The notes under the pieces: generated by a model | Databases searched by the model: none | The model's input: only the letters and a program-made list of their open reading frames with translations | Told to the model about the DNA's origin: nothing | Assembly (NCBI RefSeq): GCF_000723185.1 | Contig: NZ_CBTY010000008.1 | Coordinates: 1-64,000, forward strand | DNA length: 64,000 nt | Source of the DNA: Candidatus Nitrosotenuis uzonensis | Lineage (GTDB): Archaea > Thermoproteota > Nitrososphaeria > Nitrososphaerales > Nitrosopumilaceae | Direction of reading: 5' to 3' | Made by a program: the position numbers and the translations under genes | Shown here: piece by piece, positions 1 through 64,000 of the stretch | Layout of the letters: each line of letters opens with the position of its first letter | How positions within the stretch are numbered: the stretch's first letter is position 1

Positions 1-261
1 CAGACTCAGGCACCCCCACAGCCGCAGCCGGAGAACAACTCGTCAGGCAAGTCGCGCAAGGAGCAGCTTGAGGAATACGAAAAACAATATCTGCAGAGAA
101 TGCAGCAACAGCAGCAACAGGCAAAGACACCGCCGCCACAGCCGCAGACAAACCCGACCAGGGGATCACTGCCAGCTGGATTCAAGCCGACGACACCGCC
201 GCCTGCACCAAAACCAAGTCCAAATAGGGGATCTATGCCAAAAGGCTGGACACCGTCCTAA
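1..261 (+). CDS. C-terminal tail of a Gln/Pro-rich protein (5' truncated by window)
   Basis: Reading frame 1 is open from the first base to a TAA at 259-261 and gives 86 residues; the start lies outside the window. The visible part is low complexity: a short charged helix-like stretch (about residues 18-33), a run of glutamines, then Pro-rich sequence. It ends with two related motifs, RGSLPAGFKP and RGSMPKGWTPS. The same motif pair closes the membrane protein at 55468-56772, where it forms the cytoplasmic tail, so this protein may also be membrane anchored. Function cannot be told from the tail. The coding call is firm because of the open frame and the shared tail. Confidence 0.75.
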   Translation, partial: QTQAPPQPQPENNSSGKSRKEQLEEYEKQYLQRMQQQQQQAKTPPPQPQTNPTRGSLPAGFKPTTPPPAPKPSPNRGSMPKGWTPS

Positions 262-277
262 GATCTTTTCCTTTATT

Positions 278-739
278 TTAATTTCCAAGTATTGTACCGA
301 GAACTTGTTGTGCATGTCCCTTTGGCTTTACAGCAGGGTATACCTTGAAGACCTTGCCTTTCTCGTCAACAAGAAACGTGCTCCTCTGTATTCCCATGTA
401 CTCTTTTCCCATGAACTGTTTTTTGCCCCACACGCCGAACTTTTTTGCAACCTTGGCGTCCGGGTCGGAGAGAAGAACATACGGTATTTTCATCTTATCT
501 GCAAACTTTCTGTGTGATTCCACATCGTCAGTACTGATGCCAAAGACCTGCACTCCAGCCTTTTTGAACTTGGCATATTCCTGAGCGAACTCGTCTGCCT
601 CTATGGTGCAGCCGGGAGTAAAGTCGCGCGGATAAAAGTACACGACATATTTTTTGCCCTTGTAATCAGATGATCTTACCAGATTTCCGTCAGCATCGCT
701 TAGCTCAAAGTCTGGCGCCTTGTCTCCTTCTGATATCAC
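278..739 (-). CDS. bcp: Peroxiredoxin, Bcp/PrxQ type
   Basis: Thiol peroxidase of 153 aa that reduces hydrogen peroxide and organic hydroperoxides in the cytoplasm using thioredoxin-like donors. The thioredoxin fold opens with GDKAPDFELSDADG (residues 5-18). The peroxidatic cysteine sits in the family signature DFTPGCTIEADEF near residue 44. The resolving Cys five residues later in many PrxQ proteins is not seen (C-T-I-E-A-D), so it may work as a 1-Cys enzyme. The start is GTG at 739, supported by an AT-rich TATA-like box at 764-772 about 28 bp upstream, which suggests a leaderless mRNA. It is divergent from the aquaporin gene. Confidence 0.93.
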   Translation of the reverse strand: MISEGDKAPDFELSDADGNLVRSSDYKGKKYVVYFYPRDFTPGCTIEADEFAQEYAKFKKAGVQVFGISTDDVESHRKFADKMKIPYVLLSDPDAKVAKKFGVWGKKQFMGKEYMGIQRSTFLVDEKGKVFKVYPAVKPKGHAQQVLGTILGN

Positions 740-834
740 GAATTGGATCTGGGTGTATGCCCAATTATATTTTTCAGCACACGATCGTGAGACGGCCGCA
801 TATTTTATATTGAAATCCGCGGGGCTGCTCTTTG
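740..834. promoter_or_regulatory. Divergent promoter region of bcp and the aquaporin
   Basis: The 95-bp gap holds two TATA-like boxes pointing apart. ATTATATTT at 764-772, read on the minus strand, lies about 28 bp from the bcp GTG. TTTATAT at 804-810 lies about 28 bp from the aquaporin ATG at 835. Both spacings match archaeal TATA-to-start distances for leaderless transcripts. No further operator-like repeat is seen. Confidence 0.55.
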
Positions 835-1536
835 ATGGTTAACGGCAGGGCATGGTTTGCAGAGGCACTATCGACATTTTGTTTGGTGTTCTTCGGACCT
901 CTATCAGTTATAGTGTCCGCAGCAGCATTCGGCCCGGGACTGACACTTGAGGGCATCTTACTGATATCGTTTGCACACGGCTCGGCAATAGGCCTGATGG
1001 TGTACTCGTTTGGCCACGTTTCCGGGGCGCACATCAACCCAGCAGTCACAATCCCAATGATGATTACAAGAAAGATAGGAATAGTAGACGGGATAGGCTA
1101 CATAATATTCCAGATAATAGGCGCAATCATTGCAGCATTCTCACTCAAGACAATACTGCCAGAGCTTGGAGCCAAGGTAAACTTTGGAACCCAGGGAGGC
1201 CCGAGCGAGCTTCTCAACAATTCTGCCATGTCAGGCTTTGCACTCGAACTGGTCTTTACGTTCTTCCTTGTTGTTGTAATATTCATGACTGCAGTGCACA
1301 AAAAGGCATCTGCCGGACTGCACGGTCTCTCAATAGGAGGCATGATATTTCTGCTGCACCTAGTCGGCGTTCCGTTCACGGGAGCATCGATGAACCCTGC
1401 AAGGACGCTCGGTCCTGCAATTGCATCAGGCTACTGGGACTATCACTGGATATACTGGGCAGGCCCGATAATCGGCGGAATCATAGCTGGCCTGATAATG
1501 TACTATATCTTTGTCAAAAAGGCAGAGAGCGAATAA
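835..1536 (+). CDS. MIP-family aquaporin/glyceroporin
   Basis: Membrane channel of 233 aa for water or small neutral solutes. Both pore half-helix signatures are present: GAHINPAVT with Asn near residue 68, and GASMNPART near residue 185. Six hydrophobic segments fit the usual topology. A TTG lies one codon upstream at 832, but ATG 835 fits the TATA box at 804-810 for a leaderless start. The length is normal for bacterial and archaeal MIP proteins. Whether it passes water, glycerol, ammonia or urea cannot be decided by eye. In an ammonia oxidiser such channels are often considered for ammonia or urea, but that is inference. Confidence 0.93.
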   Translation: MVNGRAWFAEALSTFCLVFFGPLSVIVSAAAFGPGLTLEGILLISFAHGSAIGLMVYSFGHVSGAHINPAVTIPMMITRKIGIVDGIGYIIFQIIGAIIAAFSLKTILPELGAKVNFGTQGGPSELLNNSAMSGFALELVFTFFLVVVIFMTAVHKKASAGLHGLSIGGMIFLLHLVGVPFTGASMNPARTLGPAIASGYWDYHWIYWAGPIIGGIIAGLIMYYIFVKKAESE

Positions 1537-1599
1537 ATCCCTTAAGGTACAGCAAGACCTTTTCCATCATTGTCATCTCTGGTATCAGCTGCCGACTCG

Positions 1600-2361
1600 A
1601 TGGACTGGGACGAGTACCTGAGGTGGCTGACCAGCACAAAGCACAGGCACTATGGCAGAAACCTCTGGCTACTTGGGAAAAAAGTCTACAGGATGGCATT
1701 CACGCCGGAGCTAATCCTAATGGAGCACACAAGAAGAAAGGAGGACATACTCAAGGCAATATCGAACATATGCCGCTTTCTTGACATAAAGCACGACACG
1801 TATTTTCATGAGCAGTTCCTTGTGTGGCTCAAAAGAAAGGAGGTAAAGTGGAAGAGGGTGCGCGACCCGTACGAGAACTATGCCCTTGCAGAGACGCTCA
1901 CAATATCGCGCGTTGCAAAAAACATACGGGCCCTGCCGCCCAAGTATACTCTGTTTGCAACCTTTGCCCTGGTGTCTGGCCTGCGCACCGAGGAGGCAGT
2001 ACGCGCATTCAACGACCACCTGCAGCTGTGCAACGGCAGGGTAATTGAGATGTTCTGGGACCGCAGGACAAAAAAGGCAAACGCCGTCTTTTGCCACCCG
2101 ATACTGCACAAAAAGATCTCAATGAAAATAAGCTACAACAGCATACACAGGCACCTCCACTCAAGAATACTCGGATGCCAGCTAAGGCACCTCCGCAAGC
2201 TAAATTATACGATGGTCGCCACGCGAATCGACCCGCTCCTGGCCGAGTTCATGCAGGGCAGGCGCGGCAATATCTCGCAGAGGCACTACTACCTGCCGCT
2301 CATGAGGTCCAGCTACCCGCGGTGGGTCCGGATGTGGGACCCGTACGTTTCCAGGATCTGA
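1600..2361 (+). CDS. Archaeal tyrosine recombinase (integrase)
   Basis: A 253-aa protein with the layout of an archaeal tyrosine recombinase. The first catalytic arginine is in LVSGLRTEEAV (about residue 130). The box II region reads CQLRHLRKLNYT, with Cys in place of the usual His of HxxR. The nucleophile is probably one of the tyrosines in ISQRHYYLP near the C-terminus. The enzyme would cut and rejoin att sites. TTG at 1570 is an alternative start. The gene ends 147 bp before tRNA-Arg, on the chromosomal side of the AT-rich island, and its base composition resembles the flanking genome rather than the island. It may be the integrase of that island or of an older element. Confidence 0.7.
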   Translation: MDWDEYLRWLTSTKHRHYGRNLWLLGKKVYRMAFTPELILMEHTRRKEDILKAISNICRFLDIKHDTYFHEQFLVWLKRKEVKWKRVRDPYENYALAETLTISRVAKNIRALPPKYTLFATFALVSGLRTEEAVRAFNDHLQLCNGRVIEMFWDRRTKKANAVFCHPILHKKISMKISYNSIHRHLHSRILGCQLRHLRKLNYTMVATRIDPLLAEFMQGRRGNISQRHYYLPLMRSSYPRWVRMWDPYVSRI

Positions 2362-2508
2362 TTTTGGTGAGTTTTTTTATCACGTATTTTGGCCGGACAC
2401 TGCATTTTCCCCCACAATGTCAAGTGGGGATGAAATTGATACTGCCATAGCCAAAGATCAAAGGCCTGATGCGCAAGCGAAATTAAAGGGTCGCCTGCGA
2501 CGGTATCT

Positions 2509-2583
2509 GGGGCCGTTGCACAGTCTGGATAGTGCGGACGCTTGCGGAGCGTCAGGTCGTGCGATCGAAGCGCACCGGTCCCG
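2509..2583 (+). tRNA. tRNA-Arg (anticodon GCG)
   Basis: The cloverleaf can be drawn by hand. The acceptor stem is GGGGCCG with CGGTCCC (one G-T pair). The D stem is GCAC/GTGC. The anticodon stem GACGC/GCGTC closes the loop TTGCGGA, giving anticodon GCG (codon CGC, Arg). The T stem is GTGCG/CGCAC with loop ATCGAAG, an unusual A at position 54. Discriminator G is at 2583; no CCA is encoded. The gene marks the left edge of the AT-rich island, and tRNA genes are usual integration targets. Confidence 0.85.
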
Positions 2584-2651
2584 CCTTCTTGATTTTGGTA
2601 AGTTCGAGTCCCCACGAACTAAATTTGATACTCATACGCAATCGTATTTGA

Positions 2652-2703
2652 TTACCCCTACATTTTTGACAAAAATGAAAATTATATAAATCTGTAGGGG
2701 TAA
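2652..2703. promoter_or_regulatory. Palindromic operator around the TATA box of the first fic gene
   Basis: TTACCCCTACA at 2652-2662 and its exact reverse complement TGTAGGGGTAA at 2693-2703 bracket 30 bp containing the TATA box (TATATAA, about 2683-2689). The ATG at 2712 lies about 26 bp after the TATA, so the mRNA is probably leaderless and the right half-site overlaps the transcription start. A dimeric repressor bound here would block both TATA recognition and initiation. The regulator is unknown. Confidence 0.7.
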
Positions 2704-2711
2704 CTACTTTT

Positions 2712-3599
2712 ATGGTGGTAGTAAGAAAGAAAGTGATAAAGGGACAGACATACTACTACCTGGAGCACAGTTATCGAAAAGGCAAAAAGGTTTTGAAAAA
2801 AGAACTCTATCTTGGAAACAAAATCCCAAAAAACATTGAAACTATCAAAAGACAACTCATAGACGACATTTACAAAGTAAAATGGTACTCGGATCTAGAT
2901 ATAATTAAAAAAAATTACATCAAAGAACACAAATCAATACCAAAATCAATCAAAGAAAAAGAACTACAGTCATTTGTCACCAAATTCACATATGACACTC
3001 AGAAGATAGAAGGTTCCACACTCACTAGGAGAGAAACTGCTGATCTGCTTGAAAGGGGAATAACGCCTACAAGCAAACCAATTCGGGATGTAAAAGAGGC
3101 TGAAGCACACAGGGATCTTTTCTATAGAATTTTGAACTCCAAAAAAGATCTGACATTACAAATGACTTTGGACTGGCATTGGGACTTGTTTAGTCAAACA
3201 AAGGCCGATATTGCGGGCGAGATAAGAAAATACCAAGTTGGAATAGGTGCAAGTAAATTCTTGCCACCGTCACCAGTCGAAGTATTCCCAATGCTGACAG
3301 AGTTCTTCCAGTGGTATAACAAGAACAAAAATCGTATTCATCCAATAGAGCTTGCCGCCCTGGCACATCTGAAATTTGTAACAATACATCCGTTTGGAGA
3401 TGGCAATGGCAGAATATCGAGGCTTATCATGAATTTTGTGCTAAACAAGAAGAACTACCCTATGCTTGATATCAAATATGAGGAAAGAAATGGATACTAT
3501 AACGCACTTGAAAGATCTCAAGTCAAAAAAGAAGAAAGAATCTTTCTTCAATGGTTCATCAAAAAATATATCAAAGAGTATCACCGTTATCTAAGATAG
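2712..3599 (+). CDS. Fic domain protein, class II (N-terminal inhibitory motif)
   Basis: A 295-aa Fic-family enzyme; such proteins usually transfer AMP from ATP to a hydroxyl on a target protein. The catalytic signature HPFGDGNGR is near residue 226. The inhibitory helix motif (S/T)xxxE(G/N) is seen as TQKIEG about residue 97, so the enzyme should be self-inhibited until relieved. The first 45 residues are Lys-rich and form a small extra domain. The gene is AT-rich like the rest of the island and has a strong palindromic operator. A second, only distantly similar Fic gene lies at 11569-12528. The target is unknown; toxin-like, phage-defence or regulatory roles are all possible. Confidence 0.92.
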   Translation: MVVVRKKVIKGQTYYYLEHSYRKGKKVLKKELYLGNKIPKNIETIKRQLIDDIYKVKWYSDLDIIKKNYIKEHKSIPKSIKEKELQSFVTKFTYDTQKIEGSTLTRRETADLLERGITPTSKPIRDVKEAEAHRDLFYRILNSKKDLTLQMTLDWHWDLFSQTKADIAGEIRKYQVGIGASKFLPPSPVEVFPMLTEFFQWYNKNKNRIHPIELAALAHLKFVTIHPFGDGNGRISRLIMNFVLNKKNYPMLDIKYEERNGYYNALERSQVKKEERIFLQWFIKKYIKEYHRYLR

Positions 3600-3830
3600 C
3601 ATCAGTGGAATCCAAATCACTGTGTCATCTTTCGAAAAACTCAAAACAAAAATTCTACGCACAAAATAACTGAAACAAGTTTACTATTGTTGAGCATCCC
3701 CCCGGATCCGCTAACTATGTCAGTGCGAGTTCTTTTTTCGCATGACTCGTTCATTACGGGAGTCCGAGAACCACTAGACCCGCTACCTATCATGGTCTTA
3801 AAATAGACCCACCATCATCGATGATGATGC
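3600..3830. other. Intergenic spacer with repeat sequences
   Basis: No credible gene is seen. The spacer contains the 14-mer CCACTAGACCCGCT at 3771-3784 (also at 11192-11205), a second AGACCC at 3805-3810, and a 14-bp perfect palindrome CATCATCGATGATG at 3813-3826 just before the next gene. Confidence 0.5.
3771..3784. repeat. 14-bp direct repeat, left copy
   Basis: CCACTAGACCCGCT occurs here and, in the same orientation, at 11192-11205. The two copies enclose about 7.4 kb holding the restriction, PCNA and IS110 region. This makes them candidate attachment-site or transposition footprints, though only the 14-mer is shared. Confidence 0.45.
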
Positions 3831-4325
3831 TTGTTAAGCCTGGAAAAAATCAGAGAAATCGAGGATCCGTACCAATCATTTCTGGACTCGCTTGTAAATA
3901 ATGACAACAAGCGAAAATATCCGAAACAGCTTTTCAAATTCCTGCAGTTAATTCCACACGAACTTTTCCTAGAAAACGGCATATCAACGTCTGATTGCAA
4001 CAACACGCGATTTCTTGCAAACTGTTTTGTAGCCCTTGCAAAGAAAGATCCCAGCCTTGCAAAAAACATAGGTGAGGCTGAGTGTATGCTAGGTTTCAAA
4101 GAAGCTGGACAGAGATATTTTACCAAGGCTGAAGAAAATTCCATGAACCTCACAGATCAAGCTACTCGTGCAAACGTTCTGATTAATTTGGCAACCGCAT
4201 GTATGAAAATGAAGGAGTATAAAATGGAAAGAAATTATCTGATGAAAGCTTTGCAAACCACTCCGGAAACAGAGAAAATTCTTGAAATAAATAAGAGATT
4301 AAGTGAGCTAAGTCGATACTGCTAA
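3831..4325 (+). CDS. Hypothetical protein: integrase N-terminal-like segment joined to a TPR-like segment
   Basis: A 164-aa ORF whose only in-frame start is TTG at 3831, because a TGA precedes it directly. Residues 10-40 (DPYQSFLDSL, then KRKYPKQLFKFLQLI) resemble the SAM-like arm domain at the start of thaumarchaeal tyrosine recombinases; this is a memory-based impression. The last 60 residues (ANVLINLATACMKMKEYK onward) look like a tetratricopeptide helix pair. No catalytic recombinase residues follow, so it cannot be an active integrase. It may be a chimera left by element decay, or a TPR adaptor. It stands alone between two AT-rich spacers. Confidence 0.45.
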   Translation: MLSLEKIREIEDPYQSFLDSLVNNDNKRKYPKQLFKFLQLIPHELFLENGISTSDCNNTRFLANCFVALAKKDPSLAKNIGEAECMLGFKEAGQRYFTKAEENSMNLTDQATRANVLINLATACMKMKEYKMERNYLMKALQTTPETEKILEINKRLSELSRYC

Positions 4326-4546
4326 AATGGGTCTGATATTGAACTTTCATGATGGCTGGTCTTAACAGATTCAGTACATAATTCAAACATGCAAGCAATC
4401 TAATTTCATCATTATGATTCATGAAATCTGTTTCAGAAGTGATGTACAAATCTTACGCAAACCAGATTTATTAGATATGATTCTTTACATGCGTTAATAA
4501 TTATTGTAAAGCATATAGGATACAAACTAAATAATTATTCTAATTT
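4326..4546. other. AT-rich intergenic spacer with short inverted repeats
   Basis: No gene is seen. AATAATTATT occurs at 4496-4505 and 4530-4539. The first copy lies between CTTTACA (4483-4489) and TGTAAAG (4505-4511), a 7-bp inverted repeat. These may be operator elements for the gene at 4547, whose own TATA-like sequence lies in the second AT block. Confidence 0.35.
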
Positions 4547-5245
4547 ATGATTATTAGCAGAAAACTAATCTCCTGCACTCATTCACATAACTACAAACAC
4601 TATTTGGCGTTCTCTTTCAACCAATCAGATTCAATATTACAACAAGCAATTTTGGAAGGTAAACAGTTAGCAAGAAAAGTAAATCCTCATAATCCGAAAG
4701 AAGAGATAAGGACCTTGCCCCAATTAGAAGCGGCAAATATGCGTGGAAGATTAGCTGAATTATGTACGAAAAATCTTCTTCAAAATGAATTAAAAGTGAG
4801 AAACTTGCCTGGGACCATCACCGAGTCTTCTGAATTTATTGATAGCGTAGAAGGAATTACCCAGATCGATTTGATATTGACTGTCAACGGAAATAAGTAT
4901 CAAATTGAAATAAGATCATCTTGTGTAAGAAATGGAGTATATTTTGGAATTACTTCTGGATTCATCAATCTACTTGGTTGGTACAAAACAGACAGCAAAC
5001 AAAAAGAACCGAAGAAGGATTTCTATCTTATGTACCTATATGGATTCAATGAATCAGAAACTACAAACAAGTTTTCAAATCAAGTGGATGTGAGCTTTGT
5101 TGGTGGTGCAAGTAAGTTAATGCTCCAAGGGCCTTTGGCTTCAGATAAACAATTGAAACAATCAGTAAAGACTCTTTACCGATGTATAAGTCCGATTTGT
5201 ACAGTATATGACGTGGATCAGATATTAAATGAGATGTTTCAATAG
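4547..5245 (+). CDS. Putative PD-(D/E)XK-fold protein of the restriction cluster
   Basis: A 232-aa protein of no family I can name firmly. Its central part fits a PD-(D/E)XK nuclease core: an acidic residue in ITQIDLILTVNG (about residue 107), then a beta strand ending in YQIEIRSSCVR, where E-x-R would replace the usual E-x-K. It lies 68 bp before the nuclease-methyltransferase gene on the same strand, with similar AT-rich composition, so a role in the same restriction or defence module is likely. A non-catalytic DNA-binding subunit is the main alternative because the lysine is replaced. Confidence 0.5.
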   Translation: MIISRKLISCTHSHNYKHYLAFSFNQSDSILQQAILEGKQLARKVNPHNPKEEIRTLPQLEAANMRGRLAELCTKNLLQNELKVRNLPGTITESSEFIDSVEGITQIDLILTVNGNKYQIEIRSSCVRNGVYFGITSGFINLLGWYKTDSKQKEPKKDFYLMYLYGFNESETTNKFSNQVDVSFVGGASKLMLQGPLASDKQLKQSVKTLYRCISPICTVYDVDQILNEMFQ

Positions 5246-5313
5246 AGCAAAATTTCTCACGCATAATTATTGTTAGTATGAAAAATTTCAAATAGTAATA
5301 TCAAAAACTCAAT

Positions 5314-8205
5314 ATGGTGTCTTCTCAGAACCGGATAATAGAAAGAACTCTTTATGATCCTATCAGTGACTTCCTACGGGAAATAAAATTTGACAGCATT
5401 GGTGAATCAAGAGCAGGAAAAGAAAGGGATTTCTCTGACATTGTTTTCACATATGGGAAAGATAAATTTGTAATTGAGGTAAAATTAGAAAAAAATACAC
5501 CAACTTTAAGCACGAAGGCGACTGCGCAAGCCTTTAGGTACGCAAGTAAACTTGGCACATCAAACGTTCTGGTCTTAATATATCCTGAAACTCTCAAAAA
5601 TCAACCTATTGTCAATAGTGAATGGCTAAGAAAAATAACCCTTAACGACAAAATAAAATGTCATGTATTTACTGATTATTGGAATGAAACAGTTGAAGAT
5701 TCTGCCTCAAAAATATTTGAGGAATTAAAAAATAAAATTGATTCCAAAGTTCATAAAATAGATTTACACACGATTGTAAAACAAATACGCCAAATTGTTT
5801 CGGATCTCAACGCAATAACATCATATGTTAAAAAGGAAAAACTCGTCTCTGAAGTAGTTGAAAAATTAGATCTTTTTACATCAATCGGTGACATTGATGA
5901 TCAAGAATTAGCGGAGAATCAAATAACAAATCTTTCTTCATATTTGTTATTCAACCAATTACTTTTTTATAGAATTTACAGTAAAAAAATGACCAGTACT
6001 AAATTACCAGAGTTAACGGAGATAGCCAAAATACAGGATCTACAAAAATATTTTGATGCAATTACTAAAATCGATTTTAAATCTATCTATAAAATTAATA
6101 TCTTGGGCCAAATTCCAGAAGATAATCTGGTAATTGAAATTCTTAATGATGTTATTCAAGCAATCCAATTGATAAGGGCTGAGTTAATTACCCATGATCT
6201 AGCTGGAAGATTCTTTCACGATCTCATTCCTCATGAAATTAGAAAAATACTAGCCGCATTCTACACTCATCCTAATTCTGCGGACTTGTTAGCAGGCCTA
6301 ACAATTCACTCATGGAACGAAACTGTAATGGATCCTGCATGTGGTTCTGGAACATTGTTAGTTGCAAGTTACTCCAGAAAACTAAACTTATACAAATCAC
6401 AGAAAGGATTTGAAAATTTCAAAGCAGTTCATAAACAATTTATTGAAAAAGAAATCAGCGGAGCAGACCTTATGCCGTTTGCAAGCCACCTCACAACAAT
6501 TAATCTTGCTATGCAGCAGATAGATCAACCTACCAACATCGTGAGAATTGCTTCGATGGACAGTCTTGAATTAGCGGATAGGCTCAGAAGCGCTGCGTTT
6601 ACGAGAGGAAAAGGAATCCCAATTACAGGTTTTGAAAAATCAGCACAACTGACACTCACAAACGAAGTTGCTTGGAGTAAAAAAGGAGGATCTGTATCCA
6701 TGGAAGGAAGAGGTTCTACATTCAACATTTCACCATTAGATGTGGTTATAATGAATCCTCCTTTTTCAGATAGAGAAAAAATGCCTGATGAGATGAGAAC
6801 CAAACTGAACAATAATGTTGTTCTAAAGGAAAAAGTTGGGGGGATGGTAAATTTGTGGGGTTATTTTATAGGACTGTCAAATCTTTTATTAAAAAACGGT
6901 GGAATGCTCGGCGCAGTAATTCCAATTAGCATTGCAAGAGGCGGCGCAACTCAACCTGTACGTGATTTTCTTTTGAGTAATTTTTCTGCTAAATTTATTG
7001 TTAAGCCAATAATCGATGATGCATTCAGCGAAAATTCAGCATATAGGGATGTCTTATACATAGCAGAGAGAAAAAAACCCGACGAAAAAGATTATACTGC
7101 AATCGTCTCGATAAAATCTGAAATCAAAAAAATGCCTTCAGATCAAGTAACAAAATTAATCAACGATCTGAACCGCAATTATATTGAAAAAACTAATAAA
7201 AATAACGATGATTACGAAATAACCTTTGTAAAGACAAAAGAACTGTTTGATTATTCTGATAATCTCATGCCACTGATTGGCTTTAAATCACAAAAGAATG
7301 GTTTGGTCATCTCCAATTTTATGGCCGAGGTAAGAAAAACCGCTGGAAATAAACTAGTTAAATTGTCGAAGGAAATTATGAGGGAGGGGCTCCATGCGTC
7401 GCCAGAAGGCCTTTCTGAGCTTGTTTTTATTAATAATCCAATAGACGAATCAAGAGTTAAAAGATCGTTTTTGATCCTTAAAGAAAAGAAATCTCAGACA
7501 CTCAAATTTAAAATTAAATCACTTGAGAATGAATTTGAGATTCCAATCAGCAAAACTCAACCGGCTCTGCGAACATTAACTGGAATTAAAAACTTTATAG
7601 TGGATAATATTGATTATGTGATTACAGAAGAACCAGCAAAATTTGATGAAATTTTACGGTTTTCTAAATGGAAAGGAAAATTTGATTGGTTTACGCACAA
7701 CAAAAATGTCTTGAACAAATTACGTCATGTAATTATTCCAAATCGATTTAGGCCAGATTCAGCAAACACACATCATTTCGCCTTTTACTCAAAGAAAAAA
7801 TTTGTCGCCCCACATTCTTTTAAAATTCTAGACTTTAATAGCTCACAAGAAGGATTATTCCAAACTTTACTGTTAAACAGCAGTATAACCATTGCAAATT
7901 TTCTGTTATACCGTTCTCAATCGACAAGAGGATTTACTCATATTATGGAAGCCGATTGGGTTCTCTACGACTTATTTGACATTAAAAAACTGTCACATGA
8001 GGAAAAATCAAAACTTGAAGAAATAGCAGAAAAACTAGAAGAGATAAATTTTCCGTCAATTAAGGATCAATATTTGACCAATAACAAGTATCGTAGGATT
8101 CTTGATGTTACAATACTTCAAGTCCTTGGTTTCGATAAGGATAGAATCGAACCTGTTCTTGACAAGTTGTATAAAGCCATTTATGAAGAACTTTCCGTAG
8201 ATTGA
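5314..8205 (+). CDS. Restriction-modification fusion: PD-(D/E)XK nuclease plus N6-adenine methyltransferase
   Basis: A 963-aa single-chain enzyme. Residues 35-60 hold a nuclease core: DFSDIVFTYGKDKFVIEVKL shows the acidic residue and E-x-K. A helical linker (about 150-320) follows. The methyltransferase has motif I DPACGSGTLL (about 345) for S-adenosylmethionine and catalytic motif IV NPPF (about 485), which is typical of N6-adenine enzymes. From about 640 to the end the sequence is variable and helical, as expected for a target-recognition domain. The order resembles type IIG (Eco57I-like) enzymes, so one protein may both cut and methylate. Its partner may be the protein at 4547. It is convergent with PCNA, 9 bp away. 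Confidence 0.85.
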   Translation: MVSSQNRIIERTLYDPISDFLREIKFDSIGESRAGKERDFSDIVFTYGKDKFVIEVKLEKNTPTLSTKATAQAFRYASKLGTSNVLVLIYPETLKNQPIVNSEWLRKITLNDKIKCHVFTDYWNETVEDSASKIFEELKNKIDSKVHKIDLHTIVKQIRQIVSDLNAITSYVKKEKLVSEVVEKLDLFTSIGDIDDQELAENQITNLSSYLLFNQLLFYRIYSKKMTSTKLPELTEIAKIQDLQKYFDAITKIDFKSIYKINILGQIPEDNLVIEILNDVIQAIQLIRAELITHDLAGRFFHDLIPHEIRKILAAFYTHPNSADLLAGLTIHSWNETVMDPACGSGTLLVASYSRKLNLYKSQKGFENFKAVHKQFIEKEISGADLMPFASHLTTINLAMQQIDQPTNIVRIASMDSLELADRLRSAAFTRGKGIPITGFEKSAQLTLTNEVAWSKKGGSVSMEGRGSTFNISPLDVVIMNPPFSDREKMPDEMRTKLNNNVVLKEKVGGMVNLWGYFIGLSNLLLKNGGMLGAVIPISIARGGATQPVRDFLLSNFSAKFIVKPIIDDAFSENSAYRDVLYIAERKKPDEKDYTAIVSIKSEIKKMPSDQVTKLINDLNRNYIEKTNKNNDDYEITFVKTKELFDYSDNLMPLIGFKSQKNGLVISNFMAEVRKTAGNKLVKLSKEIMREGLHASPEGLSELVFINNPIDESRVKRSFLILKEKKSQTLKFKIKSLENEFEIPISKTQPALRTLTGIKNFIVDNIDYVITEEPAKFDEILRFSKWKGKFDWFTHNKNVLNKLRHVIIPNRFRPDSANTHHFAFYSKKKFVAPHSFKILDFNSSQEGLFQTLLLNSSITIANFLLYRSQSTRGFTHIMEADWVLYDLFDIKKLSHEEKSKLEEIAEKLEEINFPSIKDQYLTNNKYRRILDVTILQVLGFDKDRIEPVLDKLYKAIYEELSVD

Positions 8206-8214
8206 CACTATAAA

Positions 8215-8970
8215 TTATTGATAAACGATCCTTGGAGCTAAATAATATTCAATTTGAGCATTTGATGATGTGACAAATGACAAACGCAGTGGGCTTGATG
8301 AAGCGTATTCCATTTTCATAGTTTTACATGCTTTTCCAATGTTTCGAATAATATCTTTCATGTATTCTAACGAATAAGTGGAAGACGTATTGTTAACGAT
8401 TTGTACCTCATAAAGCCCAGCATTCTCCTCATCTATATTGATTTTTGATGTTTTATTTTCATATAAACTACTAAATTGTATGACGTTCTTCTTAGAATTA
8501 ATTTGAACACAATCATAATTATTTTTGAAATTAGCAAGTATTTTTTTAACTACATCTGAACCTAAATGAATCATAGAAGTGTATTCGATTTTTGGAGGCT
8601 CAAAATTCTTTAAATCATGAATTTTTTGTATAGTTAATTTTGCAATCAAAACTTTGTTTATGTAAACATTAAGGAATTTGTCATTTGGCATCTCAAACTC
8701 TATTGAATCATTGTGATTGGCATAATTCAAAATAACCCTCAGTTCTTTTATTAAAAATTTAAAAGACAGGTTTTCTACTTTTAGAAATTTAAAGGATGAT
8801 CTAGGAAATGTCACTTCTAACAAGGCAATATTGGAGGAATGTATTGCTCTAAAAACAATAACATTTTTGCTTGTTTGAAAAATTCCTTCTTCAAAGGATT
8901 TTTCTAGTGAGTTAAATACCATTTTCCAATCTTGAATATTAGTAAATTTAACAGAAAACAACAAATTCAT
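8215..8970 (-). CDS. Divergent PCNA-like DNA sliding clamp
   Basis: A 251-aa protein with the length and C-terminal signature of PCNA. YSLEYMKDIIRNIGKACKTM (about 199-218) and the ending PLRLSF...EYYLAPRI correspond to conserved blocks of the second clamp domain. The region LSFKFLIKELRVILNYANHND (about 68-88) matches the first domain helix that follows the DNA-binding strand. Clamps tether polymerases, ligase, FEN1 and other partners to DNA. This copy is AT-rich, divergent and inside a mobile-looking island, so it is probably additional to the chromosomal clamp (outside the window). It may form homotrimers or mix with the host clamp. Confidence 0.8.
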   Translation of the reverse strand: MNLLFSVKFTNIQDWKMVFNSLEKSFEEGIFQTSKNVIVFRAIHSSNIALLEVTFPRSSFKFLKVENLSFKFLIKELRVILNYANHNDSIEFEMPNDKFLNVYINKVLIAKLTIQKIHDLKNFEPPKIEYTSMIHLGSDVVKKILANFKNNYDCVQINSKKNVIQFSSLYENKTSKINIDEENAGLYEVQIVNNTSSTYSLEYMKDIIRNIGKACKTMKMEYASSSPLRLSFVTSSNAQIEYYLAPRIVYQ

Positions 8971-9147
8971 AAAAATTCTTTTGTGGATTAATCATGCTTG
9001 TCATTATTAGTTTACACCTGTACAAAGAAAAAGTAGACTAGATTTTCAAAAGTATGATCGGGTCTTGTTGGATTCGACACTAATTTGGTCTTGACTCAAA
9101 ATGCCTTGAGAAAAAAATATCTGCCATGATTTTAACCATGTATAGTA

Positions 9148-9564
9148 ATGTCTCTTTTATGGTCAGAAAAAATACCACTCGGTACAATTAGAGACCCATT
9201 GCAGCTAGCTATTTTCAGGTTTTCCGAAGAATATTTTATTCCCGGAATAACTACCCAGACTGATAGACTGCGCTATTACACATTTCTGACTTGGGCATGG
9301 TCAGAAATCAGGGAAAGAAAGTCGGATTTAAGGAAAAACGAAATTCGTGATCTTGAAAAAATACTTACACTTGCATCCGCAGAGCATCATATTAACGGCC
9401 TCTCTCAACCAAATGGCATACGAAGTATCACTGCAGGAATAGAATACGTAAAAAACAACCAAAGAATTGAACTTGGCAAATTCACGAGTTTTGGCAGAAA
9501 CAACACTGAAGGCAGGTCTATCTCTTTTAGCCATCGTATGCCCTTCTTTGAGAAGGTCTTGTAG
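9148..9564 (+). pseudogene. 5' fragment of an unknown gene, cut by the IS110 remnant
   Basis: The first 120 or so residues look like a genuine protein start. The motif DPLQLAIFRFSEEYFIPGIT followed by RLRYYTFLTWAW recalls a family seen near bacterial and archaeal defence genes, but I cannot name it. From about 9510 on, the frame reads antisense through the IS110 transposase, so the last 18 residues are not native. The rest of the gene is not found on the far side of the IS remnant. Start ATG 9148 follows an AT-rich stretch. It lies just downstream of the clamp and restriction genes and may have been part of that module. Confidence 0.55.
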
Positions 9565-10094
9565 ACTGGAGATTTGTACTCATATTTTGCTAAAATTGAA
9601 TGAATCTTGTTTTTGTATGTGGTTCTGGTTCTGATTAGTCCCAGTCTTGTTCTGACTAGATTGCGTAGTTCTCGATATGATTTGTCTGGAACAAATGACT
9701 TGCATATCATGTCTGATCTTAGTAGATCTGCAAGTACTTCAGAATCAAGCTTGTCGTTTTTTAGTTTGGCTTGTGCTATTATTTTGGTCTTTGCAGGATG
9801 AGCCAGAATGGTATCGATGCCGTTTTCCTCCAGTGTATAGTGTAATCTGAGCCAGTAATTGGCAGTGGATTCGCATACTGCCCGAATATCACTGTGGTAT
9901 CGTTGTTTTATGGTATTGATGAATTCGTTTACTCCCTGTGAATTATTATCAAATGTTACTTGTCCTAGGATCTGTCTTGAATCGGATTTTACTGTAGCAA
10001 CACACTTTTTCTTGTGTACGTCAATTCCTATGTTGATTATGGTATGATCACCTCCTTGTTTTTGAAAATGCCTGATGCAGCGGAATTCTCCCAT
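9510..10094 (-). mobile_element. Truncated IS110-family element (transposase N-terminal half)
   Basis: About 195 residues of an IS110 DEDD transposase: IGIDVHKKKCVATV with the first Asp, CESTANYWLRLHYTLEENG with the Glu, and KLKNDKLDSEVLADLLR with the distal Asp pair. Homology stops at EIDLP (base 9510); the C-terminal domain with the catalytic serine is gone, so the element is dead. The in-frame continuation down to 9405 is antisense to the broken gene. A GGAGGTGATC Shine-Dalgarno-like sequence, complementary to the 16S 3' end, precedes IINIGIDV. The true start is unclear; ATG 10094 is the only standard in-frame one nearby. Confidence 0.85.
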
Positions 10095-10139
10095 CCACCG
10101 TCATTGCGGTATTTTGTTTTCCGCTCACTCGGAGTCAGT

Positions 10140-10979
10140 CTACGGGTCGCCCTTGCGGTATCCTGTGTGGTACCATGATACCATGGCAGTAAACCATCTA
10201 CTCTCATGCCATACATTTGTATGGATCTGGCTTGCGCTAGGGAAAAGATTTCGTATAACGTCTACGGAGTCTATTTTTTCAGCCTGAACCTTGTTTCTCA
10301 GCATCCCGGCAAGCCTGTCAAATGCGCCTGAGTCAAGACTGGGAATGTTTTTCAAACCGATCTGCTTGGCAAGCTTTTCCCGCACGTCTTCGTCATTAAA
10401 GACATGTTCCGAAGGAGTCCTTGTAATTAGGTTGGTTATGTCTGCCGTCAGCCTGGTTGATGGCTTGAAAGGAATGTCAAACTCAGATTCTTCAAACAGC
10501 GACTCTTGCTCTATTCTGTTTTTGTTTACTTCGTGTTTTATGGTGCTGTTTGTGGTGTACTCTGGATACAAAGTGTAGACATCGGCCAAGACTTCCTTTA
10601 ACGATTTGCCAAAATAATACTGCGGAATGCCGCAAATCTCGTCTACCAGATCCTTCTTTTCACGTATGATGTCTTGAATTTGGCCTCTTCCGCTGTCTGT
10701 TATTCTGTAACGGATTGTGTCTTTTCCATATGTGTTTACCTTGTCTGCAGTTATGAGGCCTTCATTTGCCAGCATCGTTACAGTCTTGGCCAGGGATTTG
10801 CTGAAAACTCCAAATTTGTCAGGCTGCCAGTCGCTGAAGAATTCCTCTTTTTGTCCAATTTTTTTAGAAACCAATAATCCGTATTTCTGTAGCCTTGTGG
10901 AACCTTCAACATATTTTGTAGCGCCAATTAGTATCAGAAGCATCTTTGCACTTTGTGAAAGTGCCATGATTAAAGCCAC
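10140..10979 (-). CDS. Winged-helix protein, YwgA/DUF4065-like N-terminus (tentative)
   Basis: A 279-aa protein of unknown role. Residues 15-95 resemble small winged-helix modules of the type RLQK...F.P..FG.FS....L..L...GLI: here TRLQKYGLLVSKKI, FGVFSKSLAKTVTMLANEGL and RYRITDSGRGQI. Such modules occur in phage-associated and toxin-antitoxin-linked proteins. The C-terminal 150 residues are charged and not recognised. The end (TGYRKGDP) lies close to the IS110 edge, so truncation is possible. It is divergent from nothing close: about 230 bp separate its start from the small gene at 11207, which reads in the same direction. Confidence 0.6.
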   Translation of the reverse strand: MALIMALSQSAKMLLILIGATKYVEGSTRLQKYGLLVSKKIGQKEEFFSDWQPDKFGVFSKSLAKTVTMLANEGLITADKVNTYGKDTIRYRITDSGRGQIQDIIREKKDLVDEICGIPQYYFGKSLKEVLADVYTLYPEYTTNSTIKHEVNKNRIEQESLFEESEFDIPFKPSTRLTADITNLITRTPSEHVFNDEDVREKLAKQIGLKNIPSLDSGAFDRLAGMLRNKVQAEKIDSVDVIRNLFPSASQIHTNVWHESRWFTAMVSWYHTGYRKGDP

Positions 10980-11154
10980 CTGCCGTGAGAATAAAGGCGT
11001 ATCGATTCCATGTTTAGTGGTGTTATGAGGTACATCAGATCTTTGGGGAATAGATATGATGCCATTTCTTCTATTTAATTCATATTTCGATTTCCTTAGT
11101 TAAAACTAATTCCCGTCAAAGTAACTAGGCTATTCACCAAACTTTCAGGCATAA

Positions 11155-11205
11155 AGCGGGTCTAAAAAAGGCCCAAAATGGGTACTGGTTCCCACTAGAC
11201 CCGCT
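11155..11205 (-). terminator. Inverted repeat and terminator-like hairpin containing the 14-bp repeat
   Basis: AGCGGGTCTA (11155-11164) and TAGACCCGCT (11196-11205) form a perfect 10-bp inverted repeat. On the minus strand an inner CCCA/TGGG hairpin is followed by CCTTTTTT, which fits an intrinsic terminator directly after the stop of the small gene at 11207. The right arm includes the second copy of CCACTAGACCCGCT (11192-11205). On the plus strand GGGTACTGGTTCCC has a tRNA T-arm look, so the structure may instead descend from a tRNA-derived att site. Confidence 0.5.
11192..11205. repeat. 14-bp direct repeat, right copy
   Basis: Second copy of CCACTAGACCCGCT in the same orientation as 3771-3784. 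Here it forms one arm of a longer inverted repeat. Confidence 0.45.
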
Positions 11206-11206
11206 C

Positions 11207-11406
11207 TTACGTAATGTACGGGCACATTTTGACGACGACCTTTCCGTTTGGCAAAGTTCCGATGTACTGCCATCCTTCGTTGATGAGCTTCTCTGAATCA
11301 TCGGCTGTGACGACTCGCTGCTTGTATTGCCGTTATTTAGGAACTCTAGCACTTTAGCGATTTCGTCATGGTTAATTTGTTGATTTTCAACTGTTTGTAT
11401 CTCCAT
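11207..11406 (-). pseudogene. Small conserved-looking protein interrupted by a frameshift
   Basis: The ATG frame gives MEIQTVENQQINHDEIAKVL and then EFLNNGNTSSE. One frame over, starting in the same codons, reads VVTADDSEKLINEGWQYIGT then LPNGKVVVKM and stops at TAA 11207-11209. Together they make a plausible protein of about 66 aa whose GW-x-YIGTLPNGKVVVK end resembles small proteins and integrase tails I associate with Thaumarchaeota. The frame change falls near 11312-11320. It is a one-base loss, a sequencing error or a -1 shift; no slippery heptamer is seen. The terminator-like hairpin follows the stop at once. Confidence 0.6.
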
Positions 11407-11568
11407 TTTAGTTGGGGGCTTAATATTGATAATAACCTAGGATTTTATTTTGTCAATTGTTTTCCTGTCTATGTCGCATCTTCTTGAATATCAAACAACA
11501 ATTGACGCAGCTCAGATTCTGGTTTTGCGGAATGCTCAGACTATATCCATTCTCTAGGAGGAATAACA

Positions 11569-12528
11569 TCATTTCCCTTGTTCTTTAAGATAGGCACTGA
11601 TGATTTTTTTAGTGCTTTTCCATGTTTTACCTTCTTTTATGGCGTCAATTCGCCCCTTTCTTGCTAGCAGGCTTAGGTATTCTGCAGAATAAGGTGTGCC
11701 GCCTGCAAGCTTTGCCAACGGTAGGAATTCTTCCTTTTTTGAGGGCTTTTTTGGTGCCAGATAAAGATCCAATGTCTGCTCGACACATCGCGACACATAA
11801 ATCAGAAATGGCTTGAAATTGCCAGAAATATCCATTTCCCGTAGTGCCCTAAGATATTGCGGCTTGTCAACGCTTTTGATTACCGCAAACGGATATCCAT
11901 TTCTTACTAGAATCAAATTAAGTAATAATCTAGACATTCTCCCGTTTCCATCCTCAAATGGGTGAACCCATGCAAAATCATAGTGAATCTGTGCCGCAAG
12001 CTCAATCGGTCTTAACTCATCGGGATTGCTGTTTAATGTATGCAGCAGATCTCTCATGTGTTTTGAAATGTCATAAAATGGAGGCGGTGTAAACCCTGCA
12101 CCCTTTACATCTATGTCATAATTTCGGTATTGTCCAGCGCTAGCAATCACTCCTTTCATTATGATTCCGTGAATTTTTTTAATATCTGATTCAGTTACTT
12201 TGTAAACTCTGTCAAATGCAATTTTTTTAATCAAATCGATTGCATTGGAGTGATTATGTGCAACTAGAATATCTCCGAGGTCTTTTCCACGCAATGCGTC
12301 CGGGATATTCTTTTTTCCTATCGTTATTCCTCGTAGTATTAGCTCAGTTTCGCCTCTGGAAAGCGTACTGCCTTCTATTTTGTTGCTATTGTAAACAAAA
12401 TCCACCTGCATGCGCTCGTCGATCTCTTTAATTCTTCTTGGAGTAAGATGTCCTTTTGATCCAAGTTTTCGTTTTTTCTCTGTTATTCTCTTTTGTATGT
12501 GTGAAGGTAATTCTGCGTACTGTGCCAT
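11569..12528 (-). CDS. Fic domain protein with C-terminal helix-turn-helix-like domain
   Basis: A 319-aa Fic-family AMP-transferase candidate. The inhibitory helix motif SNKIEG is near residue 49 and the active-site loop HPFEDGNGR near residue 191. After the Fic fold (to about 255) comes a segment beginning GGTPYSAEYLSLLARKGRID that looks like a DNA-binding helix-turn-helix, as in many Fic proteins that may regulate their own transcription. The palindromic operator at 12530-12553 touches the start codon, which fits autoregulation. The start ATG is 12528, with an AT-rich TATA-like stretch about 30 bp upstream. It is AT-rich and shares only the domain with the Fic at 2712. Confidence 0.93.
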   Translation of the reverse strand: MAQYAELPSHIQKRITEKKRKLGSKGHLTPRRIKEIDERMQVDFVYNSNKIEGSTLSRGETELILRGITIGKKNIPDALRGKDLGDILVAHNHSNAIDLIKKIAFDRVYKVTESDIKKIHGIIMKGVIASAGQYRNYDIDVKGAGFTPPPFYDISKHMRDLLHTLNSNPDELRPIELAAQIHYDFAWVHPFEDGNGRMSRLLLNLILVRNGYPFAVIKSVDKPQYLRALREMDISGNFKPFLIYVSRCVEQTLDLYLAPKKPSKKEEFLPLAKLAGGTPYSAEYLSLLARKGRIDAIKEGKTWKSTKKIISAYLKEQGK

Positions 12529-12529
12529 G

Positions 12530-12569
12530 GTATCGGATAAGTCTATCCGATACTAAAATATATCGGATA
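12530..12569. promoter_or_regulatory. Palindromic operator with a third half-site before the second fic gene
   Basis: GTATCGGATA (12530-12539) and TATCCGATAC (12544-12553) form a perfect 10-bp inverted repeat with a 4-bp spacer, starting 2 bp from the fic start codon. A third copy, TATCGGATA, is at 12561-12569. The TATA-like ATATATTTTA (minus strand) lies between the second and third half-sites. Binding here would cover both the transcription start and the TATA box. Confidence 0.75.
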
Positions 12570-12710
12570 AAATTACACGATATTGAATCGCCTCATGCTG
12601 TTATCTGGCACGAAGCAGGAAAATTCCAACCTAAGGGATTGAAATAATCAATTAATTCCTTTGAGCTTTATGGATTTGGCAAATATCGGAATTTAGATTT
12701 TGACACTTTT

Positions 12711-12909
12711 GTGCACGAAAAGCTCGCAATAATCTTCAGGCCTCGTGCCTAAATGTACGGCAAAAAGCTTTTCTCGTAAATTTCGTGTACGAAGCTTAGG
12801 AAATGAGCTTATTCTGTTGATTTTACGAAGATTCACTAAAAGATTATCCAGTAGTTTTTCACGCACGAAGAAGCTCATTCACACATTGTTATCCTACTGG
12901 GATTACGAA
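12711..12909. repeat. Iteron-like array of ACGAA motifs
   Basis: The core ACGAA recurs at 12715, 12789, 12825, 12865 and 12905, with a variant ACGG at 12757, in the same orientation at steps of 42, 32, 36, 40 and 40 bp. Three copies share a longer form near GYACGAA followed by AGCT. No ORF that looks real crosses it. It could be an iteron-type origin, a regulator-binding array or a decayed repeat. An additional ACGAA lies at 12610. Confidence 0.4.
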
Positions 12910-13060
12910 CTATAACAAAATTAAGGAAAAAATTTTCTACTTACGTGTGATATGCATAGCATGGGTCTGAGATCAAACCCGGAACGCGCAAAATATCCAA
13001 CCAGACCCTCACCTATCTTATTCGAAATTATTGGTGATCTTTCTTCAAATATTTACTGAT

Positions 13061-13101
13061 TAGTACGGACGCCTCGCAGGCGTCAGGTAGTGCGATCAAC
13101 A
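13061..13101 (+). repeat. tRNA-like remnant similar to tRNA-Arg(GCG)
   Basis: TAGTACGGACGC...GCGTCAGG and GTGCGATC match the D-arm end, anticodon stem, variable loop and T stem start of the tRNA-Arg at 2530-2566, with the anticodon loop changed (CTCGCAG). No acceptor stem or closing T stem can be formed, so it is not a working tRNA. The position at the composition border, about 10.5 kb from the tRNA and in the same orientation, fits a scar of integration. Confidence 0.45.
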
Positions 13102-13218
13102 AGCAGTCAAGCACCGCAGTTCCTGCGCATCCTGTACTGCATATCTGGAATTTGCCGGAGTGACTTCCAAAGATGGAACGAGCAAAAGATATGGATGTGC
13201 TGTTTTAGAATTATTCAG

Positions 13219-14784
13219 TTGAACGCAAAAAAATCCTCGCCGTTTATCATACCTGCTCTGGTCGGCGCCTTCATCCTTGCCGGCTCGCTCATCGTGTTTT
13301 TCCAGCTGTCCTCATACCAGGCCCAGATAATAGAGTCAAACAAGGATGACTATACCAAAGTCATCGAGAACACCATATCAAGAAGGGAGGGAAGGGTGCA
13401 AACCATATCATCTGGAATAATAGGCCTCTATGGAAGCTCAGAGCGTGTCAGCTCAGCAGAGTTTGACAGGTTTGCGCAGACAATACTTGGCAGCAACTCT
13501 GAGATACTCAACTTATTTGTGCTTGATGGCAGTACAATAGTGGAATCATACCCGATAAAAGAATACGTCGGACATGACTTTGATTTTCTGTTTCCTGACT
13601 ATCCTACAGTTGTGGCCGGACAAAAGGCAATGACTGCCGAGTTTGCAATAAACGAGACTGCATCGCTTGTGATTGCAGTACCATTTGGATATTTTATCCC
13701 AGAGGGCACGATACTTTCTGAGCAGTACAAGCTTGTATTGCTCAGTCCGATAGATGATAATGAAGTACTGTACAGCGTTGCCAAGTCGGGCGGCGCATCA
13801 GGGAGTGTGGTAGAGTTATTGCAAAAGGAAAAAGATAACGCAATAACTGTAGAATACAAAACAAATCTGTTTGGGCACAAGCTGAAAAAATACTATGATC
13901 TGAGGTACGTTCTCTGGGATGCAAGCTTTGAGGCGCAATCATACGAGCATACCATAATACTTGTGGCAGGAGTTGTCCTCTCGTTTGTAATCCCTGTATT
14001 GCTTGTGCGCACAAACCTTCTGAGGGCAAGGCTGCAGGAAAAGTCAGAGGCCCTTGAGAGGGCAAACGAGGAGCTAAAAAAGGTGGAAAAATCAAAGGAC
14101 GAATTTGTAACGATGATAGTTCACGATCTGAAAAACCCACTTCTTCCAATAAAGGCGTATTCTGAGATACTACTCTCGCAAAAACTGGGTCAGCTAAACG
14201 AGGAGCAGGCAAAGAGGCTTCACTCAATTAGCACCAGCGCGATTACATTACAAAAGATGATTCAGGACTTGCTTGATGCAAACAAGCTAGAGCTTGGCAA
14301 GCTCAGACTGGATATTCAGGAGGGAAACCTCTCTGAGCTTGTAAGACGTACGATGTCAGAGCTGGAGCCCGAGTTTAGGAAAAAAGGAGTTGCAGTATCG
14401 CTAGAATTGCAGGACGTATCATGCAGGTTTGATTCCATGAGGATGGGACAGGTATTCCAGAATATACTGTTAAATGCCCTTGACTTTGTGCCTGATAAGA
14501 CGGGCAAGATACACATATCGCTCAAATCAGAGGGAGGCAACGCAGTTATTACGATTGCGGACAACGGCATTGGAATACCAAAGGACAAGATAGACGGACT
14601 CTTTGCCAAGTTCTATCAGGTGTCGACAGACAAGAACAGAAGATACGGTGGAAGCGGCCTTGGGCTTTCAGTATGCAAGGGAATAGTGGAAGGGCACGGG
14701 GGCATGATCCGGGCTGAATCCGACGGGGAGGGCAAGGGCACTACAATGCACATCATGATTCCTCTTGCAGGTAAATCGGCATAG
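13219..14784 (+). CDS. Membrane sensor histidine kinase
   Basis: A kinase of 521 aa from the chosen TTG start (ATG 13195 is possible). One transmembrane helix is at about 9-29, then an extracytoplasmic sensor domain of some 220 residues, a second helix at about 250-270, a coiled coil, and the HisKA domain with the phosphorylated His in FVTMIVHDLKNPLLPI. The ATPase domain shows N-box NILLNALDF, G1 DNGIGIP and G2 GGSGLGLSV, so it looks catalytically complete. It senses an unknown signal outside the membrane. No response regulator is adjacent; the nearest is the CheY-like protein at 20003-20401. It is the first gene outside the island. Confidence 0.92.
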   Translation: MNAKKSSPFIIPALVGAFILAGSLIVFFQLSSYQAQIIESNKDDYTKVIENTISRREGRVQTISSGIIGLYGSSERVSSAEFDRFAQTILGSNSEILNLFVLDGSTIVESYPIKEYVGHDFDFLFPDYPTVVAGQKAMTAEFAINETASLVIAVPFGYFIPEGTILSEQYKLVLLSPIDDNEVLYSVAKSGGASGSVVELLQKEKDNAITVEYKTNLFGHKLKKYYDLRYVLWDASFEAQSYEHTIILVAGVVLSFVIPVLLVRTNLLRARLQEKSEALERANEELKKVEKSKDEFVTMIVHDLKNPLLPIKAYSEILLSQKLGQLNEEQAKRLHSISTSAITLQKMIQDLLDANKLELGKLRLDIQEGNLSELVRRTMSELEPEFRKKGVAVSLELQDVSCRFDSMRMGQVFQNILLNALDFVPDKTGKIHISLKSEGGNAVITIADNGIGIPKDKIDGLFAKFYQVSTDKNRRYGGSGLGLSVCKGIVEGHGGMIRAESDGEGKGTTMHIMIPLAGKSA

Positions 14785-14815
14785 CACAATTATACTGTGG
14801 ATTCACACATATGTC

Positions 14816-15106
14816 ATGGGAGATGGAATAGGAGGGCCTGTGATACGATGCGTCTCTGGGAACTCGTTTGTGATGGCAGTGACCCACTTTAGAAAAGACA
14901 ACAAGGCAGAGTATGGCAAATCAGAAAGAATAGTGATTGCCAAGGTAGACAACCCTGAGGACCCACAATATGAGGAAAGGACACAAGAAGACTTGGAGCG
15001 CGCGCTCAAGGGAAGGTTTGTCACATGCAACGTGCAGTTCCGGGATGAGAAAACAGACAGCCTTGTATGCAATGTCTTTATCCAAAATCCGCCTGAAGGG
15101 TTTTAG
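14816..15106 (+). CDS. Small hypothetical protein
   Basis: A 96-aa protein, MGDGIGGPVIRCVSGNSF at the start, with mixed beta-rich composition and no membrane segment. ATG 14816 is chosen because a TATA-like ATTATA at about 14789-14794 lies 25 bp upstream. It has two cysteines near the end (VTCNV, LVCNV) but no metal-site pattern. It follows the sensor kinase by 31 bp with its own promoter. I do not recognise the family. Confidence 0.6.
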   Translation: MGDGIGGPVIRCVSGNSFVMAVTHFRKDNKAEYGKSERIVIAKVDNPEDPQYEERTQEDLERALKGRFVTCNVQFRDEKTDSLVCNVFIQNPPEGF

Positions 15107-15121
15107 CACTCAAAAATGGTG

Positions 15122-15229
15122 TTACTGCGGCATCCATCCGCCGCATGACTTGCAGATTCTCATACCCTCATCGTCAACATAGCTATCCGAGCCAGGGGGG
15201 CACTGGCACTGCTGGATCGATTCTTCCAT
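15122..15229 (-). CDS. 35-residue zinc-ribbon-like protein
   Basis: ATG at 15229 opens a 36-codon frame ending in TAA at 15122. The product has the metal-site pair CQCPPG and CKSCGG, that is C-x-C and C-x-x-C separated by about 18 residues, in MEESIQQCQC...MRICKSCGGWMPQ. The four cysteines strongly suggest a bound zinc. Tiny single zinc-ribbon proteins of this sort are common in thaumarchaeal genomes. It is divergent from the gene at 15272, with 42 bp between the starts. Its role is unknown. Confidence 0.6.
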   Translation of the reverse strand: MEESIQQCQCPPGSDSYVDDEGMRICKSCGGWMPQ

Positions 15230-15271
15230 ACGGTATGATACGCAAGCCAAACTTTTAAGACTTTAAAATTG

Positions 15272-15601
15272 ATGGAAGAATTTCAACTCGTGCATGTCGC
15301 AGATGAAAAATTTTCAATGTTTAATAACCAATCTGACAAATACGATCAGATGCCTGACCCAGATCATGACTCTAAGATAGAAAAGATCGCGCAGCTGATA
15401 CGAGAGGACAAGGTGCCTCTTGATGAGCAGGATCCTCAAAAACTGGCCAAGTACTATGATTTTGCAAAGACCAGCTTTGAGATAGGGGATGAGCAGGCAA
15501 GGAGCCTTGTCAACGAGGCGTTTTTGTACCTGATGCTGCATGATGCGGGCGATGTGGACATTTTGCAGCAGGGCGAGAAGTTCGGCGCCGGCTTTAGCTG
15601 A
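15272..15601 (+). CDS. Small acidic hypothetical protein
   Basis: A 109-aa acidic, mostly helical protein with no membrane segment. A TTG one codon upstream is ignored in favour of ATG 15272. Residues 30-105 (IEKIAQLIREDKVPL, EIGDEQARSLVNEAF) look like a small helical bundle. It is followed 39 bp later by another helical protein on the same strand, and the two may be co-expressed. No family recognised. Confidence 0.6.
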   Translation: MEEFQLVHVADEKFSMFNNQSDKYDQMPDPDHDSKIEKIAQLIREDKVPLDEQDPQKLAKYYDFAKTSFEIGDEQARSLVNEAFLYLMLHDAGDVDILQQGEKFGAGFS

Positions 15602-15640
15602 ATCAAAATTTTAGTATACTGGAAAGCATCAGTGGCAGTA

Positions 15641-15943
15641 ATGGTCGATCTTAACAGGAGGGTCTTTGGGAGTTTTTCATTCAAGGACGTATACGGGGAA
15701 ACGCCTCATCTCTCTGAGATAAGACACAAGCTTGAATCAGAATTTGATTCGGCAGTTGGCTGCCTTGGGGAGAAAAACAGGACCCAGCTGGAGTTCTTAC
15801 TTGAGGAGCAGACAAGAATAAAGCGCGAGCTTGACGTCCGGGCTGGCTCGATGGCACTGCCTCAGGACAAGCTGACAGTATTTACAGATATTATATCAAG
15901 ATATGTTGGGGCCATCAAGGCGGCACTTGAAAAAACAAAATAA
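15641..15943 (+). CDS. Small helical hypothetical protein
   Basis: A 100-aa protein beginning MVDLNRRVFGSFSF. ATG 15641 is preferred over GTG 15632 because the TATA-like TTTTAGTA at 15609-15616 lies about 28 bp before it. The body is charged and helical (EEQTRIKRELDVRAG). It stands 24 bp before the J-domain gene, so it may be the first gene of that transcript. Unknown function. Confidence 0.6.
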   Translation: MVDLNRRVFGSFSFKDVYGETPHLSEIRHKLESEFDSAVGCLGEKNRTQLEFLLEEQTRIKRELDVRAGSMALPQDKLTVFTDIISRYVGAIKAALEKTK

Positions 15944-15967
15944 CCCATCAATATCAAAAAAGACTGG

Positions 15968-17062
15968 ATGGTTGAGAGCAATTACGATATTTTGGGTGTC
16001 AAGCTGGGGGCATCTGAGAAGGAGATAAGGGACGCGTTCAGAAAGCTCGTTCTTGACCACCATTCAGACAGGGGCGGGGACGAGGAAAAGATAAAAAAGA
16101 TAATCCAGGCGTATGAGGACCTCAAACAGGGAAAGACATACCCTGATACTGACATTGAAAAGCTCAAAAAAGCCAGGGTGTATGCAGGCGACTCGGAGGA
16201 GGAGAGAAAAAAGAGGAATCTTGTACTGTCCGGCGATGTGGCGCGCGAGATGGATCTTGCTCAGGAATGGGCAGGCCTCTTGAGCCGCTCTGACCAGGCC
16301 GGCACGAAGCTTTTCGGCTCAAAGGAGCTCGGGGAGATGGAGTTTGAGCGCAAGCAGACAGGTGATCTGTATGTGAAAGGCAAGTTCTGGGCTGGCCATT
16401 TTACGTACGATGGCAGCATAATGATGGCAGGAAGCGTGACAAACCCGTACTTTGCACCAACTGAGAGTACAAAGACGATCATCACGGTAACAAAGGGCAA
16501 CTTTACTCTAGTTGATGCACTCAAGAACAATTTTGTAATAGAGCATGGCGCCAAGATAACTGCAGATAACGGGGATATCATAGTGGGCAATCTCTCGGGA
16601 ATAAGGGAGCTACAGCAGGACCCGCAGGGCAGGGTGGGCCTGTACATCACAAAGGAGCATTTTACAGAGCTTAGAGCGCCCAAAGGCAAGATAGTTGCAG
16701 GCACTGCACGCGAGACTGTCTTGCTTGATGGCGATACTGTGGTTGTCAACAACCTGATAAACAACGTCAAGGTCAGGGCGCGTATAATATCGATTTTCGG
16801 CTCCACTGTTAACTATAACTGCGAGCTTGAGCTCAGGCCTGGAGGATACATCGAGTTCCATGACGAGGGCTCCGGGTTTGCGCTATCTGATGATGCGCTC
16901 ATCAAGCTGGAGAACGGCAAGTGGTTCAAGCTTCGGGACCTGAAGACGTCGGGGATGGTAGGACATGGCAGGCAGATATCGTACGAGTATCTTGATGGCA
17001 TTGGCAAAAAGCAGGAAAAGCAGGGCGGCTTTAGACTAGGCAGCCTCTTTAAGAGAAAATAA
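15968..17062 (+). CDS. J-domain protein with altered HPD motif and a beta-rich C-terminal region
   Basis: A 364-aa protein. Residues 4-55 are a J domain (NYDILGVKLGASEKEIRDAF), but the loop that stimulates Hsp70 reads HSD (LDHHSDRGGD) instead of HPD. The middle (60-110) is charged and helical. From about 125 to 330 the sequence is a succession of short beta strands with glycine turns (GSIMMAGSV, GAKITADNGDIIVGNL, PKGKIVAGTA) that recalls bactofilin/FapA-like beta helices; this is inference. It may be a scaffold recruited to chaperones. The DUF72 gene follows after 3 bp, so the two are probably cotranscribed. Confidence 0.75.
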   Translation: MVESNYDILGVKLGASEKEIRDAFRKLVLDHHSDRGGDEEKIKKIIQAYEDLKQGKTYPDTDIEKLKKARVYAGDSEEERKKRNLVLSGDVAREMDLAQEWAGLLSRSDQAGTKLFGSKELGEMEFERKQTGDLYVKGKFWAGHFTYDGSIMMAGSVTNPYFAPTESTKTIITVTKGNFTLVDALKNNFVIEHGAKITADNGDIIVGNLSGIRELQQDPQGRVGLYITKEHFTELRAPKGKIVAGTARETVLLDGDTVVVNNLINNVKVRARIISIFGSTVNYNCELELRPGGYIEFHDEGSGFALSDDALIKLENGKWFKLRDLKTSGMVGHGRQISYEYLDGIGKKQEKQGGFRLGSLFKRK

Positions 17063-17065
17063 GTC

Positions 17066-17845
17066 TTGGAAATTAGCATAGGGTGCACCGGCTGGAGCTA
17101 CGATGGCTGGGTTGGACCGTTCTATCCTGCAGGAATGGATTCATCAAGGTTTTTGAAGTTTTATTCTAGATTTTTTGACATAACGGAGGTAAACTCTACG
17201 TTCTACCGTATGCCTGGGACAAATGATGCAAAAAGATGGGCATCTCAAACGCCAGCGCACTTTCGCTTCACCGCAAAGCTGCCGCAGATGATCACTCATG
17301 AAAAAAGACTCAAGGGAGCGCTACATGATGTTGAAAAGTTCCTTGATGCGCTAAGGCCGCTTGATGCCAAGTATTTGCTCAGCGTCATACAGCTTCCCCC
17401 CTCACTATCTTTTTGGGAGGCAAGAGAAGGCCTTGAGGAGATTATGCACATGTTTGCAAGGATGGTAGTAGAGGGGCGCCACCGGAGCTGGTTCTCAGAG
17501 GATGCGGTGCGGTACCTTACCGATAGAAACATCTGCCTTGTCTGGAATGATGTTCAGAATGTGCAAAACACGCTGCCTGTGACGTCGGACTTTTTGTATT
17601 TGAGAATAATCGGGGACAGAAAGATTCCACAGCAAAGCTTTGGGCAGCTGGTGCGCGATAGGACGGAGGATTTGAGAAAATGGGCTGCAAAGCTGGAGCA
17701 GCAAAAAGATAAGGTAATGTTTGCGGCAGTTCTTGCAAACAATCACTACGAGGGCTTTGCAGCTGCTACGGCAAACAAACTGCGTATGTTGCTTGGTCTT
17801 GATGAGCTTGTATGGAAAAACCAAAAGAAGCTCGATGATTTTTGA
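17066..17845 (+). CDS. DUF72 (YecE-like) family protein
   Basis: A 259-aa TIM-barrel-like protein. The start IGCTGWSYDGWVGPFYPAG and the later EVNSTFYRMPG are hallmarks of the DUF72/YecE family, as are FTAKLPQMITHEK and ANNHYEGFAA near the end. The biochemical role of the family is unsettled. The start is TTG 17066, right after the J-domain gene stop, so translation is probably coupled within one mRNA. Length is normal for the family. Confidence 0.9.
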   Translation: MEISIGCTGWSYDGWVGPFYPAGMDSSRFLKFYSRFFDITEVNSTFYRMPGTNDAKRWASQTPAHFRFTAKLPQMITHEKRLKGALHDVEKFLDALRPLDAKYLLSVIQLPPSLSFWEAREGLEEIMHMFARMVVEGRHRSWFSEDAVRYLTDRNICLVWNDVQNVQNTLPVTSDFLYLRIIGDRKIPQQSFGQLVRDRTEDLRKWAAKLEQQKDKVMFAAVLANNHYEGFAAATANKLRMLLGLDELVWKNQKKLDDF

Positions 17846-17890
17846 GCTGATTTTCAACAAACGTTTGATTTTTGGATTGTTTTCTTACAA

Positions 17891-17920
17891 TTGATCAGAT
17901 CAAAGATGATCAGATTTATT
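17891..17920 (+). promoter_or_regulatory. Palindrome and TATA box before the candidate ncRNA
   Basis: TTGATCAGATCAA at 17891-17903 is a 13-bp palindrome, followed by another GATGATCAG and the TATA-like TTTATT at 17915-17920. Initiation would be expected about 25 bp downstream, near 17943, which is where the structured segment starts. Confidence 0.5.
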
Positions 17921-17944
17921 GATGTTGGGCGTAATGCTGTACCT

Positions 17945-18036
17945 AGGATAGTATCAAGCAAGAAAACGTTGATGCGCTCTTGCTAGGTCAACGAGCATGG
18001 AACGTGGTTCCAAAGCACTGCTTGCAATACTATCCT
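17945..18036 (+). ncRNA. Candidate structured non-coding RNA (three-way junction)
   Basis: A 374-bp gap without a gene holds a compact fold. The closing stem AGGATAGTAT/ATACTATCCT (17945-17954 with 18027-18036, 10 bp) continues after a small internal loop into AAGCA/TGCTT (17956-17960 with 18019-18023). Inside are hairpin CGTTGA/TCAACG (17967-17972 with 17988-17993) and hairpin TGGAAC/GTTCCA (17998-18003 with 18007-18012, loop GTG). An own promoter lies upstream and T-rich sequence downstream. It is more GC-rich than the flanks. It matches no RNA family I know. A riboswitch or leader is less likely because the next ORF starts about 190 bp further on. A MITE-like inverted repeat is the alternative. 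Confidence 0.5.
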
Positions 18037-18078
18037 CACCATGTTTACATTTGTTTGATGATTTTTGATTTTTGTATG

Positions 18079-18093
18079 AAATGTTAAACATTT
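18079..18093 (+). terminator. AT-rich palindrome with T-run
   Basis: AAATGTT-A-AACATTT (18079-18093) is a perfect palindrome followed by TTAATTTTTAC, and T-runs occur just before it (18061-18073). Archaeal termination mostly needs T-runs, so this stretch may end the candidate RNA. Confidence 0.35.
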
Positions 18094-18228
18094 TTAATTT
18101 TTACAAGTTTATTATTATATGAATTTTAAGGATAATAACAAAATATGTTATATTTGTTTTCCACATACTAGTATGGTTGAAAAGCGCACATGTAGGCTGC
18201 AGAACAACAAGTCCTTTCGGTGGTGAGC

Positions 18229-18837
18229 ATGATTAGCACGGAAGTGTACTCCAAGGCCAAGACTGGCTGCGTTGCAGGCTTGGTAGGAGGGTTTGCGCTT
18301 TTCAGCTCGTTTTTCTGGATAGACAGCGAGATCGGAGTACCGTTTGGAACGTTCTACAAGGCAGTGGGCCTGGTGGTGGGACTGGATGGAATGGCTGCAA
18401 TTGCATTCGGATTTTTTGCTCACATGCTAACTGCCGCACTTGTCGGGGCGGTTTTCTGCATATTCTCACTGTCACACAGAATGCTTCGCATCTCAAGTGT
18501 GCCAAAGGGAATACTGGGGGGTGCTGTTACAGGGTTGCAGGTATATGCGATATTTTTCATGCCGATAACTCTGTACGTGATGTTTCCTGCAATCTCAGAG
18601 CAGGCAACTGGTCTTGTACCTGCCACGCCGGAAGACATGAGGGTGGCCCAGATACTGTTGGAAACGCACGATAAGATTCTGTGGGGTTCACTAGTGCTGC
18701 ACGTTCTGTATGGAGCGGTGATGGGACTTTTCAGCTCGATGATCTTGTACGAGGAGTATCACATGAAGGGAAAAGAAAAGAAGGAAAAGAAGGAAGCCTG
18801 GAAAAAATTTGAAAGTGAGCACTGGCCTTCGACATGA
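18229..18837 (+). CDS. Four-helix membrane protein, first of a duplicated pair
   Basis: A 202-aa integral membrane protein with about four hydrophobic helices and a lysine-rich cytoplasmic end (KGKEKKEKKEAWKKFESEHW). ATG 18229 is chosen; GTG 18220 is in frame. It is clearly homologous to the next gene: GCVAGLVGGFALF...GTFYKAVGL...HMLTAAL here against GCVSGLVGGFAIF...GTFYKVVGL...HMLTAAL there. The stop overlaps the ATG of that gene by 4 bp, so the two are translated as one operon with the DM13 protein. Function unknown; the pair may form a membrane complex. Confidence 0.8.
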   Translation: MISTEVYSKAKTGCVAGLVGGFALFSSFFWIDSEIGVPFGTFYKAVGLVVGLDGMAAIAFGFFAHMLTAALVGAVFCIFSLSHRMLRISSVPKGILGGAVTGLQVYAIFFMPITLYVMFPAISEQATGLVPATPEDMRVAQILLETHDKILWGSLVLHVLYGAVMGLFSSMILYEEYHMKGKEKKEKKEAWKKFESEHWPST

Positions 18838-19376
18838 GTGCTCCAAACACATTATTTTTTGCAAACAGGGCAAAGGTTGGATGTGTATCTGGACTTGTTG
18901 GCGGATTTGCCATATTTGTAAGTATTTTTGTAATCGACCTTAGCATGGGCTCATCGCCTGGAACTTTTTACAAGGTGGTAGGACTGCCACTTGGAATATC
19001 AGGACTTGGTGCCACGCTAGTGGGAATGGTATCTCATATGCTCACAGCGGCCCTAATAGGCACTGTCTTTGGCCTTGGTTCGTGCCTTGGCAAAATTATG
19101 GAGATATCATCACTCAAAAAGGGTGCGTTTGCAGGAGCAGTAACTGGAATTGTGGTGTTTTTGGTGTTTTTTGTGCCTATTACTACGCTGCTTATGATTC
19201 CTCAGATAGAAGGAGGTGGGTTTTCCGCAGAGGCAGATGCAATTGTCTTAAATGTGGAGCTTGTAATGATCGGCTCACTTGAGCTGCACATAGTGTATGG
19301 GATTGTAATGGGTGTGTTTTTTGCAATTGCAATGCAGCACCAGACAAAACGACAGATGCTGTTTCAGGGGGCATAG
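18834..19376 (+). CDS. Four-helix membrane protein, second of a duplicated pair
   Basis: A 180-aa paralogue of the preceding gene, with the same helix order and the shared motifs GLVGGFAIF, GTFYKVVGLPLG and SHMLTAALIG. It lacks the long Lys-rich tail of its neighbour. It begins in the ATGA overlap and is followed after 2 bp by the DM13 gene, so all three are one transcription unit. The tandem duplication suggests a heteromeric membrane complex. No transporter signature is seen. Confidence 0.8.
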   Translation: MSAPNTLFFANRAKVGCVSGLVGGFAIFVSIFVIDLSMGSSPGTFYKVVGLPLGISGLGATLVGMVSHMLTAALIGTVFGLGSCLGKIMEISSLKKGAFAGAVTGIVVFLVFFVPITTLLMIPQIEGGGFSAEADAIVLNVELVMIGSLELHIVYGIVMGVFFAIAMQHQTKRQMLFQGA

Positions 19377-19378
19377 AC

Positions 19379-19996
19379 ATGCTGAGACAGGTTACCATAT
19401 CTGTAGTAGTGGGAACATTTCTTATCGGAATGTACTATGTGGTAGCAGCATCATACGTGCCTCCAGAGCAGCAGAACGTGCTTGCATCAAAGCTTGAGCA
19501 GTATAGGACCGGTCTGAGCTTTGATGTACTGATGTCCCTTGATGAGGCAGAGAGGACAGCGCTCATACATGGTATGCCATCAGATACGGTAAGGTTGCTG
19601 ATGCAGGAAGCCAGATTGCATCCTAGCTTTCTTGTGGAAACTGTGGATGACATACGACAGCAGACAAAATCGGACGCAAGGTTTGCCAAACTGGCGCAGC
19701 TGACGGCGTTGAAAGGATACGAGGCATCAGGTACTGCAATACTTGTCCAGTCTGCAGACAAGGCGTTTTTGAGATTGGAGAATATGAACATCACGCCAGG
19801 GATTGACCAGAGAGTGTTTCTAACAAAGGACGGCTCTGCCTCATCGGGTGTGGATCTTGGATCACTAAAAGCAACAAGGGGTTCACATAACTATGATGCC
19901 ACCGGCGTTGATACGGAAATGTACAACGTGGTCATAGTGTACAGCAGGTCAGTTGATGAATATTATGCACACGCACGTTTCCTCAAATCTGACTGA
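19379..19996 (+). CDS. Membrane-anchored DM13-domain protein (no cysteine)
   Basis: A 205-aa protein with an N-terminal membrane anchor (VTISVVVGTFLIGMYYVVAA) and an outside C-terminal DM13 domain from about residue 115 (GYEASGTAILVQ...FLRLENMNITPGIDQRVFL). DM13 domains are proposed to be redox or electron-transfer modules because of a conserved Cys near the end. Here the matching site reads VVIVYSRSVDEYY, with Ser in place of the Cys seen in the second DM13 protein (22827). The linker contains MPSDTVRLLMQEA-type helices. Third gene of the membrane-protein operon. Confidence 0.75.
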   Translation: MLRQVTISVVVGTFLIGMYYVVAASYVPPEQQNVLASKLEQYRTGLSFDVLMSLDEAERTALIHGMPSDTVRLLMQEARLHPSFLVETVDDIRQQTKSDARFAKLAQLTALKGYEASGTAILVQSADKAFLRLENMNITPGIDQRVFLTKDGSASSGVDLGSLKATRGSHNYDATGVDTEMYNVVIVYSRSVDEYYAHARFLKSD

Positions 19997-20002
19997 TGCA
20001 TG

Positions 20003-20401
20003 TTATTTTGTTTGCTGCATTTTTTCCGCCTTGTCTGGGCGGAATTGTTCTACGACATCGTATATCTGATTCAAATCCCATGGCTTTGAGATTACCTTGG
20101 TTGGATGCAAGCTGAAAAGCCTGTTTGCATTGGCAGTATGCATGTATGCAGTTATTATTATGACGATAGCACTTGGTGAGTCGGCCCTGATGTTCTCTAG
20201 CGCATAAAGGCCGTCGTACTCTGGCATCATCAGGTCTAAAAACACGATATCTGGCCTGTGCCTTTTGTAAAGGTCCACGGCATCCTTGCCGTTATGTCCT
20301 ATGCCCAATACATCAACGTCGATTATTTTCAAGTATTCTGCAAAGACATCAGTAATGTCTTTTTCATCATCAACTATGATTGCAGTAATTTGCTCGTTCA
20401 T
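20003..20401 (-). CDS. Single-domain response regulator (CheY-like)
   Basis: A 132-aa receiver domain with no output domain. The acidic pocket is in IIVDDEKDITD (residues 8-18), the phosphorylated Asp in VFLDLMMPEYDG (about residue 56), the Thr/Ser switch in IIITAYMH and the Lys in VISKPWD (about 109). It would receive phosphate from a histidine kinase and act through protein contacts. The kinase at 13219 is the only candidate seen here. It is convergent with the DM13 gene at 19996, only 6 bp apart. Confidence 0.93.
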   Translation of the reverse strand: MNEQITAIIVDDEKDITDVFAEYLKIIDVDVLGIGHNGKDAVDLYKRHRPDIVFLDLMMPEYDGLYALENIRADSPSAIVIIITAYMHTANANRLFSLHPTKVISKPWDLNQIYDVVEQFRPDKAEKMQQTK

Positions 20402-20559
20402 GTAGATGCTTGGTACTTGTGTGATATTTTGATGTGTGTGTTTATGTTAAAAAAGTATGAAATTCCTACAAGCCGCAGTATTGTGAAATTCTGACTCGGC
20501 AAGTAGGTGGACAGCTTCCTTCATTTTGCACTAGTGTAGTGTTTGTCGTACTAGTACTG

Positions 20560-21015
20560 TTATTTAATCGGATTTAGTACGTTTTTCTTAAAATCCGATT
20601 CATACCATGTGGTCTTGTATTCTCTTGCTGCCAAAATATTGAACGCAATGTGAGAGAATATCTGCCTCTTGCTGATAGAGCCATGCGTGTGAAGCATACC
20701 TCTTGGGATAAAGACAATGTCTCCTGCAGACAGCGGGATTTTCTGTTTTTTCTTTATGGCAAATCTTTCCTGGCTACCGCCGTTTTTTGAGAATGTTTCA
20801 AGGCTGCCCATACCTGATGTGACGTATAGTATCTGGTCTCCATTATGAGAGTGAATCTTGGTTCTGGCACCGTTTTCAAATCTGACATGATAGATGTTGT
20901 GGCCTTTGGGCTTTATGGAAGCAGAAATATCCGTCATGCTTACCTTGCCCGTAAACCATGCTGGGTTTACTTTCCTTGGGTTTGCTCTGGAGTGGATGCT
21001 TGACTTTTTTATCAT
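20560..21015 (-). CDS. Cupin-fold protein
   Basis: A 151-aa single-domain cupin. Metal-binding motif 1 is seen as RTKIHSHNGDQILYVTSG and motif 2 as PRGMLHTHG after GDIVFIP. It could be a small oxygenase, isomerase or a sensor. ATG 21015 is chosen because it overlaps the stop of the radical SAM gene by 4 bp (ATGA). A longer frame reaching 21111 runs inside that gene and is not expected. The pair is likely to act in one pathway. Confidence 0.85.
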   Translation of the reverse strand: MIKKSSIHSRANPRKVNPAWFTGKVSMTDISASIKPKGHNIYHVRFENGARTKIHSHNGDQILYVTSGMGSLETFSKNGGSQERFAIKKKQKIPLSAGDIVFIPRGMLHTHGSISKRQIFSHIAFNILAAREYKTTWYESDFKKNVLNPIK

Positions 21016-22079
21016 GATCTGATCTCCGGGGCTTGGTTTATCATCTTTGATAGGCCTCGCATGTAATTTTGCGCAAACGTTGTGACAGGCTGGGAGGAAT
21101 ACCATATGCATCCGAGGACTTCGCAGTCATGGCACGTCTTTGCGATCTCCCATTGTGGCGCATCCCAGATTTGCTCTATGCTATTTTGCAAAATATTAAA
21201 AGTGCTCTCCGGCGTATTGTATTTCCAGCAAGGTACCATGATGGTCCCGTTCGCGTTGACAAAAACGGACTTCCAGACGCCACACTCGTCAAACATGCCA
21301 CGCCCGTGCTCCAGTATCTGCTCAAAGTATTGTTGTGGCAGCATGACTTTTGGATATTGTCCGCTTTTGATGTGCTCAAGTATGCTTTTGCAAACTGTCT
21401 TCACTGTCTCCCTGTCTGGGAGTAGCGTATAGTTGACATCTGCTCTGTCCTCAACGAATGTGAGTGAGACTGATTTTATTCCAAGCTGCCTGGCCCTCCC
21501 AAAATACGACTTGTCTGCAAACTCGTCCGTGTTGTACTTTGTTATCACGGAGTTAAAGTAGTGGGGAACGTTTTTCTCGTTTAACAGCTGCAAGTTCTCC
21601 ATCACTTTGTGGTACATTGAAGGCGGCACACCGCGCACTTTGCAGTAAGGTTCTTCGAATACAGAATCAATGCTACATGTGATGAATTGTATGTGTTTTC
21701 TTAGCTCATCAAGGTCTATTTTGTGCAAAAGTGAGCAGTTTGTGATAAGTGTGATCGGCATTTTAAGCGAGTGCAGGTGTCTGACAAGCTCCATAAAGTC
21801 CGGCCTGCTCGTGGGCTCGCCGCCTTCAATTATAGACCAGATGCAATATCTTGATACTTTCTCAAATACATGCTTCCACTGCTCCGTGGTAAGATCATCC
21901 CTGTGGGCAACCTTTAGCTGCCCTTCCTTGTCGGCATCTCCAAACGGGCACATGGGGCAATAATAATTACAATAATGTGTAAGACTGAATACTGCCACTA
22001 TTGGTCTTCTCTTTCCAACCATCCTGCTTGCGGACCATTTTCCAACTCTGTTGATGGTCCTGATAAGATCTACTGGCAT
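21012..22079 (-). CDS. Radical SAM protein with SPASM/twitch-like C-terminus
   Basis: A 355-aa radical S-adenosylmethionine enzyme. The cluster motif CNYYCPMCPFGD is near residue 37 and the GGEP-type loop IIEGGEPTSRPDF about 84. The C-terminal part has further cysteines (DECGVWKS, MVPCWKYN, CHDCEVLGC) that could hold a second iron-sulfur cluster, as in SPASM proteins that modify peptides or small molecules. The substrate is unknown. It sits between the hypothetical protein at 22102 (22 bp upstream) and the cupin. The three probably form an operon on the minus strand. Confidence 0.88.
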   Translation of the reverse strand: MPVDLIRTINRVGKWSASRMVGKRRPIVAVFSLTHYCNYYCPMCPFGDADKEGQLKVAHRDDLTTEQWKHVFEKVSRYCIWSIIEGGEPTSRPDFMELVRHLHSLKMPITLITNCSLLHKIDLDELRKHIQFITCSIDSVFEEPYCKVRGVPPSMYHKVMENLQLLNEKNVPHYFNSVITKYNTDEFADKSYFGRARQLGIKSVSLTFVEDRADVNYTLLPDRETVKTVCKSILEHIKSGQYPKVMLPQQYFEQILEHGRGMFDECGVWKSVFVNANGTIMVPCWKYNTPESTFNILQNSIEQIWDAPQWEIAKTCHDCEVLGCIWYSSQPVTTFAQNYMRGLSKMINQAPEIRS

Positions 22080-22101
22080 GATTCTATGATTGGCAAATTT
22101 C

Positions 22102-22629
22102 TTAAAAATGATTCTGGTCTGCCTGTATCTTTGAGATTATCTCATCAATCTGGGCGTTCTTCGAGTCTGTCTTGCGCAAAAGATAGTAGAGCTCCTCAGT
22201 TGCAGCATGATAGTCAACTCCTATAGTCTGGGCCAAATACAATGAGATGTATGCCAGCACTAGTTTTCTGAGCACTACATGCTGTGAGTATTTTATTGTG
22301 TCTGCCCTGAGCTCCTCTAAGACGTTTGCAAAATACGCCTCAAGATACGCATCCTTTGATTCCCTTTCGCGAAGTGCAAAAGTGCCGCCCATGTTCCTCT
22401 CTATCATGTGTATTTTTTCTATTGCCTCGATAAACTCTTCGTTAAGCTTAGGATCTGCTGTAAGGGCTTCGGATAATGCATCAGCGCAGTCTTGTTCTGA
22501 TGTGCCAGTCTTGTTTTTGAGCGAGAATATGATGTGGCATGCGGCGCAGCCGTCATGGAGACTTTCTTTGTGGGTTAGCACTTTTTGTAATTCCTCCCTT
22601 ATCATTTCCTGCACTTTGAATTTTTCCAT
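22102..22629 (-). CDS. Hypothetical helical protein with one CxxCH motif
   Basis: A 175-aa largely helical protein. Near residue 28 it has GCAACHIIF, a single CxxCH. That motif attaches haem c in exported cytochromes, but no signal peptide is present, so a metal site or redox disulfide is more likely. The rest (FALRERESKDAYLEAYFANV, LVLAYISLYLAQTIGVD) suggests a helical bundle. It is the first gene of the cluster with the radical SAM enzyme and the cupin. No family recognised. Confidence 0.65.
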   Translation of the reverse strand: MEKFKVQEMIREELQKVLTHKESLHDGCAACHIIFSLKNKTGTSEQDCADALSEALTADPKLNEEFIEAIEKIHMIERNMGGTFALRERESKDAYLEAYFANVLEELRADTIKYSQHVVLRKLVLAYISLYLAQTIGVDYHAATEELYYLLRKTDSKNAQIDEIISKIQADQNHF

Positions 22630-22826
22630 GGACGTTATTTGGGATATTTGGCTTTAACTGTTTTAGGATGATTATTATCTTGATTGGATCAATTTCATTC
22701 GGGCGATGACGAGGAGTTAGAGACATGATCTCATGATTGGATTCAGTGAATCGGAGCCCAAATTTGTAATTGATTTGGAACAGAATTGGAAGAACGGTTT
22801 TAATCTAAATCTTCCTCGGCTTGACA
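22630..22826 (+). promoter_or_regulatory. Upstream region of the Met-rich DM13 gene
   Basis: The 197-bp gap between two divergent genes contains a TATA-like TTTTAAT at 22797-22803, 27 bp before ATG 22827, which fits a leaderless mRNA. No other structure stands out. Confidence 0.45.
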
Positions 22827-23342
22827 ATGAACACGAAAATAATCGTCGGCATAATTGTGGCAATCGCGGTTCCGGTCGCAGCATATGCAATATCGCCGCT
22901 TTTTATAAACAACACAATAGACGAGCCGCTGCCTACAAACCTAAAAACGGATATGATGGCAGACAAGATGGAGGACAAATCCATGATGGCAGACAAGATG
23001 TCTGATGGCTCTATGGCAAAGCTCAACATGATATCTGGCATGTTCGTAGGTGTTGGCGATGGGATACACGATGCGCAGGGCACTGCCAAGATACTGCAGT
23101 TAGACGATGGAAACAAGATACTGCGATTTGAGGATTTCAGGTCTACTAACGGGCCTGACCTATACGTGTACTTGGCAACTGACAAGTCTGCATCGGACTT
23201 TGTCAGCCTAGGGCCACTCAAGGCAAACATTGGCAACCAAAACTATCAGATCCCGGAAGGGACAGACCTCTCAAAGTATGATACTGCACTTGTATGGTGC
23301 AAGCAGTTCTCGGTGCTGTTCGGCAGCGCCGAGCTCTCCTAA
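22827..23342 (+). CDS. Membrane-anchored DM13-domain protein with Met-rich linker
   Basis: A 171-aa exported protein. Residues 1-25 form a signal anchor (IIVGIIVAIAVPVAAYAI). The linker has two MMADKM repeats (DMMADKMEDKSMMADKMSDG), a pattern often linked to copper binding. The DM13 domain runs from about residue 70 (GVGDGIHDAQGTAKILQ) to the end and keeps the conserved tryptophan-cysteine (TALVWCKQFSVLFGSAEL). A role in extracytoplasmic electron or copper handling is plausible and would suit a copper-dependent ammonia oxidiser, but this is inference. The MFS gene starts 23 bp downstream. Confidence 0.82.
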   Translation: MNTKIIVGIIVAIAVPVAAYAISPLFINNTIDEPLPTNLKTDMMADKMEDKSMMADKMSDGSMAKLNMISGMFVGVGDGIHDAQGTAKILQLDDGNKILRFEDFRSTNGPDLYVYLATDKSASDFVSLGPLKANIGNQNYQIPEGTDLSKYDTALVWCKQFSVLFGSAELS

Positions 23343-23365
23343 TTTTTTCAAATCAAATAATATGG

Positions 23366-24616
23366 ATGCTTTATCACTGCATATCGTTGCTTGATTGGCT
23401 CTCACTTGATGGAAAACTGATCCTTTATGCTAGAATAATACGCGCATTCTCGTATGGTTTTTTGAGCATCATACTTGCAATCTATCTCAAGTCGATTGGG
23501 CTTAGCGACGTAATGATTGGCCTTGTCATTTCTGCAACGCTTGTAAACAGCATTATCTTTACAATGTTTGCAAGCTTTTACGCAGACCGCATTGGCAGAA
23601 AGAAAATACTAATTCTGTATGCTGTCATGATGGCAGTCTCAGGTGCCATATTCCTGGTTACAGACAACTATGTGGCACTAATAGTTGCTGCACTGATTGG
23701 AACTGTCAACGTAACTGGTGCTGAGACAAGTGCATTTTTATCACTTGAGCAGGGTATACTGCCAAAGACTATACGTAACATAAGAAAGCAAAACACGGCG
23801 TTCGGATTTTATAACATGGCAGCAATGCTCTCAATGTCTGGGGGTGCGCTGCTTGCAGGTCTTCCCTCTATTTTGCAGTCGCTTGCGGTGGAAGCAACTG
23901 ATTCTTTTAGGATGCTGTTTTTGCTTTACATGCTGGCAGGAATCGCGGCAGCCGTGATTTACTGCTTTCTTTCAAGGGAGATTGAGCTCACAGAAAAAAA
24001 CGCCAAGGACAAACCGTCTGCAATCAATCTATCGCCTCAATCAAAGAAGATAGTTACAAAACTGGCCGCACTATTCTCACTTGATTCCTTTGCAGGCGGA
24101 TTTGTGCTCCAGAGTATAGTCTCATTCTGGTTTTTCACTCGCTTTGATGTCACATTGTCTGATCTTTCGATGGTTTTCTCAATAGCTGGCGTGCTTACTG
24201 CATTCTCATTTATTGTCGCAACAAAGCTGGCAGACAGGATAGGGCTGATAAACACGATGGTCTTTACTCACATTCCGTCAAATGCGTTGATGATATTTAT
24301 TGCGTTTGCTCCGACATTTCAGATTGCATTTTTGTTGTATCTGGCAAGGATGGGAATGTCACAGATGGACGTGCCAACAAGACAGTCGTATCTTGCATCG
24401 GTGGTAAAAGATGAGGAACGAATCGCCGCAGCCGGTATTACAAATACATCAAGGAACATAACGCAGGCTGTCAGCCCGTCAATTGCCGGGGTACTGATAC
24501 AGTCCCTACTACTTTCAGCCCCATTTGTACTTGGCGGCACGCTCAAAATAATATATGATGTTCTGTTGTATTCTAACTTTAAGAAGATAAAGCCAGAGCA
24601 CGAACAAGACAAATAG
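23366..24616 (+). CDS. MFS-family transporter
   Basis: A 416-aa protein with about twelve hydrophobic helices. The loop ADRIGRKKILILYA after helix 2 is the major facilitator signature, with the related ADRIGLINTMV in the second half. No substrate-specific motif is seen; drug or metabolite efflux is the usual role for such proteins. ATG 23366 is chosen; a longer frame from 23294 overlaps the DM13 coding end and is unlikely. It is convergent with the small cysteine protein at 24626. Confidence 0.88.
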   Translation: MLYHCISLLDWLSLDGKLILYARIIRAFSYGFLSIILAIYLKSIGLSDVMIGLVISATLVNSIIFTMFASFYADRIGRKKILILYAVMMAVSGAIFLVTDNYVALIVAALIGTVNVTGAETSAFLSLEQGILPKTIRNIRKQNTAFGFYNMAAMLSMSGGALLAGLPSILQSLAVEATDSFRMLFLLYMLAGIAAAVIYCFLSREIELTEKNAKDKPSAINLSPQSKKIVTKLAALFSLDSFAGGFVLQSIVSFWFFTRFDVTLSDLSMVFSIAGVLTAFSFIVATKLADRIGLINTMVFTHIPSNALMIFIAFAPTFQIAFLLYLARMGMSQMDVPTRQSYLASVVKDEERIAAAGITNTSRNITQAVSPSIAGVLIQSLLLSAPFVLGGTLKIIYDVLLYSNFKKIKPEHEQDK

Positions 24617-24625
24617 CGGCAGAAT

Positions 24626-24799
24626 CTAGCCGAACTCTATGCATCGCTCGCACTCGCAGCTCTTTGATTGGTCTTCTCTTGCAACACACCTATCATGGGA
24701 CCCTGCCTGGCACTGAACGCAGACCTGGTCAATGTTGTCAACATCACTGTATTTTTTTGACTGATCGAACCCAAATCCACCGTCCCTTGGTCCTACCAT
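24626..24799 (-). CDS. 57-residue cysteine-rich protein
   Basis: ATG 24799 to TAG 24626 encodes 57 aa beginning MVGPRDGGFGFDQSKKYSDV. Six cysteines lie in CVQCQAGSHDRC and CECERC, forming two pairs suited to one or two zinc ions. There is no membrane segment. Small proteins of this kind are frequent in the group but uncharacterised. The gene ends 9 bp after the convergent MFS stop. Confidence 0.6.
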   Translation of the reverse strand: MVGPRDGGFGFDQSKKYSDVDNIDQVCVQCQAGSHDRCVAREDQSKSCECERCIEFG

Positions 24800-24892
24800 G
24801 CCACTTGGTATGCATTTGCACTATTTTTAGATGATGTCTTGTCTACTTTGGTCATCTTTTAGCTTATTATAGACGCTATCTGTCAGTTTGAC

Positions 24893-25030
24893 TCATTCTG
24901 ATGTGTCATCCTTTTTTGAGCGGTTCCACATATTCATGGTCCCTCTGAGCATAAAAAATCCGACAGTTATTGTGACTATTCCTACTGCGACAAACAATAT
25001 GCCCCTGCCGATGGTCCTGATGACAGACAA
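24893..25030 (-). CDS. 45-residue single-helix membrane protein
   Basis: TTG at 25030 opens a frame that gives 45 aa: a short basic start (SVIRTIGRG), one strongly hydrophobic helix (ILFVAVGIVTITVGFFML) and a charged tail ending KKDDTSE. An in-frame TGA four codons upstream sets the start. A T-rich TATA-like stretch lies about 25 bp before it. The hydrophobic pattern would not be expected by chance. It may be a subunit of a membrane complex. Confidence 0.55.
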   Translation of the reverse strand: MSVIRTIGRGILFVAVGIVTITVGFFMLRGTMNMWNRSKKDDTSE

Positions 25031-25136
25031 TGTATTGATGCATCAATCCAAAAATAAAAACTAGTCCTGAGAAGCATAAAATTTCATCCAGTACGAGCTG
25101 GTCCTTTTTAATAATTAGGCACAATCCTCATTCAGG

Positions 25137-25664
25137 TTGAGCCTATCGCCCCCAAAAACAAAAGCCAATTCGTGCCTATTTTGCGGAGAGATCCTAAGGA
25201 CTCCCTCAAAGTGCCAGTACTGCGGATTCAGGTTCTGTGATGACCACATGTCAACTGACAGTCACCAGTGCGGCAAGACAAGATACGCCGAATATGTGAG
25301 AAAGACCCGTGCCGATTCTGTGCCAAACCTGGCAACGGGAAGCTTTGTGGTAACGTGCGATACATGCGGATACAAGTCAGCCAAGGGCATGCTCATAGAA
25401 TTTGCAGGCGAGGAGCTTATCCAGCACATGCAGGTTGTGGGGTGCTCTGGCAACACGTTTCTTGAGGAGATAGGCAACACTTCCCATTTTGAGCTGCAGT
25501 CAATCGAGGTACAACCCGAATCACCTATTGTGGAAGAAAGGAATATTGCAAAAGAGGGCATAGTGGAACAGCTAACCAAGCTGGCATCGCTGAAGGAAAA
25601 AGGCGTTCTCTCAAACGAAGAATTTCTATTTATCAAAAAGGAAATTCTAAAACGCCTCAAGTGA
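25137..25664 (+). CDS. AN1-type zinc finger protein with C-terminal SHOCT-like helix pair
   Basis: A 175-aa protein. Residues 13-48 form an AN1 zinc finger (CLFCGEILRTPSKCQYCG, FCDDHMSTDSHQC), and a second C-x-x-C (CDTCGYKSAKG) follows about residue 75. The last 35 residues (IVEQLTKLASLKEKGVLSNE) match the SHOCT pattern, a short oligomerisation motif. Start TTG 25137. In eukaryotes AN1 proteins link to ubiquitin and stress; archaeal roles are unknown. It ends 1 bp from the coiled-coil gene on the other strand. Confidence 0.85.
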   Translation: MSLSPPKTKANSCLFCGEILRTPSKCQYCGFRFCDDHMSTDSHQCGKTRYAEYVRKTRADSVPNLATGSFVVTCDTCGYKSAKGMLIEFAGEELIQHMQVVGCSGNTFLEEIGNTSHFELQSIEVQPESPIVEERNIAKEGIVEQLTKLASLKEKGVLSNEEFLFIKKEILKRLK

Positions 25665-25665
25665 T

Positions 25666-26538
25666 CTACTGAGCATCCTTCCTTGCAACCTCGTCGAGCT
25701 TTTTTCTTGCTTCAAGGTGTTCTGCTCTTTCACGCTGTAATGCTGTCCTGACAATCTCAAGCTCTTTTTGCGTCGCAAGTAGCTTGGCATTCAGTGACGA
25801 TACAACTGAGCTTGCAGCAGCTACAACATTCTTTGGGGCGGTCCTTTCACCGACGTTTGCCATCTGCTCCTCGATGAATTTTAGCTCTTTTTTTGCGAGC
25901 TCGACTTCTTTTCTTTTTGCCTCTGCCTCCTTTATCGCAGTATCCTGCTCTGCTTTTAGGACTTCTGTTTGTCTTTTTATCTCTTCCAACTCGGAATTTG
26001 CCTTGGTAAGGGACTGGTTTGCTGTCTCGTACGATTTTCTTGTATCCTCGTACGATTTTTTTATCACATCAAGCTGAATTTTGAATTCCTCGCTTTCGCC
26101 CTTTAATGCAAGATATTCTTTTCTTGCCTGTTCAAGCTCAGAACGGGCTTTGGCAAGCTCTCCGAGTGCCTCTTTTTTCACTTCAAATTCTTTTCTTGCG
26201 GACTCTAGGTCGGTCTTTGCCTGCCTTATCTGCTGGATAATTTGTTGGTGTTGCTCTCGTAGAGAATCTATCTCGGATTTTCTCTCATTGATTTCCTTTT
26301 TAGTGCTCATCAGACTTGCAGTTACCTGATCATATTCTTGCTTTACAAGTGAGAGTTTTTCAGTAACTGATCTGAGGTGCTCTGTCTTTGATCTTATTTC
26401 GCCCTCAAGGTATGCTAGCTCTGTTGCTGTCTGCTCGGCCCTGATCTCTTCCGGACTCTTTATTCTGACTTGCTCTTCTTGATGCTTTTGTTCTGCAGGC
26501 TCTGCATTTTCCTCTTTTTTGCGCTTAAACAGTCCCAT
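25666..26538 (-). CDS. Long coiled-coil protein
   Basis: A 290-aa protein almost wholly made of charged heptads. After MGLFKRKKEENAEPAEQ it is an unbroken coiled coil from about residue 30 to 285 (for example KTDLESARKEFEVKKEALGE). The basic first residues may bind membrane or nucleic acid. Similar archaeal proteins are annotated as chromosome-segregation or SMC-like on coiled-coil content alone; there is no ATPase here. ATG 26538 is preferred over TTG 26541. The small membrane gene at 26578 is 39 bp upstream on the same strand. Confidence 0.75.
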   Translation of the reverse strand: MGLFKRKKEENAEPAEQKHQEEQVRIKSPEEIRAEQTATELAYLEGEIRSKTEHLRSVTEKLSLVKQEYDQVTASLMSTKKEINERKSEIDSLREQHQQIIQQIRQAKTDLESARKEFEVKKEALGELAKARSELEQARKEYLALKGESEEFKIQLDVIKKSYEDTRKSYETANQSLTKANSELEEIKRQTEVLKAEQDTAIKEAEAKRKEVELAKKELKFIEEQMANVGERTAPKNVVAAASSVVSSLNAKLLATQKELEIVRTALQRERAEHLEARKKLDEVARKDAQ

Positions 26539-26577
26539 CAAAAGTCACTCCTGTAAGCAAAAGGCAGGCACCTTTAT

Positions 26578-26763
26578 TCATTTTTTTACGAATCTGAGGT
26601 AAAATCCAAGGCCTCCCACTAGGAATCCGACCACTATTATGACAAGACCTGTCTCCGGCGTCTCTGAGAACATCAGTGGGGCAATCATAAAGAGCAGCGC
26701 GCCAAGGATTATCAGAAAATACGCGCCGCTTTTTTTCGGCCTGTTGTGCTCGCTGTGGGCCAT
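26578..26763 (-). CDS. Small two-helix membrane protein
   Basis: A 61-aa protein with a hydrophilic start (MAHSEHNRPKKSG) and two hydrophobic helices (AYFLIILGALLFMIAPLMF and GLVIIVVGFLVGGLGFYL), ending with basic RFVKK. It lies 1 bp after the lysS stop and before the coiled-coil gene on the same strand, probably in one transcript. Unknown function. Confidence 0.7.
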   Translation of the reverse strand: MAHSEHNRPKKSGAYFLIILGALLFMIAPLMFSETPETGLVIIVVGFLVGGLGFYLRFVKK

Positions 26764-26764
26764 A

Positions 26765-28360
26765 TCAGATATGCCGTGATATGGTCTGGGCTACCTTCTT
26801 GCGACCAATGTCCATGATAAAGGGGCCGATCTTCGGGCCCCGGCTTGCCCCTATGATAATCTGGTATAATATCATAAAGAATTCTTTTGGAGCCACGTTG
26901 TTTTCTTTTGATATGTTGTAAATGGTGTTCTGCAGGTCCTCTGGTTCGCTCTCAGATGATAGGACCTTGACAAGCTGTCCTAGCGCCTTTTTTGCCTGCT
27001 CGTTTATCTGAACTGCCGTCGTCTCAGAGTCTTCAAAGTCGTCAGCATAGTTTCCTGCCAGTGTTATGAGCTCATCTATGTGTGGTTCTGGTGCCTTTAT
27101 TGCACCGTAATCGATTAGCTTTTTTGTCACAAGGCTTATCCTGTCTTCCTTGAAGATGCGGCACAGCTCGATGAGCAGCCTAAAGTTCACGTGAGTTGGA
27201 GCCGTCTTTGGAGGATTAAGAAGATTGACATATTCGTAGAGGCCGCGTGATTTTACAAGCTTTGCCTCATTGTCGACTTTTATCTTACCAAAGTAGATGT
27301 CCTCAAGCTCATTGTACTCGTCCATCAATACCGGTATATCCTCAAATCCAAGTTCCCTTGCACCAGTTATTCTCTTGTACAAAAGCAGTAGCATCGATTT
27401 TGGTGTGCCGTATCTGAACCATTTCTGCGAGGTCACAACGTTGCCAGCCGACTTTGAAATCTTTTTTCCTCCCTTATCAAGGAACATCTCGTATTTGACA
27501 TGGTGCGGGTGAGGATGACCAAGTATTTCATCTGATACCCAGTCGTTGACCTTGACAGAGTCCATGATATCTTTTCCATACGCTTCAAATCTTATGTCAA
27601 ATGCATGCCATCTTGCGGCAAACTCTACCTTCCATGCAAGCTTGCCAAGATCCTTTGCAATGTCTGCTTCTCCCTCGTGACCACATCCCTTTAGCATCCT
27701 GGATCCGATTTCTGCATCGACGCATCTGTACTTTACTTTCATTCTTTCAGAGTCGTATTCGTACGACTGGGCCGTGTACAGTCTGCTGCATTTTGTGCAG
27801 ACTGGATAATATGGAAGAAATTTCTGATATTTTTCCTGCCCCACCATGTCCTCTATCTGCTTTCCAATTCTTTCGGAATTTGTCAGAATTGTGTGGATTT
27901 GACTTTTCAACAGGCCCTGCTTGTATGTCTCTATTGCGCGTTGGAACTTGTACTTTATTCCAAGCTTATCAAGCCCATCAAGGAGTATGCTGCTCATGTG
28001 CATCCCGTATGACTCATGTGTTCCGAACGGGTCTGGAATCAAAGACACTGGTTTGCCAAGGTGCTCCTCAAGCCAAGACGGCAGCCCCTCCGGAATCTTT
28101 CGCAGTCCGTCAAGATCGTCCGAATATGCGATAAGCTCTGATTTGTATCCGAGGTTCTCTAGTGCAAGCTTGACCCCAAATGCGCGTACAGCATCTCCAA
28201 GGCTTCCTATATGCGGTATGCCGGATGCTCCAAGCCCTGACTCGACCCTGAGCATAGATGTATCTCTTCCAAGCTGTTTTTCGCGCTCTATCATCTCTGA
28301 GGCAAGCTTGTCTATCCAAGTTCCCTTTCCGATAATTACTCGCTCATCGTCTTCGGACAT
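26765..28360 (-). CDS. lysS: Lysyl-tRNA synthetase, class I
   Basis: A 531-aa synthetase that charges tRNA-Lys. It belongs to class I, typical of most archaea, not the class II enzyme of most bacteria. The HIGH-type motif is PHIGSLGD (about residue 43) and the KMSKS motif is KKISKSAGN (about 285). A zinc-binding stretch VCTKCSRLY is about residue 172. ATG 28360 starts MSEDDERVIIGKG, 4 bp after the elp3 stop; a longer frame to 28396 would overlap elp3. The pairing with elp3 couples tRNA-Lys charging and wobble modification. Confidence 0.95.
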   Translation of the reverse strand: MSEDDERVIIGKGTWIDKLASEMIEREKQLGRDTSMLRVESGLGASGIPHIGSLGDAVRAFGVKLALENLGYKSELIAYSDDLDGLRKIPEGLPSWLEEHLGKPVSLIPDPFGTHESYGMHMSSILLDGLDKLGIKYKFQRAIETYKQGLLKSQIHTILTNSERIGKQIEDMVGQEKYQKFLPYYPVCTKCSRLYTAQSYEYDSERMKVKYRCVDAEIGSRMLKGCGHEGEADIAKDLGKLAWKVEFAARWHAFDIRFEAYGKDIMDSVKVNDWVSDEILGHPHPHHVKYEMFLDKGGKKISKSAGNVVTSQKWFRYGTPKSMLLLLYKRITGARELGFEDIPVLMDEYNELEDIYFGKIKVDNEAKLVKSRGLYEYVNLLNPPKTAPTHVNFRLLIELCRIFKEDRISLVTKKLIDYGAIKAPEPHIDELITLAGNYADDFEDSETTAVQINEQAKKALGQLVKVLSSESEPEDLQNTIYNISKENNVAPKEFFMILYQIIIGASRGPKIGPFIMDIGRKKVAQTISRHI

Positions 28361-28364
28361 TATT

Positions 28365-29936
28365 TTACACCAGCAATTTTGCCATATAAGGACCATCCAT
28401 ATGGTAGCCCATCTTCCTGTAGTATTCCCTTGTGCCCACGGCTGAGATTACCAGGATCTTCTTTGCATCAAACTCTTCTTTTGATATTTTTTCTGCCTCA
28501 CTCATCAGGTTTCTTCCAAGACCAGAGTGCTGCACCTGTCCGTCCTCGTGCTCGCCTATCTTAAGTGATCTTCCATACACGTGCAGCTCTCGAACTATGC
28601 ACGACCTTTTGGGAATCTCGTTTCGGTGTGGGTTGCAGACATTTCGCAGCCTCAAAAACCCGTATATTTTATCATCGGAATCATCATAAGATAAGAATAC
28701 TTCATCGCCGCCAGATGAGATATAATCAATCCTGTTGATTTTCAGCTCCTTTTGCGGACCGCTCAAAAGCCCAACCTCCCTACATCTTATACATCTGCAT
28801 GATGCACCTTGTTTTCTGAGGTTTTGGTGTACAATCTGTCTTAGGTTTCCTGATCTTGGTCCTGCCACTATCTCAGACGATGATATCTCGCGTTGCACTC
28901 TCATTATTCTGACCCACCTTGGCACCATCTTTTTCACCTCGGAGAGCACGCGTATCATCTGATCATCAGAGTACGGCTTGTATTTGCCCTGCAGAAACTG
29001 CTCATACAGTGGAGTATTCTGCAGTACAAGAGATGGATAAATCTTGAGCATGTCTGGTTTGAGATCCTTATCTTCAAACAGTTTCTTAAAGTCGGCAATG
29101 TCGTCTTCCGGGCTCACGGTAGGCAGGCCTGGCATCATGTGTGCAACAATCTTGTATCCAGAGTCCTTTGAGACCTGGAATGATTCTGTGACATCAGAGT
29201 ATGTGTGGCCGCGGTTGACAATCTTGTATATTTTCTCCTGCAGGCTCTGCACTCCTATTTCCACCCTGGTGACCCCATACTCTAACATCATATCGACATG
29301 TTCTTTTTTACAATAGTCCGGCTTTGTCTCTATTGTAAAGCCGACATTTCTTATCTTAGCTGTCTCGTTTGCAGTTTTAGCTTCCTCAAGTGTATCAGAA
29401 TCAAATCCGTTTAGCGCATCGTAGCATGATTTTATGAAGTTTCGCTGATACTGTTGGGGCATGAATAGAAACGTTCCGCCTACTATGACAAGCTCCATCT
29501 TTGCAGGATCGTGACCGTAAGATACGAGTTTTTCAATCTTTGTCATGATCTGTTTTTTTGCATCATAGTTGTTCTCTATTGCATTGATTGTGGACGGCTC
29601 GTTTCCGGTATAGCTGTTAGGAGAGTTGAACTCTATGCCCCCGGGACAGTATGTGCACCTGCCATGCGGACATGCATAAGGCATCGGCATCAGAGCTATG
29701 ACTGCAACGCCTGATGCTGTCTTGATTGGTTTTTTTAGCAGTATTCTTTGAAGCTTGGCGTAATCCTGACCGCTCACAGTAGAGAGTATTTCAGAGTTTC
29801 GTGGAATTCTCTCAAGCGAATACTTGGTGCACACCTTTTTGATCTGTGACTTTACCTGGCCTTTTGTAGGTGAATGAATAGAAAGGAGGTTCTGCGATAT
29901 CTCAGTGCATGCCTGTGTAAATCTGTGGTTGTACAA
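28365..29936 (-). CDS. elp3: Elp3 tRNA uridine-34 carboxymethyl-type modification enzyme
   Basis: A 523-aa enzyme that starts the cm5U modification of wobble uridine with a radical SAM cluster and acetyl-CoA. The cluster motif is ACPHGRCTYCPGG (about residue 91). The radical SAM core continues through GHTYSDVTESFQ and VAHMMPGLP, and the C-terminal 150 residues are a GNAT acetyltransferase domain with the acyl-CoA loop in SGLGRNLMSEAE. Archaea use Elp3 alone without other Elongator subunits. Start TTG 29936. It is upstream of lysS in the same operon. Confidence 0.95.
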   Translation of the reverse strand: MYNHRFTQACTEISQNLLSIHSPTKGQVKSQIKKVCTKYSLERIPRNSEILSTVSGQDYAKLQRILLKKPIKTASGVAVIALMPMPYACPHGRCTYCPGGIEFNSPNSYTGNEPSTINAIENNYDAKKQIMTKIEKLVSYGHDPAKMELVIVGGTFLFMPQQYQRNFIKSCYDALNGFDSDTLEEAKTANETAKIRNVGFTIETKPDYCKKEHVDMMLEYGVTRVEIGVQSLQEKIYKIVNRGHTYSDVTESFQVSKDSGYKIVAHMMPGLPTVSPEDDIADFKKLFEDKDLKPDMLKIYPSLVLQNTPLYEQFLQGKYKPYSDDQMIRVLSEVKKMVPRWVRIMRVQREISSSEIVAGPRSGNLRQIVHQNLRKQGASCRCIRCREVGLLSGPQKELKINRIDYISSGGDEVFLSYDDSDDKIYGFLRLRNVCNPHRNEIPKRSCIVRELHVYGRSLKIGEHEDGQVQHSGLGRNLMSEAEKISKEEFDAKKILVISAVGTREYYRKMGYHMDGPYMAKLLV

Positions 29937-29979
29937 TGTGGTTCGGTGTGCTTTAGGCCTTAAATTTCTTCAAAGCAAT

Positions 29980-30345
29980 TCATCGTCTTTTTGTGCGTCT
30001 TTTGGCCGATTTTGCCTTGGCCTTCTTTTTCCGCCTTTGTGTCTTTGGCTTCCTTGCAGGTCTTTTCTTTGATTTTTTCTTTGACTTTGATTTTCTTTTT
30101 TCTTTGGCACTCTCTTTTGCAGCCTGTTTTTCAAGCTCATCGCGAGCTTTCAGATTTTTTAGCTGAACAAGCTCTACACGGGTCCTGGCCGAAAGGTGGT
30201 TTAGCTCATGGTTTGGTGCTGGAAACGAGCTTCCATGATCGGCAAAGCACTGTGTGTGAAAGACTTTGCCTTTCTGGTAGACCATTGATACCCTTGGGAC
30301 GCCCTGCTTGCAAACTGCGCACATGTCCACAAAATCTTCAGCCAA
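29980..30345 (-). CDS. Small zinc-site protein with Lys/Arg-rich tail
   Basis: A 121-aa protein. Residues 9-35 hold a possible zinc site: CAVCKQGVPR then FHTQCFADHG, giving C-x-x-C...H-x-x-C as in LIM or ribbon folds. From about residue 75 on it is nearly all Lys, Arg and Ala (KEKRKSKSKKKSKKRPARK), much like a histone H1 or ribosomal protein extension, so it should bind nucleic acid. Start TTG 30345. Unknown function; a chromatin or ribosome-associated role is a guess. Confidence 0.75.
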   Translation of the reverse strand: MAEDFVDMCAVCKQGVPRVSMVYQKGKVFHTQCFADHGSSFPAPNHELNHLSARTRVELVQLKNLKARDELEKQAAKESAKEKRKSKSKKKSKKRPARKPKTQRRKKKAKAKSAKRRTKRR

Positions 30346-30385
30346 TGAATGCTCGACTTTGTTAGTCTAATTTAATATTTTTCGT

Positions 30386-31597
30386 CTATGACTGGTTTTG
30401 TTTCATTTCTTTTTTGTACTCTATCTTAAGCCAGATGGGCGTTATGATCGTGGTCACTGCAACCATGATGACTATCATGGTGTAGACGTTCTGTGCAAGA
30501 ACTCCGCTTGATATTCCAACACCTGCTACGATCAGGCCGACCTCTCCTCTTGAGACCATTGCGACACCAACCTTTCTTGCCTGCGCCCCGTTTCTTAAGA
30601 ACAACCATGCAGGCAAGCCGCATCCGAGCAGCTTTGTTGCAACTGCCACGCCAATTATCGCTCCTCCTATCATCAGTATCTCAAAGTTGAGTCCCCTAAA
30701 GTCTACCTGCGCTCCTATTATCGCAAAGAACAGTGGGGCAAAGATGAGTCCAAGCTTGCTGATGTAATGCTCGACTCTCTCAAAGACCTTGGTGGATGCA
30801 AGCGCCATGCCGACCACAAAGGAACCTAGAATTGGGGAAAGACCTATTGATGCAGCAATTCCTGCGGCACCAAAGAATGCGGCCGTAACTATGCCTTCTA
30901 TGCTGCCTCCTGCCTTCCACAGTCTTGAGCCAACGATTCTTGGTATGATAAATATCGCAACAACTGCCATTACCGCAAAGAAGCCAAGTACTTTGAATAT
31001 TGTATATGTGATCTCTATTACATCAATAGATAGGTCGGCTGCGCCGCCAAACGATGTTACGATCGAGAGAACGGCAATTGCAAGTATGTCATCAACTACT
31101 GCAGCACCAATTATCAGCCGGGCCTCTGTAGTCTTTAGCTTGCCGAATTCGCTTAACACCTGCACAGATATTGCAATGCTTGTGGCAGTCAGGGCAGTGG
31201 CAACTAGCATTGCCTGAAATGCATCAAATCCGAAAAACTGGAAAACTATGAATCCTACAAAAAACGGCACGACCACACCCAGTGTGCCGACAGTAAATGA
31301 TGCCTTCCCTCCTTTGATGAACTCTCGCGGCGTCATCTCAAGTCCTGCCATAAACAAGATGACGATTGCGCCTATCTCGCCAAGTATCTTTACTTCTTGG
31401 CTGAGGCTGACAAGCGAGTCGCCCTCTACTGTAAGGAGTGAGCCTATTGCAAACGGGCCTACTGCCATTCCTGCCAGAAGCTCGCCTAGCACGATTGGAA
31501 GCTTTAGCCTCACAAATATCTCTGCGAAAAGCTTGGCAGCAAACAAGAGTATGCAAACGCTGATTACAACTTGAATGAAATGTGATTCTGCTGCCAT
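30386..31597 (-). CDS. Cation/proton antiporter, CPA2 (KefB/NapA-like)
   Basis: A 403-aa membrane protein with about twelve helices. LPIVLGELLAGMAVGP (helix 1-2) and AAVVDDILAIAVLS, with the paired aspartates of the ion site, are the CPA2 markers. It exchanges Na+ or K+ for protons to balance pH and salt. No TrkA-N domain follows, so it resembles NapA-type rather than full Kef proteins. The KEIGAIVILFMAGLEM-type helix is present. It is monocistronic in appearance. Confidence 0.92.
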   Translation of the reverse strand: MAAESHFIQVVISVCILLFAAKLFAEIFVRLKLPIVLGELLAGMAVGPFAIGSLLTVEGDSLVSLSQEVKILGEIGAIVILFMAGLEMTPREFIKGGKASFTVGTLGVVVPFFVGFIVFQFFGFDAFQAMLVATALTATSIAISVQVLSEFGKLKTTEARLIIGAAVVDDILAIAVLSIVTSFGGAADLSIDVIEITYTIFKVLGFFAVMAVVAIFIIPRIVGSRLWKAGGSIEGIVTAAFFGAAGIAASIGLSPILGSFVVGMALASTKVFERVEHYISKLGLIFAPLFFAIIGAQVDFRGLNFEILMIGGAIIGVAVATKLLGCGLPAWLFLRNGAQARKVGVAMVSRGEVGLIVAGVGISSGVLAQNVYTMIVIMVAVTTIITPIWLKIEYKKEMKQNQS

Positions 31598-31649
31598 TTT
31601 CCCCTTCTTCTGTCCTATGAATATTGGTAATTAAAAATGATTTTATTGT

Positions 31650-32663
31650 CTAGGCGATTTTTTTGGATCGGACAAAGACGCCCTTCTTATCTGATATGCT
31701 CCCTACCTGCCATGATTTTATTTTGTGCTTTTTGCATATTGTGATGACTTTCTCTGATTGATTTTTTGGGACAATCACGCAAAATCCAACACCCATATTG
31801 AACGTCTTGTACATTTCTTCCTCTTTTACACCGATTTCTTCTATTAACTGCATGATCTTGGGCGGCTCTGGCATAGAATCGAGCACAAATCCAGTCTTTT
31901 TTAGTCTCAAAAGCTTGGTGAACGCGCCCCCTGTGATGTTTGCAAGGCCGTGCACTTGGCATCTTGAAATGATTTCAAGTACAGGCTTTACGTATATTTC
32001 AGTAGGCTTTAGGAGCGCATCGCCTATCCTGCCTATGCCCCTGACACTGTCTTTTACGGAATATCTTCCAAGCAATGCCTTTCTTGCAAGTGTGTATCCG
32101 TTGGAATGTATTCCGCTGCTTGCAATTCCTATTATTGCATCCCCCGTGGTTATATTGTTGCCAAAGATTATCTTGTTTTTGTCAACCAATCCTGCTACCA
32201 TGCCTGCAAGATCGAATGCAAACTCTTTTTCACCAAACAGGTCTGGCATTATGGCAGTCTCGCCTCCTACTATAGGCACGCCAGCCTTTTTTGCACCTAC
32301 TGCAAGTCCCTTTGCAATCTGGATGAATACGCGCTCGTTATTTTTGTTTGCAGCAATATAGTCCACAAAAGATAGCGGCGTTGCCCCTATGCAAATAATA
32401 TCGTTAACATTCATTGCAACGCAGTCTATTCCTACGGTATCGTATTTTTTCATCATGTTTGCTATCATGACCTTGGTGCCTACACCGTCAGTGTGTGTTG
32501 CAAGCATCTTGCCTCCGTGAATCTCTACCAGTCCGGCATAGTGACCAAAACCTGATCTTACCTTCTGCAAGCTGTGCGTGCTTGCAATTATTCTGCCAAT
32601 TGAGCTCTGGCTTTTCTTTATCTTCTGCACATCGACGCCGGAGGACTTGTATGTTAATGCCAT
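31650..32663 (-). CDS. purM: Phosphoribosylformylglycinamidine cyclo-ligase (AIR synthase)
   Basis: A 337-aa enzyme of purine synthesis that closes FGAM to aminoimidazole ribonucleotide with ATP. Markers include GGKMLATHTDGVGTKVMIA (about residue 50), GGETAIMPDLF (about 133) and ASSGIHSNGYTLAR (about 180). The length and order are normal for PurM. Start ATG 32663. The PAC2 gene upstream is 34 bp away on the same strand. No other purine genes are in the window. Confidence 0.95.
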   Translation of the reverse strand: MALTYKSSGVDVQKIKKSQSSIGRIIASTHSLQKVRSGFGHYAGLVEIHGGKMLATHTDGVGTKVMIANMMKKYDTVGIDCVAMNVNDIICIGATPLSFVDYIAANKNNERVFIQIAKGLAVGAKKAGVPIVGGETAIMPDLFGEKEFAFDLAGMVAGLVDKNKIIFGNNITTGDAIIGIASSGIHSNGYTLARKALLGRYSVKDSVRGIGRIGDALLKPTEIYVKPVLEIISRCQVHGLANITGGAFTKLLRLKKTGFVLDSMPEPPKIMQLIEEIGVKEEEMYKTFNMGVGFCVIVPKNQSEKVITICKKHKIKSWQVGSISDKKGVFVRSKKIA

Positions 32664-32697
32664 GTTATCACGTGTCTGTGTAATAATAAAAGCCTAG

Positions 32698-33420
32698 TCA
32701 CATGTACATCCCAGAGTCGACCTTGCGGTGTTCTTTGTATTTTTCAGACAGTTCCTTGAATTCTTTGCCTATGCGCTCCTTTTCCTTTTTGAGCTCGGTA
32801 GTGTCGATGTCAAGACCGTATACTTTGTTTATGGAATCTATGAGGGTCGCCGCTGCAAGCGGATCGGGGTTTGTGTTGTTTGCCTTGACAAGGAGCGTTA
32901 TTGCGCGTATCCTGCGCACAAGACATTCGTTAAGTATGCTTCCAGGTATTCCTGTGATGAATCCCTGAGATATCATGTTTATGCCCTTGTCCTGCATTAT
33001 CCTGCATAGGTCCTCCTCTGCTGCGCAAAAAGTCCTCTCATCATGCTCATCGCTTGCGACCCCGTCAAGTATGACAAATTCCCTTGTTCCCTTGCTTTCG
33101 GCCCAATCAAGAATGGTAGATGCTATATCATACAGCCCATCCATCCTCAAGGTAATCTCACAAATTATTGCACAAATCGTTCCGTCATCATTTAGGTAGA
33201 ACCTGAACGGATGTCTTAGTCTGCCTTGCATAAAAACGGTGGACGGCGGCAGATATTTTGAACGAAGGTATCCTATCTCTTTCATCTTCAGTCTCTCTAT
33301 CATGTATCCTACAGAAAGCGGGCCTGCAAGACCCGGACCTACAAAACCTGCAAAGATTATGGGGCTCTTAAAGCTCGTCTTGGCAATCTCATGAACGTGA
33401 TCGCCAGAATTATTTTTCAC
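32698..33420 (-). CDS. PAC2-family protein with C-terminal HbYX motif (PbaB-like)
   Basis: A 240-aa PAC2 protein (proteasome assembly chaperone family). The fold shows FAGFVGPGLAGPLSVGYM early and QGFITGIPGSILNECLVRR later, then a coiled coil from about residue 205. The last residues are GMYM: the final three (Met-Tyr-Met) fit the hydrophobic-Tyr-X tail that docks into proteasome alpha-ring pockets. Archaeal PbaB, a homologue with this tail, binds and activates the 20S proteasome, so this protein may do the same. Start GTG 33420. A second PAC2 protein lies at 41968. Confidence 0.85.
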   Translation of the reverse strand: MKNNSGDHVHEIAKTSFKSPIIFAGFVGPGLAGPLSVGYMIERLKMKEIGYLRSKYLPPSTVFMQGRLRHPFRFYLNDDGTICAIICEITLRMDGLYDIASTILDWAESKGTREFVILDGVASDEHDERTFCAAEEDLCRIMQDKGINMISQGFITGIPGSILNECLVRRIRAITLLVKANNTNPDPLAAATLIDSINKVYGLDIDTTELKKEKERIGKEFKELSEKYKEHRKVDSGMYM

Positions 33421-33442
33421 TCTATTCTGACTTGCTCTGCAA

Positions 33443-33787
33443 TTAATTACTTTTTTGCATGAATAAGTTGAGCATTGTTCTGCCCTTGTCGGTGATAGAA
33501 TAACTCACATTTGATCCCACATTTTGTTTTGCGACAAACCCGTAATCGGTACAGAGCCGCAGATAGTTGAGAAAAGATCTCTTCATGCGGATCTTTGAGC
33601 TTGCATACAGCTCAGAGAATGTCATTGGCCCGCACCTTACTTGATAGAGAAGCTTTAGCAGCGAGAGAGTGCTAAAGTCACGCGCACGTGCCTTTACTGC
33701 ATCCAGAACCTGCTCGTCACGCGATATGATAAAATCCTCGAACTTGTCGGCCACTTCTACAGGAAGGTATGTCAGTCTTGCTCTCAT
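33443..33787 (-). CDS. Winged-helix transcriptional regulator
   Basis: A 114-aa protein with a winged-helix fold: LSLLKLLYQVRCGPMTFSEL (helix-turn-helix) and SYSITDKGRTMLNLF (wing and last helix). It probably binds DNA as a dimer. ATG 33787 is favoured over ATG 33808 because the TATA-like CCTTAATAAGG at 33811-33821 is about 29 bp upstream of it and only a few bases from the other. It sits 23 bp upstream of the PAC2 gene on the same strand. Confidence 0.8.
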   Translation of the reverse strand: MRARLTYLPVEVADKFEDFIISRDEQVLDAVKARARDFSTLSLLKLLYQVRCGPMTFSELYASSKIRMKRSFLNYLRLCTDYGFVAKQNVGSNVSYSITDKGRTMLNLFMQKSN

Positions 33788-33869
33788 GTACTGTATGGTA
33801 CGGTACATTACCTTATTAAGGTTAGCTTGGAAAATTGTTGATCTTTGGGCAGCTTTTCTACACCATGCA

Positions 33870-33971
33870 TTAGGCCACGGCTGGAATCTCTTGGCGTTTT
33901 GCCTCTTTGCGCATTCTTGCTATGACTGCGGCAAGCTGCATGGCGTGAATCTCATCCAATGTCTCGCACAT
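33870..33971 (-). CDS. 33-residue helical protein (tentative)
   Basis: ATG 33971 to TAA 33870 gives MCETLDEIHAMQLAAVIARM then RKEAKRQEIPAVA, one amphipathic helix. An in-frame TAG nine codons upstream fixes the start. It fills an otherwise empty gap between TldE and the winged-helix gene. The evidence is only codon content and length, so this is weak. Confidence 0.35.
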   Translation of the reverse strand: MCETLDEIHAMQLAAVIARMRKEAKRQEIPAVA

Positions 33972-34005
33972 GGTGATGATTTTGTCAAACTGCTAATTAA
34001 ATTTG

Positions 34006-35358
34006 CTAGGTTGGCGCAATGCATATCCCATCACATCTTATGGTAGGTGCGCTGACAGGATTTGCAGCCCACGAAAGAACCGTCCTAGGATTGTTTGCTA
34101 TTGCAGAGATGCTCTGCAAAAGCTTTGGAAGTGTGTGCACTATTCTTACCTGCTTTAGTGGATGTATGATTCTTCCTCCTTCTATTTTCCAGATGCCGCT
34201 CCTTGCGGTGCATGAAAAGTCGCCTTTGATCGGATTTACAGCATAAGTGTACCAAAGTCTGCTTACTATGATGCCGCTGTGGGTCTGCCTTACAAGCTCA
34301 TCTCTTGTCATATTGCCTGCAGTTATGGAAAGATTGTGCGGCGAGGCAATAGGTATTGGCTCTGCTGCCCTGCCAAGCGGTGAGCCGTGCCTTATAGCGT
34401 TTCCAGATGTTACTGTGTTTTCTTTGAACGCGTTATACAGGTCAGAATATGTCGATTCCATAACGCCTTCCCTGACATACTGTCTTCTTGCGGTGGGCAT
34501 GCCCTCATCATCAAAGGACTTACTGCCAAGCCCGTTTGCAACGTGCGGTTCATCTGATAGTGAAAACTCTTGGGTTGCTATGTGCGAGCCTATCTTGCCT
34601 GAAAAGCAGCTGCGCTTCTCAGAGTACGTCTTTAGAGAAAAATTAGGAGAAAGAACGAATGTAAGTATTTCACCTACTGCCATGGGCTCAAAGATGACGC
34701 TTGTCGTTTCTTGCTCTGCACTTTTTGGGTTGAGCGAGTTTGAGCACATTTGTGATGCTTCTGCACCTATGCTGGCAGCATCAAAGCCATGCAGCATTCT
34801 GGAATTTGATTGACCTATTCCGCTTGAGGGCATACTGGTTTTGTCCGAATCCGAGTTTATCACGCCTGATATGTATGTAGATTTTTCCTTCCTTTCAAGA
34901 CCGTGCGTATTCATTATCTCAAATTCATCACACACGATGTTCAGCGAGCCTGAGATGTTTGCAATGCTGCTGTGTAAAGCAGAATTTATCATCTCTTGAG
35001 CAATATCTGCTGCAAATGATGCGTCAGCTGCCCATAACTTTTCATCATTGATGTTCTTGACTGCGTGGCATTTAGAGTCTTCAGGGAGAGATATCCAGAA
35101 CGGCCTTTGCACAAGATACCTTGAGGATGCAAGTGCATCATCAACCATGCCAGCATGGGGCGATGTGGATTGCGCCGCAGAGATTTTCTTTTCATGGATC
35201 AATCGCACGCATGCAACATTGTAGAGTCCTTCCTTTATCTCGGTAATCTCCGAGTCTGTTATTCTTACTGTGATTGCTCTCTTTGAACACATGACAGCTT
35301 CGCATTCGTCTACCTTGAGGTGTCTGGAGCGTGCGATGATATCGTCGCAGACTGACAA
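34006..35358 (-). CDS. TldE/PmbA-family protein
   Basis: A 450-aa member of the TldD/PmbA family, which cleaves or cleans up small peptides as a TldD-TldE pair. It has the fold signatures (for example GLGSKSFDDEGMPTARRQYV in the middle and GIIVSRLWYTYAVN late), but no HExxxH zinc motif is seen. That marks the non-catalytic TldE side; a TldD partner is not in the window. Start TTG 35358 directly follows the cofH stop TAG in the same frame, so translation is coupled to cofH. Confidence 0.88.
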   Translation of the reverse strand: MSVCDDIIARSRHLKVDECEAVMCSKRAITVRITDSEITEIKEGLYNVACVRLIHEKKISAAQSTSPHAGMVDDALASSRYLVQRPFWISLPEDSKCHAVKNINDEKLWAADASFAADIAQEMINSALHSSIANISGSLNIVCDEFEIMNTHGLERKEKSTYISGVINSDSDKTSMPSSGIGQSNSRMLHGFDAASIGAEASQMCSNSLNPKSAEQETTSVIFEPMAVGEILTFVLSPNFSLKTYSEKRSCFSGKIGSHIATQEFSLSDEPHVANGLGSKSFDDEGMPTARRQYVREGVMESTYSDLYNAFKENTVTSGNAIRHGSPLGRAAEPIPIASPHNLSITAGNMTRDELVRQTHSGIIVSRLWYTYAVNPIKGDFSCTARSGIWKIEGGRIIHPLKQVRIVHTLPKLLQSISAIANNPRTVLSWAANPVSAPTIRCDGICIAPT

Positions 35359-36612
35359 CTATGACGACCTTGGGTTTTTGTATCTGTATTTGTCGATTTT
35401 TACCAACTCAAAGTACGAGCCGAATCTATTGGTATCGTCGACTCTGTCTAACTCGTCGCTTTCCGAGTCTGTGTTGTATGTCTTGATTATCTTGTATGTG
35501 GTTGTACGTTGTGCAGGAATTCTTCCTGCCTCGCGTATGATGCGCCTTATCTCGCGCGGCCTGAGAAGCTGTCCGTGCTGAGAGCCAGCTGAAGTTGAGA
35601 TACTCTCATTTATCAGGGTGCCGCCAAAATCGTTTGCCCCCCACATGAGCAATATTTGTGACATCTTGGGGCCCTCCTTGACCCAAGACATCTGTATGTT
35701 GTTGATGTGGTTGTTTAGCATTATTCTTGATATCGCATGAGTGAGTAGCACATCATTTGCATCTGCGCCACTTTGAATTCCCTCATGCATCTTGTACCTG
35801 TACATTGGTGCCTCGGTGTGGACGAAATTGAGCGGCACAAACTCGGTAAATCCGCCAGTCTCTTTTTGTATTTGGCGAATTTTTGCAATATGCCTTACTC
35901 TGTCCTCACGAGTCTCTATGTGGCCGAACATGATGGTAGATGTGGAATTAATTCCCAGTCTGTGAGCCGTCTTTATCACCTCGGTCCAGTCGTCAACTGA
36001 TATTCTGCCTGGTGAGATCTTGTCTCTGATCTTCTGATCCAAGATCTCAGCGGCGGTACCAGGAAGCGTGTTGACGCCTGCATCCTTTAGTCTTGATAGG
36101 TATTCCTTGATTGAAACTTGTGAACGTGTTGCACCGTACAGCACTTCTTCAGGGGAGAATCCGTGTATGTGCATGTCTGGTATTTCTGACTTGATTGCCC
36201 TGCAGATTTTTTCATACAATCCAGCGTCCATGTCTGGAGGAAGTCCGGCCTGTATGCAAACCTCGGTGGCACCAAGACTGTATGCTTCTTTTGCCCGTCT
36301 TACTATCTCCTCGGTTGGCAAAAAATATCCTTCCTCTTCTCTAAAGTCTCTACTAAACGCGCAAAACCCGCACTGCTTTATGCACACGTTTGTAAAGTTG
36401 ATGTTTCTATTGACTACGAATGTGACAGTATCGCCGACCCGCCTTCTTCTAAGCTCGTCTGCCACCATCCCGACAAGGTGAAAGTCAAGGCCTTGCGCCT
36501 CATAAAGACGCACGGCCTCCTCCTCAGATATCTCCTTCTCATCAAGTGCCCTATCTAGGGTGTGAGCAATAAGCGGATCAGCGTTTTTTAGCAGCAAGTC
36601 GATTGTGCTCAT
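35359..36612 (-). CDS. cofH: FO synthase subunit 2 (CofH)
   Basis: A 417-aa radical SAM enzyme that joins 4-hydroxybenzyl from tyrosine to the ribityl-uracil precursor in F420 synthesis. The cluster motif is CIKQCGFCAFSRD (about residue 77). Later blocks HIHGFSPEEVLYGA and LPGTAAEILDQ are typical of CofH/MqnC-type enzymes. Its start overlaps the cofG stop by 4 bp. CofG at 36609 completes FO formation. The downstream genes for F420 (cofC, cofD) lie at 53724-55284. Confidence 0.95.
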   Translation of the reverse strand: MSTIDLLLKNADPLIAHTLDRALDEKEISEEEAVRLYEAQGLDFHLVGMVADELRRRRVGDTVTFVVNRNINFTNVCIKQCGFCAFSRDFREEEGYFLPTEEIVRRAKEAYSLGATEVCIQAGLPPDMDAGLYEKICRAIKSEIPDMHIHGFSPEEVLYGATRSQVSIKEYLSRLKDAGVNTLPGTAAEILDQKIRDKISPGRISVDDWTEVIKTAHRLGINSTSTIMFGHIETREDRVRHIAKIRQIQKETGGFTEFVPLNFVHTEAPMYRYKMHEGIQSGADANDVLLTHAISRIMLNNHINNIQMSWVKEGPKMSQILLMWGANDFGGTLINESISTSAGSQHGQLLRPREIRRIIREAGRIPAQRTTTYKIIKTYNTDSESDELDRVDDTNRFGSYFELVKIDKYRYKNPRSS

Positions 36613-37778
36613 TTCCAGTACGATGTCTTTGCAAGACCCTCCGTGTCAGTTGCCTGTGCGATTTTCTCATGTAGTCCCGAATCTGTCATGGAAATAAACT
36701 CCGGATATACCGGCAGCCTTGCCTTGAGTTCAAATCCTGCCATCCGGCAATTCTTATCAACGAAAGATATCTCAGGCCATGCAAATTCCGGATTTACATA
36801 ATCTGATGTCAGTGGTGAGATTCCGCCCCAGTCGTTTATGCCTACTTCAAGAAATCTCTGGTATGATCTTGGCGATAGATTAGGCGGTATCTGTATGTTC
36901 ATTTCCGGCATGATTACCCGTGTCATTGCAACCATGATCTTAAAGTAATTTTCCTCCGCAGATGGCATCTTTCTCATGACTGTGTCATGTTTTGGCTGAA
37001 AGTTCTGCAGTATTATCTCCTGGATGTTCCCATACTGTTCGTGTAGTGCACTTATTGCAAATATCGACTCGATTGACTCTTCCGGTGTCTCTCCTATGCC
37101 AAGCAGGATACCGGTGGTCATGGGTATTTTGAGCTCACCTGCGTTCCTCAGTACGCTTATTCTCTCTTTTGGATTTTTGCTCGGGGCAAGATGGTGCGGC
37201 ATATTCTCCTGCATCAATCTCTGGCTTGCACTCTCAAGCATGAGACCCATGCTGACGTTTGTCTTTTTCAGCTCAGCAAGCTCTGATTTTGATAGGTTTC
37301 CGGCATTTGTGTGCGGGAACAGCCCTTCACTGAGCGCTATCTCTGAAGCGTGCACAAGGTATTCTGGCGTGCTTGAGAACCCATTGTCTTTGAGCCATTT
37401 TCGTGCCTCAGCATACTTTTGCTCTGGCCTCTCGCCAGTGACAAAAAGCGCTTCAGTGCACTTGTACTTTCTTGCAAGCCTTGCCAGCTCCCTTACCTCA
37501 TTTTTACTCATCATTGACAGTTTGGAGCTTGCCGGTTCTGCCTTGTACGTGCAGTATCCGCAAGTATCTCTGCATAAATTTACTAGATTGAAGAATGCCT
37601 TCTTTGAGAATGTGACTGTTTTCTTTTTGTGTTTATTTCGCATCCAAGCTGCAACATTGTACAGCTCAGAGGGGTTGTCTTTTGCTAAATTGAAAATCTC
37701 AAATGCGTGCTCTTTTGTAACCTTTCTTCCCTCTGCAATTCTGTTTAGCGGCTCAGAATCGAGCACAAGGTCGCTCAA
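36609..37778 (-). CDS. cofG: FO synthase subunit 1 (CofG)
   Basis: A 389-aa radical SAM enzyme that closes the 8-hydroxy-5-deazaflavin ring of FO. The cluster motif is CRDTCGYCTYKAE (about residue 69), and GLMLESASQRLM with TGILLGIGET follow. The start is TTG 37778. It is the upstream member of the cofG-cofH-tldE operon. F420 is a deazaflavin hydride carrier used by archaeal oxidoreductases and photolyase. Confidence 0.95.
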   Translation of the reverse strand: MSDLVLDSEPLNRIAEGRKVTKEHAFEIFNLAKDNPSELYNVAAWMRNKHKKKTVTFSKKAFFNLVNLCRDTCGYCTYKAEPASSKLSMMSKNEVRELARLARKYKCTEALFVTGERPEQKYAEARKWLKDNGFSSTPEYLVHASEIALSEGLFPHTNAGNLSKSELAELKKTNVSMGLMLESASQRLMQENMPHHLAPSKNPKERISVLRNAGELKIPMTTGILLGIGETPEESIESIFAISALHEQYGNIQEIILQNFQPKHDTVMRKMPSAEENYFKIMVAMTRVIMPEMNIQIPPNLSPRSYQRFLEVGINDWGGISPLTSDYVNPEFAWPEISFVDKNCRMAGFELKARLPVYPEFISMTDSGLHEKIAQATDTEGLAKTSYWK

Positions 37779-37803
37779 TGTGAGTAATCAAGAAATGCCG
37801 TAT

Positions 37804-38976
37804 TTATCTTTGTGTGGACTCGGTCGAGTTTATGATGCTGTTGGAGTTGGGCCTTTCAGTCAAAGTGATCACCACATCTGTCACTTTGCCGTCTCTTAGA
37901 ATCTGCAATACCATCTGATCACCTACTGTCTTTTCCCTTTGCAGGTGTATGAGTATGTCATCTATCTTCCTGACTGTTTTGCCATCTACTGCAAGTATGA
38001 TGTCTCCTCCAAGGTGGTATCTTACACCGTCTATGTCTTTTGACTCTGTAGTGCCGCGCAGACCAGCCTTTTCCGCCGGACTGTCATCTAGAACATTGAT
38101 GATTAGAAATCCTCTTGCATCCTTGAGGCCCAAAATCTCAGCTAGTTCAGGATCGATATCTCTTCCGGATATTCCAACCCATGGATGGTGGTATCCTCCG
38201 TCCCGGATAAGTCCAGGAACTATCTTCTTTACCGTGTTGGATGGTATTGCGAATCCGACGCCGGAAAATTCGCCCGATTCTGACTGGATTGCTGTATTGA
38301 TTCCGACTACCTGACCCTGCATGTTCAAAAGTGGCCCGCCAGAGTTGCCTGGGTTTATCGCTGCATCCGTCTGTATGATATCTGGTATCTGGAATCCCCG
38401 GTCCTGCGTTGGAAGCAGTCTTCCAAGAGCGCTAACTATACCTGATGTCATCGAGCCTGAAAGTCCAAACGGATTTCCTATTGCCGCTATGGGCTGGCCA
38501 ACTCTGAGCTGTGAGGAGTCTCCAAGCTCAAGTGGGTGTAGTGCATCGGAGCTGGCATTGACTTTAATCACTGCAAGATCGGTAAACGCATCATGCCCGA
38601 TCACTTTTCCCTTAAATGATCTTCCGTCCAAAAACGTAACTGTAACTTTGTCTGCCTTGTCCACGACATGGGCGTTTGTTATGATGTGGCCTTCCTTATC
38701 GTAGACGAATCCAGAGCCTATCCCGATCGGACCGCGTGATGCCTCTGCAGGTCTCTGCACGTTAATACGGACAACTCCTGCCTCGGACTTGTCAAAAATT
38801 TGGACTAGAGATAACTCATAATTGGCGTTCTGCGCTATTCCGACGTTTTTTGTAGTCTGTGAGATAACATCAACTGTTGGAATCTGGCTTGGCGGATTTA
38901 GCAGAACGCTGTACGCAATAAGCACTATTATTACTCCGAGAAGACTACCTACTATTGCAGTTGATTTGCTCAACAA
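37804..38976 (-). CDS. HtrA/Deg-type serine protease, membrane anchored
   Basis: A 390-aa exported protease. An N-terminal membrane helix (TAIVGSLLGVIIVLIAYSVL) anchors a trypsin-like domain with the catalytic triad in ITNAHVV (His), FTDLAVIKV (Asp) and NPGNSGGP (Ser). A single PDZ domain runs from about residue 275 (GISGRDIDPELAEILGL) to 375. It probably degrades misfolded proteins outside the membrane. TTG start (two alternatives side by side). It is the usual DegS/DegP size with one PDZ. Confidence 0.95.
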   Translation of the reverse strand: MLSKSTAIVGSLLGVIIVLIAYSVLLNPPSQIPTVDVISQTTKNVGIAQNANYELSLVQIFDKSEAGVVRINVQRPAEASRGPIGIGSGFVYDKEGHIITNAHVVDKADKVTVTFLDGRSFKGKVIGHDAFTDLAVIKVNASSDALHPLELGDSSQLRVGQPIAAIGNPFGLSGSMTSGIVSALGRLLPTQDRGFQIPDIIQTDAAINPGNSGGPLLNMQGQVVGINTAIQSESGEFSGVGFAIPSNTVKKIVPGLIRDGGYHHPWVGISGRDIDPELAEILGLKDARGFLIINVLDDSPAEKAGLRGTTESKDIDGVRYHLGGDIILAVDGKTVRKIDDILIHLQREKTVGDQMVLQILRDGKVTDVVITLTERPNSNSIINSTESTQR

Positions 38977-39032
38977 TCTGAAAGCTTCAAGTTTCCGTAT
39001 AATCTTTACTAACCAATGTTATATGATCTGGC

Positions 39033-40235
39033 TCACACGCTGATTGAGTTTTGCACATGATCTCTCATGTGATACTGTCTGCCGCGCCATGAGACGGATC
39101 TGTTACTTTTTGCGTGAGCAAGGCCGGCAAGAAAGCCTGCAATAATCACAAGACTGCCAAGTGGTCCGCACACTGCGTATTTTGCCGGTATCTTGAGCTC
39201 TCTTGCATCATACAGTCCGGCTGCATAAAGAAGGCCAGCTGATACTGCCGAAGAAGCAAACAGGGTTGCAAACGAGCTCGAATATTGGAGCAGCAGCGCA
39301 GAGTATACCAAAAACACATACGGCATGAAAAGCAAAAAGAGCACTGCAAAGAACACGCCTATTGCAGCTTTACCATTCTGCAGGTATAGCGGAATCATCA
39401 GTCTTTTTAGGGCATGCCATAATGTGGGCCAGTCACGCGCCCAAACTGCATCAACTAGGTGGTCGCCTCGCACCATACGCAACTTGAATCCTGATTCTTT
39501 TACCTTCTTCCCAAGTGCCCCGTCCTCGATAATCTCGGATTTTACTCCCTCATGCATTCCGACTTTTTCATATATTGATTTTCTTATGATAAAAAAACTG
39601 CCAAAAAAGTAGCCTGTCTTCTTTGTCGGATCGTTTACGCGCAAAGCTGAAAAACGCGTGTGCAGAAATGTGGAAAGTACTGGAAGCGTGATCTTTGTCC
39701 ACCTATCCAGGCAGTTCATCTTTGGAATGACAGTCAGTGCGTCAAGCTCAGCTGAGAGAAGGTGTGATACTGCAAGCGATATGACATTCCGTGAGTGCGT
39801 GGTATCCGAATCAGTAAAAAGCAAAAGCTCGCCTTGCGTCTTTTTGTATCCTTCCATACATGCCCAGTTCTTTCCCATCCATCCGTCTGGTTTGGGCCTT
39901 GCGCTCACGTGAACTATTCTTGGATTCTTTTTTGCATACTCTGAAATTATCTTGCCGGTGTCATCCTCAGAAGAGTCATCTATTGCGATTATCTCATAAT
40001 TCTCATAATCCTGCTCCAGCAGCGAATCAAGACATTTTTCGATAAATCCCTCCTCGTTTCTTGCAGGAAGTATGACTGATACCATTGGCATCCTGTGTAT
40101 TGTATTTGAGAACTTGTCCAGCGACGGTGTCTTGTTGAACGAGTTTGCCATGGATTTTAGCAGAAACGCCCAAGCAAGTATGATTCCAATTACGATTGCA
40201 ACAAAGACATAGTTGACAATGTCGACAAAGTCCAT
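39033..40235 (-). CDS. Family 2 glycosyltransferase, membrane bound
   Basis: A 400-aa GT2 enzyme. An N-terminal membrane helix precedes the GT-A fold: VSVILPARNEEGFIEKCLDS (about 53), the metal-binding aspartates in LLFTDSDTTHS (about 138), and EDGALGKKVKESG. The end has about three membrane helices. It likely transfers sugars to lipid or exported polymers. A small SRPBCC gene lies 2 bp upstream on the same strand. The acceptor is unknown. Confidence 0.9.
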   Translation of the reverse strand: MDFVDIVNYVFVAIVIGIILAWAFLLKSMANSFNKTPSLDKFSNTIHRMPMVSVILPARNEEGFIEKCLDSLLEQDYENYEIIAIDDSSEDDTGKIISEYAKKNPRIVHVSARPKPDGWMGKNWACMEGYKKTQGELLLFTDSDTTHSRNVISLAVSHLLSAELDALTVIPKMNCLDRWTKITLPVLSTFLHTRFSALRVNDPTKKTGYFFGSFFIIRKSIYEKVGMHEGVKSEIIEDGALGKKVKESGFKLRMVRGDHLVDAVWARDWPTLWHALKRLMIPLYLQNGKAAIGVFFAVLFLLFMPYVFLVYSALLLQYSSSFATLFASSAVSAGLLYAAGLYDARELKIPAKYAVCGPLGSLVIIAGFLAGLAHAKSNRSVSWRGRQYHMRDHVQNSISV

Positions 40236-40236
40236 C

Positions 40237-40653
40237 TTATTTCTCGATTTCTTTTTTTATGCTCTCAAGTGCCTGCTCTGTGCCACTTTTGATGTGCTTT
40301 TTGACCATGCCTGTGAACATACCCATCATGCCTGAGAGCTTGATGTCCCAGACTGCCTTCAGCTCCGTTTCGTTACCGTGTGGGATGAGGATTACTGTCT
40401 TTGTACCCTTGATTATTCCCTCCGTGAATTCTGCAAATATTTTCTCGTTTGGAGTAAGTGTGACTTTTTGCATGCACTTTGAATCCTTGAATGCGATGGT
40501 TACCTCGCGCACGATAGTGTTGCCGTCCTTTGATATATTCCTGACCGACTTGGTGCCCTTCCAGAATTTTGGTTCACCGTCAAGGTCGGAGACAATCTGC
40601 CATACTTTCTCTACCGGTGCACTTATGTTCACTGAAGCCTCAATTTCCGTCAT
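40237..40653 (-). CDS. SRPBCC-fold (CoxG/polyketide-cyclase-like) protein
   Basis: A 138-aa START-like protein. The first strand ISAPVEKVWQIVSDLDGEPK and the last helix SGTEQALESIKKEIEK frame a ligand cavity. Such proteins bind hydrophobic ligands or act as small cyclases or Hsp90-cochaperone-like factors. ATG 40653 is chosen; a longer frame reaching 40794 overlaps the next gene upstream and lacks the fold signature. It is 2 bp upstream of the glycosyltransferase start, so it is likely cotranscribed. Confidence 0.85.
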   Translation of the reverse strand: MTEIEASVNISAPVEKVWQIVSDLDGEPKFWKGTKSVRNISKDGNTIVREVTIAFKDSKCMQKVTLTPNEKIFAEFTEGIIKGTKTVILIPHGNETELKAVWDIKLSGMMGMFTGMVKKHIKSGTEQALESIKKEIEK

Positions 40654-40700
40654 GCTGTGTGTTTTTTGATCTAAAATATTAGTCTTGACTGCATCTGGCG

Positions 40701-41405
40701 CTAGTCTTGCGAAGTTGGATTGAACGAAAAGTTTGCCTGATCCTGTGTTCCTACATAGTTTGCCGTTACTGCATACGTTCCGGCCTGCTCCCATCCATCA
40801 CCACCTGCAATTACAAGTGTGGAGTACTCTCCGTTCTCGTCCACGTTTACAGTCTCAGTCCATACTGGCTGGTTCTGTGTGTTGAAAATTCCAAGGCTCA
40901 CAACGCTGGTTGGGACACTCACTCTTCCAGATATAGAGATTATATCGCCTCGATAGTATGATTTTTGATCAAGCTCTAGATTTTTTGGCTCATCAATACC
41001 GTCAAGTGATATTCCGCCCTGATTTAGTGAAACCAGTCCTATTATGACAACTGCCACCGCAACTGATGCAACACTAATGGCAATATTGCGCATCTTTTTT
41101 GCACCAATCTTTGGAATTGGTTTTTCCATCTTTGCTTTCTGTTGTTTTATTTCAAACCTGTCTTGCTGTTTTGGCGGGGTTGGAGGTGGTGGTACAATTC
41201 TTTCTTCTTTGGCTTTTGGTTTTTCTTGCTGCGGTTCTGCTGCTGGTCTCATGTAACGTGCAATTAGGCCCTCAACGTACCTTCTGTCTTCAAGAGTGAC
41301 AAGCTTTTTTGTCTGGTATTCGCTTTTTATTCGATTGAGTCGCTCTTGATCACCATGACCGAGCCTGATTAGCTCGTCCACGTCATCCGTGAAGAACTGT
41401 CCCAT
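40701..41405 (-). CDS. Single-pass membrane protein with Ig-like extracellular domain
   Basis: A 234-aa protein. The cytoplasmic part (1-105) has SHOCT-like helices (GHGDQERLNRIKSEYQTKKL) and a Pro-rich linker (VPPPPTPPKQQ). A membrane helix is at about 108-128. The outside part is one Ig/MG2-like domain starting LDQKSYYRGDIISISGRV, the same repeat that builds the giant protein at 46497. The cytoplasmic side may relay contact with the cell surface. No enzyme motif. Confidence 0.7.
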   Translation of the reverse strand: MGQFFTDDVDELIRLGHGDQERLNRIKSEYQTKKLVTLEDRRYVEGLIARYMRPAAEPQQEKPKAKEERIVPPPPTPPKQQDRFEIKQQKAKMEKPIPKIGAKKMRNIAISVASVAVAVVIIGLVSLNQGGISLDGIDEPKNLELDQKSYYRGDIISISGRVSVPTSVVSLGIFNTQNQPVWTETVNVDENGEYSTLVIAGGDGWEQAGTYAVTANYVGTQDQANFSFNPTSQD

Positions 41406-41529
41406 GATTTTGATTCTTGGGCATTTTTAATAAATGGATTGTGCATATATTGTCGATCTGGTATTAAACATCCTTCACAAACTGCCGTTTCTGGGAAATG
41501 ATTTTAACGAGCCAAAAATCTTCGATAGC

Positions 41530-41853
41530 ATGAGCATCACATACGATGACTTTGCAAAGCTGGATATTCGTGTTGCAAAGATAATCTCCACAGAAAGGAT
41601 TCCAGGCAAGACAAAGATAATCAAAGGAGTAATAGATCTTGGTGATCAAAGTCGCTCGCTGATAATAGGGGGCGCCCAGTATTTTACCCCAGAAGAGCTT
41701 GTGGGTAAGACGGTTATTGCAATAACCAATCTGGAACCTAAAACCGTTGGCGGTGTCGAATCAAACGCAATGCTTCTTGCAGCTGACCTTAACGATAAAC
41801 CGTACTGGCTTACAGTTGACTCTGATGTACCGACTGGAACCAAAATAAAATAG
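41530..41853 (+). CDS. tRNA-binding OB-fold protein (MetG C-terminal/CsaA-like)
   Basis: A 107-aa OB-fold domain of the EMAPII/Arc1p/MetRS-C type: FAKLDIRVAKIISTERIPG, VIDLGDQSRSLIIGGAQYF and SNAMLLAADL are its conserved blocks. It binds tRNA nonspecifically and may assist methionyl-tRNA synthetase in trans. ATG 41530 is chosen because a TATA-like ATTTTAAC lies about 27 bp before it; a longer frame from 41434 lacks similarity. A hairpin and T-rich stretch follow. Confidence 0.88.
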   Translation: MSITYDDFAKLDIRVAKIISTERIPGKTKIIKGVIDLGDQSRSLIIGGAQYFTPEELVGKTVIAITNLEPKTVGGVESNAMLLAADLNDKPYWLTVDSDVPTGTKIK

Positions 41854-41911
41854 CGCATATCTGATGCATTACAACTGCGTATAGAGTCTGCATGTTACCG
41901 GCAACACACAG

Positions 41912-41931
41912 GACTGAAGCTCAGCTCAGTC
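41912..41931 (+). terminator. Terminator-like hairpin between convergent genes
   Basis: GACTGA (41912-41917) pairs with TCAGTC (41926-41931) across an 8-nt loop, followed by TTGATCTTTTG. It lies between the OB-fold gene and the convergent PAC2 gene, so it may end transcription in the plus direction. Confidence 0.4.
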
Positions 41932-41967
41932 TTGATCTTTTGTAGATGTCGTGATCAAATGATTTGT

Positions 41968-42669
41968 CTAGCCTATGCCAGGGCCGTCTTTTTTTGTCTC
42001 TACGGGCTTTTCCAGTATTTTTTCTTTGAGCTCGGTCGTTCCTATTGAGATGTTTATCATCTTCTCTATTTTCTCTATGATGTTTTTTGCGGCGCGGTGT
42101 TGCGGGTTTTCCGCATCATAAATCTCACCGAACAGTCCTATACCTGGTATTTTTTTCAGCTTGGCAATGCCTAACACAAGGCCATTGAACCATGTGATGC
42201 TTTTGACATCACCGCCAAGCTGCTTTATGCCATAGGACTTCATCTCATCGAGAGTATCTTGGTCAGTGGCAACACAGTAGACGGAATCGCCATCTGTTTT
42301 CTGCATCGGCATGTAGCCTCCCGTGGAAATTATTCTTTTGATATTGCCCCATTTTTGCACAGTATCAATCACAAAGTTTACCAGCTCAAATACCATCGCA
42401 GGTTCCTGTGGTTGGTTCTCGCCTGTAAATATGACAAGTGAGCTCTTCTCATCAACTAATAACTTGTACTCGTCAAACGGCATCTCTATTATTCCGTCTT
42501 TGAGCTCTACCCAGGGCTTGTCTGTGAGAACAACTTTGGCTGCAATCTTGGCGCCTATTTTTTGTGCAATGTGTTCAGTTACAAGTCCGCCGACGCGCCC
42601 CATGTCTGGCAGTGAGGAAATCAACGTGATGTCCTTTAACCTGAATTCTCCAAAATTCTCTATCTTCAC
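41968..42669 (-). CDS. PAC2-family protein without HbYX tail
   Basis: A 233-aa PAC2 protein with SLPDMGRVGGLVTEHIAQKI (about 14-33), STGGYMPMQKT and IPGIGLFGEIYDA. It differs from the PAC2 protein at 32698 by lacking the C-terminal Tyr tail: it ends ETKKDGPGIG. In other archaea PbaA/PbaB pairs exist with one tailed partner. It may be the chaperone partner or a separate, unrelated-substrate member. It is the first gene downstream (minus strand) of a small ORF at 42749. Confidence 0.85.
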   Translation of the reverse strand: MKIENFGEFRLKDITLISSLPDMGRVGGLVTEHIAQKIGAKIAAKVVLTDKPWVELKDGIIEMPFDEYKLLVDEKSSLVIFTGENQPQEPAMVFELVNFVIDTVQKWGNIKRIISTGGYMPMQKTDGDSVYCVATDQDTLDEMKSYGIKQLGGDVKSITWFNGLVLGIAKLKKIPGIGLFGEIYDAENPQHRAAKNIIEKIEKMINISIGTTELKEKILEKPVETKKDGPGIG

Positions 42670-42748
42670 TGAAGATAGTGATCCATACGAGTATGTCTAC
42701 TTTGCTTATGAATTGTAAGGTTCTGTGTGATCTACGTGGCTGACACTT

Positions 42749-42901
42749 TCAACCCTCCGTGACCATCTTGCTTCCATCGACTCGGAGGATTAGCGGTTCC
42801 TGATAAACCGCGTTCCTCTTCACCGCTTCACTTGGAAGCCATCTGCCTTTGGCTGTTTTACAGATTTTAGTGCCAGCAACCTCACAGAATACCAAATGCA
42901 T
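42749..42901 (-). CDS. 50-residue hypothetical protein
   Basis: ATG 42901 to TGA 42749 encodes MHLVFCEVAGTKICKTAKGR and then WLPSEAVKRNAVYQEPLILR plus VDGSKMVTEG. The sequence has the balance of a small beta-rich protein and a balanced codon use, and it fills a 370-bp gap. I first took this GC-rich stretch for an RNA gene, but the clean frame favours a protein. No family recognised. Confidence 0.5.
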   Translation of the reverse strand: MHLVFCEVAGTKICKTAKGRWLPSEAVKRNAVYQEPLILRVDGSKMVTEG

Positions 42902-43042
42902 CTTCAAATATTTTTGATCCAATGAATGTTGAGCTAGATTTTACTCCTAATTGACTTGCCAGAGTGAAACATGTCACTTTCCGCTCAGAAAGACTATCTC
43001 CTTAGATTACACATAACCAATTATAACAAAAAAGAAGAGGTC

Positions 43043-43603
43043 CTAGTCGTAAATCATCAAGTTTTTCTCTTCAAGAAGCGAGTGCAGGTTATTCACAGAA
43101 CGGTATACGTCCGGCTCTTTCTTTGCACCCGTACAGACAAGCTTTCCTGAGGAGAAAAGCAGAATTACGGTCTTTGGATCTAGCATTCGGTGAATCAGGC
43201 CAGGGAACTGTTCTGGCTCGTACATGCTTCTTGGTAGCGTTCTTGCAGCCTGTTCCAAGTGAATCTTGCCGCCAAGGTTGATTGACGCAACTATGTTCTG
43301 TATGTCTACTACGGCATCTTTTTTGATCTTGATTCCACCCTTTCGAAGCTTCTGCACTACGGATTTGACTGCACTTCTTGCCATCTCTTCTGATTTGGCC
43401 CCCGTGCAGACCATCTTACCTGATGTGAAAATCAGTGTTGCCGTCTTGGGACTTTTGAGCCTGAATACTAGTCCTGGAAACTGGTCAGGATGGTATTCTA
43501 CATCTGGAAAATTGCGAGTAATCTCGTTTAGATCCATTTTCTGGTCCACTGAGGCAGAAGCAACTACGTTTTCAATGCTTACAATCGGTTTTGTTTGTGG
43601 CAT
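43043..43603 (-). CDS. tbp: TATA-box binding protein (TBP)
   Basis: A 186-aa general transcription factor made of two repeats. Each repeat carries FPGLVFRLKSPKTATLIFTS (about 43) or FPGLIHRMLDPKTVILLFSS (about 134) and the shared GKxVCTGAK. It bends TATA DNA and recruits TFB (56872). Start ATG 43603, with a very good TATA box TTTTTATATAG (43627-43637, minus strand) 27 bp upstream, so it is likely leaderless and transcribed from its own strong promoter. Confidence 0.98.
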   Translation of the reverse strand: MPQTKPIVSIENVVASASVDQKMDLNEITRNFPDVEYHPDQFPGLVFRLKSPKTATLIFTSGKMVCTGAKSEEMARSAVKSVVQKLRKGGIKIKKDAVVDIQNIVASINLGGKIHLEQAARTLPRSMYEPEQFPGLIHRMLDPKTVILLFSSGKLVCTGAKKEPDVYRSVNNLHSLLEEKNLMIYD

Positions 43604-43626
43604 ACGCTACCAGTTCAGGAAGCTAG

Positions 43627-43637
43627 GCTATATAAAA
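43627..43637 (-). promoter_or_regulatory. TATA box of the TBP gene
   Basis: CTATATAAAAA on the plus strand gives TTTTTATATAG for the minus-strand gene. The distance to ATG 43603 (about 27 bp) fits leaderless initiation. It is one of the best TATA matches in the window. A second, plus-strand box CATTTAATG at about 43713-43721 serves the DUF1512 gene. Confidence 0.7.
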
Positions 43638-43746
43638 AGCACTTTCTATTTGTTTACCTAGCGGACAATTAATTTGAAATTCGCGCCGTTTGAGCCTGAT
43701 CCCATGCACAATCATTTAATGAGGTGCTCTAGGCCAGTTATTCTAG

Positions 43747-44865
43747 TTGAACTTTACTGATATCAATATAGATCAGTTCCTTGGAATGGAGGACTCTAAC
43801 CCAATAATGTGGCTCATATGGATAGTTCCGATTGTAATCTTCATCTTTTATGGCCAGAGAATCCAGCTTCATGTGACATCAGGGGAGATAAACAAGAACA
43901 TTGAAAAGCTACTCAAGTTCAGGGATGAATCAAAAAAAGAGATGCTCGATCACTTGAAGAAAAGCCTCCAAGTTTCAGGTGATGTGGAAAAAAGCGTGGA
44001 GCGCTTCATAGAATATTTTACTATAATGCCAGTTGACATCGACCCCAATGGGATCATGCCGAAAATAAAACACCTTATGCGTTCAAGGGAGGACTATACA
44101 AGATTACAGGTAAAGATGCTATGCGGCACAGACAACTCACATGAGCTAAGCAAGGTGCAGAACCTACTCGAAGTCGTAACATCGCTACATCTGTTGCACA
44201 AAATCGTTCGACACCTATTCCTTACAGCAAAAAAACAGAACAATTTCCCATTGATTCTGCCGCTGCAGATGATGCTGCCATTCATAATGGAGCAGGCAGC
44301 GGCACTGCGCGGCGCAGTTTCAGCTCTCAGACAGGGGCAACCTATAGGTGATGGCATAGGGCCTATGGTGGTGGGCAAAATGATGCTGGGACTGGAAAAA
44401 AAATCAATCGCATTTGAGACCGTGTATGCTCAAGGCGAGTTTGAGCAAAGAGTCTTGCAACTACTAAAAGCAGAAGGTCCGCTTGCAACTGTGGGAAGAC
44501 CAGGTGATGCAGTCGAGATAATAGTCGGTGAGAAAAGGCCTGACATCATAATAATGATTGATGCAGCACTAAAGCTAGAGGGCGAGTCATCAGCATCAAT
44601 AGCTCAGGGATTCGGTGCGGCAATAGGGGGTATCGGAACGGACAGATTTCAAATCGAAGAAGTTGCAACAAAGCACAAAATCCCAATTTACGCCATAGTG
44701 ATAAAACAGTCAATTAAAGAGGCAATAACGCTGATGACAAAAGAGATAGCGGAGCGAGCAGATGAAGTCGAATCCGAAGTTTACAGAACGATACGTGAGA
44801 GTACTACTCCAGGGCAGACAGTACTGGTAGTCGGGGTAGGAAATACATTGGGGGTGCCACAATGA
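43747..44865 (+). CDS. DUF1512-family archaeal membrane protein
   Basis: A 372-aa protein of an archaeal family of unknown function. One membrane helix lies at about 21-38 (IMWLIWIVPIVIFIFYG). The large cytoplasmic part includes AQGFGAAIGGIGTDRFQIEE and is rich in glycine in the middle (RPGDAVEIIVGEKRPDIIIM). Start TTG 43747, about 30 bp after a TATA-like box. The zinc-ribbon gene downstream overlaps by 4 bp, a coupled pair. DUF1512 is known to me mostly from archaea. Confidence 0.85.
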   Translation: MNFTDINIDQFLGMEDSNPIMWLIWIVPIVIFIFYGQRIQLHVTSGEINKNIEKLLKFRDESKKEMLDHLKKSLQVSGDVEKSVERFIEYFTIMPVDIDPNGIMPKIKHLMRSREDYTRLQVKMLCGTDNSHELSKVQNLLEVVTSLHLLHKIVRHLFLTAKKQNNFPLILPLQMMLPFIMEQAAALRGAVSALRQGQPIGDGIGPMVVGKMMLGLEKKSIAFETVYAQGEFEQRVLQLLKAEGPLATVGRPGDAVEIIVGEKRPDIIIMIDAALKLEGESSASIAQGFGAAIGGIGTDRFQIEEVATKHKIPIYAIVIKQSIKEAITLMTKEIAERADEVESEVYRTIRESTTPGQTVLVVGVGNTLGVPQ

Positions 44866-45044
44866 TATTCTCAAAAAAAGAAAAGCCGATAGTTGCATTT
44901 ACTGTGGAAAAGTGCCCGTCCTGTAAAAAAGACTCAAAACGAAAGTTCAAAGAAGGCGATATTTTGTTCGCACAAGCATCAGAGTGTAAAGAGTGCAAAG
45001 TAAAGATGATGATTGCAAAAATTTTTGGCGAGACTATTGAGTAG
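44862..45044 (+). CDS. 60-residue zinc-ribbon protein
   Basis: A 60-aa protein starting in the ATGA overlap with DUF1512. Four cysteines lie in KCPSCKK (about 18-21) and ECKECKV (about 42-45), an evident zinc ribbon. It may be a partner of DUF1512. Its end overlaps the convergent map gene by 11 bp. Confidence 0.8.
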   Translation: MIFSKKEKPIVAFTVEKCPSCKKDSKRKFKEGDILFAQASECKECKVKMMIAKIFGETIE

Positions 45045-45933
45045 TGATGATTGCACCATTCTCGGTGGGAATAAACGTGTGCTCTGCCTGCGCCACGCAT
45101 TGACCGTTTGCCTCAACTAGTATTGGATATGCGCGTACAACTTTGTTCTTTATTGCCTCGTCCAGTGCCGCTCTTGCCTCCTTTTCATCCCATTCCTTTG
45201 TAATCCAGCGCAGGGCAAATGGAAGCATGTTGTAGTTATTCCATATGTGCTCTACAAGTCTGTTTGCTGCCTCGCTTTTGACCTTCTTTCGCGAAACAAG
45301 ACCGAAGATGTTCTTTATCTTTCCTTCTCTGACAAAACCGAGGCCATTTGATGTCGTTACGAACGGCTCGCAGGCATAAGCTTCTTTTGCTGAAAGTGAG
45401 AATGATCCTATGGACCACATGTTGGGAATTGACTTGCCTGCATGTATTGTATACTGCTCCAGCGAGTGCCCGCTGAGGTTGGCAATTGGCTTGCAGTTGT
45501 ACTGTTTTACCACTTTTTCTATGGTCTTTCCGATCTCGCTTGACTTTGTGCCTTCCTTTACCATCGACATTGCAGTCTTGAGTGCTTCTTCTGCAGTGCT
45601 CACAAGAATCTCGTACTGCGGATCATAAGATATAGTAACTGCGGTGTCTGCAATGAATCCGTTTATCTGCACTCCAAGATCTATTTTGATAAGATCCCTG
45701 TCTGTGAGCATCTTTGGGTCGTTGGGTTCTGCAGTGTAATGTGCTGCAAGCTCGTTAAGACTTGCGTTGACTGGAAATGCACACTTGCCGCCTCGCTTTT
45801 TGATTTCGGATTCGACTGACTCGCAAATCTCGTACAGTGTTTTTCCTACCCAGTCTGTCTTTCTGGCAAGCTCACGAACTTCGGACGCAATTTTGCCTGC
45901 TTTCACATAATCATCAAGCTGCAATGTCTGCAC
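45034..45933 (-). CDS. map: Methionine aminopeptidase, type II
   Basis: A 299-aa archaeal/eukaryotic-type enzyme that removes the initiator methionine. Key residues are seen in FPVNASLNELAAHYT (His near 66), LIKIDLGVQINGFIADTAVT (the two metal Asp), SGHSLEQYTIHAGKSIPN (His) and CEPFVTTSNG and FIPTEN (Glu) in order. Length and insert fit type II. Start GTG 45933. It is divergent from tRNA-Pro by 63 bp. Confidence 0.96.
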   Translation of the reverse strand: MQTLQLDDYVKAGKIASEVRELARKTDWVGKTLYEICESVESEIKKRGGKCAFPVNASLNELAAHYTAEPNDPKMLTDRDLIKIDLGVQINGFIADTAVTISYDPQYEILVSTAEEALKTAMSMVKEGTKSSEIGKTIEKVVKQYNCKPIANLSGHSLEQYTIHAGKSIPNMWSIGSFSLSAKEAYACEPFVTTSNGLGFVREGKIKNIFGLVSRKKVKSEAANRLVEHIWNNYNMLPFALRWITKEWDEKEARAALDEAIKNKVVRAYPILVEANGQCVAQAEHTFIPTENGAIITTQ

Positions 45934-45996
45934 TGATTCTGAATATTATTAAAAGCATGTGGCTTAAATTGGGGAGAAAAAGCTGCAGACTTGACT

Positions 45997-46070
45997 GGGA
46001 TCGTGGTCTAGCTTGGTATGATTCGGGTTTTGGGTACCTGAGGTCGTCGGTTCAAATCCGGCCGATCCCA
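45997..46070 (+). tRNA. tRNA-Pro (anticodon TGG)
   Basis: Acceptor stem GGGATCG/CGATCCC, anticodon stem CGGGT/ACCTG with loop TTTGGGT (anticodon TGG), T arm GTCGG-TTCAAAT-CCGGC and discriminator A at 46070. No intron. A TATA-like CTTAAATTGG (45963-45972) lies about 25-30 bp upstream. Confidence 0.95.
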
Positions 46071-46113
46071 CCTTTTCAATACCATTTTAATTGGCAACAT
46101 AAATTCAAATTCG

Positions 46114-46359
46114 TTGGCATACCAAAAACGTGAACTCTTGCTTGTCGCAGGAGTGATATTTCTCACAATAGGATTTCTTGGTGTCGGACTGCCTCTAATC
46201 TACTCTGTGATAATATCTGTTGCAATATACGTAGGCATCAAGTTCTACGTGAGCAGAAGCAAGAATGTGATTGCAAAGGATGTCGGAGAGGGACTCTGCA
46301 TGGACTGTGGCTCGAAAATAACTGGAGGCAGGTGTCCAAAATGCCAACCAAGTCCGTGA
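46114..46359 (+). CDS. Small membrane protein with C-terminal zinc ribbon
   Basis: An 81-aa protein. Two membrane helices lie at about 8-48 (LLLVAGVIFLTIGFLGVGLP, YSVIISVAIYVGIKFYV), followed by a ribbon CMDCGSKITGGRCPKC at the C-terminus. Start TTG 46114, which fits a TATA-like TTTTAATTGG about 26 bp upstream. It resembles other small thaumarchaeal membrane-ribbon proteins. Function unknown. Confidence 0.75.
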   Translation: MAYQKRELLLVAGVIFLTIGFLGVGLPLIYSVIISVAIYVGIKFYVSRSKNVIAKDVGEGLCMDCGSKITGGRCPKCQPSP

Positions 46360-46496
46360 ACATTCATACGCACCCTTTTTTAATGATAAACAAGCAAGTA
46401 ATGGCAAATGCACCTCAACTTAACCACTTGCTCAACTTTTACTCAATTTACTTCTAAAATGATAATAAAATTGACAAAAGCCAATAGGTAGAAAAA

Positions 46497-49400
46497 ATGC
46501 GTACGCTGCCCCTACTAGGTGTAATAGCCACACTGGCATTCTGTGGAGTTTTTGCCAGCTCTTATGCTCAGATAGCTGATTATGTAGTAATCAATGAAGT
46601 GGACACAAATCCGCCCGGCGATGATGCAAAATCGGTAGTGGAATGGGTGGAACTCTACAATCCGACTGACAAAGATGTGGACATAGGCGGATGGCAGATT
46701 GCGTCAACTTCAGTTGCAAGAAAGACTCTTACATTGTCTTCTGGAACGACAATAAAGGCTGGTCAACATCTAGTATTTGGTAACACGATTCTTTGGTTTA
46801 CCGATGTCTCAGAGAGGGTGCAGCTAAAGAACAAGGCAGGTGACGTCATAGATGAAACCCCGACGATTTCTGATCAAAAAAATGATGTCAACTCGTGGCA
46901 AAGAAAGTATGATGGGTATGATACCAACTCATCTAATGACTGGACTTTCAGAACATCAAATGCTGGAAGCTCAAACGGAAAGATTGGCGCCGACTCTGCT
47001 GATGTGGGCCAGCTCACAGTGACGGTTGCTACCGATAAGAAAGGCTATCTGTTCTCCGAGACTGCCGTCATATCAGGTACCGTCTCAGAGCAGATATACC
47101 AGGTAAAGCCATTTTTCTCGCAGCAGCAAATCGAAATAGTGGTTAAAGGGCCTGGCAACTACCAAAAGAAATTCTCAATGTATCCTGATCTAAACTTGAA
47201 CTACAAGACAAGCCTAAAGCTTGACAAGGTGCAGGGAATAATTGGCGGCACATACACAGTATCGGTATCTTATGGAAGTGCACAGGATACTGCCATTTTT
47301 ACAGTGGGCGACAAAGTCGCAGAAACTGTAGCGGAGCAAGAATCAGAGCTTGCAGTATATACTGATAATATTGCATACATACCGGGCCAGCGAGTGAGCC
47401 TCTTGGCATCGACTAACAAGATAATTCCGCTTGAGGGCCTCAAACTTGTAATTTATGATGCAAAAGGCAAGCAGGTCTTCTCAGGCTCGCTATACCCTAA
47501 CACAAAAGGCGAGTTTTCCACCACAATGTTCGTTAGCACGGTAAACCCAATCTATGGAAGATATAATGTGGTCGCCGACTATGGCAGACAGCACGCAGAA
47601 ACAACGTTTGATGTTCTTCAGGATGTAAAGGATCTCTCGCAGATTGTGCTTACTACAGACAAAAAAGTGTACGGGATGGGTGAGCCCATAGTCATCACAG
47701 GAAGAAGTAACAAGTATGTGGCCGCACTTGACATAGAGATACTGCAGACTGGAACCGGCTCCGTTGGAAAGACTGTTTCTAACATCTTCAAAGTCAAAGA
47801 CCAAGTAAAGTTGGCAGGAGATAGCACATTCAGGTACGAGCTGAATGTACCTGCAGGCCAATCAAATCTTGGAGATTTCAAGGTAACAGTATCAAAAGAG
47901 TTTGGTAGTGCAACTACGACCTTTAAGATAGTTGAAAATCCAGACCAGTACGTTTATGCCGAAAACAAGAATTTTGTCACAACAGACAAGGCAGAATACA
48001 AAATAGATGAAAAGGCTACAATAATGGGCCATGTAATACTAAAGCAGCGAACCACCTTTGCAGCAATCCCTGTCCAAATATCTATTGAGGACTCTATGGG
48101 AAAACCAATCTCATTTTATGCCAAAGACCCCAAGCTTAGGATTAGAGATGACAGCCTTGTAGCACAATACAGCTTTACGGCGATCCCAGATCCGGTGGGA
48201 AACTACAAAGTAGACATACAACTCTCAAGGGCAGTATTTCCACCAGGTAAGTACTTCATAAAGGCAAACTATGACGGCACTGTAACTACTACCGACTTTG
48301 CCATCAGAGAGGAGCTTGATGTGACAAACAAGGATCTGGTCGTAAAGCTGGACAAGACAGTGTATGGCCTTGGAGAGACCGTCAAGATGGAGGGCACGCT
48401 TGTAGCAGGCCAATCAGGCGTCAAGATCACACTTACAAGGCCTGACGGAAAGACAGAAGAGAGCGGGGCACACATAGACAAATCACGATTTTCATGGAGC
48501 TGGAAGACTCCGATAAAAGAATTCGCACAGGCAGATATTAGAGATCCAAAAGAAGTGCGTCCTACAGTATTTGGAAATTACAAGATAACCGTAAAGTCTG
48601 CATCTCAGACAGTTGACGTATTCTTCAAGGTCTCGCAAAACCCGGAAACTGACACTCTGGTTGTAAAGCCTCTTGAGGTATCAACCGGCAAGCAGACGTA
48701 TGCTGCAGGGGAGAAGCTACTAGTTACCGGCGCTGCCATAAAGCGAGAGCAGGTAAAGAGCACTCTTGGCGGCATACCTGAAAGAGTGAACGTGCAGATA
48801 AGAACATCCGTAAACAAAGTAATCTATGACTCATCACTTCCTCTTGACGCAGGCGGCTACTTTAGAGCAACATACGACCTGCCGTTGACCGTGTTCAAGG
48901 ATGGCACATACAAGGTTACTGCAATATACCAGAAGACCAGGGCGGAAACTACGTTTAATGTAAAAAACAATCTTCCGCTTGAGAGCAGCGGCAAGACAAT
49001 CCTGCTTGTCACAACAGACAAGGAAGAGTACACTCCAGGCGAGAGGGTGCAGATAGTTGCAACCACAAACAGGATATCGCCACTGCAAAAGCTCGACCTT
49101 GTAGTTATTCCAGAAGAGAGCACTGCGATAAACTGTGGAACTGCCAACTGTGGTCTTGGAGGCAAAAAGACAGACATTGCGCGCTCTTACAACAACGGCA
49201 TGTACAGCTACGAGTATGTAATTCCAGTGAAAGTCGAATACGGAACATACCTAGTCAAGGTGGACGCAGAGTTTGGCACATTCACAAAAACATTCCAGAT
49301 TGTGCCAAAGAAGGCTGAAGTGCCTGCACCTGTTATAGTCTCGACAATATCAGAAAAATTCAACAGATTACCAGAATCTGAGATTCCGATATTCCTTGCA

Positions 49401-49745
49401 TCAAAGACACTTGATGGAAAAAGCATGACGCCAATATCACTCCAAGGCTCTGTCATCACGTCGCGAGGACAGGAGCAAAACGTCAATCTTAGGATAATTG
49501 CCCCGGACGGACAGTGCGTTATAGGTCAGGAGGCCATGTGCCTTGTAAGCGGGCCGACCACTGGAACATCGGTAATGATCGGAAAGGAGATGTACAACGT
49601 AGAATATTCAGGACACGACAAGCCTGTTGAAAAATTCTTCATATCATCTACTGCTGTCCCGGACTCTGTCTGGATTGTCCAAATAGTAAAGGGCGAGCAG
49701 CAGTCAAGATTTTACTACGAGATCCTATACAACGCAATCCAGTAG
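46497..49745 (+). CDS. Giant secreted protein: lamin-tail domain plus about seven Ig-like repeats
   Basis: A 1082-aa exported protein. A signal peptide (LLGVIATLAFCGVFASSYAQ) leads into a lamin-tail-like domain (about 28-160: VVINEVDTNPPGDDA, WVELYNPTDKDVDIGGW). Then follow some seven Ig/MG2-like repeats, each opening with a line like TDKKVYGMGEPIVITGR, LDKTVYGLGETVKMEGT or TDKEEYTPGERVQIVAT. No C-terminal membrane anchor is seen, so it is released or bound to the S-layer. It has few cysteines, including CGTANCGLGG and one C-terminal pair. An adhesive or surface-structural role is likely. Confidence 0.85.
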   Translation: MRTLPLLGVIATLAFCGVFASSYAQIADYVVINEVDTNPPGDDAKSVVEWVELYNPTDKDVDIGGWQIASTSVARKTLTLSSGTTIKAGQHLVFGNTILWFTDVSERVQLKNKAGDVIDETPTISDQKNDVNSWQRKYDGYDTNSSNDWTFRTSNAGSSNGKIGADSADVGQLTVTVATDKKGYLFSETAVISGTVSEQIYQVKPFFSQQQIEIVVKGPGNYQKKFSMYPDLNLNYKTSLKLDKVQGIIGGTYTVSVSYGSAQDTAIFTVGDKVAETVAEQESELAVYTDNIAYIPGQRVSLLASTNKIIPLEGLKLVIYDAKGKQVFSGSLYPNTKGEFSTTMFVSTVNPIYGRYNVVADYGRQHAETTFDVLQDVKDLSQIVLTTDKKVYGMGEPIVITGRSNKYVAALDIEILQTGTGSVGKTVSNIFKVKDQVKLAGDSTFRYELNVPAGQSNLGDFKVTVSKEFGSATTTFKIVENPDQYVYAENKNFVTTDKAEYKIDEKATIMGHVILKQRTTFAAIPVQISIEDSMGKPISFYAKDPKLRIRDDSLVAQYSFTAIPDPVGNYKVDIQLSRAVFPPGKYFIKANYDGTVTTTDFAIREELDVTNKDLVVKLDKTVYGLGETVKMEGTLVAGQSGVKITLTRPDGKTEESGAHIDKSRFSWSWKTPIKEFAQADIRDPKEVRPTVFGNYKITVKSASQTVDVFFKVSQNPETDTLVVKPLEVSTGKQTYAAGEKLLVTGAAIKREQVKSTLGGIPERVNVQIRTSVNKVIYDSSLPLDAGGYFRATYDLPLTVFKDGTYKVTAIYQKTRAETTFNVKNNLPLESSGKTILLVTTDKEEYTPGERVQIVATTNRISPLQKLDLVVIPEESTAINCGTANCGLGGKKTDIARSYNNGMYSYEYVIPVKVEYGTYLVKVDAEFGTFTKTFQIVPKKAEVPAPVIVSTISEKFNRLPESEIPIFLASKTLDGKSMTPISLQGSVITSRGQEQNVNLRIIAPDGQCVIGQEAMCLVSGPTTGTSVMIGKEMYNVEYSGHDKPVEKFFISSTAVPDSVWIVQIVKGEQQSRFYYEILYNAIQ

Positions 49746-49776
49746 AAAGATATTTCCGAGCGTATTCTGGAGCTTG

Positions 49777-50277
49777 ATGAATGTTCAGGTTTTCATGTTC
49801 AGACAAGATGATCCAAAGAAATGCACGGCTGCCAAACTTGTCAAGTTCGGGCTTGCAAGACCTGTGACAAGGACGCACGGCAACACAATAGTTCTTGACC
49901 CGTTTGCAAAAACAACGCTGTTGCGGCGCGATGCTCATATATGCTCATCGGTTACAGCAATAGACTGCTCGTGGAATCTTGCACAGAACACGTTTGCAAA
50001 AAGATTTTCCGGAATTCCACGCAAACTTCCGCCGCTTCTAGCAGGAAATCCGGTCAACTATGCCAAGCTGGGAAAGCTCACAACGGTGGAGGCAATAGCC
50101 GGAGCGCTTTTCATTCTAGGATATGTCAGTCTTTGCAAGGAACTGCTAAACAAGTTCAACTGGGGCCACACATTTCTTGAGCTAAACGAGGATCTGCTAA
50201 ATGATTATTCTTTGCTGCAATCTGAGGAGCAGATAGCACCGCTTTTGAGCCAGTACGGATTCGCTAATTTTGACTGA
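49777..50277 (+). CDS. tsr3: Tsr3-like rRNA aminocarboxypropyltransferase
   Basis: A 166-aa protein of the DUF367/Tsr3 family, which moves the aminocarboxypropyl group of S-adenosylmethionine onto a small-subunit rRNA pseudouridine. Conserved blocks are DDPKKCTAAKLVKFGLA (about 10), VTAIDCSWNL (about 60), RKLPPLLAGNPVNYAKLGKL (about 82) and EAIAGALFILGY. ATG 49777 is chosen over TTG 49774. It lies 31 bp after the giant secreted protein. Length is typical of archaeal members. Confidence 0.92.
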   Translation: MNVQVFMFRQDDPKKCTAAKLVKFGLARPVTRTHGNTIVLDPFAKTTLLRRDAHICSSVTAIDCSWNLAQNTFAKRFSGIPRKLPPLLAGNPVNYAKLGKLTTVEAIAGALFILGYVSLCKELLNKFNWGHTFLELNEDLLNDYSLLQSEEQIAPLLSQYGFANFD

Positions 50278-50340
50278 TTTGGTAAGTTAAGATCCCAAGT
50301 AAAGATTTATTCAAATTCGCTTCTGGAGCGGTAGATACCA

Positions 50341-52692
50341 ATGGCAGCTGAAAACTCTACCGGACTTGCAAGGACGCTGGGACTGCTAGATGTTGTGATG
50401 GTCGGTGTTGCGGCAATGATCGGCGGCGCAATATTTGTGCTGGTCGGACCAGGAATGGCAGAGGCCGGACCTGCACTCATGATAGCATTCCTTCTAAACG
50501 GCGTGATAACGATGTTTACCGCACTTACATATGCAGAGCTAAGCTCGGCTCTGCCTGATACGGGAGGAGGATATAGGTGGGTAAGGGAGGGACTTCCAAG
50601 ACCCAATGCATTTCTGAGTGGTTGGATGTCGTGGTTTGCGCACACGATCGCAGGGAGCCTGTATGCGGTAGCGTTTGCCTCGTTCTTTGTCCATCTTATC
50701 TCGCAGATGGGATTGGTCGAGTCATCTGCACTGCTTGAGAAGGGCTTTGCCGCGCTTGCAATCATGGCATTCACAATCATAAATGTGAAAGGGACATCAC
50801 CTACAAGCAAAGTAGGTAATGCAATTACAATAACACAAATCTCGATAATCGGCCTGTTAATTGCCGCTGCTGTATTTGCTATGGCCTTTACAAACAACTC
50901 GTGGCCGCAGAACTTTGAGGATTTTTTCCCACATGGAGTGTCTGGCTTGGTAATTGCCATGGGGCTGACATTCATAGCATTTGAAGGATATGAGGTGATA
51001 GCTCAGACTGGTAACGAGCTGAGAAACCCAAAAAAGAACATTCCGCGTGCAATACTCATCTCGCTCTGCGCTGTTGTTGCAATCTATATTCTCTTTACAT
51101 TCGTGTTCATTGCTGGGCTTTCATCATCTGAACTTGGGGAGCCGTCATGGTCCTATATTGGAGGCTTTGGCGAGCTTGGGATAATCGAGGCCTCGCGTCA
51201 TCTTCTTCCATTCGGAGCACTCATAGTACTTGTAGGTGCATTTGTCTCAACACTTGCAGCATTGAATGCGACTACGTACTCATCAAGCCGCGTCTCGTAT
51301 GCAATGGGCTCGCAGTACAATCTGCCTCAACCCTTCGGCAAAATCCACCCCAAGTACAAGACACCGGTAGTCTCAACAATCGCATCGGGGGCAATAATGC
51401 TGGTGCTAGCACTTGCACTTGATCTTACAGAAATTGCGTTTGCAGCAAGCGTGATGTTCCTATTCCTGTTTGCACAGGTAAACTATGCTGCAATAAGCAT
51501 AAGACGTCTGTACGAGAAAAAGCTGGAATACACATTCAAGACGCCATTTTTTCCGCTCATTCCTACACTGGGAATTCTTTCGGCGGTGGGACTGTCTGTA
51601 TATCTTCTCTTTATGCATCCACAATCGTGGGCAATTGCAATAGTGTGGACTGTGGCAGGTTTTATCATTTACAAGACATACACATCAAAAAAAGAAATCG
51701 AACACTATGCCCCGCTGATTTACAATCAGGGTCCGGAAGAAAGAAGGGAATACCGCATACTGATTATCTACCACCCAAAATACATCATGCATTACTTTAA
51801 AATCGCAAATGCCATAGCAAGCGAAAAGGAGGGTGAGATCTCAGTCCTCTCTGTTGTCCACATTCCAGTCCACCTGCCACTTTCCCTCTCATCAAAGGTA
51901 GGAGAATCTGCAATTGCAGTATTTGACAAGCTCAAAAAATCAATACCAAATCCGATCAGACACAGATATCTTGTGAGGATGTCACACGACGTAACGGATG
52001 CGATTCTGGCTACCGTGGAAGAACAGGGAATAAACTTGGTAATAATGGATTTTTCCGACTTGCGAAGCAACCGTAAGCTCCTCTCGCTTTCAACTTGTGA
52101 TTTTGTGGGCATGAAGATAGGCAAAAACATAGACGTAGATTTTCAGAACATCGTTGTATCATATGATAAGGGGAGGCATTCCAATTTGGGACTGAGGATT
52201 GCAAACTCTATCTCAAAATCATTTGGAAGCAAGATCCGAGTTGTGCGCGGCGTGGTCGAATCACCTGAGGATGAGCTTGAGGTAATGAATGCCATAAACG
52301 AAATGATGTTTGATTTGGAAATGAAGAATGTCCAGTTTGAGAAAGTATATCCAAAGACCAAGAATGTGGCGCCTAGCCTGCTTGAAGTATTTGACAAGGT
52401 CGAATCTGAGATAATAATACTCGGTGCAGGAAACCAAGCCGATTCAGCTTTCTCGCCAAAGACGCTTGAGGTGCTAAGCAGGACGAAAAAATCGGTCATG
52501 GTAATACGTGATCATAGGTTCTCCGAATTTCATGCAAGGACGATCTGGAAGATAATATCGTCAAGGCTGAGGGAGAACAGATATCTTTACAGAATTTATG
52601 TTGATGTGGTTCATCTTGGATATTCGCTTAAGGCACGGCGCGCAAGAGGCAGATACGATGAGGACTATTTTGACTCTAAGATAAAACAGTGA
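50341..52692 (+). CDS. APC-family amino acid permease with C-terminal USP-like domains
   Basis: A 783-aa protein. The first 460 residues are a twelve-helix APC permease, starting with the core GVAAMIGGAIFVLVGPGMAEAG (quoted only in part here: AAMIGGAIFVLVGPG) and with LSSALPDTGGGYRWVREG. The last 300 residues look like two universal-stress-protein folds (VVHIPVHLPLSLSS, NLVIMDFSDLR, VIRDHRF). Such permease-USP fusions are known in archaea, and the USP part may sense nucleotides. TATA-like GATTTATTC is about 30 bp before ATG 50341. RNase P RNA starts 24 bp downstream. Confidence 0.92.
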   Translation: MAAENSTGLARTLGLLDVVMVGVAAMIGGAIFVLVGPGMAEAGPALMIAFLLNGVITMFTALTYAELSSALPDTGGGYRWVREGLPRPNAFLSGWMSWFAHTIAGSLYAVAFASFFVHLISQMGLVESSALLEKGFAALAIMAFTIINVKGTSPTSKVGNAITITQISIIGLLIAAAVFAMAFTNNSWPQNFEDFFPHGVSGLVIAMGLTFIAFEGYEVIAQTGNELRNPKKNIPRAILISLCAVVAIYILFTFVFIAGLSSSELGEPSWSYIGGFGELGIIEASRHLLPFGALIVLVGAFVSTLAALNATTYSSSRVSYAMGSQYNLPQPFGKIHPKYKTPVVSTIASGAIMLVLALALDLTEIAFAASVMFLFLFAQVNYAAISIRRLYEKKLEYTFKTPFFPLIPTLGILSAVGLSVYLLFMHPQSWAIAIVWTVAGFIIYKTYTSKKEIEHYAPLIYNQGPEERREYRILIIYHPKYIMHYFKIANAIASEKEGEISVLSVVHIPVHLPLSLSSKVGESAIAVFDKLKKSIPNPIRHRYLVRMSHDVTDAILATVEEQGINLVIMDFSDLRSNRKLLSLSTCDFVGMKIGKNIDVDFQNIVVSYDKGRHSNLGLRIANSISKSFGSKIRVVRGVVESPEDELEVMNAINEMMFDLEMKNVQFEKVYPKTKNVAPSLLEVFDKVESEIIILGAGNQADSAFSPKTLEVLSRTKKSVMVIRDHRFSEFHARTIWKIISSRLRENRYLYRIYVDVVHLGYSLKARRARGRYDEDYFDSKIKQ

Positions 52693-52716
52693 TATACGAC
52701 TGATGCGTACTGCATA

Positions 52717-52995
52717 TGCGAGCTGGCGGATGAGCGCTGCGAAAGCAGAGGAAACTCCTCCCTCAATGCAGGAGCACGTTGTGGAGACACAAACTCAGAG
52801 ATGATTGGCAACAGAACAGAAAAAATCCGAACTGGAGTACGATGATGGAACACCTGAGGTTTCCGGCAGGACGGAATGCAATGTCTGACCCGTGCAGAGC
52901 AAAGCCAAACAGAACGTATGACCTGCACAAAGTTCAGGTAGGCTGCAAAGCGAAATGCTCATCTAAAACAGAAGGAGGGTTACGGCCAGCACGCA
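52717..52995 (+). ncRNA. rnpB: RNase P RNA
   Basis: The ends TGCGAGCTGGC (52717-52727) and GCCAGCACGCA (52985-52995) pair as stem P1 with one mismatch. Near the 5' end GCAGAGGAAACTCCTCC carries conserved region I, and near the 3' end AACAGAAGGAGGGTTACGG is conserved region V. The size (about 279 nt) suits archaeal type A. TATA-like GATATAC at about 52691-52697 and a T-run at 52997 mark promoter and terminator. An ORF over this region is not real. Confidence 0.88.
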
Positions 52996-53001
52996 GTTTT
53001 T

Positions 53002-53727
53002 CTAAGATCCTATTCTGACGTTTATCTTGGACGTCTCAGTGGTTCTTGATGGACCTGTTGAATCCTTGAACTTTAGCTCAGCCGTTGATCCCATCTTTAA
53101 TGTCTTGCCGTCAATCTGTTTTGGCATTTTGAGGGTGGCCACAAACAGGTTGGTGTTATCGCCAGTCTCCCTCAGAGATGTCGGCCTCGGATCGAAAGCC
53201 TTGTTTGCAAGCGTGGTCTTGACACCGTTGCTTCCCTTGAACTCTATTAGGCTCAGGGAAATGTTATCGGCGTTTCTTGAGTCAAGATTGTAGTTGGGGC
53301 TGTAGATTTTTACCTGGAAGGATTGGCCTGGCCTTATTTTGGTGGAAGATATGCTGAACTTGCTTTCTGTCTTTGCAACGGATGTGGAGCGTGATGCTGT
53401 ATTGGGGTAGCCAGACGAGTCCGATTCGTCATTGTATTTTATTATTAATGTGTCACCTTGCTGCACTGTCCTGCCGTTGATTGTTTCAGGTATGCTCACT
53501 CTGCCGACGAACACGCCAGAATTGACTCCTGTTTCCACTATCTTTGATGGTCCTGGTATGGGGGTGCCAGCAAGGGTGATTGTGAGAAGACCTGCAGTTG
53601 ATATCTCATCAATTCCTCGATGACTAGTATTCAGATCATCATCATGCACGTAAAACGACACGGTGCCACCTGGAATTACGCTTCCAGACATTATTACTGC
53701 CAAAAACACTCCGATTAATGGTATCAT
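53002..53727 (-). CDS. Secreted beta-rich protein with two repeats
   Basis: A 241-aa exported protein with signal peptide IPLIGVFLAVIMSGSVIPGG. Two related modules follow: ETGVNSGVFVGRVSIPETIN with GRTVQQGDTLIIKYND, and ETGDNTNLFVATLKMPKQID with GKTLKMGSTAELKFKD. It has no membrane anchor at the end. It overlaps the cofC stop by 4 bp, so it is translated after cofC, a surprising partner for F420 synthesis. It is convergent with RNase P RNA, 6 bp apart. Confidence 0.75.
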   Translation of the reverse strand: MIPLIGVFLAVIMSGSVIPGGTVSFYVHDDDLNTSHRGIDEISTAGLLTITLAGTPIPGPSKIVETGVNSGVFVGRVSIPETINGRTVQQGDTLIIKYNDESDSSGYPNTASRSTSVAKTESKFSISSTKIRPGQSFQVKIYSPNYNLDSRNADNISLSLIEFKGSNGVKTTLANKAFDPRPTSLRETGDNTNLFVATLKMPKQIDGKTLKMGSTAELKFKDSTGPSRTTETSKINVRIGS

Positions 53728-54362
53728 CTTCTCTCCAGTATGTTTTGCAGCTTTATTGCAAGTTCTTGTTTTTCAATGTTACTCATGATAAATTCAACAT
53801 CTGACTTGTCATCTACATCCCACATTATCCTGTTGATAAGAGCAAACGATGTTCTGACATTGCGCGACTTGCCGGTGGTAAGGTGTATTTTGTAGCTGTC
53901 CTCATCGTAATGGGTCTCTACCACATTTAGTGGTGTTCTTAGGAGAGCATTGGTTCCATCAAATTTTCTTGACGGAACCACAATCATCGAGTTGTCCCAC
54001 TTTTGAAAGGAGAGTAGTGTTTGAATGTCGTGAGGGCGTACAAGCGGTATGTCTTGCGGAAAAACCACCGACGAGTCAAACCCAATCTCAAGAAGAAATT
54101 TTTCTGCAAGAGCGACAGCCTCGTTCACACCATTCTCGGATTGATCAAAAATCTCTTTGACGCCATACTTTCTTGCAAGCTTGAATGCGTCCTCGTCTCT
54201 TGATACGACGATGATCTTTTGTATCGACGGTGTCTGTGAGATTGCCGAGAGGACCTCGTCTAACATTAGCTTGCAAAGTTCCGCAGTTTTTTCCTGCGGA
54301 AGGCCAAGTCTACTCTTTGCCCTTGAAAATGTTTTTACGGGAATAATTGCAGCTATTTGCAA
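53724..54362 (-). CDS. cofC: 2-phospho-L-lactate guanylyltransferase (CofC)
   Basis: A 212-aa nucleotidyltransferase that makes the activated lactyl-2-diphospho-5'-guanosine (or PEP analogue) for F420. The GT-A start AAIIPVKTFSRAKSRLG (about 3-19), then VVSRDEDAF and FPQDIPLVRPHDI, are typical. Its start follows the cofD stop by 1 bp. It is followed by the secreted protein, in a three-gene minus-strand operon. The step precedes CofD. Confidence 0.9.
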   Translation of the reverse strand: MQIAAIIPVKTFSRAKSRLGLPQEKTAELCKLMLDEVLSAISQTPSIQKIIVVSRDEDAFKLARKYGVKEIFDQSENGVNEAVALAEKFLLEIGFDSSVVFPQDIPLVRPHDIQTLLSFQKWDNSMIVVPSRKFDGTNALLRTPLNVVETHYDEDSYKIHLTTGKSRNVRTSFALINRIMWDVDDKSDVEFIMSNIEKQELAIKLQNILERR

Positions 54363-54363
54363 T

Positions 54364-55284
54364 CTATACGCGCACGTTCTTTAGTACAAATGATGCCAAG
54401 GCGTCCTCTGTGAGCTTGTTGGTCATCTTGATATTGGTATCGTATACTTTCATGTCTAGATTCTGAATCTTTTTTGTGATCAGCCTGTCCTTGGAATCTA
54501 TGACAATGCTTCCGCAGACATCAGAATACATCTGGGCTATGCCGTAGGGTGAGACCTCTATGCCAGCTGCTGCCATATATTCTGCGGCCGGACCTGAAAA
54601 CGCTTTGTTGCCTATCAGGGGGCTCACCGCAACTACGCGCTTTCTGTTCTTTGACAGTTCTTTTCTAATCCCTTTTATCTGAAGCATTGGGCCTATACTG
54701 GTCAACGGGTTGCCTGGAGCAATTATTATCAATTCTGAATCATGTATTGCGTTTACTGCCTCTGGGTTGGGCCTTGCCTTGTCTGCGCCTATATACTGAA
54801 TTCCTTCAACCTTGTCTTTTCCCTTGTACTTTACCCAATATTCTTGCAGGTGCATCTCCCCCTTGTTTGTGTTTATTCTGGTCTCGATGGTATTGTCTGT
54901 GACTGGCATGACCTTTGCCTCCACCGCAAACTTTTCACACATCCATTTTGTAATGTCTGCAAGATTTTTGCCATTCTTTAGCATGTTAGTTCTAATGAGA
55001 TGTGTTGCCGCATCCCTGTCGCCTATTCTAAACCATGTCTCTTCTCCGAATATCTCCATTTGTCTTAAAAATCCAAAAGTATCCTTCCTTATGCCCCAGC
55101 CTTTTTCATAATCCAATATGTCTGCCAAGCCGTAGATTATGGTGTCTATGTCGGGACACACATACAGTCCGTAAAGCCAATAGTTGTCGCCCACATTGCA
55201 GACTACGTTAACGTCCCGTGTCTGGGATATTAGTCCTCGTACAAACTTTACAGAGCCAGTGCCTCCAGCAAGAATTGTTATCAT
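54364..55284 (-). CDS. cofD: FO 2-phospho-L-lactate transferase (CofD)
   Basis: A 306-aa enzyme that transfers the phospholactyl group to FO, giving F420-0. Its N-terminal Gly-rich loop is ILAGGTGSVKFVRGLI (about 4-19), followed by VCNVGDNYWLYGLYVCPDID and later APGNPLTSIGPMLQI and VSPLIGNKAFSGPA. Order and length are canonical. ATG 55284 starts the cofD-cofC operon. CofG and CofH, which make FO, are at 35359-37778, so the pathway is split in two clusters. Confidence 0.95.
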   Translation of the reverse strand: MITILAGGTGSVKFVRGLISQTRDVNVVCNVGDNYWLYGLYVCPDIDTIIYGLADILDYEKGWGIRKDTFGFLRQMEIFGEETWFRIGDRDAATHLIRTNMLKNGKNLADITKWMCEKFAVEAKVMPVTDNTIETRINTNKGEMHLQEYWVKYKGKDKVEGIQYIGADKARPNPEAVNAIHDSELIIIAPGNPLTSIGPMLQIKGIRKELSKNRKRVVAVSPLIGNKAFSGPAAEYMAAAGIEVSPYGIAQMYSDVCGSIVIDSKDRLITKKIQNLDMKVYDTNIKMTNKLTEDALASFVLKNVRV

Positions 55285-55467
55285 CTACTCTAAAACCTCT
55301 TTTTGTAAGAGTCGGCGGATCCATATTACCCTTTCAATATCGAATGTTTTCCAATGTTTTTTCACGAAAAATAAAATCATAACACGGAACTGTGTTTTTT
55401 GAAAAATTTTTTAGCGATTTTCATAATTCAGGGAAGATTTATTACTGCGACGATTGGCAGTCTGTGC

Positions 55468-56772
55468 GTGAAAAAGGGCGCCGCACTCTTTACTGTTACA
55501 GTTAGTCTTTTAGTTATGAGTGTAGTTTCTCCGGCGTATGCAGCCCAGCTCAACTGGGACGCAAAAACATTCGAGACTGCACAGATACCAAAATTCACAT
55601 TCCAGAGAACGGTTTTCATAGAATACAAACAGGGTGGAGCAATAGCAGACGCGCTGAGGGGCCAAGAGTACTCAGTTACAGTCGTTGCAGATTCGAACAC
55701 ACCTGGAATTCAGAAACTACTGGATGAGCTTAACTTGAGCCTATCGAGGGCACAGAGCTCAACACACATCACCGATATCAAAATAGAATACAGAGCTTCG
55801 CTTTATGGACGAGGCGATAATGCGTCTGTTGACTATAGAATTATACTTACGCCTACAATAGAGGGATTTTTAATCCGTGAATACTCACAAGGAACGCCTG
55901 CACTATTTGATGTGGCATGGAGGGGAATCCAGACCAATGCACCAATCACACTTACAACCCAAGAACATGGAGAAATTGAGATAAACCAGCCGTTATCATT
56001 CTTTAAAAAGTATTATCCAACAGTTGCAGCACAGATAGCCGGTACGGAAGGTGAATCCGTCCTTGCTATGGGACTCATAGATGCATCAGGGATAGGCAAC
56101 CAGCCGCTAACAAACTGGCACTTTTTGTTTGATCCTACAGGAATTGCTGCAGAGACTAGCAAATTTGGATTTTCGGGAGCCAAAGTTGTAGTATCATCGT
56201 TTACAATGGGTGAGAGCAGTTTCAGAGAGGGACAGGTAAGAGAAAAAGAAGTCCACGCATCGTTTACAAAGGATGCACCCTACAGTGTAAGGACTGTCCA
56301 GTCTGGGGACTCTGCGAACATCTTCCTTGCAGGCTATGCATCTCCTGATAGATTACAAGATCACGAGGTGGTAGGAGTCTCTGCAACCGCACCGACATCT
56401 GCTGCCCAAACATCGACTGGCTCATTCCCAGTATTCATCATATATGGCATGGCCGGAATGGCAGCTGCAGGAGCAGGCGGATTCTTCTTCTGGAGCAACA
56501 AAAAGGCAAAACGCGAATCAGAGTACATCCAGACAGGAATTGATCCAAAATATCTCCGAGGTGTTGATACAAGTGAAGCATCTGGTGGATACAAGACCAA
56601 CAGAGGAGAGGCAGAACTTGCAACAGACGACCAGAGCTACAAGCAACATCAGAGCGTCTATGATCAACAATCCCCACGCGGCTCACTGCCAAAAGACACA
56701 GAGGCCAAAAGAGATGAGCCAAAGTCAGATTCTACACGCGGCTCAATGCCAAAAGGCTGGAAGCCATCCTAA
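55468..56772 (+). CDS. Type I membrane protein with RGSMPKGW-type cytoplasmic tail
   Basis: A 434-aa protein. GTG 55468 is chosen because it gives a clean signal peptide (KKGAALFTVTVSLLVMSVVS, cleaved near PAYA-A) and lies 28 bp after the TATA-like GATTTATTA at 55436-55444; a TTG 69 bp upstream adds no similarity. The outer domain (about 25-315) is beta-rich and unrecognised. A membrane helix follows at about 327-350 (FPVFIIYGMAGMAAAGAGGF). The tail is hydrophilic and ends with RGSLPKD and RGSMPKGWKPS, as in the protein at position 1-261. Confidence 0.8.
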   Translation: MKKGAALFTVTVSLLVMSVVSPAYAAQLNWDAKTFETAQIPKFTFQRTVFIEYKQGGAIADALRGQEYSVTVVADSNTPGIQKLLDELNLSLSRAQSSTHITDIKIEYRASLYGRGDNASVDYRIILTPTIEGFLIREYSQGTPALFDVAWRGIQTNAPITLTTQEHGEIEINQPLSFFKKYYPTVAAQIAGTEGESVLAMGLIDASGIGNQPLTNWHFLFDPTGIAAETSKFGFSGAKVVVSSFTMGESSFREGQVREKEVHASFTKDAPYSVRTVQSGDSANIFLAGYASPDRLQDHEVVGVSATAPTSAAQTSTGSFPVFIIYGMAGMAAAGAGGFFFWSNKKAKRESEYIQTGIDPKYLRGVDTSEASGGYKTNRGEAELATDDQSYKQHQSVYDQQSPRGSLPKDTEAKRDEPKSDSTRGSMPKGWKPS

Positions 56773-56871
56773 ATACCGATTTTTCAGGTACGATTCTGAG
56801 ATTTTCATCGATAAACTTATCTATAATTAGAAATTAGAATCTGAAAATCACAGAAAACAGGCTAGAAAAAA

Positions 56872-57780
56872 ATGGTAAAAAATGTAGATAAAACATCCCG
56901 TTGCCCACGCTGTGGTAAAGGGTCTCTGGTAACTGACAATGACACTGGGGAAAATTTCTGCGCCAAGTGTGGCTTTGTGATAAATCAGGAAAGCATCGAA
57001 TCGGGGCCTGAATGGCGCTCATTCTCAAAAGATGACGAAGGAAAAAGCAGGGCAGGAGTTCCAACATCGCTTGCAATGCACGATATGGGGCTTGCTACCA
57101 TAATAGGCCAGGCAGACAAGGACGCTGCAGGCAAACCACTGTCATCGTCAATGAAGAACACAATAGAGAGACTCAGAACGTGGGATTCTAGGAGTCAGGT
57201 ACACGAGCCGGCTGACAGAAATTTCAGGCAGGCATTCTCAGAGCTTAGCAGACTGAAGGACAAGCTGGCGCTTGGAGATGCTGTGATCGAAAAGGCAGCA
57301 TACATTTACCGAAAGGCAATCGAAAAAGGGCTGGTGCGCGGCCGCTCAATTTCTGCTCTCATTGCGTCGGCATTGTATGCCGCATGCAGGGACACAGAAA
57401 CACCAAGAACACTGAAGGATATCGGTGTTGCAAGCAACATAAAAAGAAAGGACATTGCAAGATGTTACAGATTGCTGCTCAAAGAACTCAGTTTGAAGAT
57501 GCCCGTAGTGGATCCGATAAAATGCGTTTCAAGGATTGCAAGCAAGGCTGAACTATCGGAGAAGACAAAGCGTGAAGCCGCAAGGATTCTCAGGAACGCA
57601 GAAGAAAACAAGATATCTGCTGGAAAAGATCCGATGGGTCTTGCCGCGGCCGCATTGTATGTCGCATGTGTCTCAAACGGAGAAAACAAAACGCAGCGAG
57701 ATGTTGCCGAGGCCGCAGGCGTCACAGAAGTGACCATCAGGAACCGCTACAAAGGACTGAAGATGGCGTTAAACATTTAG
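56872..57780 (+). CDS. tfb: Transcription initiation factor B (TFB)
   Basis: A 302-aa TFIIB homologue that bridges TBP and RNA polymerase. The zinc ribbon is CPRCGKGSLV...CAKCGFVI (about 10-34), then the B-finger region (GPEWRSFSKDD) and two cyclin repeats (about 105-300; ISALIASALYAACRDTETP and GLAAAALYVACVSNGEN). It overlaps the convergent CPBP gene by 12 bp. Thaumarchaea often have several TFBs, so this may be one of a set. Confidence 0.97.
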   Translation: MVKNVDKTSRCPRCGKGSLVTDNDTGENFCAKCGFVINQESIESGPEWRSFSKDDEGKSRAGVPTSLAMHDMGLATIIGQADKDAAGKPLSSSMKNTIERLRTWDSRSQVHEPADRNFRQAFSELSRLKDKLALGDAVIEKAAYIYRKAIEKGLVRGRSISALIASALYAACRDTETPRTLKDIGVASNIKRKDIARCYRLLLKELSLKMPVVDPIKCVSRIASKAELSEKTKREAARILRNAEENKISAGKDPMGLAAAALYVACVSNGENKTQRDVAEAAGVTEVTIRNRYKGLKMALNI

Positions 57781-58740
57781 TGCTTTTCTGCGACCAAGCC
57801 AAATCATCGCAAGCGAGAGTACTCCTGTTACCACAAGAAGAATCTCTATTGTTTGAATGAGTGAGTGGGAGAATGCGTCCATTATCTTTACATCATTGAC
57901 GCTTGCAACAAGATATCCGTATGAGAAAACCATATAGTTTGTGGCCCAGTGTATAAGCAGGGCGGAGACGAAGCCATATCTTATGTACACCCAACCTATT
58001 ATGATGCCACTCATAGTGGCCTGTGCCATCTTGCCTGAGGTCCACCCCTGCTCACTCATTACGTGTGCAAGGCCGAACAGGGCGGCCGACGCTATGATTA
58101 CTATCAAAGCTTTTCTTACATCTGATATCGAAAGTACTGCCGATGGATTCCACAAAGATCTGAAAAAGTCCTTGGCTGATGCTCTTTTTGCGTACAGCAA
58201 AAAGACGGGAATGCCAACAAGTATGATTCTAAATCCTATCTCTTCTATTATTGGCGCAAATGTCACTGAGAGAAGCTGTACAAGATCATTTCCAAACGGT
58301 GGAGGCGTGATGTTTACTCCAAAGCTACGTTGTACTACATCTATTGCAGCCGATAGTATGATTATAACTGAGAACCATTTTATCGTGTGGACAAGATAGT
58401 TGCCATCCTGGTGCTCTGCAGTGCCTGACATTATTGGGGAGAGGACGCGCATAAAATTTCTGCTTGGCCCAAGGCTTGCAATCACGAAAATGACAAGAAA
58501 GAAAATCCATACTGCTATGAATACATCGCCAATTTGGATCTCCGAGGTCCACTGGAGGTCTAGTGCCTTGATAAACTCTATCTCATATAGTGGGTACTGG
58601 TAGTCTATACTGCCGCCAAGATTTGAATTAAAGAAAAGATATGCCCCTATGGGAAACGAGAAAATCATCAGGCCAAAAACTACCGATACTAGGGCAGAAT
58701 AAGGAATCGCAATGCCCTGAAATATCTTGTATGATTGCAA
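57769..58740 (-). CDS. CPBP-family intramembrane metalloprotease
   Basis: A 323-aa membrane protein with about eight helices. The three CPBP (CAAX protease/Abi) motifs are seen: PIIEEIGFRIIL (the paired Glu), FGLAHVMSEQGW (His) and HWATNYMVF (His/Asn). The family cleaves inside membranes and includes prenyl endopeptidases. Its end overlaps TFB, and the SUI1 gene starts 2 bp upstream on the same strand. Confidence 0.92.
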   Translation of the reverse strand: MQSYKIFQGIAIPYSALVSVVFGLMIFSFPIGAYLFFNSNLGGSIDYQYPLYEIEFIKALDLQWTSEIQIGDVFIAVWIFFLVIFVIASLGPSRNFMRVLSPIMSGTAEHQDGNYLVHTIKWFSVIIILSAAIDVVQRSFGVNITPPPFGNDLVQLLSVTFAPIIEEIGFRIILVGIPVFLLYAKRASAKDFFRSLWNPSAVLSISDVRKALIVIIASAALFGLAHVMSEQGWTSGKMAQATMSGIIIGWVYIRYGFVSALLIHWATNYMVFSYGYLVASVNDVKIMDAFSHSLIQTIEILLVVTGVLSLAMIWLGRRKALNV

Positions 58741-58742
58741 GC

Positions 58743-59051
58743 CTAATGAACTTCGATGCTTGATTCAGAATATCCTAGCTTGACCAATGTCTCTTTCATG
58801 GTCTCGCGGTGGTCGCCTTGCAGAAAGATATAATCATCCTTTGCAGTTCCACCGCAAGCATATTTTTTTTTCAACTCAGAGAGGGTACCGTGAATGTCAT
58901 TCAGCTTTGAATTGAGACCTTCAATCATGGTGCCTTTCTTTTTGAATCTCCTTTCTTCTAAACGAACAACAATCTTTGATGATTCTTTGTTAAGATCACC
59001 GCAGGCACACAAATCTTCAGGAAGACCACAAGTGTTGCAAATTACCGCCAT
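58743..59051 (-). CDS. Translation initiation factor aIF1 (SUI1)
   Basis: A 102-aa start-site selection factor. The conserved SUI1 core includes LEERRFKKKGTMIEGL and KKKYACGGTAKDD, followed by FLQGDHRETMKETLVKLGY. The N-terminus has CNTCGLPEDLCAC, a possible zinc site typical of archaeal versions. ATG 59051. It is divergent from the p27-like gene at 59153 and is cotranscribed with the CPBP gene. Confidence 0.95.
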   Translation of the reverse strand: MAVICNTCGLPEDLCACGDLNKESSKIVVRLEERRFKKKGTMIEGLNSKLNDIHGTLSELKKKYACGGTAKDDYIFLQGDHRETMKETLVKLGYSESSIEVH

Positions 59052-59152
59052 TGGTTACACTATGATCACCTCAAACGGTCTATTAAGCCTTATTGAGGAG
59101 ATGTCTTACACCGCAACAAACTTTTAACAATGCGGATCACAAATTAACCCAA

Positions 59153-59476
59153 ATGTCTGACGCATTAAGAAAAAAAGCAGTGGAGATGTTGCTAAAAGGA
59201 GCCACGCTTCTTGCAGAGCCGTGTCCATATTGCAGCGGAGTGCGGGTATTAAAGGACGGAAACGCACTATGTGTCAGCTGTGGAAGGGAACCTGACAAGG
59301 AAAAGATGGAACAGGCCAAGAAAAAGGACGACTCTGATCCGCTTCTGCAGACACTCCAGAAAAAACTTGACAAGCTTACAGAAGAGCTGGACGCAGAAAA
59401 AGACTATCAAAAACAACAGCAAATTCTCCAGTCAATTAATGCGCTTATTGAGACTATTCAGAAGATCAAAAAGTGA
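59153..59476 (+). CDS. Zinc-binding autoantigen p27-like (SSSCA1) protein
   Basis: A 107-aa protein with a zinc ribbon EPCPYCSGVRVL/ALCVSCGREPD (about 22-43) and a C-terminal coiled coil (LQTLQKKLDKLTEELDAEKD). This is the archaeal relative of the human autoantigen p27/SSSCA1; the role is unknown. ATG 59153 is chosen over an upstream in-frame start at 59093 because the ribbon is preceded by the usual helix (SDALRKKAVEMLLKGATLL). Sec61-beta is 48 bp downstream. Confidence 0.85.
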   Translation: MSDALRKKAVEMLLKGATLLAEPCPYCSGVRVLKDGNALCVSCGREPDKEKMEQAKKKDDSDPLLQTLQKKLDKLTEELDAEKDYQKQQQILQSINALIETIQKIKK

Positions 59477-59524
59477 CCTCAGTTGACAAAAAGTATTTAT
59501 TTTATCCCCCGGGCTTCTCATTAA

Positions 59525-59698
59525 ATGAGCAGTAGCGGCAAGAAAAAAGGAGCCCCACTTCCAGCATCAAGCGCTGGCCTGTTGCGCTTCTTTGAAGACG
59601 AAACAAAAGGCTACAGACTGGATCCAAGAATTGTAGTTTCAATTCCTGTCGGACTGATTGTAGTATCTTGGCTTTTAGACATCTTCCTGATAAAGTAG
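59525..59698 (+). CDS. Sec61-beta translocase subunit (SecG homologue)
   Basis: A 57-aa protein: SSSGKKKGAPLPASSAGLLR is followed by FFEDETKGYRLDPRIVV, then one membrane helix (SIPVGLIVVSWLLDIFLI). This is the small tail-anchored beta subunit of the SecYE channel. TATA-like TATTTATTTTAT at about 59498-59509 lies about 25 bp before ATG 59525, so it is likely leaderless. DUF2070 follows after 6 bp. Confidence 0.92.
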   Translation: MSSSGKKKGAPLPASSAGLLRFFEDETKGYRLDPRIVVSIPVGLIVVSWLLDIFLIK

Positions 59699-59704
59699 AG
59701 TCAA

Positions 59705-61444
59705 ATGACAGAATCAAATGACAATGTATCTAATATCCACAGGCGGTATTCGCTAACACTGCTAACACCATCTTCGCACAAGGTATCCCTTATAATCTCG
59801 ATTATTACGGCAATCATTACATCTGCGATAGTCGTGGCAGTCTACCTTGGCAGGGCAGATGAGATGGCGTTTAGGATCCCAGCTGCAATAGCAGTGCTCA
59901 TTGCAACACAGTATGTCGATTCGAGGATGATCAAGAACAAAGAGTACTCAAAAGCACTTCACATGTCGTTCTTTGGAAACTTCCTCTGGCTTGGAATAAT
60001 TTTATGTGGTATCGCAGCATCAGTAGTGCTCTCAAAAGAATCGCTTTCCCTATTCTATCTGACGGAAGGAATGATGATCTTTGCAAGCTTTAGACTTGGT
60101 CTGCTGACAACCACTTTGGGCCTTTCACTAAGGAAGGCACTCTCGCTTTGTTTTATGCAACCACTTGGAATGTTTCTTGCACTGGTTCCGGTTGCAATGT
60201 GGCCGGAAAGCTTTGCACCTGCTACGGTGGCTATGGGGGCAGTCTTCATTGTGGTGGCATCAGTTTGGTCGGTGATCACCGACAGGGCAGGACGACCTGG
60301 AATTGAAAGCACACACAAGCTTGTTCAGGGATATCTTGCATCACGCTCTCAGTCAAACTTTCATGAGGTCGAGTCAATCCTATCATCAAAAGCAAAACCG
60401 TCTACTGTGATCACCACACAGATAAAGCTGCAATCAAGCAGCCGTGATTTTAGGATGATTCTTCCAGATATACATCCTGGACCGTACTATCCTATAGGCG
60501 GAAGTAACATCACGTATAGAATATACAAGACGTTAAATTCGTCTGCAATGGTAATGCACAGTATATCAGATCACGCACTTAACCTGCCATCCCAAGAAGA
60601 GGTCGAAAACTATCTGAAGGGACTGTCAGTGGAATCCAGCATTGGTAAGGGCACGACATGCACCGAACCAGTCACAATACAAGTTAACAGGGCCCGGGTG
60701 GTGGGGCTGCTATTTGAGAAGACGGCCGTCCTGTTTCTCTCACTGTCTCCACATGGAATGGAGGATGTTCCAGACTATATCAAAAAAGAAATAGAACAGT
60801 TTGCAAACAACAGGAACTTTCAGAGGCTCTTTGTGGTTGACTGCCACAACGCGATGGGAAAGGAAATATCAGAGCATGATTCGCAAGATCTGCTCAAGGC
60901 AGCAAAGACTGCCCTTGAGACGCTGATAACAAAACAAGGAGGTACGATAGAGTTTGGTTATGCCAATTCAGAGGGAATGAATCTTAACATCAAAGACCTA
61001 GGTCCTGGCGGTCTTGGAGTGCTGTGTCTGAAAATTATGGGCTCCAAATACTATATCGCATGGGCGGATGGAAACAATATGGAAAACGGACTCCGAGAGA
61101 AGATCGTAGAGGAATTTGCAAAAAACAACATGACGCTGCTTGAAGTGTGCACCTCGGATACTCACTATTCATCCCAGATAGTCAGGACAAGGGATGGCTA
61201 CTATTATTTTGGCAAGATAACGCCTCCTGAACAGATATCTGCATGGTATCTTGAGATTGCAAAAAAAGCAGAAAGGCAGCTGGAGCCGGGCAAGTTTGAA
61301 ATATTGGAGCAAAAAAGTAACGTGAATCTTATGGGAATGTCCGTATTTGAGGACTGTTCCAGAGCACTTGACCGATGCATAAACATCAGCAAGGCGTTCA
61401 TGGCTGGCAGCGTGGCATACTTTGTTGTTACTCTTTTCTTATAG
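59705..61444 (+). CDS. DUF2070-family membrane protein
   Basis: A 579-aa protein of an archaeal family of unknown function. About seven membrane helices fill residues 25-190, and a cytoplasmic domain of about 350 residues follows (ILPDIHPGPYYPIGGSNITY, FVVDCHNAMGKE, GPGGLGVLCLKIMGS); one more helix ends the chain. Conserved Asp and His residues in the soluble part (PDIHPGP, VDCHNAMG) suggest a metal-dependent hydrolase, but this is inference. It follows Sec61-beta and overlaps the convergent Mrr-like gene by 17 bp. Confidence 0.85.
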   Translation: MTESNDNVSNIHRRYSLTLLTPSSHKVSLIISIITAIITSAIVVAVYLGRADEMAFRIPAAIAVLIATQYVDSRMIKNKEYSKALHMSFFGNFLWLGIILCGIAASVVLSKESLSLFYLTEGMMIFASFRLGLLTTTLGLSLRKALSLCFMQPLGMFLALVPVAMWPESFAPATVAMGAVFIVVASVWSVITDRAGRPGIESTHKLVQGYLASRSQSNFHEVESILSSKAKPSTVITTQIKLQSSSRDFRMILPDIHPGPYYPIGGSNITYRIYKTLNSSAMVMHSISDHALNLPSQEEVENYLKGLSVESSIGKGTTCTEPVTIQVNRARVVGLLFEKTAVLFLSLSPHGMEDVPDYIKKEIEQFANNRNFQRLFVVDCHNAMGKEISEHDSQDLLKAAKTALETLITKQGGTIEFGYANSEGMNLNIKDLGPGGLGVLCLKIMGSKYYIAWADGNNMENGLREKIVEEFAKNNMTLLEVCTSDTHYSSQIVRTRDGYYYFGKITPPEQISAWYLEIAKKAERQLEPGKFEILEQKSNVNLMGMSVFEDCSRALDRCINISKAFMAGSVAYFVVTLFL

Positions 61445-62060
61445 TCTTAATGTCCTCAAGATTTCCATAGAACTCGTCGATAAATGAGGAAAGCTGGAAA
61501 ATAGGGACTATGGGCACTTTGTTGATAAAATTCACCCTGTCTTGGTATAGCGTGACTATCACAGGAGCCGCAACCGCTCCCTTGGTCTTTGCTACATAAT
61601 GTTTTGTGCGCTCTATCTGCTTTTGTACGGCAGCATCTAGGGCAGAGGGACTGTGTTTTTGCCAGTGTTTGCAGTCGATGAGCAGGGCAATTCCAAGCTT
61701 TATTCCTATAATGTCTATTTCCATGCGTGGGTTTGTCATGATGTGGTTTCTAACAGTGGAAAAATTCTTTTCTTCAAGTATCTGGGCTGCAAGACCTTCA
61801 AAATCCCTCCATGACAGGTGTGCTGCAGCATCATCTATCGTAGCTCCCTTTAGTACGGCATAGAGTGCGGCTTTTATCTTGTCCCCATCTGTAAATTCGA
61901 TGGTCTCGCCATCCATTCGCCCAATTTGATTCTGAGCCATCTCAGTTAGCATTTTCTTGGCAGTGGTACTGTCCACCTTGGCTACGATTGAAAAATCTTT
62001 GGCAGTTATCCCTCCTGGAATCACGCCATCTATTCCTCCAAGCCATATCCTGCTGCTCAT
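61428..62060 (-). CDS. Mrr-like PD-(D/E)XK restriction endonuclease-type protein
   Basis: A 210-aa protein. The C-terminal half has the Mrr_cat pattern: WRDFEGLAAQILEEKNF, then PRMEIDIIGIKLGIALLIDC followed by KHW, giving the Asp and D-x-K of the nuclease core. The N-terminal part is a winged helix (ITAKDFSIVAKVDSTTAKKM). Such proteins cleave modified or foreign DNA, or act in repair; nothing around it looks mobile. ATG 62060 is preferred over TTG 62066. Confidence 0.85.
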   Translation of the reverse strand: MSSRIWLGGIDGVIPGGITAKDFSIVAKVDSTTAKKMLTEMAQNQIGRMDGETIEFTDGDKIKAALYAVLKGATIDDAAAHLSWRDFEGLAAQILEEKNFSTVRNHIMTNPRMEIDIIGIKLGIALLIDCKHWQKHSPSALDAAVQKQIERTKHYVAKTKGAVAAPVIVTLYQDRVNFINKVPIVPIFQLSSFIDEFYGNLEDIKTIRKE

Positions 62061-62171
62061 GAACAATCTGTCTTGTTTTTAATTTTAAATGTTGCAGATA
62101 ATTTGCATCATGTGCTGGAATATACTGTGGCATCCTTGGAGCTTTAAATTGGATGTCATGCAAGTACTTGT

Positions 62172-64000
62172 GTGAGGATTTTTTTCCTGTTTCTTATCAT
62201 CTCGTCCGGAATAAGTCCGGCGTTTGCAGAAAAGGGAACATATGTTGATACAGTGCAATTCATTCAATATCTTGAAGAAAGTACTGCTCTTGAGGAGGTA
62301 AAAAAGGGCAATTTGGACATGTATTATTCTCGTATGCCGTTTGAGCTGCTCGAACAAAAAGAATCGCTGACAAACCTGAAGGTGTTTTACACTACGGGCG
62401 GCTCGTTTTCGCTTCTGTTAAATCCTGCACAAGGAGAAAAATTCAATCCGTTTGCGTTTCAAGAAGTTAGGTTTGCACTAAATTACCTTGTTGACCGAAA
62501 CCTGATAGTAGACGAGCTTATGGGTGGATACGGGGTCCCAATGGTATCTAACTATGGGCCTTTTGATCCTGATTATCTTCTAATTGTAGACGAGCTTGAA
62601 AAGTTCGGCTTTAGATACAATCCAGAGTACGCCCGCCAAGTGATATCTGAGACTCTTGAAAAAAACGGTGCAGAGAAAATCAATGGCGTGTGGACATACA
62701 TGGGCAAGCCTGTAGAAGTTACAGTGTTTATCAGAAATGATGATGCGGTAAGAAAATCTATAGGCGAGATAATCTCATCTGAGCTTGAAAAATCTGGATT
62801 TGTTGTCAGCAAAGATTTTGGTGATTTGAACAAGGCGTTTGTTATAGTGTATGGCTCTGATCCTGCGGAACTAAGATGGAGCATATACACGGAAGGATAT
62901 GCCGGAAGATCTGCTTTTGTAAAGTATGATCCGTTGGGACTTGCGCAGATGTATGCACCATGGTTCTCAAATATGCCTGGGCTTAACAATCCGTCATACT
63001 GGAACTACAAGAACGCAAAGCTCGATGAGATAACACAGAAAATCTATTCGGCAAACTTTACATCCTCAGATGAACGGGCGGCGTTAATCAAGCTTGCAAC
63101 AAAGGAGGGAGTAAACGAGTCTGTCAGGATATTCCTTGCGGCAAAGATAGACCCGTACGTGACAAACAAAAATGTCGAAGGTGTCATAAACGATTTTGGC
63201 GGAGGAATCACAACAAGGTTTACCGCAATAAACTCAAGGACAGGAGATGCTGATCTGAAAATCGGAGTAAAGCAGATCTATCAGGGGGCATGGAACCCAA
63301 TTAGGGGATTCTCAGACATGTATAGCAAAAATGTCTGGGACACATTATATGATCCAGGAATTTTCAAAAATCCGTATTCTGGAGAAAATTTTGCGGTGCG
63401 GCAGAGCTGGAGTGTCCAGAGTGCAGGACCTGAAGGAACTTTGGATGTGCCTGACGATGCAATAAGGTGGAATCCAGATTTGCAAGAGTGGGAGTTAGTT
63501 GGACCCAACGCAAGGGCAGTAAGCAAGATAACATATGATTTGTTGCTAGGGGACTGGCACCATGGTCAGAAAATCGACTTGAACGACGTATTATACTCTG
63601 TCTACTTTACGCAGGAATGGGCAACGCAGAAGGAAAATGACAAGACATTTGACCCGGAATACTCACCGCAGGCCGCGCCAGGGGCTAGCACATTAGTTGC
63701 GCTCAGGCCTCTTGATGAGGATACTGTAGAAGTTTACGTGAATTATTGGCACTTTGATGAATCAGACATTGCTGATTGGGGCGGAGTATGGGTGACAATG
63801 CCTTGGGAAATTATGTATGCCATGGAACAGGCAGTGGTGGACGGCAAGGCTTCGTTTTCAAGAACTGATGCACAGGCAAAGAGCCTCAATTGGCTCTCAC
63901 TCATAGTTCCACGTGATGCGTCTCTCATAAAGCAATATCTTGAGCAGTTTATAGTCGAAAAACAGGTTCCACCGGCATTGGAAGGCAGTGATTGGCAGTA
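62172..64000 (+). CDS. Solute-binding protein, family 5 (3' truncated by window)
   Basis: GTG 62172 opens a frame running off the window. The first 19 residues are a signal peptide (RIFFLFLIISSGISPAFA). Then comes a periplasmic-binding-protein fold of the oligopeptide/nickel type (SBP_bac_5): FQEVRFALNYLVDRNLIVDE, GGYGVPMVSNYGPFDPDYLL and KLDEITQKIYSA. TATA-like CTTTAAATTGG at about 62142-62152 lies about 25 bp before the start, a leaderless mRNA. It likely feeds an ABC transporter for peptides or metals encoded beyond 64000. Confidence 0.85.
   Translation, partial: MRIFFLFLIISSGISPAFAEKGTYVDTVQFIQYLEESTALEEVKKGNLDMYYSRMPFELLEQKESLTNLKVFYTTGGSFSLLLNPAQGEKFNPFAFQEVRFALNYLVDRNLIVDELMGGYGVPMVSNYGPFDPDYLLIVDELEKFGFRYNPEYARQVISETLEKNGAEKINGVWTYMGKPVEVTVFIRNDDAVRKSIGEIISSELEKSGFVVSKDFGDLNKAFVIVYGSDPAELRWSIYTEGYAGRSAFVKYDPLGLAQMYAPWFSNMPGLNNPSYWNYKNAKLDEITQKIYSANFTSSDERAALIKLATKEGVNESVRIFLAAKIDPYVTNKNVEGVINDFGGGITTRFTAINSRTGDADLKIGVKQIYQGAWNPIRGFSDMYSKNVWDTLYDPGIFKNPYSGENFAVRQSWSVQSAGPEGTLDVPDDAIRWNPDLQEWELVGPNARAVSKITYDLLLGDWHHGQKIDLNDVLYSVYFTQEWATQKENDKTFDPEYSPQAAPGASTLVALRPLDEDTVEVYVNYWHFDESDIADWGGVWVTMPWEIMYAMEQAVVDGKASFSRTDAQAKSLNWLSLIVPRDASLIKQYLEQFIVEKQVPPALEGSDWQ

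Follow-up and report, generated by a model that had tools for sequence, protein, structure and literature searches.

A second, divergent PCNA predicted beside a type IIG-like methylase in a mobile defence island of Candidatus Nitrosotenuis uzonensis, and the probable association of accessory archaeal clamps with methylation-based defence

The DNA analysed here (the window) is a stretch of 64,000 nucleotides at the beginning of contig C8 (NZ_CBTY010000008.1) of the ammonia-oxidising archaeon Candidatus Nitrosotenuis uzonensis, whose genome comprises 1.64 Mb in 14 contigs. Three coding frames lie close together near its left end: one of 232 aa (4547-5245, + strand), one of 963 aa (5314-8205, + strand) and one of 251 aa (8215-8970, - strand). 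The first-pass annotation had described them as a PD-(D/E)XK-like protein, a nuclease-methyltransferase fusion and a PCNA homologue packed in AT-rich DNA. The frames were recovered exactly as described and the composition was confirmed, with a GC content of 0.29-0.37 at 5-9 kb compared to ~0.45 in the remainder.

To the left of this module, a gene for an archaeal tyrosine integrase (1570-2361, +; Phage_integr_3, Pfam PF16795, 8.8e-9) precedes a tRNA-Arg(gcg) (2509-2585, +; ARAGORN), which is followed by a gene for a Fic family protein (2712-3599, +; PF02661, 1.3e-22; PDC-S04/SoFic in PADLOC). On the right there is an N-terminal fragment of a DUF6361/ZacA-like gene (9148-9564, +; PADLOC ZacA, 1.5e-5; PF19888, 0.0039, below cut-off), then the N-terminal part of an IS110-family transposase (9405-10094, -; PF01548, 2.7e-29, DEDD domain only) and a second Fic family gene (11569-12528, -; PF02661, 1.1e-22), which is also found in the island of the sister-species genome G054 with 76.7% DNA identity. 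Together with a winged-helix gene and the module itself, these genes make up the cargo of the island. The ZacA/DUF6361-like gene appears to have been broken by the IS110 remnant (9148-10094), as the frame of the latter overlaps the fragment.

The position of this cargo is best understood by comparison with related genomes. In two of them (G070 and G025) the order is an aquaporin gene, ~55 bp, tRNA-Arg, ~300 bp and a homologue of the gene found at 14.8 kb in the window, while the window carries the integrase 5' of the tRNA-Arg and ~12 kb inserted after it. The distance from the aquaporin gene to a DnaJ-like gene (1530-14800 in the window) is 1.8-4 kb in G070, G357, G025, G340 and G003, and the same flanking genes are ~28, 64 and 83 kb apart in the sister genomes G054, G090 and G082, respectively. 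The empty-site relatives (L117 and L118) lack the integrase in the interval from the aquaporin gene to the tRNA, and G054 has it. Because the size of the gap differs between relatives, the tRNA-Arg is an integration hot spot, and the module sits in a mobile defence island at this site. A second copy of the tRNA 3' end, as expected for att repeats, was not found within the window.

The 963 aa protein is predicted to be a type IIG-like enzyme that combines an intact adenine methylase core (approximately residues 300-640) with a putative nuclease in the same chain. Both N6_Mtase (PF02384, 3.8e-13) and Eco57I (PF07669, 6.5e-12) scored above the Pfam cut-offs, several type I, II and IIG methylase profiles of PADLOC also matched, and the SAM motif DPACGSGTLL and the catalytic NPPF were invariant in alignments with three to four relatives, even though the nearest relatives found were only ~26% identical. 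The N-terminus carries SDIVFTYGKDKFVIEVK, and the relative in L009 reads PDIFIESDGYYFIEGK at the aligned place, following the PD-(D/E)XK pattern; in this alignment the D...EVK of the window enzyme faces the PD...EGK of L009, and L010 has a degenerate version. As the nuclease part went unrecognised by any profile and modelling gave a structure of low confidence (pLDDT 45), an N-terminal nuclease is likely rather than proven, so that the methylase half of the proposed fusion is well established and the nuclease half depends on the motif. The C-terminal part presumably serves in target recognition. A relative of this methylase, with PDFQ...EAK, was also found at 7857-10784 of two IMG/VR contigs of 75-77 kb with a GC content of ~0.55 (L104 and L105), apparently a virus-borne copy; a single-sequence scan of genome contigs yielded no further relatives.

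The 232 aa protein encoded upstream is on the same strand as the methylase, with a gap of 68 bp, and is probably its operon partner. It had no match in Pfam, PADLOC, NCBIfam or PHROG, no significant match in the PDB and no homologue in 300 genomes of the class or in viral and genome-wide scans, and its structure model (pLDDT 37.5) was too poor for fold comparison. The gene preceding the L010 relative of the methylase was considered as a counterpart and turned out to be unrelated. The earlier description of this orphan as a PD-(D/E)XK protein thus found no backing in the profile libraries, the PDB or the 300 genomes; a D...EIR motif read by eye makes such a fold possible but unproven.

With respect to the 251 aa protein, its assignment to the clamp family is clear in Pfam, NCBIfam and the PDB, as had been proposed. 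Both PCNA_N and PCNA_C (PF02747 and PF00705) matched above the Pfam cut-off over the full length, the PDB PCNAs aligned end to end (residues 5-248, to 5e-18), and the NCBIfam sliding clamp model (NF002221) gave 4.4e-37, yet below its curated cut-off. The canonical PCNA of the host is encoded on another contig (G000:C11:179863-180597) and shares 29% identity with the window clamp, which belongs to a separate clade; genus mates have one PCNA only. Judged by these comparisons, the window clamp is not an orthologue of the canonical protein, and represents a second, divergent and full-length PCNA beside it. It retains the C-terminal LAPR, as well as basic residues on those helices that should lie against the DNA. 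Its pI of 9.1 is the highest of all clamps compared (most of them acidic, range 4.2-8.3), and it alone among 64 Nitrososphaeria clamps has PP at a given position of the interdomain loop. Two adjacent prolines in the corresponding loop of Sulfolobus PCNA2 make the pocket for partners narrower (PMC3504372) and, by analogy, a changed partner range is plausible for the window clamp.

The clamp and methylase genes are convergent, with 9 bp between them, so they do not form one operon and the clamp is its own transcription unit. We found no strict PIP motif (QxxhxxaA) in the methylase or the orphan protein. IQDLQKYF and NQLLFY in the methylase were discarded as candidates because these runs are also present in relatives that lack a clamp and were taken as structural, and the C-terminus of the orphan shows a degenerate PIP-like DQILNEMF. 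Tethering through PIP motifs therefore has no support as judged by sequence. Moreover, PCNA was absent near all eight methylase relatives (three in Nitrososphaeria and five in viral contigs, two of these of 75-77 kb), which led us to reject the methylase as the unit of the clamp linkage.

The linkage was found instead when the clamp itself was followed. PCNA was searched in 400 genomes of the class and the second copies were then examined by neighbourhood. In the tree, the PCNAs of the window, G106, G280 and G177 formed one accessory clade (support 95/89) apart from the canonical clamps, within a topology with several open forks and long branches, the longest noted being that of the window clamp (2.49). 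Two of the three other members of this clade head defence operons of the Hma kind (helicase-methylase-ATPase, DUF499-type). In G106 the PCNA gene is followed after 56 bp by HmaA-HmaB-HmaC and a HEPN gene, all on one strand, and in G280 it is followed after 87 bp by HmaC and then by an HmaB running off the contig, again co-directional. The compact defence island of G106 (L042 2308-19677) also includes LmuB (Lamassu-like) and a Cap4-type nuclease near the PCNA-led operon, and its HEPN protein is Swt1-like. The G177 member (L043 9478-10224), ~55% identical to the Hma-linked PCNAs, lies between aroC (chorismate synthase) and aroA (EPSP synthase). The PCNAs of G106 and G280 are 58% identical, while their HmaB and HmaC proteins are only 25-27% identical, indicating that highly dissimilar Hma operons have retained this clamp or gained it anew. 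Furthermore, one strand in G137 encodes a PCNA together with a type IIG enzyme and a PLD-SNF2 helicase, in this order with the PCNA last and beside an integrase. This PCNA groups with that of G264 (96/99), with an origin separate from the window clade; the association between clamps and defence genes thus arose at least twice. A QRELLDWF in the G137 helicase is the one perfect PIP match in a defence partner, but a single such match is no more than chance would give, and it falls in the PLD domain. The co-occurrence suggested by the first-pass annotation was not observed for this methylase in the sample covered (0 of 8 relatives), but it holds for the clamp clade, twice beside Hma, and for a separate PCNA beside a type IIG enzyme, which supports the pairing of a clamp with defence genes as a recurring theme. 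We do not regard Hma as an obligate clamp system, since only two of the six HmaB-bearing loci have a PCNA (loci with an HmaA-like helicase and without HmaB were excluded from this count), which makes the clamp dispensable there. None of HmaA, HmaB or HmaC was found among the window island genes scanned, nor HmaA elsewhere in the same genome. No further clamps of the G106/G280 type were recovered in a family-wide search (250 genomes) or in genome- and virus-wide pattern scans.

Could this recurrence be due to chance? About 4 of 14 second PCNAs in Nitrososphaeria (window, G106, G280 and G137) adjoin methylation-based defence genes, the count of 14 being soft owing to short contigs and an identical sequence in G145 and G395. 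N6_Mtase had 50 matches in 91 genomes of the class, and at this rarity the chance that an average gene lies next to one is far below 1%. With chance adjacencies of 1%, 5% and 10%, the probability of the observed number is 9e-6, 0.004 and 0.044, respectively, and it becomes 0.00027, 0.025 and 0.13 when the window, itself selected because of the pattern, is left out. We therefore consider the association of accessory clamps with methylation-based defence genes probable rather than proven.

The explanation that we tentatively favour is that the island carries a type IIG-like restriction-modification enzyme together with an accessory PCNA whose lineage is linked to methylation-based defence systems, and that this clamp would hold defence machinery at the replication fork. 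The recurrence of accessory clamps beside rare methylase systems with at least two origins, the similarity of the G106 and G280 clamps despite their divergent partners, the retained basic residues and LAPR of the window clamp, the lack of replication genes among the island genes scanned and the T4 precedent described below speak for it; against it stand the convergent genes, the clamp-less methylase relatives, the presence of PCNA at only two of six Hma loci, the missing PIP motif, the clade member between aroC and aroA and the P value of 0.13 obtained at 10% adjacency with the window left out.

The common view of accessory PCNAs is that they serve the replication of mobile elements, and the window clamp could accordingly be left over from a plasmid or virus that inserted itself at the tRNA-Arg in the past, lying near the methylase as shared mobile cargo. 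Extra PCNAs do occur in replicons. In L083 (G177) a divergent PCNA (9800-10504) is located near an MCM-like gene (7179-9272) on a contig of small same-strand frames, likely a virus or plasmid with its own clamp, and the divergent clamps of haloarchaeal plasmids (L100-L103) are found with MCM or Cdc6, or in a context without recognised function. Two of these plasmid clamps are followed by a DUF6166 gene. Given such neighbours, some extra clamps are probably replication genes, and the integrase and hot spot beside the window module would fit this origin. However, no match to MCM, Cdc6, polymerase, primase or a replication initiator was found among the window island genes scanned with Pfam, the window clade is apart from the L083 and plasmid clamps, and searches of viral contigs and phages gave no match to it, with genome-wide pattern scans adding none. 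We consider this reading rather improbable, although it is the strongest of the alternatives.

It is unlikely, on the other hand, that the clamp is a neutral accessory paralogue that came to lie beside the methylase by chance in a gene-collecting hot spot. Islands do cluster mobile genes, the window clamp is on a long branch and other second PCNAs in Nitrososphaeria have unrelated neighbours, but the recurrence beside rare methylase systems in three other genomes and the tight same-strand spacing in G106 and G280 would not be expected from a bystander. Less likely still is a stand-alone defence PCNA that mixes with host or viral clamps or competes for RFC and polymerase and so blocks or senses viral replication: the strongly altered sequence with its pI of 9.1 and unique PP, the separate transcription unit on the strand opposite to the methylase, and the neighbouring Fic genes and ZacA-like fragment would suit such a decoy or sensor, but AT-rich coding alone could raise the lysine content, and the acidic G106 and G280 relatives, co-directional with Hma genes, better fit a shared function.

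Returning to a clamp that holds defence machinery at the fork, the accessory PCNA would form a ring, would be loaded onto replicating DNA by the host clamp loader and, through a contact with its partner, would keep the methylase/nuclease or the Hma machinery at or behind the fork. Newly made host sites could in this way be methylated ahead of nuclease action, or replicating foreign DNA could be scanned efficiently. We infer both the nuclease activity and the functional purpose of the module. A broader proposal, that archaeal methylation-based immunity (type IIG-like, Hma/BREX-related) has repeatedly recruited a dedicated PCNA subunit coupling methylation or restriction to replicating DNA, is more doubtful. 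In restriction systems the marking of new host DNA has to outpace its cutting, and it is not settled how systems of the BREX/Hma type discriminate foreign DNA that is replicating from their own. If true, a clamp of this dedicated kind would directly link methylation-based defence with the replication fork and, as a PCNA subunit, would be a new architecture for restriction systems. Our data hint that some immune systems use their own clamp and suggest that some accessory PCNAs belong to immunity.

The first-pass annotation knew of no restriction system described with a clamp; in agreement with this, we found no paper evidently describing one in the open-access literature, an absence that is not proof. 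Neither the 2026 survey of DUF499/BREX-related systems (PMC12839542), nor the work on Hma/BR systems (PMC8565338), nor a survey of archaeal immunity (PMC12988326) mentions a clamp or PCNA. We consider the clamp-defence association probably real and apparently undescribed; the mechanism proposed for it is tentative.

Several known systems share part of this arrangement. Thermococcus kodakarensis PCNA2 (TK0582) is, like the window clamp, a second archaeal PCNA; it is dispensable, and lateral acquisition has been proposed for one of the two copies (PMC3984812), a paper that describes no defence association. Precedents also exist for enzymes working on a clamp. The T4 alpha-glucosyltransferase is a DNA modifier that binds gp45, although this is a phage replication clamp, the reaction is glucosylation and not restriction, and the interaction is not what sets the share of modification (PMC13216743). 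The archaeal nuclease NucS/EndoMS binds PCNA through a C-terminal PIP motif, in this case the host clamp in mismatch repair, with no dedicated clamp (PMC4929162). The clamps closest to that of the window (G106 and G280) are hosted by BREX-related (BR) systems with Hma/DUF499, which are likewise centred on methylation (PMC8565338, PMC12839542), whereas no Hma gene was found among the window island genes scanned. Finally, type IIG enzymes (Eco57I/MmeI-like) have, like the window enzyme, a single chain with an N-terminal PD-(D/E)XK-type motif (in the window enzyme a candidate one), an N6-adenine methylase core and a long C-terminal part, and Haloferax HVO_A0006, a PD-(D/E)XK protein related to methylases, is a case from the archaea; the window enzyme differs from the type IIG enzymes in its ~26% identity to the nearest relatives, in the orphan gene upstream and in the PCNA gene downstream.
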